Shown one piece after another: positions 1-42,396 of a stretch of 42,396 nt of DNA. Both the position numbers and the translations under genes were made by a program. Positions within the stretch are counted from its first letter, which is position 1; each line of letters begins with the position of its first letter. Source of the DNA: Candidatus Saccharimonadota bacterium (GTDB taxonomy: Bacteria; Patescibacteriota; Saccharimonadia; Saccharimonadales; Saccharimonadaceae); contig JAQGHA010000011.1 of assembly GCA_028289065.1 (NCBI GenBank), positions 1-42,396 on the forward strand, written 5' to 3'. The notes beneath the pieces are model-generated. The model searched no databases. It had not been told where the DNA came from and saw only the letters and a program-made list of their open reading frames with translations.

Positions 1-42
1 TTCTTGGCCTTCAATTCCGTAACCGGCAATGGCAATCTTCAT
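1..42 (-). CDS. murD: Mur ligase N-terminus (probably MurD), cut by the window edge
   Basis: Only the first 14 codons are inside the window. They read MKIAIAGYGIEGQE, a beta strand plus glycine-rich loop typical of the N-terminal domain of UDP-N-acetylmuramoylalanine-D-glutamate ligases. An AAGGG Shine-Dalgarno lies just before the ATG, inside the end of the M16 peptidase gene. The gap to that gene's stop is 4 nt, so it is the third gene of a secA/M16/murD unit. With 14 residues another Mur ligase or an NAD(P)-binding protein cannot be excluded. Confidence 0.5.
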   Translation of the reverse strand, partial: MKIAIAGYGIEGQE

Positions 43-46
43 ACCC

Positions 47-1339
47 TTATTGTATCTCGGATGGGAAGAGTCCGGCTACTTTTTCGTTTAGCTCTACCAG
101 CTCATCGCGATCACCACTACTGACAGCGGCTAGCACCCAGGTGTTAGCACTAATAAATTCTTTGGCAACGGCCACGATTTTTTCACGAGTCACCCGACGC
201 ATGTAATCTGGTACTTTGTCGTAATCTTTAATGAAATCATCGGCAAAATAACGGTTTGTATAGAAACCACTAATTTGCGATACAGTTTGAGCACCCATTT
301 GGTGGCGGCCTAAGCCGAATGATTTGGCGGCTTCAATTTCCGCATCCGTCAGTTTACCGTCAAGTACGGCTTTAATTTCACGAACCATAATATCAAATAG
401 CTGGCTAGCAGTGTCGTGGTTCACTTGGGCTAAAATATCCCATGAACTTTCGTAGAAGCCAGCACCGGCATAGGCACCTACATGGTACGCCAAGCCTTTG
501 GCGCGGGCTTTACCGTAAATACGAGACGAGGCTGTTCCGGTAAGGATGTGATTCAGAGTATCAAGAGCATCAAGTTCTTCATCAGACAACACTCGAGGCA
601 CACTGAGCGTCCAACCAAAGGTTAAGTTTGAGGCATCTTTACGGCGAATAATAGTCGGGTTAGCACTATGCAGTTCGTCACGTGGCACTTCAAAGCGCTC
701 GCCTTCCGGTAAGTCAAAGCCTTCCAATTGGCGAATGATGTCAGATTTTCGACCACGAAGTTTGCCGGCAATCACAAAGCGCATATTAGAAGTGGTGTGC
801 GTCCGACGGTGGTGCTCACGAATATCCGCTAAAGCCACAGTGTTAATAGTTCCTAAGCTTTGGCGCGGTGTTAAAACATCCTCACCAAGTAATTGCTGAA
901 TACGTGGCCACAAAATACGGTGGTGATCGTTTAAGTAGTTGGTAATTTCGCTACGAACGTTCCCCTTCTCGGCATCAAGTTCTTTTTCGTTGAACTTAGG
1001 CTGGCAAATACTAAGGCGCTGTAAATCAAGAATACGATCCCATTCAAAGTCAGCACAGTCGGCTTCATAGACCATCGCTAAGTCAGAGGTGTAGGCGTTA
1101 TGGTAGGCGCCGTTTTTGGTAAACTCATCTTCAAACGCATGTTCTGATTTGAAACGAGCGTTAGCCCCAAAAGCCATGTGTTCCATAATGTGAGCTACCT
1201 GTTCGATGTCTTTATTCTTGGCATAACGACTACCGGCCCGAAAATGAAACTGCATACTCATCACCGTTGCGCCCGGTACGTTAATTAATAGGCCTTTAGC
1301 GCCATTTTTAAGCTTCACTTCTTCAACGGTATGGTTCAT
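47..1339 (-). CDS. M16 family zinc metallopeptidase (pitrilysin/PqqL-like)
   Basis: This 430-residue protein carries the inverted zinc motif HxxEH of family M16 as His50-Ile-Met-Glu53-His54. The third metal ligand is most likely Glu131, 77 residues after the second histidine as in the family, with the supporting acid Glu124. A C-terminal M16 half follows (about residues 170-420), so this is a typical two-domain half-clamshell subunit. It has no signal peptide and probably degrades peptides in the cytoplasm or at the inner face of the membrane. Its start lies 24 nt after the secA stop, so it is probably cotranscribed with secA. Substrate unknown; M16 genes are common in Saccharibacteria. Confidence 0.9.
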   Translation of the reverse strand: MNHTVEEVKLKNGAKGLLINVPGATVMSMQFHFRAGSRYAKNKDIEQVAHIMEHMAFGANARFKSEHAFEDEFTKNGAYHNAYTSDLAMVYEADCADFEWDRILDLQRLSICQPKFNEKELDAEKGNVRSEITNYLNDHHRILWPRIQQLLGEDVLTPRQSLGTINTVALADIREHHRRTHTTSNMRFVIAGKLRGRKSDIIRQLEGFDLPEGERFEVPRDELHSANPTIIRRKDASNLTFGWTLSVPRVLSDEELDALDTLNHILTGTASSRIYGKARAKGLAYHVGAYAGAGFYESSWDILAQVNHDTASQLFDIMVREIKAVLDGKLTDAEIEAAKSFGLGRHQMGAQTVSQISGFYTNRYFADDFIKDYDKVPDYMRRVTREKIVAVAKEFISANTWVLAAVSSGDRDELVELNEKVAGLFPSEIQ

Positions 1340-1363
1340 GACGGGATTCTTTCAGACGAGGGT

Positions 1364-3997
1364 CTATTTACGGCTAGTTTTTCGGCCAGTTTTTCGGTTT
1401 TGGCGTTGGCTCTTCTTTTTCTTGATGGCAACGTTCTTCTTTCGTTGAGCTTCATTGACGGTTTCGGCTTTTTGAACCTTGAAGTCACCGTCACGGTTGT
1501 TTTCTCCCTTGGTCACTTCATTTACACCCTTGTGGACAGCTGATTCAGCTAAGCGAGTCAATTCAGTATCATGGTCTTCTTCGGCCCGTGCCAAAGTATC
1601 GCGGACGGTAACATGCATAACGGCACGAAGTACTTCGTCGCGGAGGGTTTCTTGCAAACTATCGAAGAGTTTTTGTGATTCAGAACGGTATTCCACCAAT
1701 GGGTCGCGTTGACCAACGCTGCGCCAGTGAATTCCTTCACGTAGGTGCTGCATGTTTTCAAGGTGTTGCATCCACAAAGTATCAAGTACCTGTAGGTAGA
1801 CTTCACGTTCAACTTTGCGAAGCACATCAACTTCTAATTCTTCTTCTTTTGCTTTATATAGCTTGCCAACTTCTTTCAATGCCAGGTCAAAACGGACTTT
1901 GTCACGCTTTTCAGCACCAATGGCTTTAAGGCGTTTTTCGTTAATTGGGAAGATGGTTTCAAATTGTGTATTGAAGTTCTTATTATTCTTAGCTGGTACT
2001 TGAGTTAGTTCACGTACTTTAGCTTGGACCAAACGGTCAATTTCAGCTTTAATGTCTTCGCCTTCAAGAATTTTACGGCGAATAGTATACACAACCCGGC
2101 GGTGACGGTTAATAACGTTGTCGTATTGGACGACGTTTTTACGGTTATCGAAGTTGTAGCCTTCAACCCGCTTTTGAGCGGCTTCGAGGGTTTTACTGAC
2201 CATCTTGTGTTGAATCGGCATATCATCTTCAATACCAATGCGGTTCATCAGCGCTGAAATACGGTCACCTTGGAAAATTCGCATCAGGTCATCTTCGGTA
2301 GATACGTAGAATTGGGTAACACCAGGATCACCTTGGCGTCCACCACGTCCACGCAGCTGGTTATCGATACGGCGTGATTCGTGGCGCTCAGAACCAATCA
2401 CCACTAAACCACCAAGGTCGACGACGCCTTCACCAAGCTTAATGTCAGTACCACGACCGGCAATGTTGGTCGCGAGTGTAATAGCACCCTTTTGGCCAGC
2501 CAGCTCAACAATAGCAGCTTCGCGTTCGTTATTTTTGGCGTTCAAAATTTCGTAAGGGATTTTTTCTTTATCCAAGTGAGCGGCAATTAATTCGTTCTTA
2601 GCAATCGATGCAGAACCAATTAGCACTGGGCGGCCAGCTTCGTGGTGCTCTTTAATTGCCTCAGCAATAGCTTTAATTTTGGCCTTTTCAGAACGGAAAA
2701 TTAAATCTTCACGGTCTTCACGTTGAACTGGGCGGTTTGATGGGATTTGCACAACATCAAGTTTGTAAATTTGTTGCAATTCTTCAGCTTCCGTAAAGGC
2801 TGTACCGGTCATACCAGAAAGTTTTTTGTACAAACGGAAGTAGTTTTGGAATGATACCGTTGCTAGTGTCATGCTTTCTTGTTGCACGGCCACATTTTCT
2901 TTAGCTTCAATTGCTTGGTGCAAGCCTTCGTTATAACGGCGACCTTGCATCAAACGGCCGGTAAATTCATCAACAATGATAACTTCGCCGTCCTTAGTTA
3001 CCACGTAGTCCTTGTCACGTTTGAACAAAGTTTGAGCACGCAAAGCTTGGTCAAGGTGGTAGACCGAACGGACGTATTCCGGGCTGTATAAGTTTTTTAC
3101 ACCTAACAAACGTTGAACCTTTTCAACACCTTCGTCAGTCAGTGAAACCATCTTGCGCTTTTCATCTAAAACGAAATCATCAGCTTTTAGTTTGGCTGTT
3201 ACCTTGGCAAATTGTAGGTAGCTTTCAGGGTTTTCAGCCGCAGGGGCGCTAATAATAAGCGGAGTACGAGCTTCGTCGATAAGAATCGAGTCAACCTCGT
3301 CCACAATCGCAAAGTGCAAATCACGTTGGCGAAGCAATTCTACTTCGTTCACCATGTTGTCGCGAAGGTAATCGAAACCGAATTCGTTGTTGGTACCGTA
3401 GGTAATATCAGCTGCGTAGGCTTCTTTACGAGTAGCTGGTCGCAGCTTCTTCATACGTGGGTCAGTGTGGTCAGGGTTATCAAAGGTTGGGTCAAAAATA
3501 AACGAAGCGTCGTTAATAATAACACCGGTACTCATACCTAAGAAGTGATACAGCTCACCCATCCAGCCAGCGTCACGTTGGGCTAAGTAGTCGTTCACGG
3601 TTACCAAGTGAACGCCTTTTTCTTCAAGCGCGTTGAGGAAGACAGCCAATGTCGCCACTAGTGTTTTACCTTCACCAGTTTTCATTTCGGCGACGTCACC
3701 TTCGTGCAGTACCATTCCACCAATCAGCTGCACGTCAAAGTGTCGCATACCAAGCACGCGGTCACTGGCTTCACGCACTAATGCAAACGCATCTGGCAAC
3801 AAGTCGTTAAGGTCGGTGTCCTTCTTGGTGAGGCGCTTTTTTAGTACCTCGGTTTGCTTTTTAAGGTCAACTTTTGATAATTTCTTATACTTATCTGCTA
3901 GCGCATTAACAGCGGTAACGCGCTTTTCTAGGCGTTTCAACGTCTTTTTTTGCGGATCACCAAATACTTTAGTGAGCGCACCTTGCCTGGTAATCAT
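1364..3997 (-). CDS. secA: SecA preprotein translocase ATPase
   Basis: SecA drives secreted proteins through SecYEG with ATP. The 877-residue protein has Walker A MKTGEGKT at about 105-112, the DEVD box at 233-236 followed by the SecA signature DEARTPLIIS, and the second helicase domain motif AGRGTDI. Its C-terminus is a lysine/arginine-rich tail; the zinc-binding SEC-C motif (CxCxSGxxxHxC) that binds SecB in proteobacteria is absent, as in many monoderm and CPR SecAs. The ATG is preceded by GAGGGG, and a promoter with -10 TATAAT lies about 50 nt upstream. It is the first gene of a leftward unit with the M16 peptidase and a Mur ligase. Confidence 0.98.
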   Translation of the reverse strand: MITRQGALTKVFGDPQKKTLKRLEKRVTAVNALADKYKKLSKVDLKKQTEVLKKRLTKKDTDLNDLLPDAFALVREASDRVLGMRHFDVQLIGGMVLHEGDVAEMKTGEGKTLVATLAVFLNALEEKGVHLVTVNDYLAQRDAGWMGELYHFLGMSTGVIINDASFIFDPTFDNPDHTDPRMKKLRPATRKEAYAADITYGTNNEFGFDYLRDNMVNEVELLRQRDLHFAIVDEVDSILIDEARTPLIISAPAAENPESYLQFAKVTAKLKADDFVLDEKRKMVSLTDEGVEKVQRLLGVKNLYSPEYVRSVYHLDQALRAQTLFKRDKDYVVTKDGEVIIVDEFTGRLMQGRRYNEGLHQAIEAKENVAVQQESMTLATVSFQNYFRLYKKLSGMTGTAFTEAEELQQIYKLDVVQIPSNRPVQREDREDLIFRSEKAKIKAIAEAIKEHHEAGRPVLIGSASIAKNELIAAHLDKEKIPYEILNAKNNEREAAIVELAGQKGAITLATNIAGRGTDIKLGEGVVDLGGLVVIGSERHESRRIDNQLRGRGGRQGDPGVTQFYVSTEDDLMRIFQGDRISALMNRIGIEDDMPIQHKMVSKTLEAAQKRVEGYNFDNRKNVVQYDNVINRHRRVVYTIRRKILEGEDIKAEIDRLVQAKVRELTQVPAKNNKNFNTQFETIFPINEKRLKAIGAEKRDKVRFDLALKEVGKLYKAKEEELEVDVLRKVEREVYLQVLDTLWMQHLENMQHLREGIHWRSVGQRDPLVEYRSESQKLFDSLQETLRDEVLRAVMHVTVRDTLARAEEDHDTELTRLAESAVHKGVNEVTKGENNRDGDFKVQKAETVNEAQRKKNVAIKKKKSQRQNRKTGRKTSRK

Positions 3998-4045
3998 ATA
4001 ACCCCTCGCCTTTCGGAAATAGTTCGGTAAATTTCTTTAAGACCT

Positions 4046-4074
4046 ATTATACGATTATCGGGGGTGATTCACAA
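4046..4074 (-). promoter_or_regulatory. secA promoter
   Basis: Read on the minus strand: -35 TTGTGA at 4074-4069, 17 nt spacer, -10 TATAAT at 4051-4046. The leader to the secA ATG would be about 42 nt and contains a GAGGGG Shine-Dalgarno. Confidence 0.6.
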
Positions 4075-4116
4075 GCTTCCAGCCGGGTGTATTTTGCCAT
4101 AACGGCGGCTCACATA

Positions 4117-4145
4117 TTGACTTTATAACCTAAAAATGATATAAT
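4117..4145 (+). promoter_or_regulatory. Near-consensus promoter of the sortase transcript
   Basis: TTGACT at 4117-4122, a 17 nt spacer and a perfect TATAAT at 4140-4145. Transcription should begin near 4152. This rules out the upstream in-frame ATG at 4148 as a start, because it would lie before the transcript begins. Confidence 0.85.
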
Positions 4146-4172
4146 GCATGAAAACGCAACAAAGCGTGTTTG

Positions 4173-4201
4173 AAAGCTCTGGAGGGATCCGGAGCTTTTT
4201 T
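4173..4201 (+). terminator. Terminator-like hairpin inside the sortase 5' leader (possible attenuator)
   Basis: An 11 bp stem (AAAGCTCTGGA paired with TCCGGAGCTTT, one G-U pair) closes a GGGA loop and runs straight into six T residues. It lies about 20 nt after the predicted start site and 15 nt before the sortase ATG. A short hairpin (ACGC/GCGT, 4155-4168) precedes it. It fits an intrinsic terminator that limits read-through into the sortase gene, or the 3' end of a ~50 nt RNA. Confidence 0.65.
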
Positions 4202-4216
4202 GTTTGGAGTTTTATT

Positions 4217-4942
4217 ATGCGAGAATTAATTAGCCACTCTCGGTGGATCAGCTCTTTACGCGATGTAAAAATCAGCGCTTTGTTAGCGTTGCTATTATTC
4301 GTATTCGTCGTCATAAACGCCTCGATATACTTATTAGCTAAAACCCCAGAAACCGCCCAAGCCCAAAATACTCCGGCTACTTCTCAAACGGTTAAAGCGG
4401 AAACGACGGAAGCTCAGGTAACAACGGCGACTGAAGCATCAACAGCAGCCGCTACCCCGCAACCAGCCGCAACCCAACCCGCGCCAGCGCCAACTCCCCC
4501 ACCTGCGCCAAAACCTGCCCCAGCCTACGATAGGGTCTCTATCCCAAGCTTAGGTATGTCTTCGCGGTATGTCACCGTGGGACTCACCGCCACTAACGCC
4601 ATCGATGTCCATGCTTCCCTTGCGGGATGGTGGAACGGCAGCGCTCAGCCTGGTAACCCAGGGGCGGTATTTTTAGATGGCCATAACCCCGGGGTATTTA
4701 GTAAACTACCGAACATTCAAGCCGGCGCGCAAATAAGCATCACGAAAGCCAGTGGAGAGACATTCACTTACACCGTAGTTCATACCGAAACGGTTCAGCT
4801 GTTAGGTATTAATATGCGCCAGGCTCTATCCACTTACGGAGGAGCAGCCGAAGGGCTTAACCTTATGACCTGTGTTGGAGCTTACAACCCGAAAACCGGT
4901 ACAACTGACCAACGTTTTATTGTGTACGCTGTTCGCTCTTAG
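4217..4942 (+). CDS. Sortase family transpeptidase with a Pro/Ala/Thr linker
   Basis: Sortases attach proteins to the cell wall or to each other. From the ATG at 4217 (GGAG 7 nt upstream, downstream of the leader hairpin) the protein has 241 residues: a cytoplasmic N-terminus, one membrane segment at about 19-41, a low-complexity Ala/Thr/Pro stalk to about 104, then a sortase domain. The catalytic triad is visible: His156 in LDGHN, Cys219 in NLMTC and Arg233 in DQRF. The short domain and the TC motif suggest a class E/F-like or unclassified sortase. Its stop codon abuts the convergent hpf stop with no gap. No classical LPxTG substrate is visible nearby. Confidence 0.88.
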   Translation: MRELISHSRWISSLRDVKISALLALLLFVFVVINASIYLLAKTPETAQAQNTPATSQTVKAETTEAQVTTATEASTAAATPQPAATQPAPAPTPPPAPKPAPAYDRVSIPSLGMSSRYVTVGLTATNAIDVHASLAGWWNGSAQPGNPGAVFLDGHNPGVFSKLPNIQAGAQISITKASGETFTYTVVHTETVQLLGINMRQALSTYGGAAEGLNLMTCVGAYNPKTGTTDQRFIVYAVRS

Positions 4943-5275
4943 CTACACAGTAGCAATTTTGCGTTCAACAACTGATTCTTTGTACTTACGAAGTTGAGCA
5001 ATAAGTTTGGCTTCGACAATATCGACAGCAGCCATCATATTAAAAGTTGAGTCACTCGCCGTTAAGATTCGGTCAGGTACGTGAACAATAACCTCGGCTT
5101 CATATTTATTGCCATGGTCACGGTTTACTTGTTTAAGTTTCACGTCGGCTGTCATTGAGCGCCGAGCGTGTGAGGGTAAATAACGATCCAGTTTGCCAAC
5201 TTTTTCGGTTACATATTTGAGAGTCTTTGCGTCGACCTCATATTTGATTCCAGTTACGTCAATTGATGCTATCAT
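4943..5275 (-). CDS. hpf: Ribosome hibernation promoting factor, short form (HPF/RaiA/YfiA family)
   Basis: The 110-residue protein has the beta-alpha-beta-beta-beta-alpha plan of the S30AE family: an N-terminal strand IDVTGIKYEV, a helix with LDRYLPSHARR, a basic strand around VKLKQVNRDHGNKYEAEV, and a final helix AAVDIVEAKLIAQLRKYKE. It would sit in the mRNA/tRNA channel of the small subunit in resting cells. The C-terminal dimerisation domain of long HPF is missing, so it should act like RaiA or short HPF. AGGGGG precedes the ATG. Its stop codon is immediately adjacent to the convergent sortase stop. Confidence 0.88.
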   Translation of the reverse strand: MIASIDVTGIKYEVDAKTLKYVTEKVGKLDRYLPSHARRSMTADVKLKQVNRDHGNKYEAEVIVHVPDRILTASDSTFNMMAAVDIVEAKLIAQLRKYKESVVERKIATV

Positions 5276-5307
5276 ATCTTCCCCCTTGTGGTTGGTTGAT
5301 ACTATCT

Positions 5308-5316
5308 ATTATACCA
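5308..5316 (-). promoter_or_regulatory. Extended -10 promoter of hpf
   Basis: Minus strand TGG followed by TATAAT (5316-5308), about 32 nt upstream of the hpf ATG. No good -35 is visible, which fits an extended -10 promoter. Confidence 0.55.
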
Positions 5317-5339
5317 TTTAGAACTGAGGCTGAACTGAA

Positions 5340-6638
5340 CTATAAAACTTCTTTATTACCGATGTAGCCGCGCAGCACTTCTGGTACGCGAACGGTACCA
5401 TCTTCATTTTGATTGTTTTCAATAATCGCAATCATAGCCCGTCCGAGGGCAAAGGCGGTAGCGTCGTTGGTGTGAATAAGTTCCACGTTGCCGTCTTCAC
5501 GACGAACACGGGTTTGCAAGCGACGAGCTTGGTAATCAGTCATGTAATCAGCAGTGTGGGTTTCACGATACTGGTTTTGGCCAGGCAGCCAGGCTTCCAT
5601 ATCAATACCCCGTGCATTTGGCTTGCCGATATCAGCCGTACACTTTTGGATCACACGGTATGGCACGCCTAAAGAAGCTAATAAGTATTCTTGGATAGCT
5701 ACAAATAGCAGGTGCTCATTAAGGCCATTTTCGGCAACGGTAAAGCTCTCCATTTCAAGCTTATCGAATTGGTGCATGCGAAGAATACCTTCCATGTCCT
5801 TGCCGTAGGTCCCAGCTTCACGGCGGAAACTAGTGGCGTAGCCAAGGTAACGAATCGGCAAATCCGCTTCGCTGAGTATTTCGTTGGCGTGCATACTGCC
5901 CATAACGTGCTCCGCACTCCCCTGCAACCATAGGTCGTCATCTTCCAGCTTGTAACGGTCGTCACGGGGCTCAAGGCGATCCATGGCGTCGTATAGTTCG
6001 GTGCGAATCATAAGTGGTGGAAGCACGGGTGTGAACGGCTTCAACGAGACGTCGAGCCCAGCATCGGCGGCGATGTTCGCAAGCACCGTTTCATCGCTGA
6101 GTGAATCAATCACAAATTGAATAATGGCAAATTGTAATTTAACTAAGTCACCTTTTAAGTAAGCGAAACGGCTGCCGGCAACTTTTGCTGCCCGTTCCTT
6201 ATCAAGCCATTGTCGTTGCAAGGAGATGTCGTTATGGTTGCGTGGCTCGAAGCTAAATGTCGTTGGCTCACCGACTACTTTTGAAACGATGTTTTCATCT
6301 TCACTGGCACCAACCGGAACATCAGCGGCAGCCATGTTGGGAACTTTTTTCTGAAGGCTTAAAATTTCAGCTTCAAGGCTGGTTAAGTAGCCTTCTTGTT
6401 CAGAAAGCTCTACTTTAATTTGCTTACCTTCATCAATCGCTGATTGTTCAGGCCGGCCGCCTTTCATCGAAGCGGCGTTAGCATTGCGACGTTCGCGCAT
6501 TTCATCGACTTTTTGGCTTAGTTCGCGGCGCTGGCTATCAAGCTCTAAAAGCTGAGCAATATTAACCTCATAGTTTTTACGACGAGCATTTTCTTGCACC
6601 AAATCGGCATTGTCACGAATAAAACGAATATCTAACAT
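5340..6638 (-). CDS. serS: Seryl-tRNA synthetase
   Basis: SerRS charges tRNA-Ser. The 432-residue protein starts with the class-typical MLDIRFIRDNADLV, has a long antiparallel coiled-coil arm at about 30-105 that grips the tRNA variable arm, and a class II core with motif 2 (FRREAGTYGKDMEGILRMHQ) and motif 3 (ALGRAMIAIIEN). Length and order match bacterial SerRS. The ATG lies 10 nt after a TGG-TACAAT extended -10 box and has no Shine-Dalgarno, so the mRNA is probably leaderless. Confidence 0.98.
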   Translation of the reverse strand: MLDIRFIRDNADLVQENARRKNYEVNIAQLLELDSQRRELSQKVDEMRERRNANAASMKGGRPEQSAIDEGKQIKVELSEQEGYLTSLEAEILSLQKKVPNMAAADVPVGASEDENIVSKVVGEPTTFSFEPRNHNDISLQRQWLDKERAAKVAGSRFAYLKGDLVKLQFAIIQFVIDSLSDETVLANIAADAGLDVSLKPFTPVLPPLMIRTELYDAMDRLEPRDDRYKLEDDDLWLQGSAEHVMGSMHANEILSEADLPIRYLGYATSFRREAGTYGKDMEGILRMHQFDKLEMESFTVAENGLNEHLLFVAIQEYLLASLGVPYRVIQKCTADIGKPNARGIDMEAWLPGQNQYRETHTADYMTDYQARRLQTRVRREDGNVELIHTNDATAFALGRAMIAIIENNQNEDGTVRVPEVLRGYIGNKEVL

Positions 6639-6648
6639 AATTACAGTT

Positions 6649-6657
6649 ATTGTACCA
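6649..6657 (-). promoter_or_regulatory. Extended -10 promoter of serS
   Basis: Minus strand TGG then TACAAT (6657-6649), with 10 nt between the box and the serS ATG. The transcript would start within a few nucleotides of the start codon. Confidence 0.6.
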
Positions 6658-6687
6658 AGTTTTTACAGATTAGGCGATTAAAAGTGC

Positions 6688-7701
6688 TTAGCGAACCAAC
6701 CGAGCCATAACAATGTCACGAGTGTTATCGCCATCAACCTCGAAACCTTTAAAAGCTCGAGTATTCGATGAATACCCAGCGGTTGGTGAAGTGGTGTCTG
6801 TTGTATCTAAATACACTTGATACGGTTCTATAGGCATCTCATTGCATATTCCTTCATACGCCTCGGCGGCGACATCGACATCGAAATTCCAGGCTGGCTG
6901 GCCTTTCTTGGTAACCGTTTCCTCAACATTTACAAACAGGTTGTGTGATTCGGGGTATTTAACGCGCGGGTCAAATTTAGTAAAATCTACATAATTATAG
7001 TTCTCTGCATGGCCCCCCGCCGTCAGTTGAATTCGAACACTTTCCCAGTCAACTTGTAAGTTGTCCATTGTCTGCTTAGCATCTTTAATATATCCAGAGG
7101 CAACCCCAAGCGTTGCCAGGTGCAGCAGTATATATATAGTTCCCTTTGGGGTTTCAGCAGTAATATAAGCGACAGGGCAATCTGCAGGCCGAGCAGCCAT
7201 GACGATGTTTGGATTATAGGTATACATCATATCGCCGCGTACGTCAGGGCGCAGCAACCCAGTGTCGTCGGGTGTTAATGCGACAGTATCCAAATCGATA
7301 ACCGTTAATGGTGTCTCGTAATCTCGCTCGGGTAATAATAAACGCACATCGGACTGGTTAATATCATTCATATATAAAAATGATTCAACGTTTTTCTTCG
7401 CGTCTTTTTTGCGATTTTTCACACTCAGCTCACTTGGACCATATTCATTCAATGGGCTCATATTGCCATCAATAATTTTGCGTTTATCTTTCAGTTCTCT
7501 CTTCACTTCTGGATCGTCTGTTTTTTCGTATTCCGACGATAGAATATCACGAGGTACACCAAGGCTATGAATTGACTGCAGCACATGAAGCGGACTACCC
7601 TCAATTACAAAAAATGATTTTAGATTATTTTCTTCAATTCGTTTATAGCGTTTAGTTTGCGATTCAAAGCCATCCGCTTCAATTTTTTCATACGACTTCA
7701 T
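6688..7701 (-). CDS. Divergent laccase-domain protein (PgeF/YfiH-like), tentative
   Basis: The 337-residue protein is not recognisable over its first ~130 residues, which are charged and helical. From about residue 150 it follows the plan of the PgeF/YfiH laccase-domain family: NPNIVMAARPADC (Cys175), a hydrophobic strand leading to ILLHLATLG (His194), then AGGHAENYNY and a C-terminal region ending DIVMARLVR, where the family has its tyrosine/arginine-rich strand. Cys175 and His194 match two of the three metal or catalytic residues. PgeF removes L-Ser wrongly incorporated in peptidoglycan stems. The family HAGWRG motif is degenerate (LHLATLG), so activity is uncertain. GGAG lies 7 nt before the ATG. 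Confidence 0.45.
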   Translation of the reverse strand: MKSYEKIEADGFESQTKRYKRIEENNLKSFFVIEGSPLHVLQSIHSLGVPRDILSSEYEKTDDPEVKRELKDKRKIIDGNMSPLNEYGPSELSVKNRKKDAKKNVESFLYMNDINQSDVRLLLPERDYETPLTVIDLDTVALTPDDTGLLRPDVRGDMMYTYNPNIVMAARPADCPVAYITAETPKGTIYILLHLATLGVASGYIKDAKQTMDNLQVDWESVRIQLTAGGHAENYNYVDFTKFDPRVKYPESHNLFVNVEETVTKKGQPAWNFDVDVAAEAYEGICNEMPIEPYQVYLDTTDTTSPTAGYSSNTRAFKGFEVDGDNTRDIVMARLVR

Positions 7702-7741
7702 CGTGCATCTCCATCATTACTGCCCCTACTATACTATTTGT

Positions 7742-8785
7742 TTAGCGGAATAAAAGTTGGATAGCGTCAAAGTTCTCAAAAACATTGGCGACAATAATAA
7801 TTACGACAGTAAGAATGACCGTTGCCGATATTCCCCGTTTCAAACGGCGGCCGCTAGCAACTGTACCCGCAACGTCGCTGCGTGAGTCGCGATAATTACT
7901 GGTTTGCTTCAAGGCTTTCAAACCAACCGTTTCTAAAATTGCAAACAGGCGTTGGTAGGTTTCGGGCTTATCTAGAAAGAACGGCCGGAGGCTATAAATA
8001 TATAAATTATTATCAATAATTTCAGCGTTGTAGGTACTGGCTGTATCAATAAAGTGGGCCATTAAATCCGGTGTAAAAACATACAGGGCATCGGTTTCGT
8101 ATTCTTTGGGTGCGTACAAAGTGAAATGGTCGTTAAAATCACCTTCCAACTTCAGCACTTGGTCTTTAGCGAACGAGGCGCCGAGTTGTGAAATGCGAAT
8201 AACAGCAAATTTTATATCGTCGGATGTTGCATCTAATACCATATGCGGCAACTGCTTATCGAGGGTGATACGCATAAACCCATACAGGTGCGACCGAGAC
8301 GCCCGGCTGTACGATGAACCGGTTTCGAAATAGTAATTACCTATTTCAAACGGACGTTCACCCATGCGGGAAATTCCATCGTAAATAAAACTTTCCTTCG
8401 TGCCCGGGTTTGAGAAAATCAAACCATTACGAATAGGGTTTTTAATTTTGAAATCATAATTCAAACCATTGGCTTTAGCGAATCGATAAATTTTAACCGA
8501 ACGATTAATTTTCTTACGAAAAGTGAGCACAGTAAAACTAAGCGCAATCAAGGGCACGAAACCAAAGGCGATCATGGTGACCCCTGCCCTATGCTGCGTG
8601 ACAGACGAGTCGTAGTTATAGGTACTAATACCCCATAAAATAAGTAGTAGAGCCACACCTAGGAATATAAACCATGAAAAATAATTTAATCCAAACGGTG
8701 TATGTTTTGGGTAAAACTGCTGCTTGAAGACAGCGCGCTCTTGGCGACCGACAGGCATGTCAAATAAAGTACGGTCAATAATCAT
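7742..8785 (-). CDS. Membrane protein, DUF3137-like
   Basis: The 347-residue protein has two N-terminal membrane segments (about 34-54 and 67-90), a soluble domain of about 200 residues and one C-terminal membrane segment (about 320-338). Motifs such as LPHMVLDA, LEGDFNDHFTLYAP and DALYVFTPDLMAHFID resemble the uncharacterised DUF3137 family of actinobacteria and CPR bacteria. It starts 5 nt after the ABC permease stop, so it is likely the last gene of the PadR-PspC-ABC operon, which suggests an envelope-related role. The function is unknown. Confidence 0.6.
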   Translation of the reverse strand: MIIDRTLFDMPVGRQERAVFKQQFYPKHTPFGLNYFSWFIFLGVALLLILWGISTYNYDSSVTQHRAGVTMIAFGFVPLIALSFTVLTFRKKINRSVKIYRFAKANGLNYDFKIKNPIRNGLIFSNPGTKESFIYDGISRMGERPFEIGNYYFETGSSYSRASRSHLYGFMRITLDKQLPHMVLDATSDDIKFAVIRISQLGASFAKDQVLKLEGDFNDHFTLYAPKEYETDALYVFTPDLMAHFIDTASTYNAEIIDNNLYIYSLRPFFLDKPETYQRLFAILETVGLKALKQTSNYRDSRSDVAGTVASGRRLKRGISATVILTVVIIIVANVFENFDAIQLLFR

Positions 8786-8790
8786 CGGGT

Positions 8791-10167
8791 TTATTCTGTA
8801 CGCAGCGCTTCAATTGGGTCGAGCTTGGCCGCCTTACGGGCTGGGAACCAGCCGGCCAGCATCGCAATAAGCATCAATGCGACAATCATTATAATAATTG
8901 GGATTGGTTGGAAGATGAGAATATAATTCCCCTCACCTATGCCAAGCTTTTCAGTCAACCATGGGTTAAGAGCTAAGCCGGCGGCGACCGCAATAATCGT
9001 GCCGATGATACCGCCAAGGAAACCAATCCAAGCTGCTTCAAACTGGAACAAACGGCTGACGCTTTTACCGCGCATACCAAGGGCTTTCATTAAGCCAATC
9101 TCGCGGGTGCGTTCCAGAACGGAAATATACTGTGTGTTAATAATTCCGAACACACTGGCAATCAGGGCAACTATACCAAAACCAAGCACAATACCTTGGA
9201 GTGTATTTACCACGGCGAACACCACGCCTTGCAGGTCTTCGGCAGTTTGGGCGTAGAATTCTTTTTGCAATAATTTATCTTTAACGGCAGCTGGGTCGTT
9301 ACCATCTTTTACAAGAGCAGTCGCACCAACATACTTTTGATATCCGTCGGTTCCAAGCGTGGTGTATTCGCTAATGGCGCGAGCTTCCGAAGCTGGGATT
9401 TGAATTGCGCTGGTACTTGCTAAGGCTGTTGCAGATTTTTTTGTTAACGCTGATACCATAAACGTAAATTCTTTCGTTTCCGGCACTGTCAACGCTTCCA
9501 CAGCCGCTTGCCCGCCCGTTGCATAGGCTTGAGCTAACTGCTCGCCCGAAGCTAGCGATTTAGAACTGACGGCTGTCATTGTAATCGTTTTACCAACTAG
9601 CTCTTGAGGGCTTTTAATGACCTTTTGGTCGACTAAGACAGTTGCGAATGATTCCGGCACAACCGCCTGGGTGTCGTCAATATCTTTCCCCATTACTGGC
9701 AGTGAACCAAAAGCTGCTTCCGATAGAATAGTTGGGTCATAGGCAGCTAGTTGGCCGGTAAATTTTTTATCATTATCGCCAAATTGCATATAGCGAACTG
9801 TTGGTGCGTAGGTTGGAACGACATTTTCAATATCATCACGTGCTTTCAATATATCGACATCGGCTTGTGTCATTTGCTTCAAAGTTAGGCCGGTACTAGT
9901 CGTGCCAATGTTTTGATCGTATACTTGCAAACCAGCCTGGCGACCGCCACCTTCAAAGATTGATTTATCTTTCACAATAAATAAGGCACTTGGGTTCACA
10001 TTTGATCCAATTAACTTATCTGCGTATTGGCGAGCACCTTCACCTGCAGCCAACGATACGGTAATTGTAAACGCACCGACAGCAATAGCCAGGCTTGTAA
10101 GAATTGTTCGGGCTTTAGCGTTACGCAGGCCACGAACGGCTCGTCGGGCGATATCAACGGTTTTCAT
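8791..10167 (-). CDS. MacB/FtsX-type ABC transporter permease
   Basis: The 458-residue protein has the MacB-like order: one N-terminal membrane segment (about 20-43), a ~270-residue extracytoplasmic domain, then three C-terminal membrane segments with the FtsX-type coupling motif RTREIGLMKALGMRGKS between the first two. Its ATG overlaps the TGA stop of the ATPase gene (ATGA at 10164-10167), so the two are translationally coupled. Such transporters use the extracytoplasmic stroke to move substrates within or out of the envelope, often antimicrobial peptides or lipoproteins. No substrate can be deduced. The PadR and PspC genes upstream suggest an envelope-stress or peptide-resistance role. Confidence 0.9.
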   Translation of the reverse strand: MKTVDIARRAVRGLRNAKARTILTSLAIAVGAFTITVSLAAGEGARQYADKLIGSNVNPSALFIVKDKSIFEGGGRQAGLQVYDQNIGTTSTGLTLKQMTQADVDILKARDDIENVVPTYAPTVRYMQFGDNDKKFTGQLAAYDPTILSEAAFGSLPVMGKDIDDTQAVVPESFATVLVDQKVIKSPQELVGKTITMTAVSSKSLASGEQLAQAYATGGQAAVEALTVPETKEFTFMVSALTKKSATALASTSAIQIPASEARAISEYTTLGTDGYQKYVGATALVKDGNDPAAVKDKLLQKEFYAQTAEDLQGVVFAVVNTLQGIVLGFGIVALIASVFGIINTQYISVLERTREIGLMKALGMRGKSVSRLFQFEAAWIGFLGGIIGTIIAVAAGLALNPWLTEKLGIGEGNYILIFQPIPIIIMIVALMLIAMLAGWFPARKAAKLDPIEALRTE

Positions 10168-10892
10168 AGCTCAGCTCCCTCTTCGGTCGGCGACGCAAAT
10201 GGTTGTGTCGTTACGTTGTTATCAATCCGATCAATTTTTCCGTCTTTGATATAAACCTGGATATCGCACTTACTGGCTAGGTCAGCATCGTGAGTAACGA
10301 TAATAAGGGTACTGCCGCCGGTTTTATTTAAACCGAAAAGTAGGTCTTCGATAATTTCACCGGTCGCTGAATCGAGGTTTCCGGTTGGCTCATCGGCAAA
10401 AATAATACTTGGCTTATTTACAATCGCACGGGCAATCGCCAAACGCTGTTTTTGGCCACCAGAAAGGTTACGGGCTTTTTGCTTGGTCTTGTCGTCAAGA
10501 CCAACCGTCTTTAGGGCTTCATCAACCCGTTGCTTACGTTCTTTGGCACTAACATTGGAGATTTCTAAAGGTAGGGCGACGTTATCAAAAGAGGTTTCGT
10601 TGGCTTGCACGAAGAAAGCCTGGAAAATGAAACCAATTTTTTCACTGCGGAAACGGTCGACGGCTTTATTTTTGAGTTTCAAAATATCAACTCCGTCAAT
10701 TATCACCTGCCCGGCTTCCGGGCGATCAAGGCCACTCATGGCATGCATTAAGGTTGACTTGCCGCTACCCGACTTCCCGACAATTGCCACACTGGCACCA
10801 TCCGGTACCGTAAAGCTCACATCGTCAAGCGCCTTAAACGCACTATTCTTTTTACCATAGGTCTTCGTAAGACTCGAAACCTCAATCACCAT
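10164..10892 (-). CDS. ABC transporter ATP-binding protein (MacB/LolD family)
   Basis: The ATPase partner of the permease has Walker A GKSGSGKST (39-47 from the chosen start), a Q-loop FIFQAFF, signature LSGGQKQR, Walker B IIFADEP followed by TGNLD, and the switch His in VTHD. This is the LolD/MacB/FtsE-like subclass. I chose the ATG at 10892 because it begins the conserved VIEVSSLTKTYG and has AAGGGGG just upstream. An ATG at 10916 in the same frame would add eight residues but has no Shine-Dalgarno. The upstream PspC gene ends at 10937, so it lies inside an operon. Confidence 0.92.
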   Translation of the reverse strand: MVIEVSSLTKTYGKKNSAFKALDDVSFTVPDGASVAIVGKSGSGKSTLMHAMSGLDRPEAGQVIIDGVDILKLKNKAVDRFRSEKIGFIFQAFFVQANETSFDNVALPLEISNVSAKERKQRVDEALKTVGLDDKTKQKARNLSGGQKQRLAIARAIVNKPSIIFADEPTGNLDSATGEIIEDLLFGLNKTGGSTLIIVTHDADLASKCDIQVYIKDGKIDRIDNNVTTQPFASPTEEGAEL

Positions 10893-10936
10893 TTCCCCCT
10901 TTTTTACTGTTCTCATTGTAGCATGCTAACAGCGTA

Positions 10937-12598
10937 CTACCTCTTGTACTGGTCTTGGATCATATCCTCTTCGCCAATAGTGACGGAAGCACAATTCGAT
11001 TTATACGTCTTAGCTTCTTTTTCGGCGCCATTGTAAGTCATCATTCCCGAGGTCACGCCGAATACTGTCACGGTTGTAGAGTCGCCATAACTTGAACTAG
11101 CACATACATCCGGTTGAGTAACTATCAACGTTCGGACCGTTCCGGCAGTTACCCTAAGGTCTTGGTCGGAACGAATATCAAGTGATTGAATTGCACTCGA
11201 GCTCACATCAACATTACCTTTACCTTCAATTACTACCGATTGGTACTTACCGTCGACATTCACTTCGCCGTATTGTTTAGCTAGTGTTAGCTTCAACGTA
11301 TCTTGCGCTGCGGTATTGGAGTAATTAAGTCGCACGCCGTTGCTGGTAATTGATTCAAGCGCTGGGCCATAAATTATTAAACTTGATTGCACGTAGCTAT
11401 TACGGTAATCTTCCGGAATATCGAAGTCAACGTGCGCAGTTGTGCCTTCAGTCACAATTGAAGCTTTAGCTTTGGGCAGTGCCGTCAGCTCGTAGCGTGG
11501 CGCGCCTTCATCAACAATGTACTGAATAGAAGTTATAGATGTAAAGGCATCGGTATCTTCGGCCTTTGTCGGGTCAGCGAACACAACCGAACGAACATTT
11601 TGCATATCTTTTGGCAGGTTCATTTTGGTGGTCTTAACAAGTGCTTGCGCCTCGCTTGATGCCCGCCATGATTGAGAGGCTGCAATGCCGCCAGATACCG
11701 CAACTGCCAGTAGCCCGAGGCTAATGATAACGATACCACTGACAATCATTCGCTTCGTTACCTTTTTAGCGATAAACGCATAAGCTATAATCAAGAACAA
11801 AGCCGCCAGAAGTAAGGCACCAGCCACTACCAACCAGAACACTAGCCATACTAACCAGCTATTTTCGTAGCCAGCGCCTAAGTATTGGTCAACGACAGTA
11901 CTGATACCGTTATGGCCCAAAACCGATATGGCTCCACCAATAGTAATGATGAATATTGTTGCCGCCGCGATGATACTGGCAATTCCGATTCCAACCATAA
12001 AGACGCGTTGCACTTTTGGCGCAATTGAGCGAGTTGGTTCGGTTTCGGCTTGTACGTTGAGTTCACGAATCGATTCTAACGTGACAGGTTTTCCGGCAAG
12101 TTTCAGCTTTTCAGCGGCCGTTCGAGCCGGTGGAATAATAATCCAAAGCACTGCGTATAACAAAATAGCCGTTCCAAAAGATATGAAGGTTAATATAATA
12201 AATGCCAAGCGTGTCCATAGCGCATTTACCTTGAAGTAGGTTGCCATACCGCCCAGTACACCACCAAATAGCGCTGTATCAATATTTCGATACAGACGGT
12301 GGTTTTCGTCGGTTTCTTCAAGTGCACCAACAGCTATGTCACCGTCAGTATCAGCGAATTCATACGGCTCGCCGAGTTGCTTACGAATAGCAGCAACATC
12401 GTCAGTACCAATGACTCCACCAGCTACTACGTTTCGCTCGCCGAGAAGTTCGGTAATACGGATTTCAATATCGGCTAGTACCTCTTTGTCTTGAGTGTAG
12501 GTCTCGAGGCTATGGATATAGGTTTCGAGTTGTTTCTTGGCGCCTATTTCAATGTCGTAGGCGACTTTTGCAATGTGAATGCGGGTAATTTCGTTCAT
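10937..12598 (-). CDS. PspC-domain membrane protein with a beta-helix-like C-terminal domain
   Basis: The 553-residue protein starts with a short helical region resembling HAAS-type sensors that accompany PadR regulators (about 1-70). A PspC domain follows (about 98-160, LYRNIDTALFGGVLGG and two hydrophobic helices). After a linker come three or so membrane segments (about 195-305), then an extracytoplasmic domain (about 320-553) of repeated short strands ending in an Asp/Ser-rich beta-helix-like region similar to DUF2807/GIN-type domains. PspC proteins sense or stabilise stressed membranes. It lies 9 nt after padR, with AAGGAGA before its ATG, and precedes the ABC genes. The sensing role is an inference from the neighbours. 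Confidence 0.75.
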   Translation of the reverse strand: MNEITRIHIAKVAYDIEIGAKKQLETYIHSLETYTQDKEVLADIEIRITELLGERNVVAGGVIGTDDVAAIRKQLGEPYEFADTDGDIAVGALEETDENHRLYRNIDTALFGGVLGGMATYFKVNALWTRLAFIILTFISFGTAILLYAVLWIIIPPARTAAEKLKLAGKPVTLESIRELNVQAETEPTRSIAPKVQRVFMVGIGIASIIAAATIFIITIGGAISVLGHNGISTVVDQYLGAGYENSWLVWLVFWLVVAGALLLAALFLIIAYAFIAKKVTKRMIVSGIVIISLGLLAVAVSGGIAASQSWRASSEAQALVKTTKMNLPKDMQNVRSVVFADPTKAEDTDAFTSITSIQYIVDEGAPRYELTALPKAKASIVTEGTTAHVDFDIPEDYRNSYVQSSLIIYGPALESITSNGVRLNYSNTAAQDTLKLTLAKQYGEVNVDGKYQSVVIEGKGNVDVSSSAIQSLDIRSDQDLRVTAGTVRTLIVTQPDVCASSSYGDSTTVTVFGVTSGMMTYNGAEKEAKTYKSNCASVTIGEEDMIQDQYKR

Positions 12599-12607
12599 AT
12601 CGTCTCC

Positions 12608-12952
12608 TTATAATTTCTTTAGTGTGTTGTTTAAATCAGCAATCTTTTTCCCTACTTGCACTACTACCTCGTCACCAAAGTCAGTTGTTTTGTAGTACTT
12701 ACGGGGCGGGCCTTGCTCGCTTTCCTGCCATTCATGCGACAGTAAACCATCTTTTTGCAGGCGGCTAAGAAGTGGATAGATCGTCCCCTCTACTACTACC
12801 AGTTCAGCGTCGCGTAACTGGGTAATAATATCGCTGGTATACTTTGGCTTCGTCGAGCAAGTTTTTAATACACAGTACGCCAGAAAGCCTTTGCGTAGTT
12901 GGGTAGACAATTGCTCGGCGTATAGTTCACTGTTCATATCTTGTTGTGTCAT
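12608..12952 (-). CDS. PadR family transcriptional regulator
   Basis: The 114-residue protein has the PadR winged helix: AYCVLKTCSTKPKYTSDIITQL, then the signature VVEGTIYPLLSRLQKDGLL, and the wing with the usual PPRKYYKTT. A short C-terminal helix would form the dimer. It heads an operon with the PspC protein, the ABC transporter and the DUF3137-like protein, and presumably represses its own promoter until an envelope signal appears. The ATG lies about 2 nt from the predicted transcription start and has no Shine-Dalgarno, so it is probably leaderless. Confidence 0.9.
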   Translation of the reverse strand: MTQQDMNSELYAEQLSTQLRKGFLAYCVLKTCSTKPKYTSDIITQLRDAELVVVEGTIYPLLSRLQKDGLLSHEWQESEQGPPRKYYKTTDFGDEVVVQVGKKIADLNNTLKKL

Positions 12953-12960
12953 AGTTCTAT

Positions 12961-12987
12961 GTTATACAAGGTACTATATAATGTCAA
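12961..12987 (-). promoter_or_regulatory. padR operon promoter overlapping an imperfect inverted repeat
   Basis: Minus strand -35 TTGACA (12987-12982), a 15 nt spacer and -10 TATAAC (12966-12961). Nearly the whole promoter is an imperfect inverted repeat with half-sites ACATTATA and TATAACAT, which is the kind of ATGT/ACAT-bordered operator PadR proteins bind. This suggests autoregulation. Confidence 0.5.
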
Positions 12988-13010
12988 CGACTTATTCAGT
13001 TAATTCGTTC

Positions 13011-13121
13011 GAAACAAGAACCCACCCTTCATTTTACGGCACTGTCCTGAGCTCAATGTATGTTTGAATAACATACATTTCGTGCGGAGGTGCCTTAAAA
13101 ACGAGGGTGGGTTTCTGTTTC
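13011..13121. repeat. Structured ~110 bp element, copy 1
   Basis: A 111 bp imperfect inverted repeat. The outer arms (13011-13030 and 13103-13121) read GAAACAAGAACCCACCCTTC and its near reverse complement. Inside are a second closing helix, GGCAC with GTGCC, and a central perfect hairpin, AATGTATGTT with AACATACATT. The core differs from copy 2 (15365-15476) at only about four positions over ~75 nt, while the outer arms are unrelated in sequence but still pair. It lies 38 nt downstream of the lysS stop. No U-tract typical of a terminator follows on either strand, although both flanks are T-rich. Confidence 0.85.
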
Positions 13122-13159
13122 TCTACGGAGTAATTGTTTAAGCGTAGCTCGTAGTAGCA

Positions 13160-14740
13160 CTACTCCTCTTCGGTTTGTTCGGACGGTTCTTCTTCGAATT
13201 TTACTTGTGGGTAGAGGGCTTTGGTAACTTCGTCGTATTCTTGGCGGAGTTGTGGGAATGGTACCCCTTCCCTAGCGGTGACGCCTTCAAAAATCCAGAA
13301 TACGCGTTCGCTGAAGCCCCAACCACAGGCTGGTGGCATGCCGTATTCCAGCATTTCAACGTAATCAATGTCCAGCATCATAGCTTCGTCGTCACCATCG
13401 TCGCGCATTTGTTGTTGTTCAACAAAGCGGTTCAATTGGTCGATTGGGTCGTTTAGCTCTGAGAAGCCGTTACCTAGTTCGGAACCAGCAATAACCGGTT
13501 GGAAGCGTTCAACAACCCGGGGGTCATTAGGGTCGGCTTTAGATAGCGGCGAAATAAAGGCTGGCGTGTTAATCAGCCAAACCGGGCCAGCAACATCCTT
13601 ACGAATGTTTTTCCAAAGCTTATCAATACCACGGGCCCGGTTTTCGGTTTGCTCAACTTCTAATTTGTTTTCAACCAAGGCTTTTTTCACCTCTTCTAGT
13701 GAACTTTCGTAGACGTCAATGTTATAACGTTCGCGAATAACGGTCGCATAATCCCAAATTTCCCACTCACCGGCCATGTTGATATGTTTGCCATTAAGGT
13801 CAAATTCTAAAGTACCGAAAGTTGCTTGAAGAACATTTTTATACATTTCTTCCATAAACTTCATACCATCTTGCCAGTTGGCGTAGGCCCAGTACCATTC
13901 CATAGCAATGTGCTCCGGAAGGTGTTCGTCGGAATAATTTTCGTTGCGGAATCGGGGCCCAATGTCGTAGACCTTTTCGAAGCCAGCCCCAATTAAGCGC
14001 TTGAGTGGTAATTCATGGCTAATACGAAGGTAAAAATCCTGGTTTAAGGCATCCATATGGGTAACAAATGGGTTAGCATCGGCACCACCGGTGGTGTGCT
14101 CTAATACCGGTACGTTCACTTCAATAAAATCATTACTATTTAAGAAATCACGAGTCGCCTGCCAAAACTTTGATCGTCGGACGAAACGCTCACGAACATC
14201 ATCGTTAACGTTCATATCAACGTAACGGCGGCGCATACGCTCTTCTTTATTAGTAAAGCCTTCTTGCTTGCTTGGCATTGGGCGAAGCGCCTTACTTAAA
14301 AGTCGCATTTCGTGTACAAACACCGATACTTCACCGGTTTGGCTTTTACCAACGATACCGCCAGCTTCAATAAAGTCACCAATATCAAGTAGTGGCAAAT
14401 CCTCAAGCCCAAGTAGGCCTGGGTTGTAGCTTTTTGATGACTCGGTTGGTGGTTCATCGCCAATATATAGTTCATTGGTAACATTTTCAGCATTTAAATA
14501 CAGCTGAACCTCACCCGAGACATCTTTGATGACAATAAAGGCAATTTTTCCAAATTTACGAATCGCCGTAATTCGGCCGGCTACGAATACATTTTTGCCT
14601 TCAACCGTTTCGAAATTATTCTTAACATCGGCCGTATAGTGCGTCCGGTTGGTAGCTGAAGGGTACGGGTTAATCCCCTTCTCTTTTAGCGCCGCAAGCT
14701 TGCGCAGGCGCTCATCACGAAAATCTTTTAAAGTCGACAT
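13160..14740 (-). CDS. lysS: Lysyl-tRNA synthetase, class II
   Basis: LysRS charges tRNA-Lys. The 526-residue protein has an N-terminal OB-fold anticodon-binding domain (about 55-160, VFVAGRITAIRKFGKIAFIVI) and a class II catalytic core with motif 2 (RFRNENYSDEHLPEH) and motif 3 (GMPPACGWGFSERVF). The motif 3 glycines and arginine are kept although the sequence is divergent, and the C-terminus is an acidic tail. The ATG lies 9 nt after a TGG-TATACT extended -10 and has no Shine-Dalgarno. A structured repeat element lies just 3' of the gene. Confidence 0.97.
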   Translation of the reverse strand: MSTLKDFRDERLRKLAALKEKGINPYPSATNRTHYTADVKNNFETVEGKNVFVAGRITAIRKFGKIAFIVIKDVSGEVQLYLNAENVTNELYIGDEPPTESSKSYNPGLLGLEDLPLLDIGDFIEAGGIVGKSQTGEVSVFVHEMRLLSKALRPMPSKQEGFTNKEERMRRRYVDMNVNDDVRERFVRRSKFWQATRDFLNSNDFIEVNVPVLEHTTGGADANPFVTHMDALNQDFYLRISHELPLKRLIGAGFEKVYDIGPRFRNENYSDEHLPEHIAMEWYWAYANWQDGMKFMEEMYKNVLQATFGTLEFDLNGKHINMAGEWEIWDYATVIRERYNIDVYESSLEEVKKALVENKLEVEQTENRARGIDKLWKNIRKDVAGPVWLINTPAFISPLSKADPNDPRVVERFQPVIAGSELGNGFSELNDPIDQLNRFVEQQQMRDDGDDEAMMLDIDYVEMLEYGMPPACGWGFSERVFWIFEGVTAREGVPFPQLRQEYDEVTKALYPQVKFEEEPSEQTEEE

Positions 14741-14749
14741 ATTAAATAA

Positions 14750-14758
14750 AGTATACCA
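14750..14758 (-). promoter_or_regulatory. Extended -10 promoter of lysS
   Basis: Minus strand TGG then TATACT (14758-14750), 9 nt from the lysS ATG. The transcript is predicted to be leaderless. Confidence 0.6.
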
Positions 14759-14787
14759 TAGAAATTACAGAGGAGAGAGTAACATTC

Positions 14788-14813
14788 GGGGGTCAGGCTT
14801 TCGCCCGACCCCC
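14788..14813. terminator. GC-rich hairpin 3' of the 148-residue orphan gene
   Basis: GGGGGTC and GACCCCC arms with an inner GGC/GCC pair; on the minus strand the loop is GAAA, a GNRA tetraloop. It lies 12 nt beyond the stop of the orphan gene. There is no U-tract, so it may protect or end the transcript rather than act as a standard intrinsic terminator. Its GC content contrasts with the flanking host DNA. Confidence 0.55.
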
Positions 14814-14825
14814 TTCGAAGTGTCG

Positions 14826-15245
14826 CTATGCGAACGTCCAGCTCAGCGCCGACCTATTGTAGATCAGCTGTGCCGGCACGCGCCTGAAGCCAAGGTAGTC
14901 ATTGAATTCGACGACGAAGAGCTCCATCGGCGTGCCCACGTGCGTGTGAAACAGCACGCTTCGATATTCCTCTTCGGTGATTGAAGCATCGCGGTCGGTG
15001 AAATCCGACCACGGGTCGACTTCGCTTCCGGGAGCTTCATACCGGAAACCAGTCAGCACTTCTGCCAAACCTTCCGGTGTGTACGGTTCGCCCGTCGTCT
15101 GCTCGAAATATTCCACTAGGTACCGGAACCGGCTTTCGATGAAAGGCTTGTGCAGCCGTTGCAGCTGTACGAACATCCGGTCCAACCGCTGCTTGAACGC
15201 CTGTTGCTTACGCTGCGTTGCCGATTGCAATTCGCTATCAGTCAT
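14826..15245 (-). CDS. Hypothetical protein, solitary GC-rich gene
   Basis: I do not recognise this protein. From the ATG at 15245 (strong Shine-Dalgarno AGAGGAG 6-7 nt upstream) it has 139 residues: an N-terminal basic, Gln-rich helix (about 5-45), then a mixed domain with many aromatic and acidic residues (YFEQTTGEPYTPEGL, DPWSDFTD, FVVEFNDYLGFRRVP). There is no signal peptide or membrane segment. An in-frame ATG nine codons upstream lacks a Shine-Dalgarno. One sampled line of the gene is about 58% GC against about 45% in a sampled housekeeping line. It has its own promoter, leader hairpin and 3' hairpin, so it looks like an acquired single-gene unit. Confidence 0.7.
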   Translation of the reverse strand: MTDSELQSATQRKQQAFKQRLDRMFVQLQRLHKPFIESRFRYLVEYFEQTTGEPYTPEGLAEVLTGFRYEAPGSEVDPWSDFTDRDASITEEEYRSVLFHTHVGTPMELFVVEFNDYLGFRRVPAQLIYNRSALSWTFA

Positions 15246-15280
15246 AACAAACTCCTCTGTAAAGAACTCCAAAACTCAAC

Positions 15281-15303
15281 ACCGCAAAACGGCGTTTCGC
15301 AGT
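15281..15303 (-). other. Leader hairpin of the 148-residue orphan gene
   Basis: On the minus strand ACTGCGAAAC pairs with GTTTTGCGGT over 10 bp (two G-U pairs) with a GCC loop. It lies in the ~70 nt leader between the promoter and the ATG at 15245. It could affect translation or mRNA stability; it is not followed by a clean U-tract. Confidence 0.5.
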
Positions 15304-15320
15304 GGAATATGGATTTATCA

Positions 15321-15348
15321 GTTATACCATTTAATCTGTTGCACTCAA
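15321..15348 (-). promoter_or_regulatory. Promoter of the 148-residue orphan gene
   Basis: Minus strand -35 TTGAGT (15348-15343), a 16 nt spacer that ends in the extended TGG, and -10 TATAAC (15326-15321). The predicted leader is about 70 nt. Confidence 0.55.
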
Positions 15349-15364
15349 ACCATAACCTCTGTAG

Positions 15365-15476
15365 AGAATTCAAAAAGTACCCTACATTTTACGGCACAGT
15401 CCTGACTCAATGTATGTTTGTATAACATACATTTCGTGCGGAGGTGCCTTAAAAATGAGGGTACTTTTTGAATTCT
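15365..15476. repeat. Structured ~110 bp element, copy 2
   Basis: A 112 bp inverted repeat with perfect 19 bp outer arms (AGAATTCAAAAAGTACCCT at 15365-15383 and its complement at 15458-15476). Inside, GGCAC/GTGCC closes a conserved region around the hairpin AATGTATGTT/AACATACATT. The core is almost identical to copy 1 and in the same orientation. It starts 16 nt downstream of the greA stop. The outer arms share no sequence with those of copy 1 beyond the innermost few bases, yet both sets pair, which indicates selection on structure. Confidence 0.87.
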
Positions 15477-15492
15477 AGCGAAAGGTTAAAGT

Positions 15493-15948
15493 CTAACCAA
15501 CAGAAACAATAGTGTAACTAATATCGCCACGAGGAGTAGTGATAGTCACCTTGTCGCTCTCTTTTTTGCCGTATAGCGCCATACCAATTGGTGATTCGTT
15601 GCTGATTTTTCCCTCAATTGGGTTAGCTTCAACTGGACCAACAATTATGTATTCGACTTTTTTAGTGCCGTTTTTAAGTTCAACACGGCTACCAAGCCCA
15701 ATAGTGCTTTTGCTGGATGCTTTAATAATTTCAGCATTGTTCACGATTTCTTCAATTTCAGCAATTCGTGTTTCCAGTAAGCCTTGTTCTTCACGTGCGG
15801 CGTCGTACTCAGCATTTTCACTAAGGTCGCCAAAGTCACGGGCTTCAGAAATTTTATCAGCTACCTGGCCGCGACGTGCTTTCAGGCCGAGTAATTCGGT
15901 TTCAAGCTCTTTTTTACCATCAGCGGTAATTTGGTACTGCTTCTTCAT
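15493..15948 (-). CDS. greA: Transcription elongation factor GreA
   Basis: GreA rescues backtracked RNA polymerase by stimulating transcript cleavage. The 151-residue protein has the N-terminal coiled coil with the acidic tip signature (RDFGDLSENAEYDAAREEQ, about 42-60) and a C-terminal FKBP-like domain ending ESDKVTITTPRGDISYTIVSVG. Length matches the family. It lies 79 nt downstream of proS in the same direction and is probably the last gene of the frr-uppS-rseP-CPBP-proS run. A 6 bp hairpin (ACGCTA/TAGCGT) lies in the gap. No clear Shine-Dalgarno precedes the ATG. Confidence 0.96.
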   Translation of the reverse strand: MKKQYQITADGKKELETELLGLKARRGQVADKISEARDFGDLSENAEYDAAREEQGLLETRIAEIEEIVNNAEIIKASSKSTIGLGSRVELKNGTKKVEYIIVGPVEANPIEGKISNESPIGMALYGKKESDKVTITTPRGDISYTIVSVG

Positions 15949-16027
15949 TATTTTTTGGTTCTTTCTTCTAAGTTAAATTGGATGCCTACGCTATATGTAG
16001 CGTGTGCCCTGACTCACACATCTCTAG

Positions 16028-17263
16028 TCAGCTTATTTTAGCAAGCAGCTCATCTAGTGTCAATAACTCCGTGTCACTAGTGTTACGGTACGTCAATTCC
16101 AGCTTACCCTGTTCTATAAGCCGTTCACTAATAGTTATCCGGTACGGCAGGCCGATTAACTCGGCATCGGCGAACTTCGCCCCTGGTCGTTCATTACGAT
16201 CATCAAACAAGACAGTCAGGCCGGCAGCCTTCAATTCTTCATATAATTCATTTGCCTGGTCGGCAATATCACCAATACTCACCAGGTATACTTTGTACGG
16301 TGCGATGTTGACCGGCCAAACAAGACCCTTGTCATCACTAAACTTTTCAGCAATGATACCCATGGCACGAGTAATGCCAATTCCGTAGCTTCCCATAAAT
16401 ACAGGCTTCTGATTATTATCGTCACTTGTAAATTGCAGTCCCATATCTTCAGCTTTTTGAGAACCAAAATTGAAAATATTACCCACTTCGACAGTTTTTA
16501 CTTGTTCGAGTTCATCACGTGATATGCCAAGTTCTTTGATAGCATCATCAATCACTTCTTCGTTAATGGCAATATTTTTTTCACGGTGCAAATAAATGAT
16601 ATCTTCACCAGCATCACAAATAGTCTGGAATTCGTGGCTAAACTTCGTAAATGCTCCCCCGCTAGCGAAGGTCACATACGTATCGTCCCCGATACCAAGC
16701 CGTTCGTATACACGCTTGTAGGCTTCAATTGTACGGTTGTAATACGCTTCTAGATCCTCAGCAGAAGTGTGAAAAGAGTACATATCTTTCATTAAGAATT
16801 CACGGCCACGCATAATGCCACTTTTAGCTCGTAATTCATTACGCATTTTTGGTTGGAATTGATACAAACTGATTGGCAGGTCTTTGTAGCTGCGTACGTA
16901 CTGTTTGAGCATTTCAACAATTGGCTCTTCGTGGCTCCAACCTAACCCAACTTCAGTATCGTCTTTAAGGCGGGTCTTGAACCAAACGTCAACTACATCA
17001 TCACTCCAGCGACCAGTTTTTTCCCATACTTCACGGCGCTGCAAGCTGGTCATAATAAGTTCGTTTGAATCGATGGCATCCATTTCTTCACGAACGATTT
17101 GTTTGATGTTTTCAAGTACACGAATACCGAGTGGTAAATATGCATACACACCGGCCATTTCTTTATAAACAAAGCCTGCCCGAATTAATAATTGGGCGTT
17201 CTTAGCAACCTCATCAGTTGGGGCGTTTTTTAAAGTTTTGGTAAAAAGGTGTGATACTCGCAT
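16028..17263 (-). CDS. proS: Prolyl-tRNA synthetase lacking the editing insertion
   Basis: ProRS charges tRNA-Pro. The 411-residue protein keeps motif 1, motif 2 (MRNELRAKSGIMRGREFLMKDMYSF, about 140-164), the proline-pocket motif SHEFQ (209-213) and motif 3 GSYGIGITR (291-299), followed by an anticodon-binding domain from about 310. In bacterial-type ProRS a ~180-residue INS domain that hydrolyses Ala-tRNA-Pro follows SHEFQ; here only about 35 residues (about 222-256) occupy that place. Editing must be absent or done by a separate enzyme. GGGAGG lies 6-7 nt before the ATG, and the CPBP gene ends 3 nt upstream. Confidence 0.96.
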   Translation of the reverse strand: MRVSHLFTKTLKNAPTDEVAKNAQLLIRAGFVYKEMAGVYAYLPLGIRVLENIKQIVREEMDAIDSNELIMTSLQRREVWEKTGRWSDDVVDVWFKTRLKDDTEVGLGWSHEEPIVEMLKQYVRSYKDLPISLYQFQPKMRNELRAKSGIMRGREFLMKDMYSFHTSAEDLEAYYNRTIEAYKRVYERLGIGDDTYVTFASGGAFTKFSHEFQTICDAGEDIIYLHREKNIAINEEVIDDAIKELGISRDELEQVKTVEVGNIFNFGSQKAEDMGLQFTSDDNNQKPVFMGSYGIGITRAMGIIAEKFSDDKGLVWPVNIAPYKVYLVSIGDIADQANELYEELKAAGLTVLFDDRNERPGAKFADAELIGLPYRITISERLIEQGKLELTYRNTSDTELLTLDELLAKIS

Positions 17264-17266
17264 GAT

Positions 17267-18013
17267 TTATCCTCCCAGTGTACTAAGAACTGACGGATTG
17301 ATAAAGAGGAAGTAATAGGCAATGCCATTTTTTAGCATGTGAAGCATTATAGATGGCCATAAACTCTTAGACACCACCCTTAGCACACACAGTACAATAC
17401 TGAGCGCAAACACGTCTAAGCCAACGTTCCAGGCAAAGTGTACAATCGCAAATAACAGGCTGGTTATAAAGATGGCAACCCAAAGCGGTGCGTGCTTACG
17501 CAGCTTGCCAAGTAGGTAGCCTCGGAATAATAGTTCTTCAGCAATTGGCGCAATAACAACCAACATAATGAAGGCTAAAATGTATTCACTTTGCGTGGTG
17601 ATGTTAGTAAAGCCGGTATCTTGGGCTTGGTCGTAGTTCACAAATGTCAAGAAACTCATAGCCAGGGCCGTTACCAGCGCCGTCAGAATAAGATATACAA
17701 TCGCCCCTGCCGGCACCCATAAAAAATCCATCCAATTTGGTGAACGTTGAATACCTAGTTCGGCCTTGGTCGTACGTGACTTCTTCACTAGACATGGCAC
17801 CCCTATCACAATAAGCAGTGACAAGGCGTAAATAACCCCACCAGCGATTAGCTGGAACAATGAGGGGTTAATTTGGCTAAGCGGCACGCCTAAGTTTTGC
17901 AGTACCTCAATAAGTACTAATACCAACGCCTGCCCTAGCATAAAGCCTAAGAATACCCAGACTGGCAAGCCAACACATAAAAGTATTTTTCGATTAGAAG
18001 AGCTTAAAGACAT
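17267..18013 (-). CDS. CPBP family intramembrane metalloprotease (CAAX protease-like)
   Basis: The 248-residue polytopic protein has about seven hydrophobic segments and the family motifs: APIAEELLFRGYL with Glu159-Glu160 and Arg164, and a second motif FAIVHFAWN with His192. A final motif with Asp or Asn lies in the next helix. Members process prenylated proteins, bacteriocin precursors or regulators in the membrane; no substrate can be assigned here. The start codon lies 20 nt inside the end of rseP, so it is probably coupled to it. Two intramembrane proteases side by side is notable. Confidence 0.88.
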   Translation of the reverse strand: MSLSSSNRKILLCVGLPVWVFLGFMLGQALVLVLIEVLQNLGVPLSQINPSLFQLIAGGVIYALSLLIVIGVPCLVKKSRTTKAELGIQRSPNWMDFLWVPAGAIVYLILTALVTALAMSFLTFVNYDQAQDTGFTNITTQSEYILAFIMLVVIAPIAEELLFRGYLLGKLRKHAPLWVAIFITSLLFAIVHFAWNVGLDVFALSIVLCVLRVVSKSLWPSIMLHMLKNGIAYYFLFINPSVLSTLGG

Positions 18014-19127
18014 CCGCTACCGTCACTAATACAATTAAACAAAGCAACACCATAAAGCCCGTACCGTGAATACTTTCCTCGCGTTCTTTGGTAAGTGGTT
18101 TCTTCATAACTCTAAACAATGCCGTAACGAACCAGCGACCACCGTCTAACGATGGAATCGGCAGTGTGTTCATGACCGCTAAGGTTAAGGAGATAATCGC
18201 TGCCAAGAAAACTACTTGTGAAAAACCGGCTTCGCTGGCGGCTGGGAAAATGACTCCCAAAATACCAATTGGCCCGGCGACACTGGCGCCAGCTTTATCC
18301 AATTTTTCAGTCGCTTCATCACGGCCAGTTTGGGTAGTACTTAGCTGGCCAAGCAAACCTCCAAAGAAATCACCCAGTAATTGGCCAAGGCCTTGAACCG
18401 TCACCCAAGTATATTGAGCGGTGGTTACTACCCCAACAATTGGTGCCGACCAAGTGGCTTTAATACTTTCGCGTTGGCCTAAGGTTGCCCCAAATACACC
18501 CCCTGAAGAGTCTCGTAAGGCCACGTTAACGGTAGTTTGCTTGTTATTACGTTCATACACCACCGGAACAGTCTCTCCCCTATGGGCTTTACTGACTTCA
18601 ATCAGCTCTGCAGTGCTATCAATGGTTTCGCCGTCAAATTTCAGAATTTTGTCACCAGTTTTAATGCCAGCTTTTTCAGCTGGATAGCCAGCAGTTAAGG
18701 CACCAATTTGGACCGGAGCAGAAATCACCGTCGTATCAGATGGAATAGTAAATTGATTAGCAATAATTTTCGGTAAGCCCGTTACAGCCAAGATGCTGAG
18801 TAGCACAACCGCAATCAACCAGTTTACCACCACACCAGCGAACAAAATTTTTGTTTTCTGCCAAAATGTCGCGGCGCCATAATCACCTTTTTTATCAGCC
18901 GCGTCGTGTTCGCCTTGCAGCTTTACAAACCCACCTAAAGGCAGCCAGTTAAGGGTAAATAACACCCCATTCTTCAGCTTTTTAGCCCAAGCCCGAGGCG
19001 GAAAACCAATACCGAATTCTTCAACAACGACGCCATTTCGCTTGGCGACAATTGCGTGACCCAGTTCATGGGCGGCCACTAAAAATACTAGAACGAATAG
19101 CCCAACAATAATACCAATGATCAACAT
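17994..19127 (-). CDS. rseP: Site-2 protease RseP (M50 family) with PDZ domain
   Basis: RseP cuts membrane segments of regulators and leftover signal peptides. The 377-residue protein has HELGH at residues 20-24 in its first membrane helix, a PDZ domain (about 130-210, AGIKTGDKILKFDGETI), and the second active-site motif NTLPIPSLDGGR near residue 315. Topology matches RseP. It starts directly after the uppS stop with no gap; GGAGG inside uppS serves as its Shine-Dalgarno. In many bacteria dxr and/or cdsA sit between uppS and rseP; both are missing here. Confidence 0.95.
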   Translation of the reverse strand: MLIIGIIVGLFVLVFLVAAHELGHAIVAKRNGVVVEEFGIGFPPRAWAKKLKNGVLFTLNWLPLGGFVKLQGEHDAADKKGDYGAATFWQKTKILFAGVVVNWLIAVVLLSILAVTGLPKIIANQFTIPSDTTVISAPVQIGALTAGYPAEKAGIKTGDKILKFDGETIDSTAELIEVSKAHRGETVPVVYERNNKQTTVNVALRDSSGGVFGATLGQRESIKATWSAPIVGVVTTAQYTWVTVQGLGQLLGDFFGGLLGQLSTTQTGRDEATEKLDKAGASVAGPIGILGVIFPAASEAGFSQVVFLAAIISLTLAVMNTLPIPSLDGGRWFVTALFRVMKKPLTKEREESIHGTGFMVLLCLIVLVTVADVFKLF

Positions 19128-19826
19128 TTACCCTCCAAATCGGCGCTGTCTACGCGTATATTCTTCCATTATAGCCGTCACATCGTCTTTTGTCATATCT
19201 GGCCATGGTTTATCTAAAAACAGTAATTCGCTGTAAGCTGAACGCCACAACATAAAGTTACTGAGGCGCTGCTCACCACTGGTACGAACAATTAAATCAA
19301 TTGGTGGAATCTCCGGAGCGTAGATATTATCAGCAATCAGCTGTTGGGTTACCTCATCAGCCGACACACCAGACTGAACAATTTTTTTAACTGCTTCAGT
19401 AATTTCTAGCTGGCCACCATAGTTAAAACACAGCGCAAATTCGCCAGCAGTGTTGCCTGCCGTAGCCGCTTCGGCCTTTTCAATAGCCTTAATAATCTTC
19501 GGGCTAATCCCCTCGCGCGAACCTAACACCTTTAAACGGATGTTATATTCATTAAACATTGGAATATCCGAAGTTAGTAGCCTTAGCACCAAACCGAGCA
19601 ACTTTTTTACTTCATCGGCACTACGCTGCCAGTTTTCGGTTGAAAAAACGTAGGCTGACATATAGGTGACGCCGCTTTCAATCGTCGCAATAGCGACATC
19701 CTTTAAGGCATTATAACCAGCAAGGTGGCCTTCATACGCCGGCAAACCATGGGTTTTAGCCCAACGGCGGTTGCCATCAACAATATAGCCCACATGCTTT
19801 GGTGTGGTCGGCGTAGCGTCTGCCAT
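19128..19826 (-). CDS. uppS: Undecaprenyl diphosphate synthase (cis-prenyltransferase)
   Basis: UppS makes the C55 lipid carrier for peptidoglycan and surface polymers. The 232-residue protein has the signature VDGNRRWAK with catalytic Asp17, FSTENWQRS around residue 66, and the C-terminal DLIVRTSGEQRLSNFMLWRSAYSEL, all typical of the family. Its ATG shares one base with the frr stop (TAATG), implying translational coupling. It supplies the carrier used by the LCP and Mur enzymes encoded nearby. Confidence 0.97.
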   Translation of the reverse strand: MADATPTTPKHVGYIVDGNRRWAKTHGLPAYEGHLAGYNALKDVAIATIESGVTYMSAYVFSTENWQRSADEVKKLLGLVLRLLTSDIPMFNEYNIRLKVLGSREGISPKIIKAIEKAEAATAGNTAGEFALCFNYGGQLEITEAVKKIVQSGVSADEVTQQLIADNIYAPEIPPIDLIVRTSGEQRLSNFMLWRSAYSELLFLDKPWPDMTKDDVTAIMEEYTRRQRRFGG

Positions 19827-20380
19827 TACAGTGTCAGGATTTCTTTTTCTTTATCTCTAAATAAACTATCAAGTTTGGCGTTGGCTTGGCTGACGGAATC
19901 ATCAACTGCCTTTTCAGCTCGCTTTTGGTCGTCCTCAGACATTTCCTTGGCGTCTTTTAGGCGCTTGGCTTCTTTTAAAGCCTCTTGGCGGATGTTTCGA
20001 AGCGCAATGCGAGCTTCTTCTACCTTTTCAGAGGTCTGCTTCACAATTTGCTTACGACGCTCTTCAGTAAGCGGAGGAATAGGTACACGAATAATACGGC
20101 CATCGTCGCTTGGGTTAAGGCCTAACGATTGGTCGTTGCGAATTGCTGCTACCACCGCTTGAATGTTGGTTGGGTCAAAAGGCGTAATAGTAATTAACTG
20201 CGCTTCGGGAACGGTAACGTTTGCTACTTGGTTTAGGGGCATGCGCTGACCGTAGGCTTCAACGGTAATACTATCGAGCATAGTTGGGTGAGCCCGACCG
20301 GTACGAACCTTTCGGAGTTCATCGGCAAAGTGCGAAACAGCTTGGGTAAAACGATCTTCGTATTGTTTCTGATTAAACAT
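19826..20380 (-). CDS. frr: Ribosome recycling factor
   Basis: RRF splits post-termination ribosomes together with EF-G. The 184-residue protein has the conserved ELRKVRTGRAHPTMLDSITVEAYG and the long C-terminal three-helix region (RKQIVKQTSEKVEEARIALRNIRQEA). GAGG lies 5 nt before the ATG. A -10 box at 20404-20409 makes it the first gene of the frr-uppS-rseP-CPBP-proS-greA run. The usual partner pyrH is not next to it. Confidence 0.97.
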   Translation of the reverse strand: MFNQKQYEDRFTQAVSHFADELRKVRTGRAHPTMLDSITVEAYGQRMPLNQVANVTVPEAQLITITPFDPTNIQAVVAAIRNDQSLGLNPSDDGRIIRVPIPPLTEERRKQIVKQTSEKVEEARIALRNIRQEALKEAKRLKDAKEMSEDDQKRAEKAVDDSVSQANAKLDSLFRDKEKEILTL

Positions 20381-20403
20381 GGGACCTCTTTCTTAATGTA
20401 TTT

Positions 20404-20409
20404 ATTATA
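20404..20409 (-). promoter_or_regulatory. -10 box of the frr operon
   Basis: Minus strand TATAAT at 20409-20404, about 24 nt before the frr ATG. No convincing -35 was seen. It is divergent from the promoter at 20444-20472. Confidence 0.5.
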
Positions 20410-20443
20410 CAGCATTATTTTTCATATCTACCCTTTACAAGCA

Positions 20444-20472
20444 TTGCTTTTTTTAAATATAAGTGGTATAAT
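20444..20472 (+). promoter_or_regulatory. Promoter of the GAF/cyclase-like gene
   Basis: TTGCTT at 20444-20449, a 17 nt spacer ending in TGG, and TATAAT at 20467-20472. Only 8 nt separate the -10 box from the ATG at 20481, so the mRNA should be nearly leaderless. Confidence 0.65.
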
Positions 20473-20480
20473 ATATTCAT

Positions 20481-21566
20481 ATGGAAAAGAGTGTGTCGCC
20501 AGAGCCATTAGAGCTCGCTGACGAAATTAGATTTATAGACCGCAGCGATGTTCAAGATGGGTTAGCTTTAGCCCACGAACAACTCCAAGCGCTTAACGAC
20601 GACTACCACAATCTTAGCATCGATATGAACCCACATTCCGCTTCTGACCCCTACGAACAAGTAACTTTGTTTACTATTGATAGCCAACCAACAAATCGCG
20701 CTTCGGCAATTGCCCAGGCTAATGCATATGGACTTGAACAAGATTCTCGCCTCGACTTCAGCCGGCAATCTATTAAAAATCGACGTGTAATTCTTAGTCA
20801 ATCAGCCCTCGGTGCGGCATTAGATAAAAATAAACCACAGTATATGACAAGCTACATGAACAACAACCATGAAGTCTGGGCGCATCCTTTGTTTGTCGGA
20901 CAGCAACAAACCGCCGCCATTCAACTGGCTTTTACTAGGAGTGAAGATTCTCGCTGGAATTTGCCTAGTAGTAATGACGTCGAAAAGGTGTTCAAAAAGC
21001 ACAAACATTCTTTAGGTAAAGTAGCGAAGTCACTGGCAATGCTGTCGCTCGATACGCGTTCTTTATCAAAAAGCTTAGAGCTCCAACCCCCTATTACCCC
21101 TGATTCATTCATGATTTCCTGGGATGTTGTTAACTCTTCCGGTGATGTCCTCAGTAGTCGCTATCCAACCCACGAAAGGTACCTAGATGCTTTCAAAAAG
21201 AGAATCCAAGCCGATGTCACAACCGGCTACGGCGCCACTGCTTTAGACCGGGGCGATGGTGAGCACATTATTATTCCTATTAGTGGCAATCTTAACGATA
21301 AAGACTCCATTAAATTATTTGGACAACAGCACATCAACCCTCTCGTTGATAAGCTTCAGGCAACGCATGATGTTGTCGCAAAAGCGTACGCGAAAACGAT
21401 CTCCCCTACAATTGCGCTCCGGGTTGGTGTTGGGAACTTTGAAGCCAACGTTAATGACTTCCTTACCAGCCAAGCGATTACCGAAACGGTTAAAAAAGCC
21501 CGTCGAAGGCAAGGTTCATCTGTGGCATACACCACTGAAGCCGGTAGAATACTGCGAACTAAATAA
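20481..21566 (+). CDS. Hypothetical protein, possible GAF-like plus nucleotidyl-cyclase-like domains
   Basis: The 361-residue soluble protein is not clearly recognisable. Residues about 60-195 (VTLFTIDS, RRVILSQSALG, HEVWAHPLFVGQQQTAAIQLAF, then a helix SLGKVAKSLAML) have the pattern of a GAF-like sensor domain. Residues about 208-345 resemble a nucleotidyl-cyclase fold: a first strand SFMISWDVVNSSGD with Asp215 where the family binds metal, a hairpin DRGDGEHIIIPI (256-267), and a strand ALRVGVGNFE. The match is weak, and a catalytically dead or regulatory version is possible. It ends at a bidirectional terminator shared with tsf. It occupies the place between tsf and frr where many bacteria carry pyrH. 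Confidence 0.5.
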   Translation: MEKSVSPEPLELADEIRFIDRSDVQDGLALAHEQLQALNDDYHNLSIDMNPHSASDPYEQVTLFTIDSQPTNRASAIAQANAYGLEQDSRLDFSRQSIKNRRVILSQSALGAALDKNKPQYMTSYMNNNHEVWAHPLFVGQQQTAAIQLAFTRSEDSRWNLPSSNDVEKVFKKHKHSLGKVAKSLAMLSLDTRSLSKSLELQPPITPDSFMISWDVVNSSGDVLSSRYPTHERYLDAFKKRIQADVTTGYGATALDRGDGEHIIIPISGNLNDKDSIKLFGQQHINPLVDKLQATHDVVAKAYAKTISPTIALRVGVGNFEANVNDFLTSQAITETVKKARRRQGSSVAYTTEAGRILRTK

Positions 21567-21596
21567 AAAACCTCCCGAATAAACGAGAGGTTTTTT
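21565..21596. terminator. Bidirectional intrinsic terminator
   Basis: Arms AAAAAACCTC and GAGGTTTTTT around a 12 nt loop. It gives a U-tract on both strands and separates the convergent cyclase-like gene and tsf. Confidence 0.9.
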
Positions 21597-21612
21597 AATT
21601 TTTAACAACTAA

Positions 21613-22209
21613 TTAGTCGTTAACGCCCAGCTCAATACGAGTGAAGCGGCGAATAATCAAGTTCTCACCTGTTTTAGCGACGTTTTCTTTAAGAAATTCA
21701 CCAACAGTTTGTGAGTCGTTCATGATGTAGGCTTGGTTCAAAAGTACTTTTTCTGCAAAGTGCTTCTTGACTTGGCCGTCAACAATTTTTTCAACCATTT
21801 CAGCTGGTTTGCTTTTCAAAGTATCGCTTTCCATAGCTTCGGTGCGAACACGAGCAATTTCTTCAGCTGGAATATCAGCTTCTGAAACATATACAGGGTT
21901 CATTGAAGCAACTTGCAAAGCAATCATATGAGCAAATTCTTTGAAGCCGTCAGTACGTGCTACGAAGTCAGTTTCACAGTTAACTTCCACAAGAACGCCA
22001 ATGCGCCCACCGTGAACGTAACTATCAATGATACCTTCAAGTGCTTCGCGGTCTGCTTTTTTCTCAGCCTTAGTCAGGCCTTTTTTGCGCATTTCTTCAA
22101 GCGCTTTATCGAAATCACCTTCAGCTGCAACTAGTGCAACCTTAGCGTCAGTTAAACCAACACCAGTCAATTCTTTTAGCTTCTTAATGTCCTCAATAGA
22201 TACAGCCAT
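21613..22209 (-). CDS. tsf: Elongation factor Ts
   Basis: EF-Ts recycles EF-Tu by exchanging GDP for GTP. The 198-residue protein has the N-terminal UBA-like helices (IKKLKELTGVGLTDAKVALVAAEGDFDKALEEMR), the core signature VEVNCETDFVARTDGF, and a C-terminal ending GENLIIRRFTRIELG. It is a short form with a single core subdomain. AAGGAGG lies 10 nt before the ATG, and the rpsB stop is 5 nt upstream, so the two form the classic rpsB-tsf operon. Confidence 0.97.
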   Translation of the reverse strand: MAVSIEDIKKLKELTGVGLTDAKVALVAAEGDFDKALEEMRKKGLTKAEKKADREALEGIIDSYVHGGRIGVLVEVNCETDFVARTDGFKEFAHMIALQVASMNPVYVSEADIPAEEIARVRTEAMESDTLKSKPAEMVEKIVDGQVKKHFAEKVLLNQAYIMNDSQTVGEFLKENVAKTGENLIIRRFTRIELGVND

Positions 22210-22214
22210 TTTAA

Positions 22215-22934
22215 TTAAGCCTCCTTTTCACCCTTATCTTTTGCAGATACGCCCTTACCTTCAACAACCGCTTCAGCAACGTAGTCAAGAATTGTTTGGA
22301 TTCCCTTAATTGCGTCGTCGTTACCAGGAATAACGTAGTCGATGATGCTTGGGTCAGCGTTGGTGTCTACGACAGCAATAACTGGTACACCAATGGTCTT
22401 TGCTTCCTTAATTGCGTTGTCGTCACCGATAACATCAATTAGGAACAATGCACCTGGCTTGCCATCAAGGTTCTTAATACCGCTATATTTAGCGTTTAAT
22501 GCATCAATTTCCTCTTGGAAACGTTGCACTTCAAGCTTGTTGTAGCGCTTTTCAAGGTCACCAGCAGCCATGTTCTTTTCAAGGTCTTTTAGTTTCTTGA
22601 TTTGAGCACCGATAGTCTGGATGTTGGTAAGTGTCCCACCTAACCATCGTTCGGTCATGTATGGTTGACCAAGTGCTTCAGCAGTTTGCTTAACAATGTC
22701 TTTCGTTTGCTTTTTAGTTGCAACAAACAAAATAGTCTTACCGCTAGCGATAGTCTTAGTAATGAATGGCAAAGCAGCATCTAAACCTTCGACGGTCTTT
22801 GTTAGGTCAATGATGTGGCTATCTTGACGTTTGCTGTGAATGTATGGCGCCATTTTAGGGTGCCAACGGCTCGTCTTGTGTCCAAAGTGGAGACCAGATT
22901 CGAGCAATTTCTTAATATCAACCTGTACGGTCAT
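22215..22934 (-). CDS. rpsB: 30S ribosomal protein S2
   Basis: S2 binds the back of the small subunit and interacts with S1 or its substitutes. From the ATG at 22934 the protein has 239 residues with the signatures LLESGLHFGHKTSRWHPKM, IHSKRQDSHIIDL and GVPVIAVVDTNADPSIIDYVIPGNDDA. I chose this start because AAGGAG lies 9 nt upstream and it gives the usual MTVQVDIKKLLE; an in-frame ATG nine codons earlier has no such site and falls in the structured leader. It heads the rpsB-tsf operon with a strong promoter and an ~85 nt leader. Confidence 0.97.
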   Translation of the reverse strand: MTVQVDIKKLLESGLHFGHKTSRWHPKMAPYIHSKRQDSHIIDLTKTVEGLDAALPFITKTIASGKTILFVATKKQTKDIVKQTAEALGQPYMTERWLGGTLTNIQTIGAQIKKLKDLEKNMAAGDLEKRYNKLEVQRFQEEIDALNAKYSGIKNLDGKPGALFLIDVIGDDNAIKEAKTIGVPVIAVVDTNADPSIIDYVIPGNDDAIKGIQTILDYVAEAVVEGKGVSAKDKGEKEA

Positions 22935-22959
22935 ATTGGTATACTCCTTAATTTTCCTC

Positions 22960-22997
22960 ATCCCCGGCCCTGAATATTCAGGAGTAATACTGGGGAT
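22960..22997 (-). promoter_or_regulatory. Candidate S2 leader RNA structure
   Basis: In the ~85 nt leader an outer helix ATCCCC/GGGGAT (22992-22997 with 22960-22965) encloses a perfect 14 nt palindrome, CCTGAATATTCAGG (22969-22982). The start codon is 25 nt beyond. Leaders with a helix and internal hairpin before rpsB bind S2 and repress translation in several phyla; this one is a candidate of that kind by position and shape, not by a recognised consensus. Confidence 0.55.
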
Positions 22998-23025
22998 TGT
23001 GTCGTTTATAAAATGTTACCTCTGT

Positions 23026-23054
23026 ATTATACCATTCTTAAGGGGTAGTGTCTA
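23026..23054 (-). promoter_or_regulatory. rpsB-tsf promoter
   Basis: Minus strand -35 TAGACA (23054-23049), a 17 nt spacer ending in TGG, and a perfect TATAAT (23031-23026). This is one of the best promoter matches in the window, as expected for a ribosomal protein operon. Confidence 0.8.
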
Positions 23055-23077
23055 GGTATTTGTAACGTGGCCGAAAG

Positions 23078-23917
23078 TTACGATTCGCGATTTAAAGAAT
23101 TTGAAGTTTCGTTACGCATAATCTCATGGGCATTCGATATCACCACGAATGCCTTTTTATCTACCGAGTGAATTGCGGCCTTAATTTTTTGCTCCTCAAA
23201 GCGCGTAATCACCGCCAGTAAAATGCCGTGTGGCTCGGGGTCGTTTTTATTAGCCTCTTTTAAATACGTTACCGGCTCTTCAATGACTTCATTAATCACC
23301 TTACCAATGGCGCGCACTTTCATACTGACAATCCAGACACTTCGCGATTCGTTTAAACCTTCCACGGTGACATCGATAGCTTTATGAGCCACGAAATACG
23401 CAATCAATGAGTACAGGGCGTTTTCCCAACCAAACACAAAACCAGCCGCAGCAATGATGATCCCGTTAATAACCATAATCGCCTCACCGACGGTAAAGAC
23501 GGTAATGCGGTCAATTAAGATTGCAATCGTATCGGAGCCGTCAATTATACCGCCGTAACGGATGACTAAGCCCGAGCCAATGCCGACAAAAATACCACCA
23601 AAAATAGCTGCCAATATTGGCTGGTTCGTAAAGCCTTCCGGAATATGTACAAAAGTTAAGGCAGCTAGCGCGACAATACCAATACTCGAATGAATGGCGA
23701 AATCTTTACCGAATTTTCGAAAGCCGACAATAATGAACGGAATATTAAATAGTAGTAGCAATACACCAAACGGCATACCGATTAAATAAGAACTTAAGAT
23801 TGAAATACCGGTTACGCCACCATCTAACAGATGGTTCGGCAGCAAGAATGCCTGTAGACCAATAGCAGCAATACCACTCCCTAGCAGGATTAAAAGTACT
23901 CGCGCCACTTCGTTCAA
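23078..23917 (-). CDS. YitT family membrane protein (DUF161 plus DUF2179)
   Basis: The 279-residue protein has five to six membrane segments in the first 190 residues, with the family motif LPNHLLDGGVTGISIL and GGIIDGSDTIAIL, and a C-terminal soluble domain (about 195-265, VITRFEEQKIKAAIHSVDKKAFVVISNAHEIM) of the DUF2179 type, a small ligand-binding fold. The transported or sensed molecule is unknown for this family. The start appears to be TTG at 23917, with AGAGGAG 11 nt upstream; no ATG fits better. Confidence 0.85.
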   Translation of the reverse strand: MNEVARVLLILLGSGIAAIGLQAFLLPNHLLDGGVTGISILSSYLIGMPFGVLLLLFNIPFIIVGFRKFGKDFAIHSSIGIVALAALTFVHIPEGFTNQPILAAIFGGIFVGIGSGLVIRYGGIIDGSDTIAILIDRITVFTVGEAIMVINGIIIAAAGFVFGWENALYSLIAYFVAHKAIDVTVEGLNESRSVWIVSMKVRAIGKVINEVIEEPVTYLKEANKNDPEPHGILLAVITRFEEQKIKAAIHSVDKKAFVVISNAHEIMRNETSNSLNRES

Positions 23918-24000
23918 CTTAATACACGCTCCTCTACTTAATCGTTGCCTATCTGACTTCTATTGTACATTACCCCTCGCCCTCCGCACCGACCATAGTG

Positions 24001-24006
24001 TAGAAT
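24001..24006 (+). promoter_or_regulatory. -10 box of the DUF475 gene
   Basis: TAGAAT, with only 8 nt between the box and the ATG at 24015, and no Shine-Dalgarno. No -35 match is visible. It fits the leaderless pattern seen elsewhere in the window. Confidence 0.5.
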
Positions 24007-24014
24007 GTAAACAT

Positions 24015-25091
24015 ATGTTCTTTCGTGTTTTTCGCTGGTCGCTAATAATTACCGTTCTGTCACTGATTGCCGCTTACTTTTATGGTGGCTGGACAGCGCT
24101 CTTTCTGTGTTTTATGTTAGCTATTCTTGAGGTTTCACTCTCGTTTGATAATGCCGTTTTGAACGCGACTATCTTGAAGCGAATGAGCGAATTTTGGCAG
24201 AAAATATTCTTAACTGTTGGTATCTTTATTGCCGTATTTGGTATGCGTTTACTGTTCCCGCTACTTATTGTTGGAATTGTCGCTCAGCTAAGCCCGGTTG
24301 AAGCGATTCAGCTGGCGTTACAAAAAGGGTCTATCGAAGACCCTGGTACCTACGCTTATATTTTGAATGAAGCCAAACCACAAATCGCCGCCTTCGGTGG
24401 TATGTTCCTTTTGATGCTGTTCTTAACCTTCGTTTTCGAAGACCGTAAGCTCAAATGGTTGCGTTGGATTGAGGTGCCACTTGCGAAAATTGGCAAGCTC
24501 GAGCAAATGGCCATGGTTGTGTCACTTATTACACTTGTGCTGGTTGCGCAGTTCTTAGCCGAAAAACCAATGGTTGTGTTGCTTTCGGGAATCCTCGGTG
24601 TCGTCACGTACGTTGTTATTAATGGCTTGGGCAAGTTATTTGAAAGTGGCATGGAACACAAACTTGAAGATGATGACAAGGCAGCTAAAAAATCAGGCAG
24701 AGCTAGTGGCTTAGCGCTGGCAACTGGAAAAGCTGGCTTCTTCTTATTCCTCTACCTTGAAGTATTAGATGCTTCGTTTAGTTTCGATGGAGTTATTGGT
24801 GCCTTCGCCATTACCTCCGACCCTATTATTATTGCGCTTGGCCTTGGTTTAATTGGCGCAATGTTTGTTCGTTCAATTACGGTATACCTAGTTCGCCAAG
24901 GTTCACTTGGAAAGTTTGCCTACCTCGAACACGGCGCTCACTGGGCAATTGGTGCCTTAGCGGCGATTCTGCTACTAAGCATTGGCTACCATGTAAATGA
25001 AATCATTACAGGTCTAATTGGTGTCGTGTTTATTGCTGCCGCCTTTATTAGTAGCTTAATCCGCAACAAACACAAAGCCGCAAAAGCTTAA
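24015..25091 (+). CDS. DUF475 / TerC-like integral membrane protein
   Basis: The 358-residue protein has about nine membrane segments and two copies of the TerC-superfamily acidic motif: LEVSLSFDNAVLNA near residue 40 and LEVLDASFSFDGVIGAFAIT near residue 250. TerC-type proteins have been linked to metal-ion efflux and to membrane protein metalation. It resembles the DUF475 branch common in actinobacteria and CPR genomes. It is monocistronic, with a leaderless-type start, and convergent with the small membrane protein that follows. Confidence 0.88.
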   Translation: MFFRVFRWSLIITVLSLIAAYFYGGWTALFLCFMLAILEVSLSFDNAVLNATILKRMSEFWQKIFLTVGIFIAVFGMRLLFPLLIVGIVAQLSPVEAIQLALQKGSIEDPGTYAYILNEAKPQIAAFGGMFLLMLFLTFVFEDRKLKWLRWIEVPLAKIGKLEQMAMVVSLITLVLVAQFLAEKPMVVLLSGILGVVTYVVINGLGKLFESGMEHKLEDDDKAAKKSGRASGLALATGKAGFFLFLYLEVLDASFSFDGVIGAFAITSDPIIIALGLGLIGAMFVRSITVYLVRQGSLGKFAYLEHGAHWAIGALAAILLLSIGYHVNEIITGLIGVVFIAAAFISSLIRNKHKAAKA

Positions 25092-25095
25092 AGTT

Positions 25096-25299
25096 CTATA
25101 CTCCGAGGTTTCTAAGAATCTCAAATAGCACAAAAGCGGGCCAAAAGGCTGCTTTGATGAGAGCGACTATAAAGCCCCAGATCGTCAGGTCAAATTGGAA
25201 GAAATAAATAACTGCACCAATATAGGCTGTAAAGAAAACCCAGGCTAATGGACCTTGGTCGGTTACTACCTTGATAATTTTTTCGTTGCTTTTGGCCAT
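25096..25299 (-). CDS. Small two-helix membrane protein, unknown
   Basis: The 67-residue protein has two hydrophobic segments (about 16-36 and 40-62, the second amphipathic with FWPAFVLFEIL) after a charged N-terminus MAKSNEKIIKVV. AAGGAGG lies 4 nt before the ATG, supporting a real gene. A TATGAT box lies at 25326-25331. No function can be assigned. Confidence 0.7.
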   Translation of the reverse strand: MAKSNEKIIKVVTDQGPLAWVFFTAYIGAVIYFFQFDLTIWGFIVALIKAAFWPAFVLFEILRNLGV

Positions 25300-25334
25300 A
25301 TAGCCTCCTTATATAATCTATGCTTATCATACTG

Positions 25335-25361
25335 CTAATGATTAAGAAATAACATCATTAG
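25335..25361. repeat. 8 bp inverted repeat upstream of the small membrane protein gene
   Basis: CTAATGAT (25335-25342) and ATCATTAG (25354-25361) are perfect inverse copies separated by 11 nt. It overlaps the expected -35 region of the small membrane protein gene and could be an operator or a hairpin. Confidence 0.5.
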
Positions 25362-25370
25362 ATATGAGAG

Positions 25371-25394
25371 GGCCCCGGGACGAATCCCAGGGCC
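25371..25394. terminator. GC-rich hairpin 3' of the Gam-like gene
   Basis: GGCCC and GGGCC arms with an inner GGGA/TCCC helix and a four-base loop that reads TTCG on the minus strand. It lies 8 nt after the gene's TGA stop. No U-tract follows, the same design as the hairpin at 14788-14813. Confidence 0.55.
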
Positions 25395-25401
25395 TGCTAG
25401 C

Positions 25402-25998
25402 TCACTTCTCTTTCGGTCGAGGCGGACGCTCCTTGTAGCGACGCCTTTCTAGGGTGATGAATTCCTTCATCGACTGGGTTTGGACCTTGATGAACAAGTG
25501 CTGACCCTTCCAGACACCATGAGGCCTTAGTTCCGCTAGGAGTTCAGGCGGTGCGCTTTTCAGGATCGCCTTTTTGTCCAGCTTCGGCGGCGGGAATGTC
25601 AACCATTTCGCGCCATCCAGACGACGTACTATTTGAGCTACGACCGGCTGCTCCTTTGCAGGCCAATCCATCTCCGGCTCGTCATGGACGTATTTCACCA
25701 CTCCCATGGGTCGGGTAATTGTGCCCCTGAAGCGACGCATCAGAGCAGTGCGACGTTGCACCAAGAATGCAGTCAACTCCTTCTGAAGCTCTGCAAACTC
25801 GGTAGGTGCACTGCCGACTTCCTCGTTATACACCTCGTCAGCCGCCTTGGTGGCAGCTTCGATACTGGCAGCCTTCGTTGCTTCAGCGGTTGCTAGAACC
25901 GTCCCAAGTCTATCGAACTCTGTCAGCAACTCATCAAGTCGGACTTCCGACATGATTCGCTTCCGCCGCGGCGAACGCGTTGTGGTTGAAGGGCTCAT
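25402..25998 (-). CDS. Gam-like DNA-end-binding protein (tentative), GC-rich gene
   Basis: The 198-residue soluble protein follows the plan of the Mu Gam / host-nuclease inhibitor family: a long N-terminal coiled-coil helix (about 18-92, rich in Ala and Glu), a hairpin RGTITRPMGVVKYVHDEP, a helix VVAQIVRRLDGAKW, then PKLDKKAILKSAPPELL and a closing strand HGVWKGQHLFIKVQTQS. Gam dimers bind double-strand DNA ends and shield them from exonucleases, much like Ku. Codon use is GC-rich and unlike its neighbours. GTGAGG precedes the ATG; the promoter carries a palindromic operator. A phage origin or a role in DNA uptake or repair are both possible. The assignment is by pattern only. Confidence 0.5.
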   Translation of the reverse strand: MSPSTTTRSPRRKRIMSEVRLDELLTEFDRLGTVLATAEATKAASIEAATKAADEVYNEEVGSAPTEFAELQKELTAFLVQRRTALMRRFRGTITRPMGVVKYVHDEPEMDWPAKEQPVVAQIVRRLDGAKWLTFPPPKLDKKAILKSAPPELLAELRPHGVWKGQHLFIKVQTQSMKEFITLERRRYKERPPRPKEK

Positions 25999-26054
25999 AG
26001 AGCCTCACCTCACCTTCTTTTTGTAGGTACAGCAGAAATGTCTAGCTTTTATAT

Positions 26055-26084
26055 ACTATACAACAAAAGTTTTGATGTATCAAA
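26055..26084 (-). promoter_or_regulatory. Promoter of the Gam-like gene with palindromic operator
   Basis: Minus strand -35 TTGATA (26083-26078), a 17 nt spacer and -10 TATAGT (26060-26055). The -35 lies inside a perfect palindrome, TTTGAT-GT-ATCAAA (26071-26084), a likely repressor site. The site is in the divergent region shared with the L31 gene. Confidence 0.6.
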
Positions 26085-26126
26085 GCTATCTTCGCCTGAT
26101 ATACTTTTATGTACATCTTACAACCC

Positions 26127-26155
26127 TTTACAATTGGAGTGTTATCCGTTACAAT
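26127..26155 (+). promoter_or_regulatory. Promoter of the L31 gene
   Basis: TTTACA at 26127-26132, a 17 nt spacer, TACAAT at 26150-26155. The ATG at 26166 follows after 10 nt without a Shine-Dalgarno. Confidence 0.7.
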
Positions 26156-26165
26156 AGTTCAGATT

Positions 26166-26486
26166 ATGAAGACTAACCTACACCCAACCGATTACCGACC
26201 TGTCGTATTTAGCGATGATGTCGCCGGTTTCGCGTTTTTGACACAGTCAACAGCGCAGACCACTGAAACAGTTAAATGGGAAGACGGCAACGAGTACCCA
26301 CTTGTAAAAGTGCACATCTCAAGCGCCTCTCACCCATTCTTTACTGGTGAAGAAAAGATCATCGACACCGAAGGTCGTGTTGACCGATTCAAAAACCGTG
26401 CCGCTGCTGCCGACGCTCGCAAAGAAGAACTTGCGAACAAAGCTAAAAAGCTTGCAGCTAATAAAGCTCGAAAAAGCGACAGCTAA
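26166..26486 (+). CDS. rpmE2: 50S ribosomal protein L31 type B
   Basis: From the ATG at 26166 the protein has 106 residues and starts [18 protein letters not shown], with the type-B L31 body ([38 protein letters not shown]). The zinc-binding cysteines of type-A L31 are absent, so this is the zinc-independent form. A Lys/Ala-rich tail extends beyond the usual length. The upstream in-frame ATG at 26109 is rejected because it precedes the promoter. It is probably leaderless, and a bidirectional terminator follows. Confidence 0.95.
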
Positions 26487-26499
26487 TTCGTTCTTAAAT

Positions 26500-26531
26500 A
26501 AAAAACCGCTCGTTGTTACGGGCGGTTTTTT
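26500..26531. terminator. Bidirectional intrinsic terminator after the L31 gene
   Basis: AAAAAACCGC and GCGGTTTTTT arms with an inner CGT/ACG helix and a TGTT loop. It serves both the L31 gene and the convergent DUF3817 gene, whose stop codon overlaps its right end. Confidence 0.9.
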
Positions 26532-26934
26532 ATGTATCAATATCTTGAGGCGGTTCAACATACACCGGCTGCCGTTTGCGATGCCACGACATGACCTGCT
26601 CGAATATCAGCGAAGTAAACGGAGGTATTCCAAGCAAAATAGCTGAGCCAAAGCGCCATATCCCCCACTGCATACTACGAGCCGTTGCAACAACCGAAGC
26701 AAAGTAGGCTACGAAGAATATCCCATGCAATCGGCCAGCTACGGAAATAAACGATTCGTATTCCGGCAAGCCGAAACTACGATAAATAATGGCACTAATT
26801 AAAAGCGTCCAACCGGTTGCTTCCATAAATGCACCCAACCGGAAAATCCACCAAGCTTCTTTATCGGTGAACCAATGAGTCTGGTTATAGCCCCAAACAA
26901 TATACCCGCCTACCCTGCTCAAGAATTCTTTCAT
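26530..26934 (-). CDS. DUF3817 family membrane protein
   Basis: From the ATG at 26934 the protein has 134 residues with three membrane segments and the family pattern WIFRLGAFMEATGWTLLISAIIYR, then GRLHGIFFVAYFASV, and a C-terminal IPPFTSLIFEQ. DUF3817 proteins are small integral membrane proteins of unknown function, widespread in actinobacteria. I chose this start because a TATAAT box (26942-26947) ends 7 nt upstream; the ATG twelve codons earlier would lie before the transcript. Confidence 0.82.
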   Translation of the reverse strand: MKEFLSRVGGYIVWGYNQTHWFTDKEAWWIFRLGAFMEATGWTLLISAIIYRSFGLPEYESFISVAGRLHGIFFVAYFASVVATARSMQWGIWRFGSAILLGIPPFTSLIFEQVMSWHRKRQPVYVEPPQDIDT

Positions 26935-26941
26935 TAATTCT

Positions 26942-26947
26942 ATTATA
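26942..26947 (-). promoter_or_regulatory. -10 box of the DUF3817 gene
   Basis: Minus strand TATAAT, 7 nt from the chosen ATG at 26934, giving a leaderless-type start. Confidence 0.5.
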
Positions 26948-26951
26948 ACTT

Positions 26952-26983
26952 GAGAAAGAAAAACCCGCACTCGTAAGTGCAGG
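26952..26983 (-). terminator. Intrinsic terminator of the 27.1 kb orphan gene
   Basis: On the minus strand an 8 bp stem (CCTGCACT with AGTGCGGG, one G-U pair, TACG loop) is followed by TTTTTCTTT. It lies about 95 nt after the gene's stop and just before the DUF3817 promoter. Confidence 0.75.
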
Positions 26984-27078
26984 TCAGTTGCATGGTGGAA
27001 TTATTCATTCCTTTAGTGCCCATGCTCACAACCACGACTGTGGCTGTCCGGGGTTATTGCCCGTTCAACTATTGCCTC

Positions 27079-27597
27079 CTAGAAGATATCGCTCAGTACG
27101 TTGTCGCTATCCGCGAATGTCGTCCTGAAATCCATGAAGACTTTTACCAGCGTGCGCGCATCCACGAAGTCGTCATACCCCTGGATATAGCCAGCAACGA
27201 ATGGTGCCGTTCCGGGCGGCAGAAGTGCAACGAGCGTGTTGATATCAATCCGATTGCCTTTTGGCATCCGAGTTAACACCGTCCGTCCGTCGACTTCAAG
27301 GTAGCGCATCAGGCTAGGCAGGTCAGATGCGACGAGTGTCGTGACCTTACCCTGCTCGAAGTACCGGTCGACGAAAGCGACGATGTCGCCGTTTCCATCT
27401 TCCGAGAGATCGCTCTCGTCGCCTACCAGCGAGCTAGAGCCATTCACGAGAATGACCTTCTGCCCGATGGTGATACCGTCGCCATCCGTAGCTATTAGGT
27501 CGAAGTGGTGCGGTCGAATGTACTGCTGACGAATACCACTGAAGCCGTGTTCCATGTAAATGGACAATGTGGTCGCTTTGCGAATAATGCCGTTCAT
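27079..27597 (-). CDS. Hypothetical protein, solitary GC-rich gene
   Basis: I do not recognise this 172-residue soluble protein. It has an acidic, glycine-rich middle (ATDGDGITIGQKVILVNGSSS, DESDLSEDGNGD) and a helical second half (ASDLPSLMRYLE, INTLVALLPPGTAPFVAGYIQGYDDF). The frame is open further upstream to a GTG at 27684, but that stretch overlaps leader hairpins and lacks a good Shine-Dalgarno, so I prefer the ATG at 27597; this choice is uncertain. Codon use is GC-richer than the neighbours. It has a near-consensus promoter and its own terminator, like the other solitary orphans here. Confidence 0.6.
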   Translation of the reverse strand: MNGIIRKATTLSIYMEHGFSGIRQQYIRPHHFDLIATDGDGITIGQKVILVNGSSSLVGDESDLSEDGNGDIVAFVDRYFEQGKVTTLVASDLPSLMRYLEVDGRTVLTRMPKGNRIDINTLVALLPPGTAPFVAGYIQGYDDFVDARTLVKVFMDFRTTFADSDNVLSDIF

Positions 27598-27612
27598 GCG
27601 TATCTCATTTCT

Positions 27613-27627
27613 AGGGACAGAGTCCCT
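27613..27627 (-). other. Leader hairpin near the start of the 27.1 kb orphan gene
   Basis: Perfect 6 bp stem AGGGAC/GTCCCT with a three-base loop, 16 nt upstream of the chosen ATG. Confidence 0.55.
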
Positions 27628-27643
27628 GGTTGGTCGGATGTTT

Positions 27644-27703
27644 GAAAAAAACTCACGAAAAACGAGGGCCTCAGGTACAATCACCCGAAATTAACTCTCG
27701 TTT
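27644..27703 (-). promoter_or_regulatory. Possible attenuator in the leader of the 27.1 kb orphan gene
   Basis: On the minus strand AAACGAG (27703-27697) pairs with CTCGTTT (27666-27660), enclosing a 6 bp hairpin TCGGGT/ACCTGA, and is followed by a T-tract (27662-27658) and a second run of seven T (27650-27644). It starts right after the predicted transcription start, which would allow premature termination before the gene. Confidence 0.45.
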
Positions 27704-27713
27704 GATTGTTAAT

Positions 27714-27742
27714 ATTATAAATCTTTTAGCATAATTAGTCAA
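27714..27742 (-). promoter_or_regulatory. Promoter of the 27.1 kb orphan gene
   Basis: Minus strand TTGACT (27742-27737), a 17 nt spacer, perfect TATAAT (27719-27714). The match is as good as that of the sortase promoter. Confidence 0.8.
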
Positions 27743-27796
27743 TAGTTCTGCGTTTACTTTACAACTCCTCTACTACTGTTAATTTTAGCCTTTTCC

Positions 27797-27805
27797 TGGT
27801 ATAAT
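27797..27805 (+). promoter_or_regulatory. Extended -10 promoter of prfA
   Basis: TGG then TATAAT at 27797-27805. Ten nt separate it from the prfA ATG, and there is no Shine-Dalgarno. Confidence 0.65.
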
Positions 27806-27815
27806 ACAGTTTAAT

Positions 27816-28883
27816 ATGCCGAAAATTTCACTAAATATTGACGAACTAACAGCCGAGCAAAAAGAACTCGACTCTTTCTTGGCGCGCCCGGATGCTTACA
27901 GCGACCCGGACTTCACTAAAAAGAACAAACGTTTAATTGAATTAAACACTATCCTTGAAAAAGCCAACCTGCGCCAAACCCTTGAAGCGCAACTTATTGA
28001 AGCCAAGGAATTATTCGGCAGTAACGACGAACTTGCCGAGCTTGCTAAAATGGAAGCGGCTGATGCTGAAGAACAATTAGCTAAACTTGAAGAAGAACTC
28101 TTTGCCATGCTTGCCCCTAAAGACCCTAACGACGAGAAGAACGTTATTGTGGAAATCCGGGCCGGCGCCGGTGGTGACGAAGCCAGCTTGTTCGCCGCTG
28201 AACTATATCGTATGTATTTGCGCTACTGTGAAAACCACAATCTCAAAACCGAACTTATTAGCGAAAGCGCCAACGATACCGGTGGCTACAAAGAAGTGGT
28301 TTTTGGTGTTCGTGGCGATTCTGTGTACTCTAAGTTAAAATTCGAATCAGGCGTGCACCGCGTACAACGCGTGCCAGCTACCGAAAGCCAAGGCCGTATT
28401 CACACCAGTACTGTTACCGTAGCCGTGCTTCCGGAAGCCGAAGAAACCGACCTCGAAATTAACCAAAGTGACCTTCGTTTTGATATCTATCGTTCTGGTG
28501 GCCACGGTGGGCAATCAGTGAACACCACTGACAGCGCGGTGCGTATTACCCACATCCCAAGTGGTTTAGTGGTTATTAACCAAGATGAAAAATCCCAATT
28601 AAAGAACAAAGAAAAAGCCATGAGTGTGCTTCGTAGTCGCCTATTACAAATTAAAACCGATGCCGAAAACGCTAAGCTAGATGCCGAACGTCGTGGCCTT
28701 ATTGGCTCTGGTGACCGCAGCGAAAAAATCCGTACCTATAACTTCCCACAAGACCGCATTACCGACCACCGAATTGGCTATAGCCGTTCCGGCATTCCTG
28801 GCGCTATGAACGGCCAAATTGATGATTTAGTAGAAAACCTACAAGCGTATGAACGAGAACTTGCTGTCAGCACTGAGCGTTAA
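27816..28883 (+). CDS. prfA: Peptide chain release factor 1
   Basis: RF1 ends translation at UAA and UAG. The 355-residue protein has the N-terminal helical domain (about 1-105), the recognition motif PAT at about 187-189 in [17 protein letters not shown], and the catalytic GGQ at 231-233. Length and order match the family. It is followed by prmC, which methylates the GGQ glutamine, with a 35 nt overlap. The start is leaderless-type. Confidence 0.98.
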
Positions 28884-29703
28884 TGATTGGCTTGCCGAGG
28901 CAACTCGCCAGCTGGTTTTTAATAACGTAGCTAGTGCCCGTTTAGATGCTGAGCTTTTATTAGCCCATACCCTTCGTCAGCCACGCACCTGGCTACACGG
29001 CCACGGTGACTTCACTCTGAGTGCCCGAATGAACGAAATTGCCAATGCCCGCCTCGACCTGCGCCTGGACCGCGTGCCAGTGGCGTATATTATTGGCCAT
29101 AAAGAGTTTTACGGCCGCCGATTTAAAGTAACAACTTCGACGCTCATCCCCCGCCCGGAATCAGAAAGCTTAATTGAGCTACTCAAAAATGCTTTACCAA
29201 AAAATGAAAGTATCCTTAAAGAACGGCCACGACGTTTGGTTGATGTTGGCACTGGTAGCGGAGTACTTGGTATTACGGCCAAGCTAGAACACCCAGAACT
29301 GGAAGTCATGCTAACCGACATTAGCCGCCATGCTTTAAAAGTTGCTGCCGAGAATGCTGAAAAGTTACATGCCGAAGTAGGTACTATCAAAACCAGCTTG
29401 CTTGTCGATTACCCGTTCGTAGCCGATATCATCGTTGCTAACCTGCCGTACGTTAACCCAGAATGGGAACGTTCACCAGAAACCGACCACGAACCGGCTA
29501 CCGCCTTATTTGCCGAGAAAAACGGCCTGGCCCTTATCTTTGAACTGTTACTTCAAACCAAAACGAAATTAGTAAATGGTGGCCGCCTTATATTAGAAGC
29601 TGACCCCGAACAACACGCCGATATCATAAAAGAAGCCATAAAAAATGGCCTCGTACATACCGAGACCAACGACTACGGGTTGTTATTCGAAAAGCTTAAA
29701 TAG
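28849..29703 (+). CDS. prmC: Release factor glutamine methyltransferase
   Basis: PrmC methylates the GGQ glutamine of release factors with S-adenosylmethionine. The 284-residue protein has the N-terminal helical domain, PRPES (101-105), motif [12 protein letters not shown] (131-141), motif II LTDIS and the active-site NLPY (198-201) in place of the usual NPPY. The ATG lies inside the end of prfA (35 nt overlap), the classic prfA-prmC pair. Its stop overlaps the convergent membrane protein gene by 8 nt. Confidence 0.95.
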
Positions 29704-30496
29704 CCGTTCCGACGCGGTTGAAAATAATCAATAACACGGCAATCACGCTGAGGGTAAACAACAGCGGCAAAATAATATCAGTCATGCGGATTTTAGCGTT
29801 CTTGTGGAACGAATCGTACGATTTGAATGCCAAGAAACTCATCAGCGTTACAATAATTGCCACCTGTGGAAGGTGCAAGTTTGAAGAGAATGGCAGGTTG
29901 TAAGCAATCGTCCAGTGGTATGCCACCCAGGCAACTTGCGCCAGCACCACTCCCCACGCCAAGCTTAAAAACAGGCCATGGGTTTCATCATCGTAAGCAC
30001 TTAAAATGTGGCGAGCGGCTGTGTAGCCAATTAACCACATCACCAACACGACAACTGATGCTGGCCAGTTATATGAAATAGCGAATAAGGCAGATGTTCC
30101 CAGCATTACCGCGACGCCAGCTTGTACGGCAATATACGCCCGTTTTGAACGCGGTTTAATATATAGCAACCAACCAATGTACAGAACCGTAAGGATACCA
30201 AGCAACATCAACTTGCGTGGCTCGGCAATCACCGCATCGTTAACGATGTACATGTGCAGTACGAAGCTAATACTGACTATAAAGTCCACTAGGTTAGAGC
30301 GTAGGTTGGCCCACCAAAAACGCGGGCGAACCGCGAATACGCGCCACTTACTTAATACAACTAAGCCAATTGCAAACCCTACCGAACCGGTGTAGCGAAT
30401 CACCACCACTACAGCAATTGCCAAAGCGATATTTAAGACTGTATAAATTGCTTCACTCAAAAATGAGCGTTTGCGAACTAGTTTCAAAAACTCCAT
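29696..30496 (-). CDS. Polytopic membrane protein, unknown
   Basis: The 266-residue protein has about eight hydrophobic segments from residue 15 to the C-terminus with short polar loops, and a positively charged N-terminus MEFLKLVRKRS. Recognisable points are VRPRFWWANLRSNLVDFIVS after the second segment and SAYDDETHGLF between the fifth and sixth. I see no family motif; a transporter-like or polymer-related role cannot be distinguished. The ATG lies 9 nt after a TGG-TATAAT box without a Shine-Dalgarno. Confidence 0.75.
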   Translation of the reverse strand: MEFLKLVRKRSFLSEAIYTVLNIALAIAVVVVIRYTGSVGFAIGLVVLSKWRVFAVRPRFWWANLRSNLVDFIVSISFVLHMYIVNDAVIAEPRKLMLLGILTVLYIGWLLYIKPRSKRAYIAVQAGVAVMLGTSALFAISYNWPASVVVLVMWLIGYTAARHILSAYDDETHGLFLSLAWGVVLAQVAWVAYHWTIAYNLPFSSNLHLPQVAIIVTLMSFLAFKSYDSFHKNAKIRMTDIILPLLFTLSVIAVLLIIFNRVGTAI

Positions 30497-30505
30497 ATTC
30501 TATAC

Positions 30506-30514
30506 ATTATACCA
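30506..30514 (-). promoter_or_regulatory. Extended -10 promoter of the polytopic membrane protein gene
   Basis: Minus strand TGG then TATAAT (30514-30506), 9 nt from the ATG. Confidence 0.6.
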
Positions 30515-30519
30515 CGGGG

Positions 30520-32241
30520 TTATTGAGTTGCGGCGGGAGCTTTACCAACAATAATCACAAAATCAGTTTCACCGGTTACACTGACTGGTGGTGCAGTCGT
30601 TTTAATAGTAACGCCATACAGCTCTTTCAACTTAGCAGCGGTGGCGGTATTGCCTTCACCAATTTGGTAAATTTCAACAGCGGCGTAGGTACCTTCCGGT
30701 GCATTAGCAACATCATCAACCGTAAATTCTTTTTCGGTCAAAGAGTCAGCAACGGTTTGGCCAGCGCCAGCTACCCCACTACCGTTCAATACGGTAATAT
30801 TCGCGCCTTCCCGGACAACTGGGTTTGAGGTGAGTTGCTTATCAAGGTAGGCTTGCAGTTCAGAATAATCGTTCACACCAGCTTTCGGATACACCGAGCT
30901 TCCTGCTCCTGGTAATGTTCCGGTGGTAAAGATAGGGTTTTCGGCGGTGTATAAGTCAATCGAAATAATATCAGTTGATTTAATATTTTGACCTAAGTCC
31001 ATGAGCGTACGGATTTCTTTAGTTTCGACGTTAGTACGAAGGTTACCGCCTAGGGCATCAATCAACCCAGAAACTTTACCTAAGTTAGTTAACGTACCAG
31101 CGCTTAAAGCTTTATCGCGGATGGCGACCATAATCATTTGCTGGTTTCGTTCGCGGTCGAAGTTAGATTGCTCAAAGCCGTAGGTTGGGGCTATATCGCC
31201 ACGAGCTTGTGCTAGGTATAAGGCGTGTTCCGCATCAATCGTTACTTGCCCATTAGGATAATCGATGAAGTGGCCACTTGGCGGGCAGTTTACCTTACGG
31301 TTAGTCCGTCCACACTTCCAGTCAAAGTTACTATCCATTACCCCCCGTGGGTCACGACTATCAATATTAACCGTAATGTTACCGCCAATAGCATTCACAA
31401 CATCACGCATAACGGTGTAATTCACGTGGACAGCGTATTGAATATCCATACCAACAATTTCACCAATGAAACCACGGGTTTTAGTGAGGCGGTCTTGCTC
31501 GGCGGCATCATCATCGCCATCGTTAGCACACATAAAGTACACGTTTACCTTGCCACGGTAGCCTGACATACAGGCTTGGTTATATTCAACATACAAGTCG
31601 CGAGGGATACTAAAGGTGTAAGCGTTTTTATTCTTTTGGTCGACACTTAATACCAAAATGGAGTCCGTAAGGTAGCCAGCATCGTGCCCTGGGTCATCTT
31701 CAGATGTACCGAGTAGCAAGAAGTTACTTCGGCCGTTCTCGTCTTGCTTCAAAGGTTCGTTTTTCACGAGATCAAAAATATTACCTTGCAGCACATTGCC
31801 GCTAGCATTCAAGCCTTTTACTACAAAGTAGCCAACTACCCCAATAACTATAATAAGCAGAACAATGAACACCCATTTAATTATGCGGCGAGCTTTGCTT
31901 TTAGGCTGTTTGCGAGCTTTTTTATCCCTACGTCGTTGACGACGGGATTTTTTCCCACCATCTTGTAGTGATTCGTCATCGATATTACGCAGTGAATCAT
32001 CAATGTCACCACGGCCAATTTCCATACCTTGGCGAGGCGCCCCTACCATAGCTTGAGCCGGAGCTGCAGGTGCTGACTGAGCAGCCCGACGGCGAGCGAG
32101 ATGAGTGGTTTCGGTTGTGTGAAGCGACCGATCGATTGGCCTAATAGCAGCATCGGGTTTTCTCACCTGATGCAATTCACCCAATCTATTGCCGGGCCGA
32201 CGTGGGACGAACCCGTCTATGGACGTTTGATTTTTGTTCAT
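30520..32241 (-). CDS. LytR-CpsA-Psr (LCP) family glycopolymer ligase with LytR_C domain
   Basis: LCP enzymes transfer glycopolymers from undecaprenyl phosphate to peptidoglycan outside the membrane. The 573-residue protein has a long cytoplasmic N-terminus (1-118, disordered, Arg-rich), a membrane segment (about 120-142), the LCP domain from about residue 173 with SIPRDLYVEYN and the conserved Arg/Asp cluster QARGDIAPTYGFEQSNFDRERNQQ, and a C-terminal LytR_C domain (about 477-570, NITVLNGSGVAGAGQ). The long N-terminal region could be a regulatory site. A TATAAT box (32255-32260) lies 13 nt before the ATG. Confidence 0.93.
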   Translation of the reverse strand: MNKNQTSIDGFVPRRPGNRLGELHQVRKPDAAIRPIDRSLHTTETTHLARRRAAQSAPAAPAQAMVGAPRQGMEIGRGDIDDSLRNIDDESLQDGGKKSRRQRRRDKKARKQPKSKARRIIKWVFIVLLIIVIGVVGYFVVKGLNASGNVLQGNIFDLVKNEPLKQDENGRSNFLLLGTSEDDPGHDAGYLTDSILVLSVDQKNKNAYTFSIPRDLYVEYNQACMSGYRGKVNVYFMCANDGDDDAAEQDRLTKTRGFIGEIVGMDIQYAVHVNYTVMRDVVNAIGGNITVNIDSRDPRGVMDSNFDWKCGRTNRKVNCPPSGHFIDYPNGQVTIDAEHALYLAQARGDIAPTYGFEQSNFDRERNQQMIMVAIRDKALSAGTLTNLGKVSGLIDALGGNLRTNVETKEIRTLMDLGQNIKSTDIISIDLYTAENPIFTTGTLPGAGSSVYPKAGVNDYSELQAYLDKQLTSNPVVREGANITVLNGSGVAGAGQTVADSLTEKEFTVDDVANAPEGTYAAVEIYQIGEGNTATAAKLKELYGVTIKTTAPPVSVTGETDFVIIVGKAPAATQ

Positions 32242-32254
32242 AAATACTTTAGTT

Positions 32255-32260
32255 ATTATA
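32255..32260 (-). promoter_or_regulatory. -10 box of the LCP gene
   Basis: Minus strand TATAAT, 13 nt from the ATG; very short leader without Shine-Dalgarno. Confidence 0.5.
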
Positions 32261-32326
32261 TCGGATTTTAGTCATGTTTAGTAGTGTTTGGGCAATTTTA
32301 AATATAAGCGCTACGCTGACCGCCCA

Positions 32327-32335
32327 TGGTATAAT
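32327..32335 (+). promoter_or_regulatory. Extended -10 promoter of lepB
   Basis: TGG then TATAAT at 32327-32335, 11 nt from the ATG at 32347. Confidence 0.6.
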
Positions 32336-32346
32336 TAGCAGAGTTC

Positions 32347-32946
32347 ATGGAAGCTTCCTTTTTCACCCGTCATCCATTTATGAAAGACCTGCTCAGCCTG
32401 GTCATTTTTGTTGCTTGTGTCGTTATTGGCACCGTTTTGATTAATACCTACGTATTTCGCAGCTTTAACGTTGTTGGGCCAAGCATGGAAACTACCTTAT
32501 ATACCGGCGATCGCTTGGTCGTAAACCGCGTACCAGTTACGTGGGCGCAAATTCAAGGTAAATCGTACATTCCCCACCGTGGGCAAGTAATTGTCTTCAA
32601 AAACCCTCACTACAGCTTAGGTATTGAAGATGAATACATTGTTAAACGCGTTATTGCCTTCCCTGGCGAGCGAGTGCTGTTAAAAGATGGCCATTATTTA
32701 GTGTTTAATGCGCAGTTCCCCGCCGGCTTTGACCCAGACGACAGCAACCACGGCGAGCCAGGCTCCCCAACCACTGGCGAAGTCGACACCGTCGTACCTG
32801 AAAACGAACTATTCGTCAGCGGCGACCACCGTACCGGAAATTATTCATATGACTCTCGCAACGGTTTAGGAACGATTCCTTATTACAATATTGTTGGACC
32901 TGTTAGCGTACGAATATTCCCGTTCAATAAAGTGCGAACGTTTTAG
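32347..32946 (+). CDS. lepB: Signal peptidase I
   Basis: Signal peptidase I cuts signal peptides from exported proteins. The 199-residue protein has one N-terminal membrane anchor (about 15-38), the catalytic serine Ser46 in GPSMETTL, the general base Lys100 in EYIVKRVIAFPGE, and the conserved SGDHR followed by SYDSRNGLGTI. The order and length match gram-positive-type enzymes. It serves SecA-dependent export, including the large surface protein encoded at 38-40.6 kb. The start is leaderless-type. Confidence 0.96.
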   Translation: MEASFFTRHPFMKDLLSLVIFVACVVIGTVLINTYVFRSFNVVGPSMETTLYTGDRLVVNRVPVTWAQIQGKSYIPHRGQVIVFKNPHYSLGIEDEYIVKRVIAFPGERVLLKDGHYLVFNAQFPAGFDPDDSNHGEPGSPTTGEVDTVVPENELFVSGDHRTGNYSYDSRNGLGTIPYYNIVGPVSVRIFPFNKVRTF

Positions 32947-32967
32947 CACCCCTACACTTTACAACGC

Positions 32968-32996
32968 TTGATTTTTATTTTAGTTTATGGTATAGT
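32968..32996 (+). promoter_or_regulatory. Promoter of the 203-residue orphan gene
   Basis: TTGATT at 32968-32973, a 17 nt spacer ending in TGG, TATAGT at 32991-32996. The ATG at 33005 follows after 8 nt. Confidence 0.65.
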
Positions 32997-33004
32997 ACCC
33001 TACT

Positions 33005-33616
33005 ATGAATAACGAAACACCTGAATTTTTTTCAGCAACATCAGGTATCGAATCACTTAACGGTAATTTAACGACCGCTCTTGAAGTGCTTGAGCAATTA
33101 AAAAACCAGTATAACTATGATGACATCGATGTATACGACTTCAATCAAAAAGATTGGTCTGCCTACCAAATACAAAACCATCTGAACATAGCCTTAGCCG
33201 AACGTGCCATATTACCTATCGGCGAGCGTATTGATATGAGTGGTGAAATATCAGCTATACGAGATGAGCCTATAGCCGGTTTACTCATGGGGTATCGTAT
33301 AGGGAAAGTAATTTCACACCGTCACCTTGAAGGCCGTCTAAAAAGCGTAGATGTAGTCACATTGCCAACACAAGTGATGTACGACACGATGGAACGTGAT
33401 CGACGCTACAGTAAAGAATTTCCAGATTTTACTCAACTAGGCTTAGCGTTTTCGCTTGATGAGATTGCCGTTATTGAACCTTCGAAGCCCGTAGACCAGG
33501 TTCTTTTCGGTGAAGTTGCCGAAGGCGTTTTCCCAGTACAATACCCTGGCTTAATACTGAGTACAGCAATGCCTCGTGAAGAAGTAATTGCTAAATACCG
33601 CCCTCTAGCCGAGTAG
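33005..33616 (+). CDS. Hypothetical soluble protein
   Basis: The 203-residue protein has no membrane segment or signal peptide and no motif I recognise. It is acidic overall, with a helical N-terminus (LTTALEVLEQLKNQY), a central segment IAGLLMGYRIGKVISHRHLEGRLKSVDVVTLPTQVMYDTMERDRR that looks like a beta-rich core, and a C-terminus rich in prolines. Base composition resembles the host rather than the GC-rich orphans. It is monocistronic with a leaderless-type start and sits between lepB and a membrane orphan. Confidence 0.65.
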   Translation: MNNETPEFFSATSGIESLNGNLTTALEVLEQLKNQYNYDDIDVYDFNQKDWSAYQIQNHLNIALAERAILPIGERIDMSGEISAIRDEPIAGLLMGYRIGKVISHRHLEGRLKSVDVVTLPTQVMYDTMERDRRYSKEFPDFTQLGLAFSLDEIAVIEPSKPVDQVLFGEVAEGVFPVQYPGLILSTAMPREEVIAKYRPLAE

Positions 33617-33644
33617 TTCTTGGATTGTGTTTAGTAGTATGTTC

Positions 33645-33673
33645 TTGACGAATTATAAGTAATACAGCATAAT
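33645..33673 (+). promoter_or_regulatory. Promoter of the membrane orphan gene
   Basis: TTGACG at 33645-33650, a 17 nt spacer, CATAAT at 33668-33673. The -10 box directly abuts an ATG at 33674, so the true start should be the second ATG at 33683. Confidence 0.65.
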
Positions 33674-33682
33674 ATGCAGATT

Positions 33683-34294
33683 ATGTTTAAGAAGAAAACA
33701 CCCGATACTCAACCTGATACATTTTCCGTATCATCCTTAACTGATAAAGATGCTCTTTTCGATAACTATCGTCAACAAAGAGACGCTAAGCAGACTGAAC
33801 AGGAAAACCTTATCACAGAATCTTACGACAACTTAAGCCCGGAAGATCGTGAAGCAAAGATCCGTTACGACAACAACCTTAAAGCTATGTTGAAAGATAA
33901 AGCATCAGCCGACAAAAAATCCGGAAGACGCACATATAGTCCAAGAAGCGGCGTTTTTGCTTCTGATCGTTCATACGACAGTCGCTTCTCTGGATCTGGT
34001 AGAGGCTCTGCCATAGTTGCTGTCGGTTCGGTCGCTATAATCGTTGCTTCTATTACTATCCCAGGCTTACTTGTGGATTCATTTTATGGAGAAGAATCAG
34101 CTACCCAATACATAGAAGAAAATGGCTATACAAATGTTGAATTAACTGGCAAAAGCACTATGCTGGTAGGAATTCAGGGCTGTGACAATAATGATTTTGT
34201 TAAATACTCGTTCGAGGCAACCGCACTGAATGGTGTCGATACAACTGTTATGGTGTGTAAAGGCTTGTTTAAGTCTTCGACTATCCGCGACTAG
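33683..34294 (+). CDS. Single-pass membrane protein, unknown
   Basis: From the ATG at 33683 the protein has 203 residues: a charged, Gln/Asp-rich cytoplasmic region (1-80), a Ser/Arg/Gly-rich segment, one membrane helix (about 108-130, AIVAVGSVAIIVASITIPGLLV), and an outer domain of about 70 residues with two cysteines (GIQGCDNND and VMVCKG) that could form a disulfide. The ATG three codons upstream would precede the transcript start. It overlaps the convergent parB gene by 4 nt. No family recognised. Confidence 0.7.
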   Translation: MFKKKTPDTQPDTFSVSSLTDKDALFDNYRQQRDAKQTEQENLITESYDNLSPEDREAKIRYDNNLKAMLKDKASADKKSGRRTYSPRSGVFASDRSYDSRFSGSGRGSAIVAVGSVAIIVASITIPGLLVDSFYGEESATQYIEENGYTNVELTGKSTMLVGIQGCDNNDFVKYSFEATALNGVDTTVMVCKGLFKSSTIRD

Positions 34295-35169
34295 CCAAGT
34301 AGTTCTTGGATTCGCTCAAGTTCTTCAGCGCTCTTGAACTTAATGACAATATTACCAGCACCTTTGCTATTCACCCGGATAGCAACGTCAGTTTTAAGGC
34401 GAGTTTTTAGCGATTCGACGCGGCCTTCGTATTGAGCCGAAATTGTTGCAGCTTCTGGCTCGTCAGTTTTTTGCTGCTTTTTCAAATTCGTCATATACTG
34501 CTCAACCTTACGAGCGCTCCACTCTTCGGCAATAATGCGTGGAATAAGTTCAGCAATTAGCTCTTGATTTTGGCCAATTAATGGGCGGGCTTGGCCTTCG
34601 GTTAGTTTGCCTTCGGCTAAGGCCACGATCGCTTCTTTAGGAAGTTTCAAAAGGCGCATGGTGTTAATAACGGCCGAAGCGGATTTATGCACACGCTCGG
34701 CAATTTTTTCAGCGCTCAAGTTGAACTGGTCGCGTAATTTTGCGTAGGCTGTAGCTGTTTCAATAGTGTTAAGGTCACGACGTTGGATGTTTTCAATTAA
34801 GGAAACTTCTAGTTGCTTCTGGCCCGACATAGTCCGAATAACAACTGGAATTTCAGTTAAGCCAGCTAGTTTGGAAGCACGGAAACGGCGTTCACCAGCC
34901 ACGATTTCAAAGCCATCACCTTTTGGTGTCACGATAATTGGTTGAATAACACCGTGCTCTTTTATAGAGTCGGCTAATTCTTGCAAAGCCGTCGCGTCAA
35001 AATGTCGACGTGGTTGGTCGGGGTTAGCTTGAAGACTTTTTAGTGGTAAAGTTTTTTGTTCACTCACCTTTTGTTCTTGCTTAGCAGTCGTATCGAAGCT
35101 ATCATCCAAAAAATCAGTTGGAATTAAAGAATCGAAGCCTCGACCGAGGCCTTTATTGGCGGCACTCAT
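34291..35169 (-). CDS. parB: Chromosome partitioning protein ParB (Spo0J family)
   Basis: ParB is a CTP-dependent clamp that loads at parS sites and helps segregate the chromosome. The 292-residue protein has the N-terminal CTP/ParB box (VIVTPKGDGFEIVAGERRFRASKLAG, with GERRFRA), the helix-turn-helix (LSAEKIAERVHKSASAVINTMRLLKLP), and a C-terminal dimerisation domain. Its ATG overlaps the parA TGA (ATGA). No canonical parS palindrome was seen in the window. Confidence 0.96.
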   Translation of the reverse strand: MSAANKGLGRGFDSLIPTDFLDDSFDTTAKQEQKVSEQKTLPLKSLQANPDQPRRHFDATALQELADSIKEHGVIQPIIVTPKGDGFEIVAGERRFRASKLAGLTEIPVVIRTMSGQKQLEVSLIENIQRRDLNTIETATAYAKLRDQFNLSAEKIAERVHKSASAVINTMRLLKLPKEAIVALAEGKLTEGQARPLIGQNQELIAELIPRIIAEEWSARKVEQYMTNLKKQQKTDEPEAATISAQYEGRVESLKTRLKTDVAIRVNSKGAGNIVIKFKSAEELERIQELLG

Positions 35170-35963
35170 ACGTTAGCTCCTACTTTTGCGGCTTCGGCTG
35201 CTTCAGTACGGTCAATCACCTCTTTCGCTAATGCCTTGTAAGCCCGTGAACCCTTGGAAAATTTATCATAGACACCAATTGGGATACCATGGCTTGGCGC
35301 TTCAGCCAGGCGAATATTCCGAGGAATGGTAGTAGTAAATACCTTACCTGGGAAGTGGCGTTTAATTTCGTTGTGCACTTGAGTACTCAAGGTGGTGCGG
35401 CTATCTAACATAGTTGGCAGCACGCCTAATAGTTCAAGGTTCGGGTTCATACCCTTACGAACAAGCTTCATAGTCTCTAATAGCTGCCCTAACCCCTCCA
35501 GGGCGTAGAACTCTGCCTGAACCGGCAAGAGGACGTATTTGGAAGCAATCAAGCCGTTGACCGTTAAAAGGCTAAGGCTTGGTGGGCTATCAATCAAAAT
35601 ATAGTCGTAGTTAACGGCTGACGAATCAATTGCCAACTTCAAACGTGAAAAACGTTTGTCAGTTTGAGCCAGCTCAACTTCGGTATTTGCCAGCACGGAG
35701 GTTGTTGGAGCCAACCATAAATTCTTATAAGCCGTGGCAACCACCACTTGGTCGAGTGAGCACTTGCCGGTAATTACATCGGTCATTGTTAGTTGTAGCT
35801 CGCTTTTATCTACACCAAGGCCGCTACTGGCGTTGCCTTGTGGGTCGAAATCAATCAAGAGAACACTTTTGCCAGCTTTAGATAAAAAATATGCGAGGTT
35901 AATAGAAGTAGTGGTTTTACCCACGCCCCCTTTTTGATTGGTAATAGCAATAACAGTCGCCAT
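35166..35963 (-). CDS. parA: Chromosome partitioning ATPase ParA (Soj)
   Basis: ParA forms ATP-dependent gradients on DNA that move ParB-bound origins. The 265-residue protein has the deviant Walker A KGGVGKTT (11-18), LLIDFDPQGNASSGLG, and Walker B LIDSPPSLSLLT. It is the chromosomal (short, no N-terminal HTH) type. It heads a parA-parB operon with a 4 nt ATGA overlap. A TATAAT box lies at 35997-36002; the leader contains a small AACCC/GGGTT hairpin. Confidence 0.97.
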   Translation of the reverse strand: MATVIAITNQKGGVGKTTTSINLAYFLSKAGKSVLLIDFDPQGNASSGLGVDKSELQLTMTDVITGKCSLDQVVVATAYKNLWLAPTTSVLANTEVELAQTDKRFSRLKLAIDSSAVNYDYILIDSPPSLSLLTVNGLIASKYVLLPVQAEFYALEGLGQLLETMKLVRKGMNPNLELLGVLPTMLDSRTTLSTQVHNEIKRHFPGKVFTTTIPRNIRLAEAPSHGIPIGVYDKFSKGSRAYKALAKEVIDRTEAAEAAKVGANV

Positions 35964-35996
35964 AGCCTTTAGAAAAACCCTCGTTTCATTGGGTTA

Positions 35997-36002
35997 ATTA
36001 TA
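35997..36002 (-). promoter_or_regulatory. -10 box of parAB
   Basis: Minus strand TATAAT, about 33 nt before the parA ATG. No clear -35. Confidence 0.45.
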
Positions 36003-36053
36003 GCATGTAGCGGGGAGAAAAGTCGTACACAAACCGTTCGATTATACATATGC

Positions 36054-36080
36054 TTGCAGTAATGTTACTAAAATTATATT
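36054..36080 (+). promoter_or_regulatory. Promoter region of the 83-residue orphan with palindromic operator
   Basis: TTGCAG (36054-36059) and TATATT (36075-36080) are separated by 15 nt, a weak promoter. The spacer holds a perfect palindrome, AGTAA-TG-TTACT (36058-36069), which resembles a repressor site in its five-two-five layout. Confidence 0.4.
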
Positions 36081-36117
36081 CTTAGCATATCTTGTACCTA
36101 CGAGCTAAGGATGAGAA

Positions 36118-36369
36118 ATGATTGCTCACATGTACAGCGGACATAAGGTCAAGCTGTCGACTGAAAGCACTTTCGTTGGGTTCCTCGTACTAAATGATGA
36201 CGGCCTTTTTGACTGCAGCGAGGACTATCAGGTTTACATGGAATCTCCTCAAGCGGGCACAAGGCCATGGATTGCGTATGTACGGAAGGACCTAGACGAA
36301 ATACCCGACTTCAAAGGAGCCATCCGCGTTCTACACGACAAATATCGAGTCCTTAGTGTCAGTTATTAA
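36118..36369 (+). CDS. Small hypothetical protein, solitary gene
   Basis: The 83-residue protein is predicted soluble, acidic and beta-rich (MYSGHKVKLSTESTFVGFLVLNDDGLFDCSEDYQVYM, then PWIAYVRKDLDEIPDFKGAIRVL), possibly a small barrel. I recognise no family. AAGGATGAG lies just before the ATG, unlike the leaderless host genes. A branched 3' structure and a bidirectional terminator follow. It lies alone in the parA-rplU gap, in the same style as the orphan genes at 14.8, 25.4 and 27.1 kb. Confidence 0.65.
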   Translation: MIAHMYSGHKVKLSTESTFVGFLVLNDDGLFDCSEDYQVYMESPQAGTRPWIAYVRKDLDEIPDFKGAIRVLHDKYRVLSVSY

Positions 36370-36373
36370 CGAG

Positions 36374-36427
36374 ATACTCCCGCATCAATAGTGAGCAAAT
36401 GAACGCTCCTAACGGTGCGGGCATTTT
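36374..36427 (+). other. Branched 3' hairpin after the 83-residue orphan
   Basis: CCCGCA and TGCGGG arms enclose an inner GAGC/GCTC hairpin; the sequence continues into CATTTTGC. It may end the orphan's transcript or protect its 3' end. Confidence 0.5.
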
Positions 36428-36432
36428 GCTAT

Positions 36433-36464
36433 AAAAAAGAAGCCCCTTTCGGAGCTTCTTTTAA
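36433..36464. terminator. Bidirectional intrinsic terminator before rplU 3' end
   Basis: AAAAGAAGC and GCTTCTTTT arms plus an inner CC/GG pair and a short loop; T-tracts result on both strands. It separates rplU from the 83-residue orphan. Confidence 0.85.
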
Positions 36465-36475
36465 AGAGTTATTAC

Positions 36476-36784
36476 CTACTTGATTGAAACAATTTCAATC
36501 TTTGAGTACTTCTGGCGGTGACCGTTTAACTTGTGCACACGCTTTTTAGCCTTGTAACGGATAACTTGAATTTTGTCACCCTTTACGAGGTCTTCGATTA
36601 CCTTAGCGGTAACGATCACATCTTTAACAGTTGGCGTACCGATGGTAATGTTATCACCATCAATAAGCAACAGTGCGTCTAGAGTGAGCTCTTTAGTTCC
36701 TTCCTGGAGGAGGTCCACCAGTAGGGTCTCTTTTTCGGCGACAATAAATTGTTTTCCACCGATCTTAACGACTGCTTTTGTCAT
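36476..36784 (-). CDS. rplU: 50S ribosomal protein L21
   Basis: L21 binds 23S rRNA near the base of the large subunit. The 102-residue protein starts MTKAVVKIGGKQFIVAEKETLLVDLL and ends with the conserved basic region VIRYKAKKRVHKLNGHRQKYSKIEIVSI, as in the family. In most bacteria rpmA (L27) follows in the same operon; here rplU stands alone. AAGGA lies before the ATG in a 27 nt leader under a strong promoter. Confidence 0.97.
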   Translation of the reverse strand: MTKAVVKIGGKQFIVAEKETLLVDLLQEGTKELTLDALLLIDGDNITIGTPTVKDVIVTAKVIEDLVKGDKIQVIRYKAKKRVHKLNGHRQKYSKIEIVSIK

Positions 36785-36818
36785 ATGTATTCCTTATATA
36801 TTTGTCAATCAGTTGTTC

Positions 36819-36847
36819 ATTATAACAGGGATGGGGGTAGATGTAAA
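36819..36847 (-). promoter_or_regulatory. rplU promoter
   Basis: Minus strand -35 TTTACA (36847-36842), a 17 nt spacer and TATAAT (36824-36819). The structured element at 36865-36974 begins 17 nt upstream of the -35. Confidence 0.75.
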
Positions 36848-36864
36848 GTCATGTACTCCCCTGC

Positions 36865-36974
36865 AAAACTTCTTGTACTTATTTCTAGACGGCTTCGCGC
36901 CGGGTTCAATTGGGGCCTTTGCGCCCAATTTCACTCAGGCTGCAGAGGTCGTAGAAAGAAGTACAAGAAGTTTT
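36865..36974. repeat. Structured ~110 bp element, divergent third copy (proposed)
   Basis: A 110 bp inverted repeat with 23 bp outer arms (36865-36887 and 36952-36974, one mismatch). Inside are a GAC/GTC closing helix, a CGGC/GCCG hairpin and a central hairpin AATTGGG/CCCAATT. In the same orientation as copies 1 and 2 it shares ACGGC, then YTC followed by AAT-hairpin-ATT-TC, then GAGGT, in the same order and similar spacing. It starts 16 nt downstream of the CAP-gene stop, exactly as copy 2 does after greA. The family link is inferred; the inverted repeat itself is plain. Confidence 0.7.
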
Positions 36975-36990
36975 TAGGCGGAGTAAGGCT

Positions 36991-37911
36991 TTAAATTGAG
37001 CCGCCGCCGGTGGCGATGATGATTAGAATGCCCAGCATAAGGGTTCCGATGAAGGTATACATGCCGTGGTGGAGACGCCAGGATTTTTTCCAGGCTTTGG
37101 GGAGTTGGTTGCGGTAGTGGTGTGCAGCGGCGCCGACTATGGCGACGATGGCCAGGACGGCTAGGATGGCGATGGTAACCGGGCTGAGCGATTGTAAAGC
37201 CGTGCCAAAGAACTCTAGTGGGTTCGAGCCCTGCTGTTTTGGTGTTGAAAAGCTAACTGGTTCGGTAGCGCCTTGCACGGCAGCAAAGGTTACGGGGGCA
37301 CCATAAAAGGCCACAACTAATGTAGTTGCTCGGCCGTCAAGCGTGCCGTCAACAACAGCAAAGCCTACATCGACATACTTACCGTTTAATATATTCTCAC
37401 GGTGGCTGGTAGAGTTCATCCAAGCATCAACCGTCGCGTCGGCAGTTGGGTAATTTTTTGCCAAGTTCTCCCCGGCTACGCTGTAATTATAGCCGGTATC
37501 ACCGAACCATTTCCAAGGCTCAACGCCGCTTGGTGAGGTGTGCGCCCAGTAATTATGGGTCAACATATCTTGAGCTTTCAAAAAGGCTGCTTGGCTAAGC
37601 TGGTCATTGAGCTTCAAATCCCCCAGGCTTTGGGCTTGGCGTTCTTTGTTGGTATCAATTAATAAATCGACGGTCTGAATGTCAGACGTTCGCCCTAAGA
37701 TTTGAAAATTCCCAGTGGTCGTAAAGCTGTACACAGTTTGCGCCAGCAAAGCGATAATCAGCACCGCTACTAGGCCATGCGCACGTATTAAGTGTGGTCG
37801 AAAGTTATTTCCCTTATGTGGCACAAGCATACGCTTCGCCTGGTGCGTTACCTTAGCGTGCACAGTTTGGGGTTTTTTAATCTGTTTTTGTTTTGCTTTC
37901 ACAGTGTGCAT
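36991..37911 (-). CDS. CAP (SCP/PR1-like) domain membrane protein
   Basis: From the ATG at 37911 the protein has 306 residues: a basic cytoplasmic N-terminus, a membrane segment (about 43-62), an extracellular CAP domain (about 85-210), and two C-terminal membrane segments (about 242-262 and 279-300). The CAP motifs are visible: LIDTNKERQAQSLGDLKLND, HNYWAHTSPSGVEPWKWF, AGENLAKNY and SHRENILNGKYVDVGF. These domains are often found in secreted or surface proteins of uncertain activity. A TTG four codons upstream is less likely because it overlaps a terminator. The structured element at 36865-36974 lies just 3'. Confidence 0.88.
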   Translation of the reverse strand: MHTVKAKQKQIKKPQTVHAKVTHQAKRMLVPHKGNNFRPHLIRAHGLVAVLIIALLAQTVYSFTTTGNFQILGRTSDIQTVDLLIDTNKERQAQSLGDLKLNDQLSQAAFLKAQDMLTHNYWAHTSPSGVEPWKWFGDTGYNYSVAGENLAKNYPTADATVDAWMNSTSHRENILNGKYVDVGFAVVDGTLDGRATTLVVAFYGAPVTFAAVQGATEPVSFSTPKQQGSNPLEFFGTALQSLSPVTIAILAVLAIVAIVGAAAHHYRNQLPKAWKKSWRLHHGMYTFIGTLMLGILIIIATGGGSI

Positions 37912-37918
37912 ACAGTAT

Positions 37919-37952
37919 AGCAAAAAGCCCTTACAAGCGTAAGGGCTTTGCT
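37919..37952 (-). terminator. Intrinsic terminator of the surface protein gene
   Basis: On the minus strand AGCAAAGCCCTTAC pairs with GTAAGGGCTTTTTGCT around GCTT, with a T5 run. It lies 18 nt after the stop of the large surface protein and just before the CAP gene. Confidence 0.85.
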
Positions 37953-37969
37953 GTTATTAAATATTTTTG

Positions 37970-40633
37970 TTAGTTTTCAGCGTTTCGTTTTCGAGCCGCA
38001 GCAATCCACCAAGCAATTGCAGCGATGCCGGCGATAATAAGTAACCACCAGTACCAACCCATACCCATGAATGAGCCTTGGTTAGCTTCAGAATTAGCAG
38101 CTTGAGCAAGGGTTTTCTCGGTTGAAACACCTTCGACACCAGCACCATCTGTATCGTTAGTATCGGTGTTAGTCGTGTCAGTTGAGTCACCTAGAATTCC
38201 AGCGAATGTGGTTGGGTTGATGATAGTTGGAACGATTGTTGATACCGCTAGAGGCGTTACAACTACAGCTTCGGTTTCAGTACCTGCACCGGACTCGGTA
38301 TCAGTCCCCGTTCCGCTGTTATCAGGGTCTTCTTCACCTTCGCCGTTATTGTCATCGGCATACGCAACGGTGAGTGTTCCGGTAGCGGTTGCAGATCGGT
38401 TGCCAGCAGTGTCTCGGGCTACTACGGTGACATTGTAGGTTCCTTCTTCAATTCCAGAAGCAGTGTATGACCAGTTGCCGCCAGTTACAGGAACGGCAAA
38501 TTCAGGGTCGTTATCGATAGTAATCAGCACTTCATTCGCGCCACCAGCCGTTCCGGAAATGTTTGGTGTATCGGTTTCATCTTCGAATTGGTCGAGTGTT
38601 ACTGATGGAGCAGTTACATCGTAGGTAATTTCGAAAATGTTTGAGCCAGCTGATACGTTACCTGCAGCATCGACTGCAAATACTTGCATATAATGAGTGC
38701 CTTCACCTTGGTTAAACACACCAGCAGATTCTGAGTTAGTCAAACCATTGACGGTGTATGGAGATGCCTGGGTGTATGGGTTGCCAGCAATATTGTTCCA
38801 GTATTTGTAGATATATGAGCTTGCATCCGATACATCGTTCCAATCGGCAACTACTTCGTAAGAAGTTGTTGCGCCACCGCTTGTCAGCGCTACACCAGCG
38901 CCAGTACGAGCTGTCAAAGTTGGCGCCACAGGAGCAGTGGTGTCAGGTTCAAAGTTGTAAGTTGTTTTATCAAGGTATGAACCGTTCACATTCAAGCCAA
39001 CAACAAACTGATCAACGTCGATGTTGTAGTTCAAGTTGTAAGAACCAATACCAGTACCAAGGGTCAACACTTTTGCGTTAGGCTGCAGTGATTGAACTTG
39101 TGAAAGTGAGTAGAATGGAGGGCCGCCAGCACCGTTTTCAAGCCCGGCTACACTATTGCCGCCAGGGATACTTGCCCAGAGCTTACCAGCGTCAACGTCC
39201 CAAGTTTGCCAGCTACCAGGTTGTGAAGTATATCCAGTTTGCCAGTATGGTTCGTAAACTAATGTCGCTCGGTCAGTGGTGGTCGCTAAGTTACCATCGG
39301 CATCGAAGTTAATTCGGTAGGCAGCATCACCTGAAGCGATTGATGCAGCGTTTTGTCGTGATTTGTAGCTTAAATCAGATAAGTCTTTTAGAGGGATATT
39401 GGTTGGGGCCATTTCAGCACCAGCCTTTGACGCCGTATTACCATCGGTAACAACATTTAGCGCGCCCACACCAGCAACTGGGTTAGTGACTGTTTTCAAG
39501 CTTGGCACACCACCAGCAACGTTTGTTAACGCCCAACCGTTAAGGTTGTCTGATGATACCACGACTTCACGCTCGAAGTTGATATTAGTAGACCAGATGT
39601 TGCTCCACGGGCCTTGAACGCCATCGAACAATCCACGAACTTGCCAGAACAATGTTCCGCCAGGAAGGCCGGTAGTGCTGACGGCGTTTTCAGTAGTTGC
39701 AAGAGTACCAAGTGGTGCATCCAGTTGCCCATCAACATTATTCGGAGTTCGGCTTGGGCCTTGGCTGTAGCGAACTTCGTATGAAGTTGCGCCGTCGACA
39801 CCATTCCAGCCAAAGTTAGCTGAGCCATTGTTTGATGTAGTCGCGCCACCGTTTTGTGGAGCGGTTGGTTGTGGAGCGTTATACAGTGTTAACTTGGCGT
39901 TATCAATTGCGACATAGGAAATGTCAAAACGGTCACCAGTAAACCAGCCGTAACGGTTCCCACCGACGACGTCGCTAATGGTATCGCTTGGGTTTGAAAG
40001 CACCCAAGTTTTAAACACAGAACCGTTTGATTTTTTAACAATCGACATCGTTACTTCAAGCACACCATTGTTGTTCTTAAAATCTTGCTTTAATGTATAC
40101 CAGCCATCTTGAGTAATAGCTACGTTATCACCAACGCTTGGGTTGCCAGGAGAGTTGTTACTGGCGCTTACCAACCACTGGTTGCTGTTAGTAGGGTCAG
40201 TTCCTAGGTGGAAAATGAAATCACGGAGGTGATTACCACTTTGGTTGTTGATTGCGGATGAATAGTCGACTCGTAAGTCAGCACCGTTTGAGGCAGTGTT
40301 CATGTAAAGGAATAAGTCGAGGCTTGTTGAGTAACCACCGGCTGGGAATGTCTTTCGATATTCACTTCCCCACTTTGTAAATGCACCACTTGAGGCACGA
40401 GCATATTTAGAACCGTCACTAGCGGCAAAGCCATCGGCGCCACTATTTACGACAGTACTGTTTGTCCAGTCATTATCATATTCGAAACTTTGTGAATATG
40501 GCGTTGCCATAGCGGCTGCTTCTTGAGTCAAAAAAAACGGCACTGCCGTAATTCCACCACTGATAGCCAACACAAAAGCCGTCGCAAATAAGGTTGTCTT
40601 CTTAAAAAAGGCTTTCGCCATAACTCTTTTCAT
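37970..40633 (-). CDS. Large secreted, membrane-anchored surface protein with FN3/Ig-like domains
   Basis: From the ATG at 40633 (GGGGG 9 nt upstream) the protein has 887 residues. A signal peptide (about 8-40, KKTTLFATAFVLAISGGITAVPFF ending in AAA) is followed by a beta-rich domain resembling LamG/concanavalin folds (about 45-245), an FN3-like domain (about 255-350, NFGWNGVDGATSYEVRYSQG), a further beta domain (about 360-555), a second FN3-like domain, and an Ig-like domain ending VTVVARDTAGNRSATATG. An acidic Thr/Asp linker, a membrane helix (WYWWLLIIAGIAAIAWWIAAA) and a short KR tail close the protein. No LPxTG is visible before the helix. It may mediate attachment to a host cell. Confidence 0.85.
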   Translation of the reverse strand: MKRVMAKAFFKKTTLFATAFVLAISGGITAVPFFLTQEAAAMATPYSQSFEYDNDWTNSTVVNSGADGFAASDGSKYARASSGAFTKWGSEYRKTFPAGGYSTSLDLFLYMNTASNGADLRVDYSSAINNQSGNHLRDFIFHLGTDPTNSNQWLVSASNNSPGNPSVGDNVAITQDGWYTLKQDFKNNNGVLEVTMSIVKKSNGSVFKTWVLSNPSDTISDVVGGNRYGWFTGDRFDISYVAIDNAKLTLYNAPQPTAPQNGGATTSNNGSANFGWNGVDGATSYEVRYSQGPSRTPNNVDGQLDAPLGTLATTENAVSTTGLPGGTLFWQVRGLFDGVQGPWSNIWSTNINFEREVVVSSDNLNGWALTNVAGGVPSLKTVTNPVAGVGALNVVTDGNTASKAGAEMAPTNIPLKDLSDLSYKSRQNAASIASGDAAYRINFDADGNLATTTDRATLVYEPYWQTGYTSQPGSWQTWDVDAGKLWASIPGGNSVAGLENGAGGPPFYSLSQVQSLQPNAKVLTLGTGIGSYNLNYNIDVDQFVVGLNVNGSYLDKTTYNFEPDTTAPVAPTLTARTGAGVALTSGGATTSYEVVADWNDVSDASSYIYKYWNNIAGNPYTQASPYTVNGLTNSESAGVFNQGEGTHYMQVFAVDAAGNVSAGSNIFEITYDVTAPSVTLDQFEDETDTPNISGTAGGANEVLITIDNDPEFAVPVTGGNWSYTASGIEEGTYNVTVVARDTAGNRSATATGTLTVAYADDNNGEGEEDPDNSGTGTDTESGAGTETEAVVVTPLAVSTIVPTIINPTTFAGILGDSTDTTNTDTNDTDGAGVEGVSTEKTLAQAANSEANQGSFMGMGWYWWLLIIAGIAAIAWWIAAARKRNAEN

Positions 40634-40712
40634 CTCGCATACCCCCGGAATTTCGGCCATCCACTAGCCTAGTAATTAGTTTTTACAAATCTCAACTTTT
40701 GTATTTTTCTTA

Positions 40713-40741
40713 ATTTTAACACTATGAAGCAATATAGTAAA
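40713..40741 (-). promoter_or_regulatory. Promoter of the surface protein gene
   Basis: Minus strand TTTACT (40741-40736), a 17 nt spacer and TAAAAT (40718-40713). A leader of about 75 nt would precede the ATG, longer than for most genes here. Confidence 0.55.
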
Positions 40742-40768
40742 AGGTGTTACAAGCTTAAGGGGTACTTA

Positions 40769-42396
40769 TTATTGACCGAGAGTACTTTGAATAGCATTCT
40801 TGGCAGATTGCACGCTAATTGGATCCGGAATCATGACGTAGAGCTTTTGACGGCCCATGCTGTAGGTGTAGTCGGAGGCACCGGTGCCATCAACGATAGT
40901 TGAGGTGACGTTCCACTTCGCCATGCTATCTAATTGGTTGCGAAACAGCGTCGCAATATCAGCCGAGCTCATATTAGTCTGGAAACTATCCTGCATAACA
41001 GCTAGAACTTTTTGATAATTCACAATCGAACTTGGTGTGCTCATTTTATTAATAATGCCTTGAATAACCCGCTGTTGGTTTTGGCCACGGGTACGGTCGC
41101 CAGCTTCAAATGAGTGACGTTCACGGCTGAATGCCAGCGCCTGGGCACCATTAAGATAGTTCTTACCCACCTTATAATTGTTACCTTCAGCGGTGAAAGC
41201 GTATTCCGATTGCACCTCTACTCCACCTAATGTGTCGACGATTTTTTCAAGTGACGAGAAGTTGATGCGGATATTATAATTAATATCGACACCGTACAAA
41301 TCTTCCATAGTCGCAACAGACATATCAATACCATACAGGCCAGCATGGGTTAATTTGTCTTTAAGGCCTGTTGTACCGTGGAGTTGTACGTAATAATCAC
41401 GCGGCGTATTTACTAATAATATTTTATGAGTCACCGGGTTGACGACGGCTAATATATTTACGTCGCTCCGTGATGTGGTTGAGATTGCACCATAGGTATC
41501 GATGCCACTGATATATATAATGAATGGTTTCGACATATCTATGCTGGGCGCAACACCGGCTTGGTCGGCCTTGACCTTAAAGGTAGCTAATACTTCAAGT
41601 TGCCCAAACAGTTCGTTATTGTTAGTTTCTTGTAATAGCTTTAGGTACGAAGATTTCAACACCGCCATGTGAATTGTATTGTCTTGTAAACTCACCATCA
41701 TGCTTGATGGGTTATCATATTCGTTTTGTGTAGCGGGTGTTTTCTTTTTCGCTTCATCCTTAACGTCGCTGAGCTTATTCTCGTTTTTTAATAAACCGAT
41801 TTTTTGGTTAGGCGTATCTAGTTTAATGGCACGTGATTTTAAGGCGACGATAGAATACTCCTCGTACGATTGCGGGGAATCTTGGATGGAATTCAAAAAG
41901 CTGTTCGTCATAACACCAGCCGTAATAATACCGATGTTTCCAATAATCATCACAACCGAAATGGCCGTGAGGATGATGCTGGTTTTTAAACGAATAGTAG
42001 GTTTGAACTGGGTGTATACAACAGCGGCCGTAACGAGCGCCGAAAGAATAAAGCCAATACCTAAGTACTTACCGGGAATAACTTGCGACGTAAAAGCGGC
42101 AATGGCCATGAACGCAAAAGTCACCGCTAATATGAGAGCTACAATTTTTCCAGTACGACGCATACATAGCGCATCTTTAAATTTAGATATAATAAATTTT
42201 TTTAATATCTTATAAAAATCCGTTAGTTTTTTTGACGTTCCTATAAAATACAATATACATACTGCCAATGCACCTGCAGTAGTGTCGATAAGAACATCAC
42301 GCATTTCCCCGCTACGCCCCGGAACAAATAGTTGATGAAACTCATCGCTTATTGCATAAAAACCAACAAACAAAATACTAAGAAATATGGTTATCC
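40769..42396 (-). CDS. VanZ-LCP fusion protein, 5' end beyond the window
   Basis: The frame is open from the right window edge through 40769 without a stop. The visible N-terminus is the end of a VanZ-like domain (SDEFHQLFVPGRSGEMRDVLIDTTAGALAV), followed by a basic linker, three membrane segments, and an LCP domain with NTPRDYYVQLHG and ALAFSRERHSFEAGDRTRGQNQQRVI, the residues that bind pyrophosphate and metal in LCP ligases. VanZ proteins confer low-level teicoplanin resistance. An internal ATG at 42163 could start a separate LCP protein, but the continuous frame favours a fusion. The protein probably transfers glycopolymers to the wall. Its true start is outside the window. Confidence 0.85.
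   Translation of the reverse strand, partial: ITIFLSILFVGFYAISDEFHQLFVPGRSGEMRDVLIDTTAGALAVCILYFIGTSKKLTDFYKILKKFIISKFKDALCMRRTGKIVALILAVTFAFMAIAAFTSQVIPGKYLGIGFILSALVTAAVVYTQFKPTIRLKTSIILTAISVVMIIGNIGIITAGVMTNSFLNSIQDSPQSYEEYSIVALKSRAIKLDTPNQKIGLLKNENKLSDVKDEAKKKTPATQNEYDNPSSMMVSLQDNTIHMAVLKSSYLKLLQETNNNELFGQLEVLATFKVKADQAGVAPSIDMSKPFIIYISGIDTYGAISTTSRSDVNILAVVNPVTHKILLVNTPRDYYVQLHGTTGLKDKLTHAGLYGIDMSVATMEDLYGVDINYNIRINFSSLEKIVDTLGGVEVQSEYAFTAEGNNYKVGKNYLNGAQALAFSRERHSFEAGDRTRGQNQQRVIQGIINKMSTPSSIVNYQKVLAVMQDSFQTNMSSADIATLFRNQLDSMAKWNVTSTIVDGTGASDYTYSMGRQKLYVMIPDPISVQSAKNAIQSTLGQ

Follow-up and report, generated by a model that had tools for sequence, protein, structure and literature searches.

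MITEs carry terminal inverted repeats that are common to their copies, and leave direct duplications of the target. REPs measure 20-40 bp and are characterized by a conserved foot tag (GTAG/CGTC), by a stem sequence shared between copies and by RAYT transposases (PMC3733652). Long, perfect inverted repeats that are unique in sequence occur as coding palindromes in nematomorph mitochondria, where they have been attributed to template switching (PMC6649704).

The elements described here were found in a window of 42,396 nucleotides from the 0.93 Mb genome of a Candidatus Saccharimonadota bacterium and in relatives of that genome. Like REPs and BIMEs, they are small, intergenic, imperfect palindromes, scattered, often paired in inverted orientation and conserved as hairpins (PMC3733652). 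However, at ~100-190 bp they are larger than REPs, their stems are unique to the site, they mostly occur without a Y1 transposase and they have no fixed foot tag: within 12-nt windows at the feet, GTAG occurred at 7/36 and CGTC at 1/36, with about 2.5 of each expected, and at no fixed position. With MITEs and other bacterial palindromic repeats they share being short, non-coding, dispersed and apparently moved in trans, but at each site they have different terminal arms, and no direct duplication accompanies them. They recall attC sites in folding into an asymmetric hairpin that has a variable apical part and bases left unpaired on one side, and single-strand recognition by a tyrosine recombinase, as in attC, is plausible for them too (PMC3053210); unlike in attC, however, the conserved part is internal rather than at the ends, there are no cassettes, and the attC boxes RYYYAAC...GTTRRRY were found in none of 36 elements. 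While the nematomorph palindromes are not described as lying round one conserved unit, each palindrome here surrounds a conserved folded core. Of the definitions that were tested, those of REP, MITE, attC, terminator and Rfam families, the element fits none.

Results

Palindromes in the window

A sequence-only reading of the window had described two structured copies of ~110 bp, and both are present where it placed them, on the minus strand: copy 1 (13011-13121) lies between the stop of lysS and the promoter of a PadR-family gene, copy 2 (15365-15476) just after greA, with weaker complementarity extending out to 15353-15488. What had been taken for a core of ~75 nt with about four differences is a shared unit of 85 nt, at 13024-13108 and 15379-15462 on the minus strand, in which the four substitutions are accompanied by one 1-nt indel and which ends abruptly at ACCCT/AGGGT. 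Read on the minus strand, the direction of the lysS and greA transcripts, the unit is ACCCTCRTTTTTAAGGCACCTCCGCACGA-(AATGTATGTT-loop-AACATACATT)-GAG(C)TCAGGACNGTGCCGTAAAATGWAGGGT. Its closing helix GGCAC/GTGCC (13038-13042 with 13090-13094 and 15393-15397 with 15444-15448) and its central, apical hairpin AATGTATGTT/AACATACATT (13055-13064 with 13070-13079 and 15409-15418 with 15424-15433) had been recognized correctly.

Outside the shared unit the two copies are unrelated in sequence, yet each pairs with itself. The left arm of copy 1, GAAACAAGAACCCACCC (13011-13027, the inner 4 nt of which, ACCC, are part of the shared unit), pairs with the right arm GGGTGGGTTTCTGTTTC (13105-13121) at 15/17 positions, and the left arm of copy 2, AGAATTCAAAAAGTACCCT (15365-15383), pairs with the greA-proximal arm AGGGTACTTTTTGAATTCT (15458-15476) at 19/19. 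The description as covarying outer stems calls for correction: the arms are different sequences round one shared unit and do not go back to a homologous stem altered on both sides. Folded on the minus strand, the two copies have MFE z-scores of -9.5 and -11.5, with none of 200 shuffles as stable, and in 441 kb of the window genome about one inverted repeat with a score of at least 14 is expected by chance after shuffling.

While both copies are real, they are not the only ones in the window. At 36865-36974, between the gene for ribosomal protein L21 and a CAP-family gene, lies a third one, with perfect outer arms of 16 bp; its core ACGGCTTCGC..GGCTGCAGA is of type C, a related subtype. An inverted-repeat scan revealed further copies elsewhere in the window genome (L138, L216).

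Between copy 2 and lysS the window also contains a GC-rich ORF of 148 aa (14826-15272) without a Pfam match. It is bracketed by the inverted sequences TTACAGAGGAG (14765-14775) and CTCCTCTGTAA (15252-15262) and is missing between greA and lysS in a sister species, G003; this region looks like a separate recent insert.

Relatives and conserved structure

A covariance model built from the two window copies detected true relatives within the family, in two genera besides the window's own. With a second model added, the count rose to nine genomes, all of one class and the window genome among them, with 1-3 copies each; relatives are thus present in eight other genomes of the class. Homologues were detected in 3/394 genomes searched in the family and 8/393 searched in the class, so that the presence of type A is very uneven, with ~98% of class genomes lacking it at the sensitivity of the model. 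In a phylum-wide sample the model search gave a single weak match, again in the window's family, and none outside it; consequently no autonomous parent was found. Exact core patterns of 14-16 nt gave only chance matches in viral and species-genome collections, blastn found no match in phages, and among 16 genomes of the same genus blastn returned just the two known copies. The statement that the element matches no known RNA family was borne out by Rfam, where the window had no match at the gathering threshold and the elements had only chance-level matches at a relaxed one. As no description of such elements for Saccharibacteria or CPR was found in the open-access literature, they apparently form a family that is recurrent within one class and undescribed in the open-access literature searched.

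Across the nine genomes the core has one compact, asymmetric architecture, GGCAC-C-TCC-GCA ... A-GGA-C-N-GTGCC with a variable apical hairpin, and single copies folded independently assume the same architecture. When 13 copies of type A are aligned to the model, the proportion of paired cells is 93.6%, as against 73.1% in shuffles and 36-47% with the partners slid, and two-sided changes occur in 19/29 pairs (84 cells versus 24 in shuffles). These counts lean towards the model, to which the alignment was fitted, and non-homologous arms are mixed in the outermost helix. The inner helix, GGCAC-C-TCC with GGA-NN-GTGCC, is almost invariant together with its flanking unpaired bases, whereas the apical hairpin has changed on both sides in 8/10 pairs with 95% of cells paired. 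A second subtype, GGCACCTCGGAAGCG..TGACCCGCAAGTGCC, is found in G458, G486 and G503. The covariation in this homologous apical hairpin is real and strong. For the outer arms, selection on folding, which the sequence-only reading had deduced from their paired change, does not follow, since these are site-specific inverted copies which a mutational process could keep identical.

The sister species and a wider superfamily

In 396 kb of G003 the inverted-repeat scan detected 17 elements, and blastn with the core extended this to 18 intact copies and one fragment. Cores of types C and E have the same architecture as type A, and when 400 kb of G003 were searched with a type A/B model, two type C copies ranked first (E 2e-4 and 0.02), which makes common descent of type A/B and type C likely, as judged from this similarity.

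Recent copies in G003 are 94-99% alike over 82-106 nt. Even so, every intact copy that was found there by core similarity alone has its own arms, including those with cores 94-99% alike. One recent pair has 105 nt in common, inner arm sequence included, but differs in the outer arms, as if each move had added a new layer of arm. Copies are intergenic and in non-orthologous places: sites that carry an element in G003 lack one in the window genome and vice versa, the relatives being too diverged for a base-by-base alignment of the empty intergenic sites. At one gene end both species carry an element (L165 6387-6510 in G003, L138 11678-11803 in the window genome). There, each arm follows the end of its own species' gene, and the cores are oppositely oriented, which suggests either that an element inverted by way of its arms or that insertion occurred more than once.

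Two further kinds of palindrome were encountered among the relatives. A larger one, type D (187 nt with arms of 22-24 bp; L131 653-839; L115, L111), follows greA in G012, G006 and G001. It is orthologous in G006 and G012, where five mirrored changes in 23 bp imply that complementarity between the arms is preserved through time, whether by selection or by templated correction. Downstream of each of two tRNA genes in G042 (Gly and Phe; L155 2007-2113 and 3027-3137) come a hairpin and 17-20 nt from within the tRNA gene repeated in inverted orientation, a mirror copy at a terminator-like hairpin that resembles those of the elements.

Origin of the arms

The arms in G003 span 13-37 bp, are mostly perfect and differ at every site; apart from one 14-mer, their sequences are absent elsewhere. 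At the palindrome edges of 17 G003 copies the longest direct repeat was 1 nt, so no direct target-site duplication was seen. Several of these arms overlap the ends of coding sequences by 4-16 nt, and the one at position 231438 takes in the last codons and the stop of parB. Since the C-terminus of this parB is homologous to that of parB in the window, where no element is present, this arm is native host sequence and the other arm an inverted copy. At the best documented sites in general, one arm is native to the host and the other its inverted copy. Ready-made palindromes at the target were considered as a source and rejected, because the arms reach 24-37 bp while the longest palindrome outside elements in the G003 sample has 19 bp. 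Beyond the perfect arms the flanks are still more complementary than mismatched controls (5.2 versus 1.0). A shared composition of promoters and stop codons may explain part of this, and the signal suits a gradual extension by template switching no less than one round of snap-back.

Genomic context

Both window copies lie in sense orientation downstream of housekeeping genes and lack a U-tract, as had been noted. Over the whole set, copies occur between convergent, codirectional and divergent genes and in both orientations relative to transcription. Those of type A are found inside operons (rplJ|rplL, dnaN|recF, atpD|atpC), behind genes and where two genes converge, and several G003 copies sit between divergent genes, 11-17 nt from the start codons, single placements being provisional as the G003 gene calls are longest-ORF calls. 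Neither a U-tract nor a terminator-like match was found at the copies. Selection on one folded strand would be expected to bias wobble pairs towards that strand; no such bias was found, as G.T and A.C mismatches in the arms showed no strand preference under symmetric scoring (32:25 and 16:15). The varied gene contexts, the two orientations, the unbiased mismatches and the missing terminator signature favour a DNA element over a 3'-UTR RNA or a terminator. Of the three options that the sequence-only reading had offered, the hairpin-recognized DNA element fits best, and the 3'-UTR RNA and the non-standard terminator fit poorly. The elements may have an additional effect as RNA on host mRNAs.

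Close pairs of elements were always divergent, (-)(+), in three of three cases: L065 1382-1608 (G037), L081 1350-1584 (G458) and L067 1253-1608 (G089).

Candidate enzymes

Three families were considered as potential movers. Neither the window genome nor G003 has the Y1 transposase (PF01797), which is missing from 7/9 type A-positive genomes when the window genome is counted and from 6/8 other carriers; the carriers G503 and G517 do have it. Reverse transcriptase (RVT_1, PF00078) is absent from the window genome, G037, G458, G486, G500 and G503, and present in G003, G089, G445 and G517. Both were rejected as movers because they are missing from most carriers. A Xer-type tyrosine recombinase (PF00589) was found in all four genomes checked (G000, G037, G089, G003). 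In the window genome and in G037 its gene has no element directly beside it, whereas in the other two it adjoins one, of type A in G089 and of type C in G003. At these two loci, in two genera and with different subtypes, the Xer stop codon lies ~7-11 nt from the element (L087 4997-6343 in G089, L164 13687-14755 in G003). As the recombinase occurs in every genome tested and beside elements in two genera, it is a candidate only; adjacency in two of four is too little to claim a link, and its presence is necessary, not sufficient. We regard it as a lead.

Discussion

What kind of entity keeps its core and has a different stem at each site? The explanation we incline to, with somewhat better than even confidence, is that the elements form a family of mobile but non-autonomous DNA palindromes, with a folded core that would be recognized and arms that would arise through copying by snap-back or template switching. 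An enzyme acting in trans would recognize the folded core as single-stranded or cruciform DNA, and the unit would land at or near gene ends. The end of the strand would then fold back on the unit's own stem and copy 13-37 nt of the flank, resealing would yield flank, unit and inverted flank, and later template switching could keep or extend the arms. Alternatively, template switching during replication round an inserted strong hairpin might make or maintain the same product; the reasoning is similar to that for the perfect palindromes in nematomorph mitochondria (PMC6649704). The data fit copying at the time of insertion and later extension of the arms alike and do not separate the two. Type A, with its small number of copies (1-3 per genome), might equally consist of old residents; stems that follow the base composition of the host suggest a long residence.

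More far-reaching is the tentative reading that the elements represent mobile DNA of a class in which the act of insertion makes an inverted copy of the host flank, each insertion building its own perfect stem. Here, a folded single-stranded unit would be joined to a 3' end, snap back and prime synthesis over 13-37 nt of host DNA. This is possible, although we would not bet on it; still, we know of no transposition mechanism that leaves an inverted copy of the target without a direct duplication, and the chance of a new insertion mechanism is substantial.

Several explanations without mobility at their centre have to be weighed against these. A DNA or cruciform site maintained by the host for chromosome organization, recombination or replication, with its arms kept by quasi-palindrome correction, would account for a core conserved over an order while the stems drift, for palindromic similarity beyond the perfect arms, for the orthologous type D element after greA with its mirrored changes, and for the Xer gene adjoining elements in two genera; we nevertheless judge it unlikely, given the very uneven presence of type A in the class, the non-orthologous positions and the nearly identical recent copies at new sites. 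Still less is to be said for a structured RNA or 3'-UTR element selected on the transcript, such as an mRNA-stabilizing hairpin. The strong covariation of the apical hairpin and the sense orientation of both window copies behind housekeeping genes speak for it, but orientation relative to transcription is mixed overall, copies between divergent genes and so close to start codons would hardly be transcribed, the wobble pairs of the arms show no strand bias and Rfam gives no match, which leaves this quite improbable.

Ordinary intrinsic or bidirectional terminators might be suspected where copies lie after genes or between convergent ones, but with copies within operons and between divergent genes, with neither a U-tract nor a terminator-like match, and with long conserved internal loops that are no feature of terminators, we give this very little credence. 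Just as improbable are REP-like or IS200/IS605 relatives mobilized by a resident Y1 (RAYT) transposase: the divergent close pairs in G089, G037 and G458 do resemble REP doublets, but the transposase is missing from the window genome, the sister species and most type A carriers, there is no conserved foot tag, and neither the size nor the unique arms fit.

For the annotation of these genomes, the cores and covariance models are a starting point in intergenic regions, and the arms carry a warning, as perfect covariation in an outer stem need not signal selection on RNA structure. Should the arms prove to be inverted copies of host sequence that are made at insertion, they would constitute a new product of transposition, one that to our knowledge has not been described for REPs, MITEs, IS elements or integrons. 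It would have come to light in very small bacterial genomes, in which mobile elements have been little studied, and, if true, would make the spread of conserved hairpins by fold-back synthesis testable.
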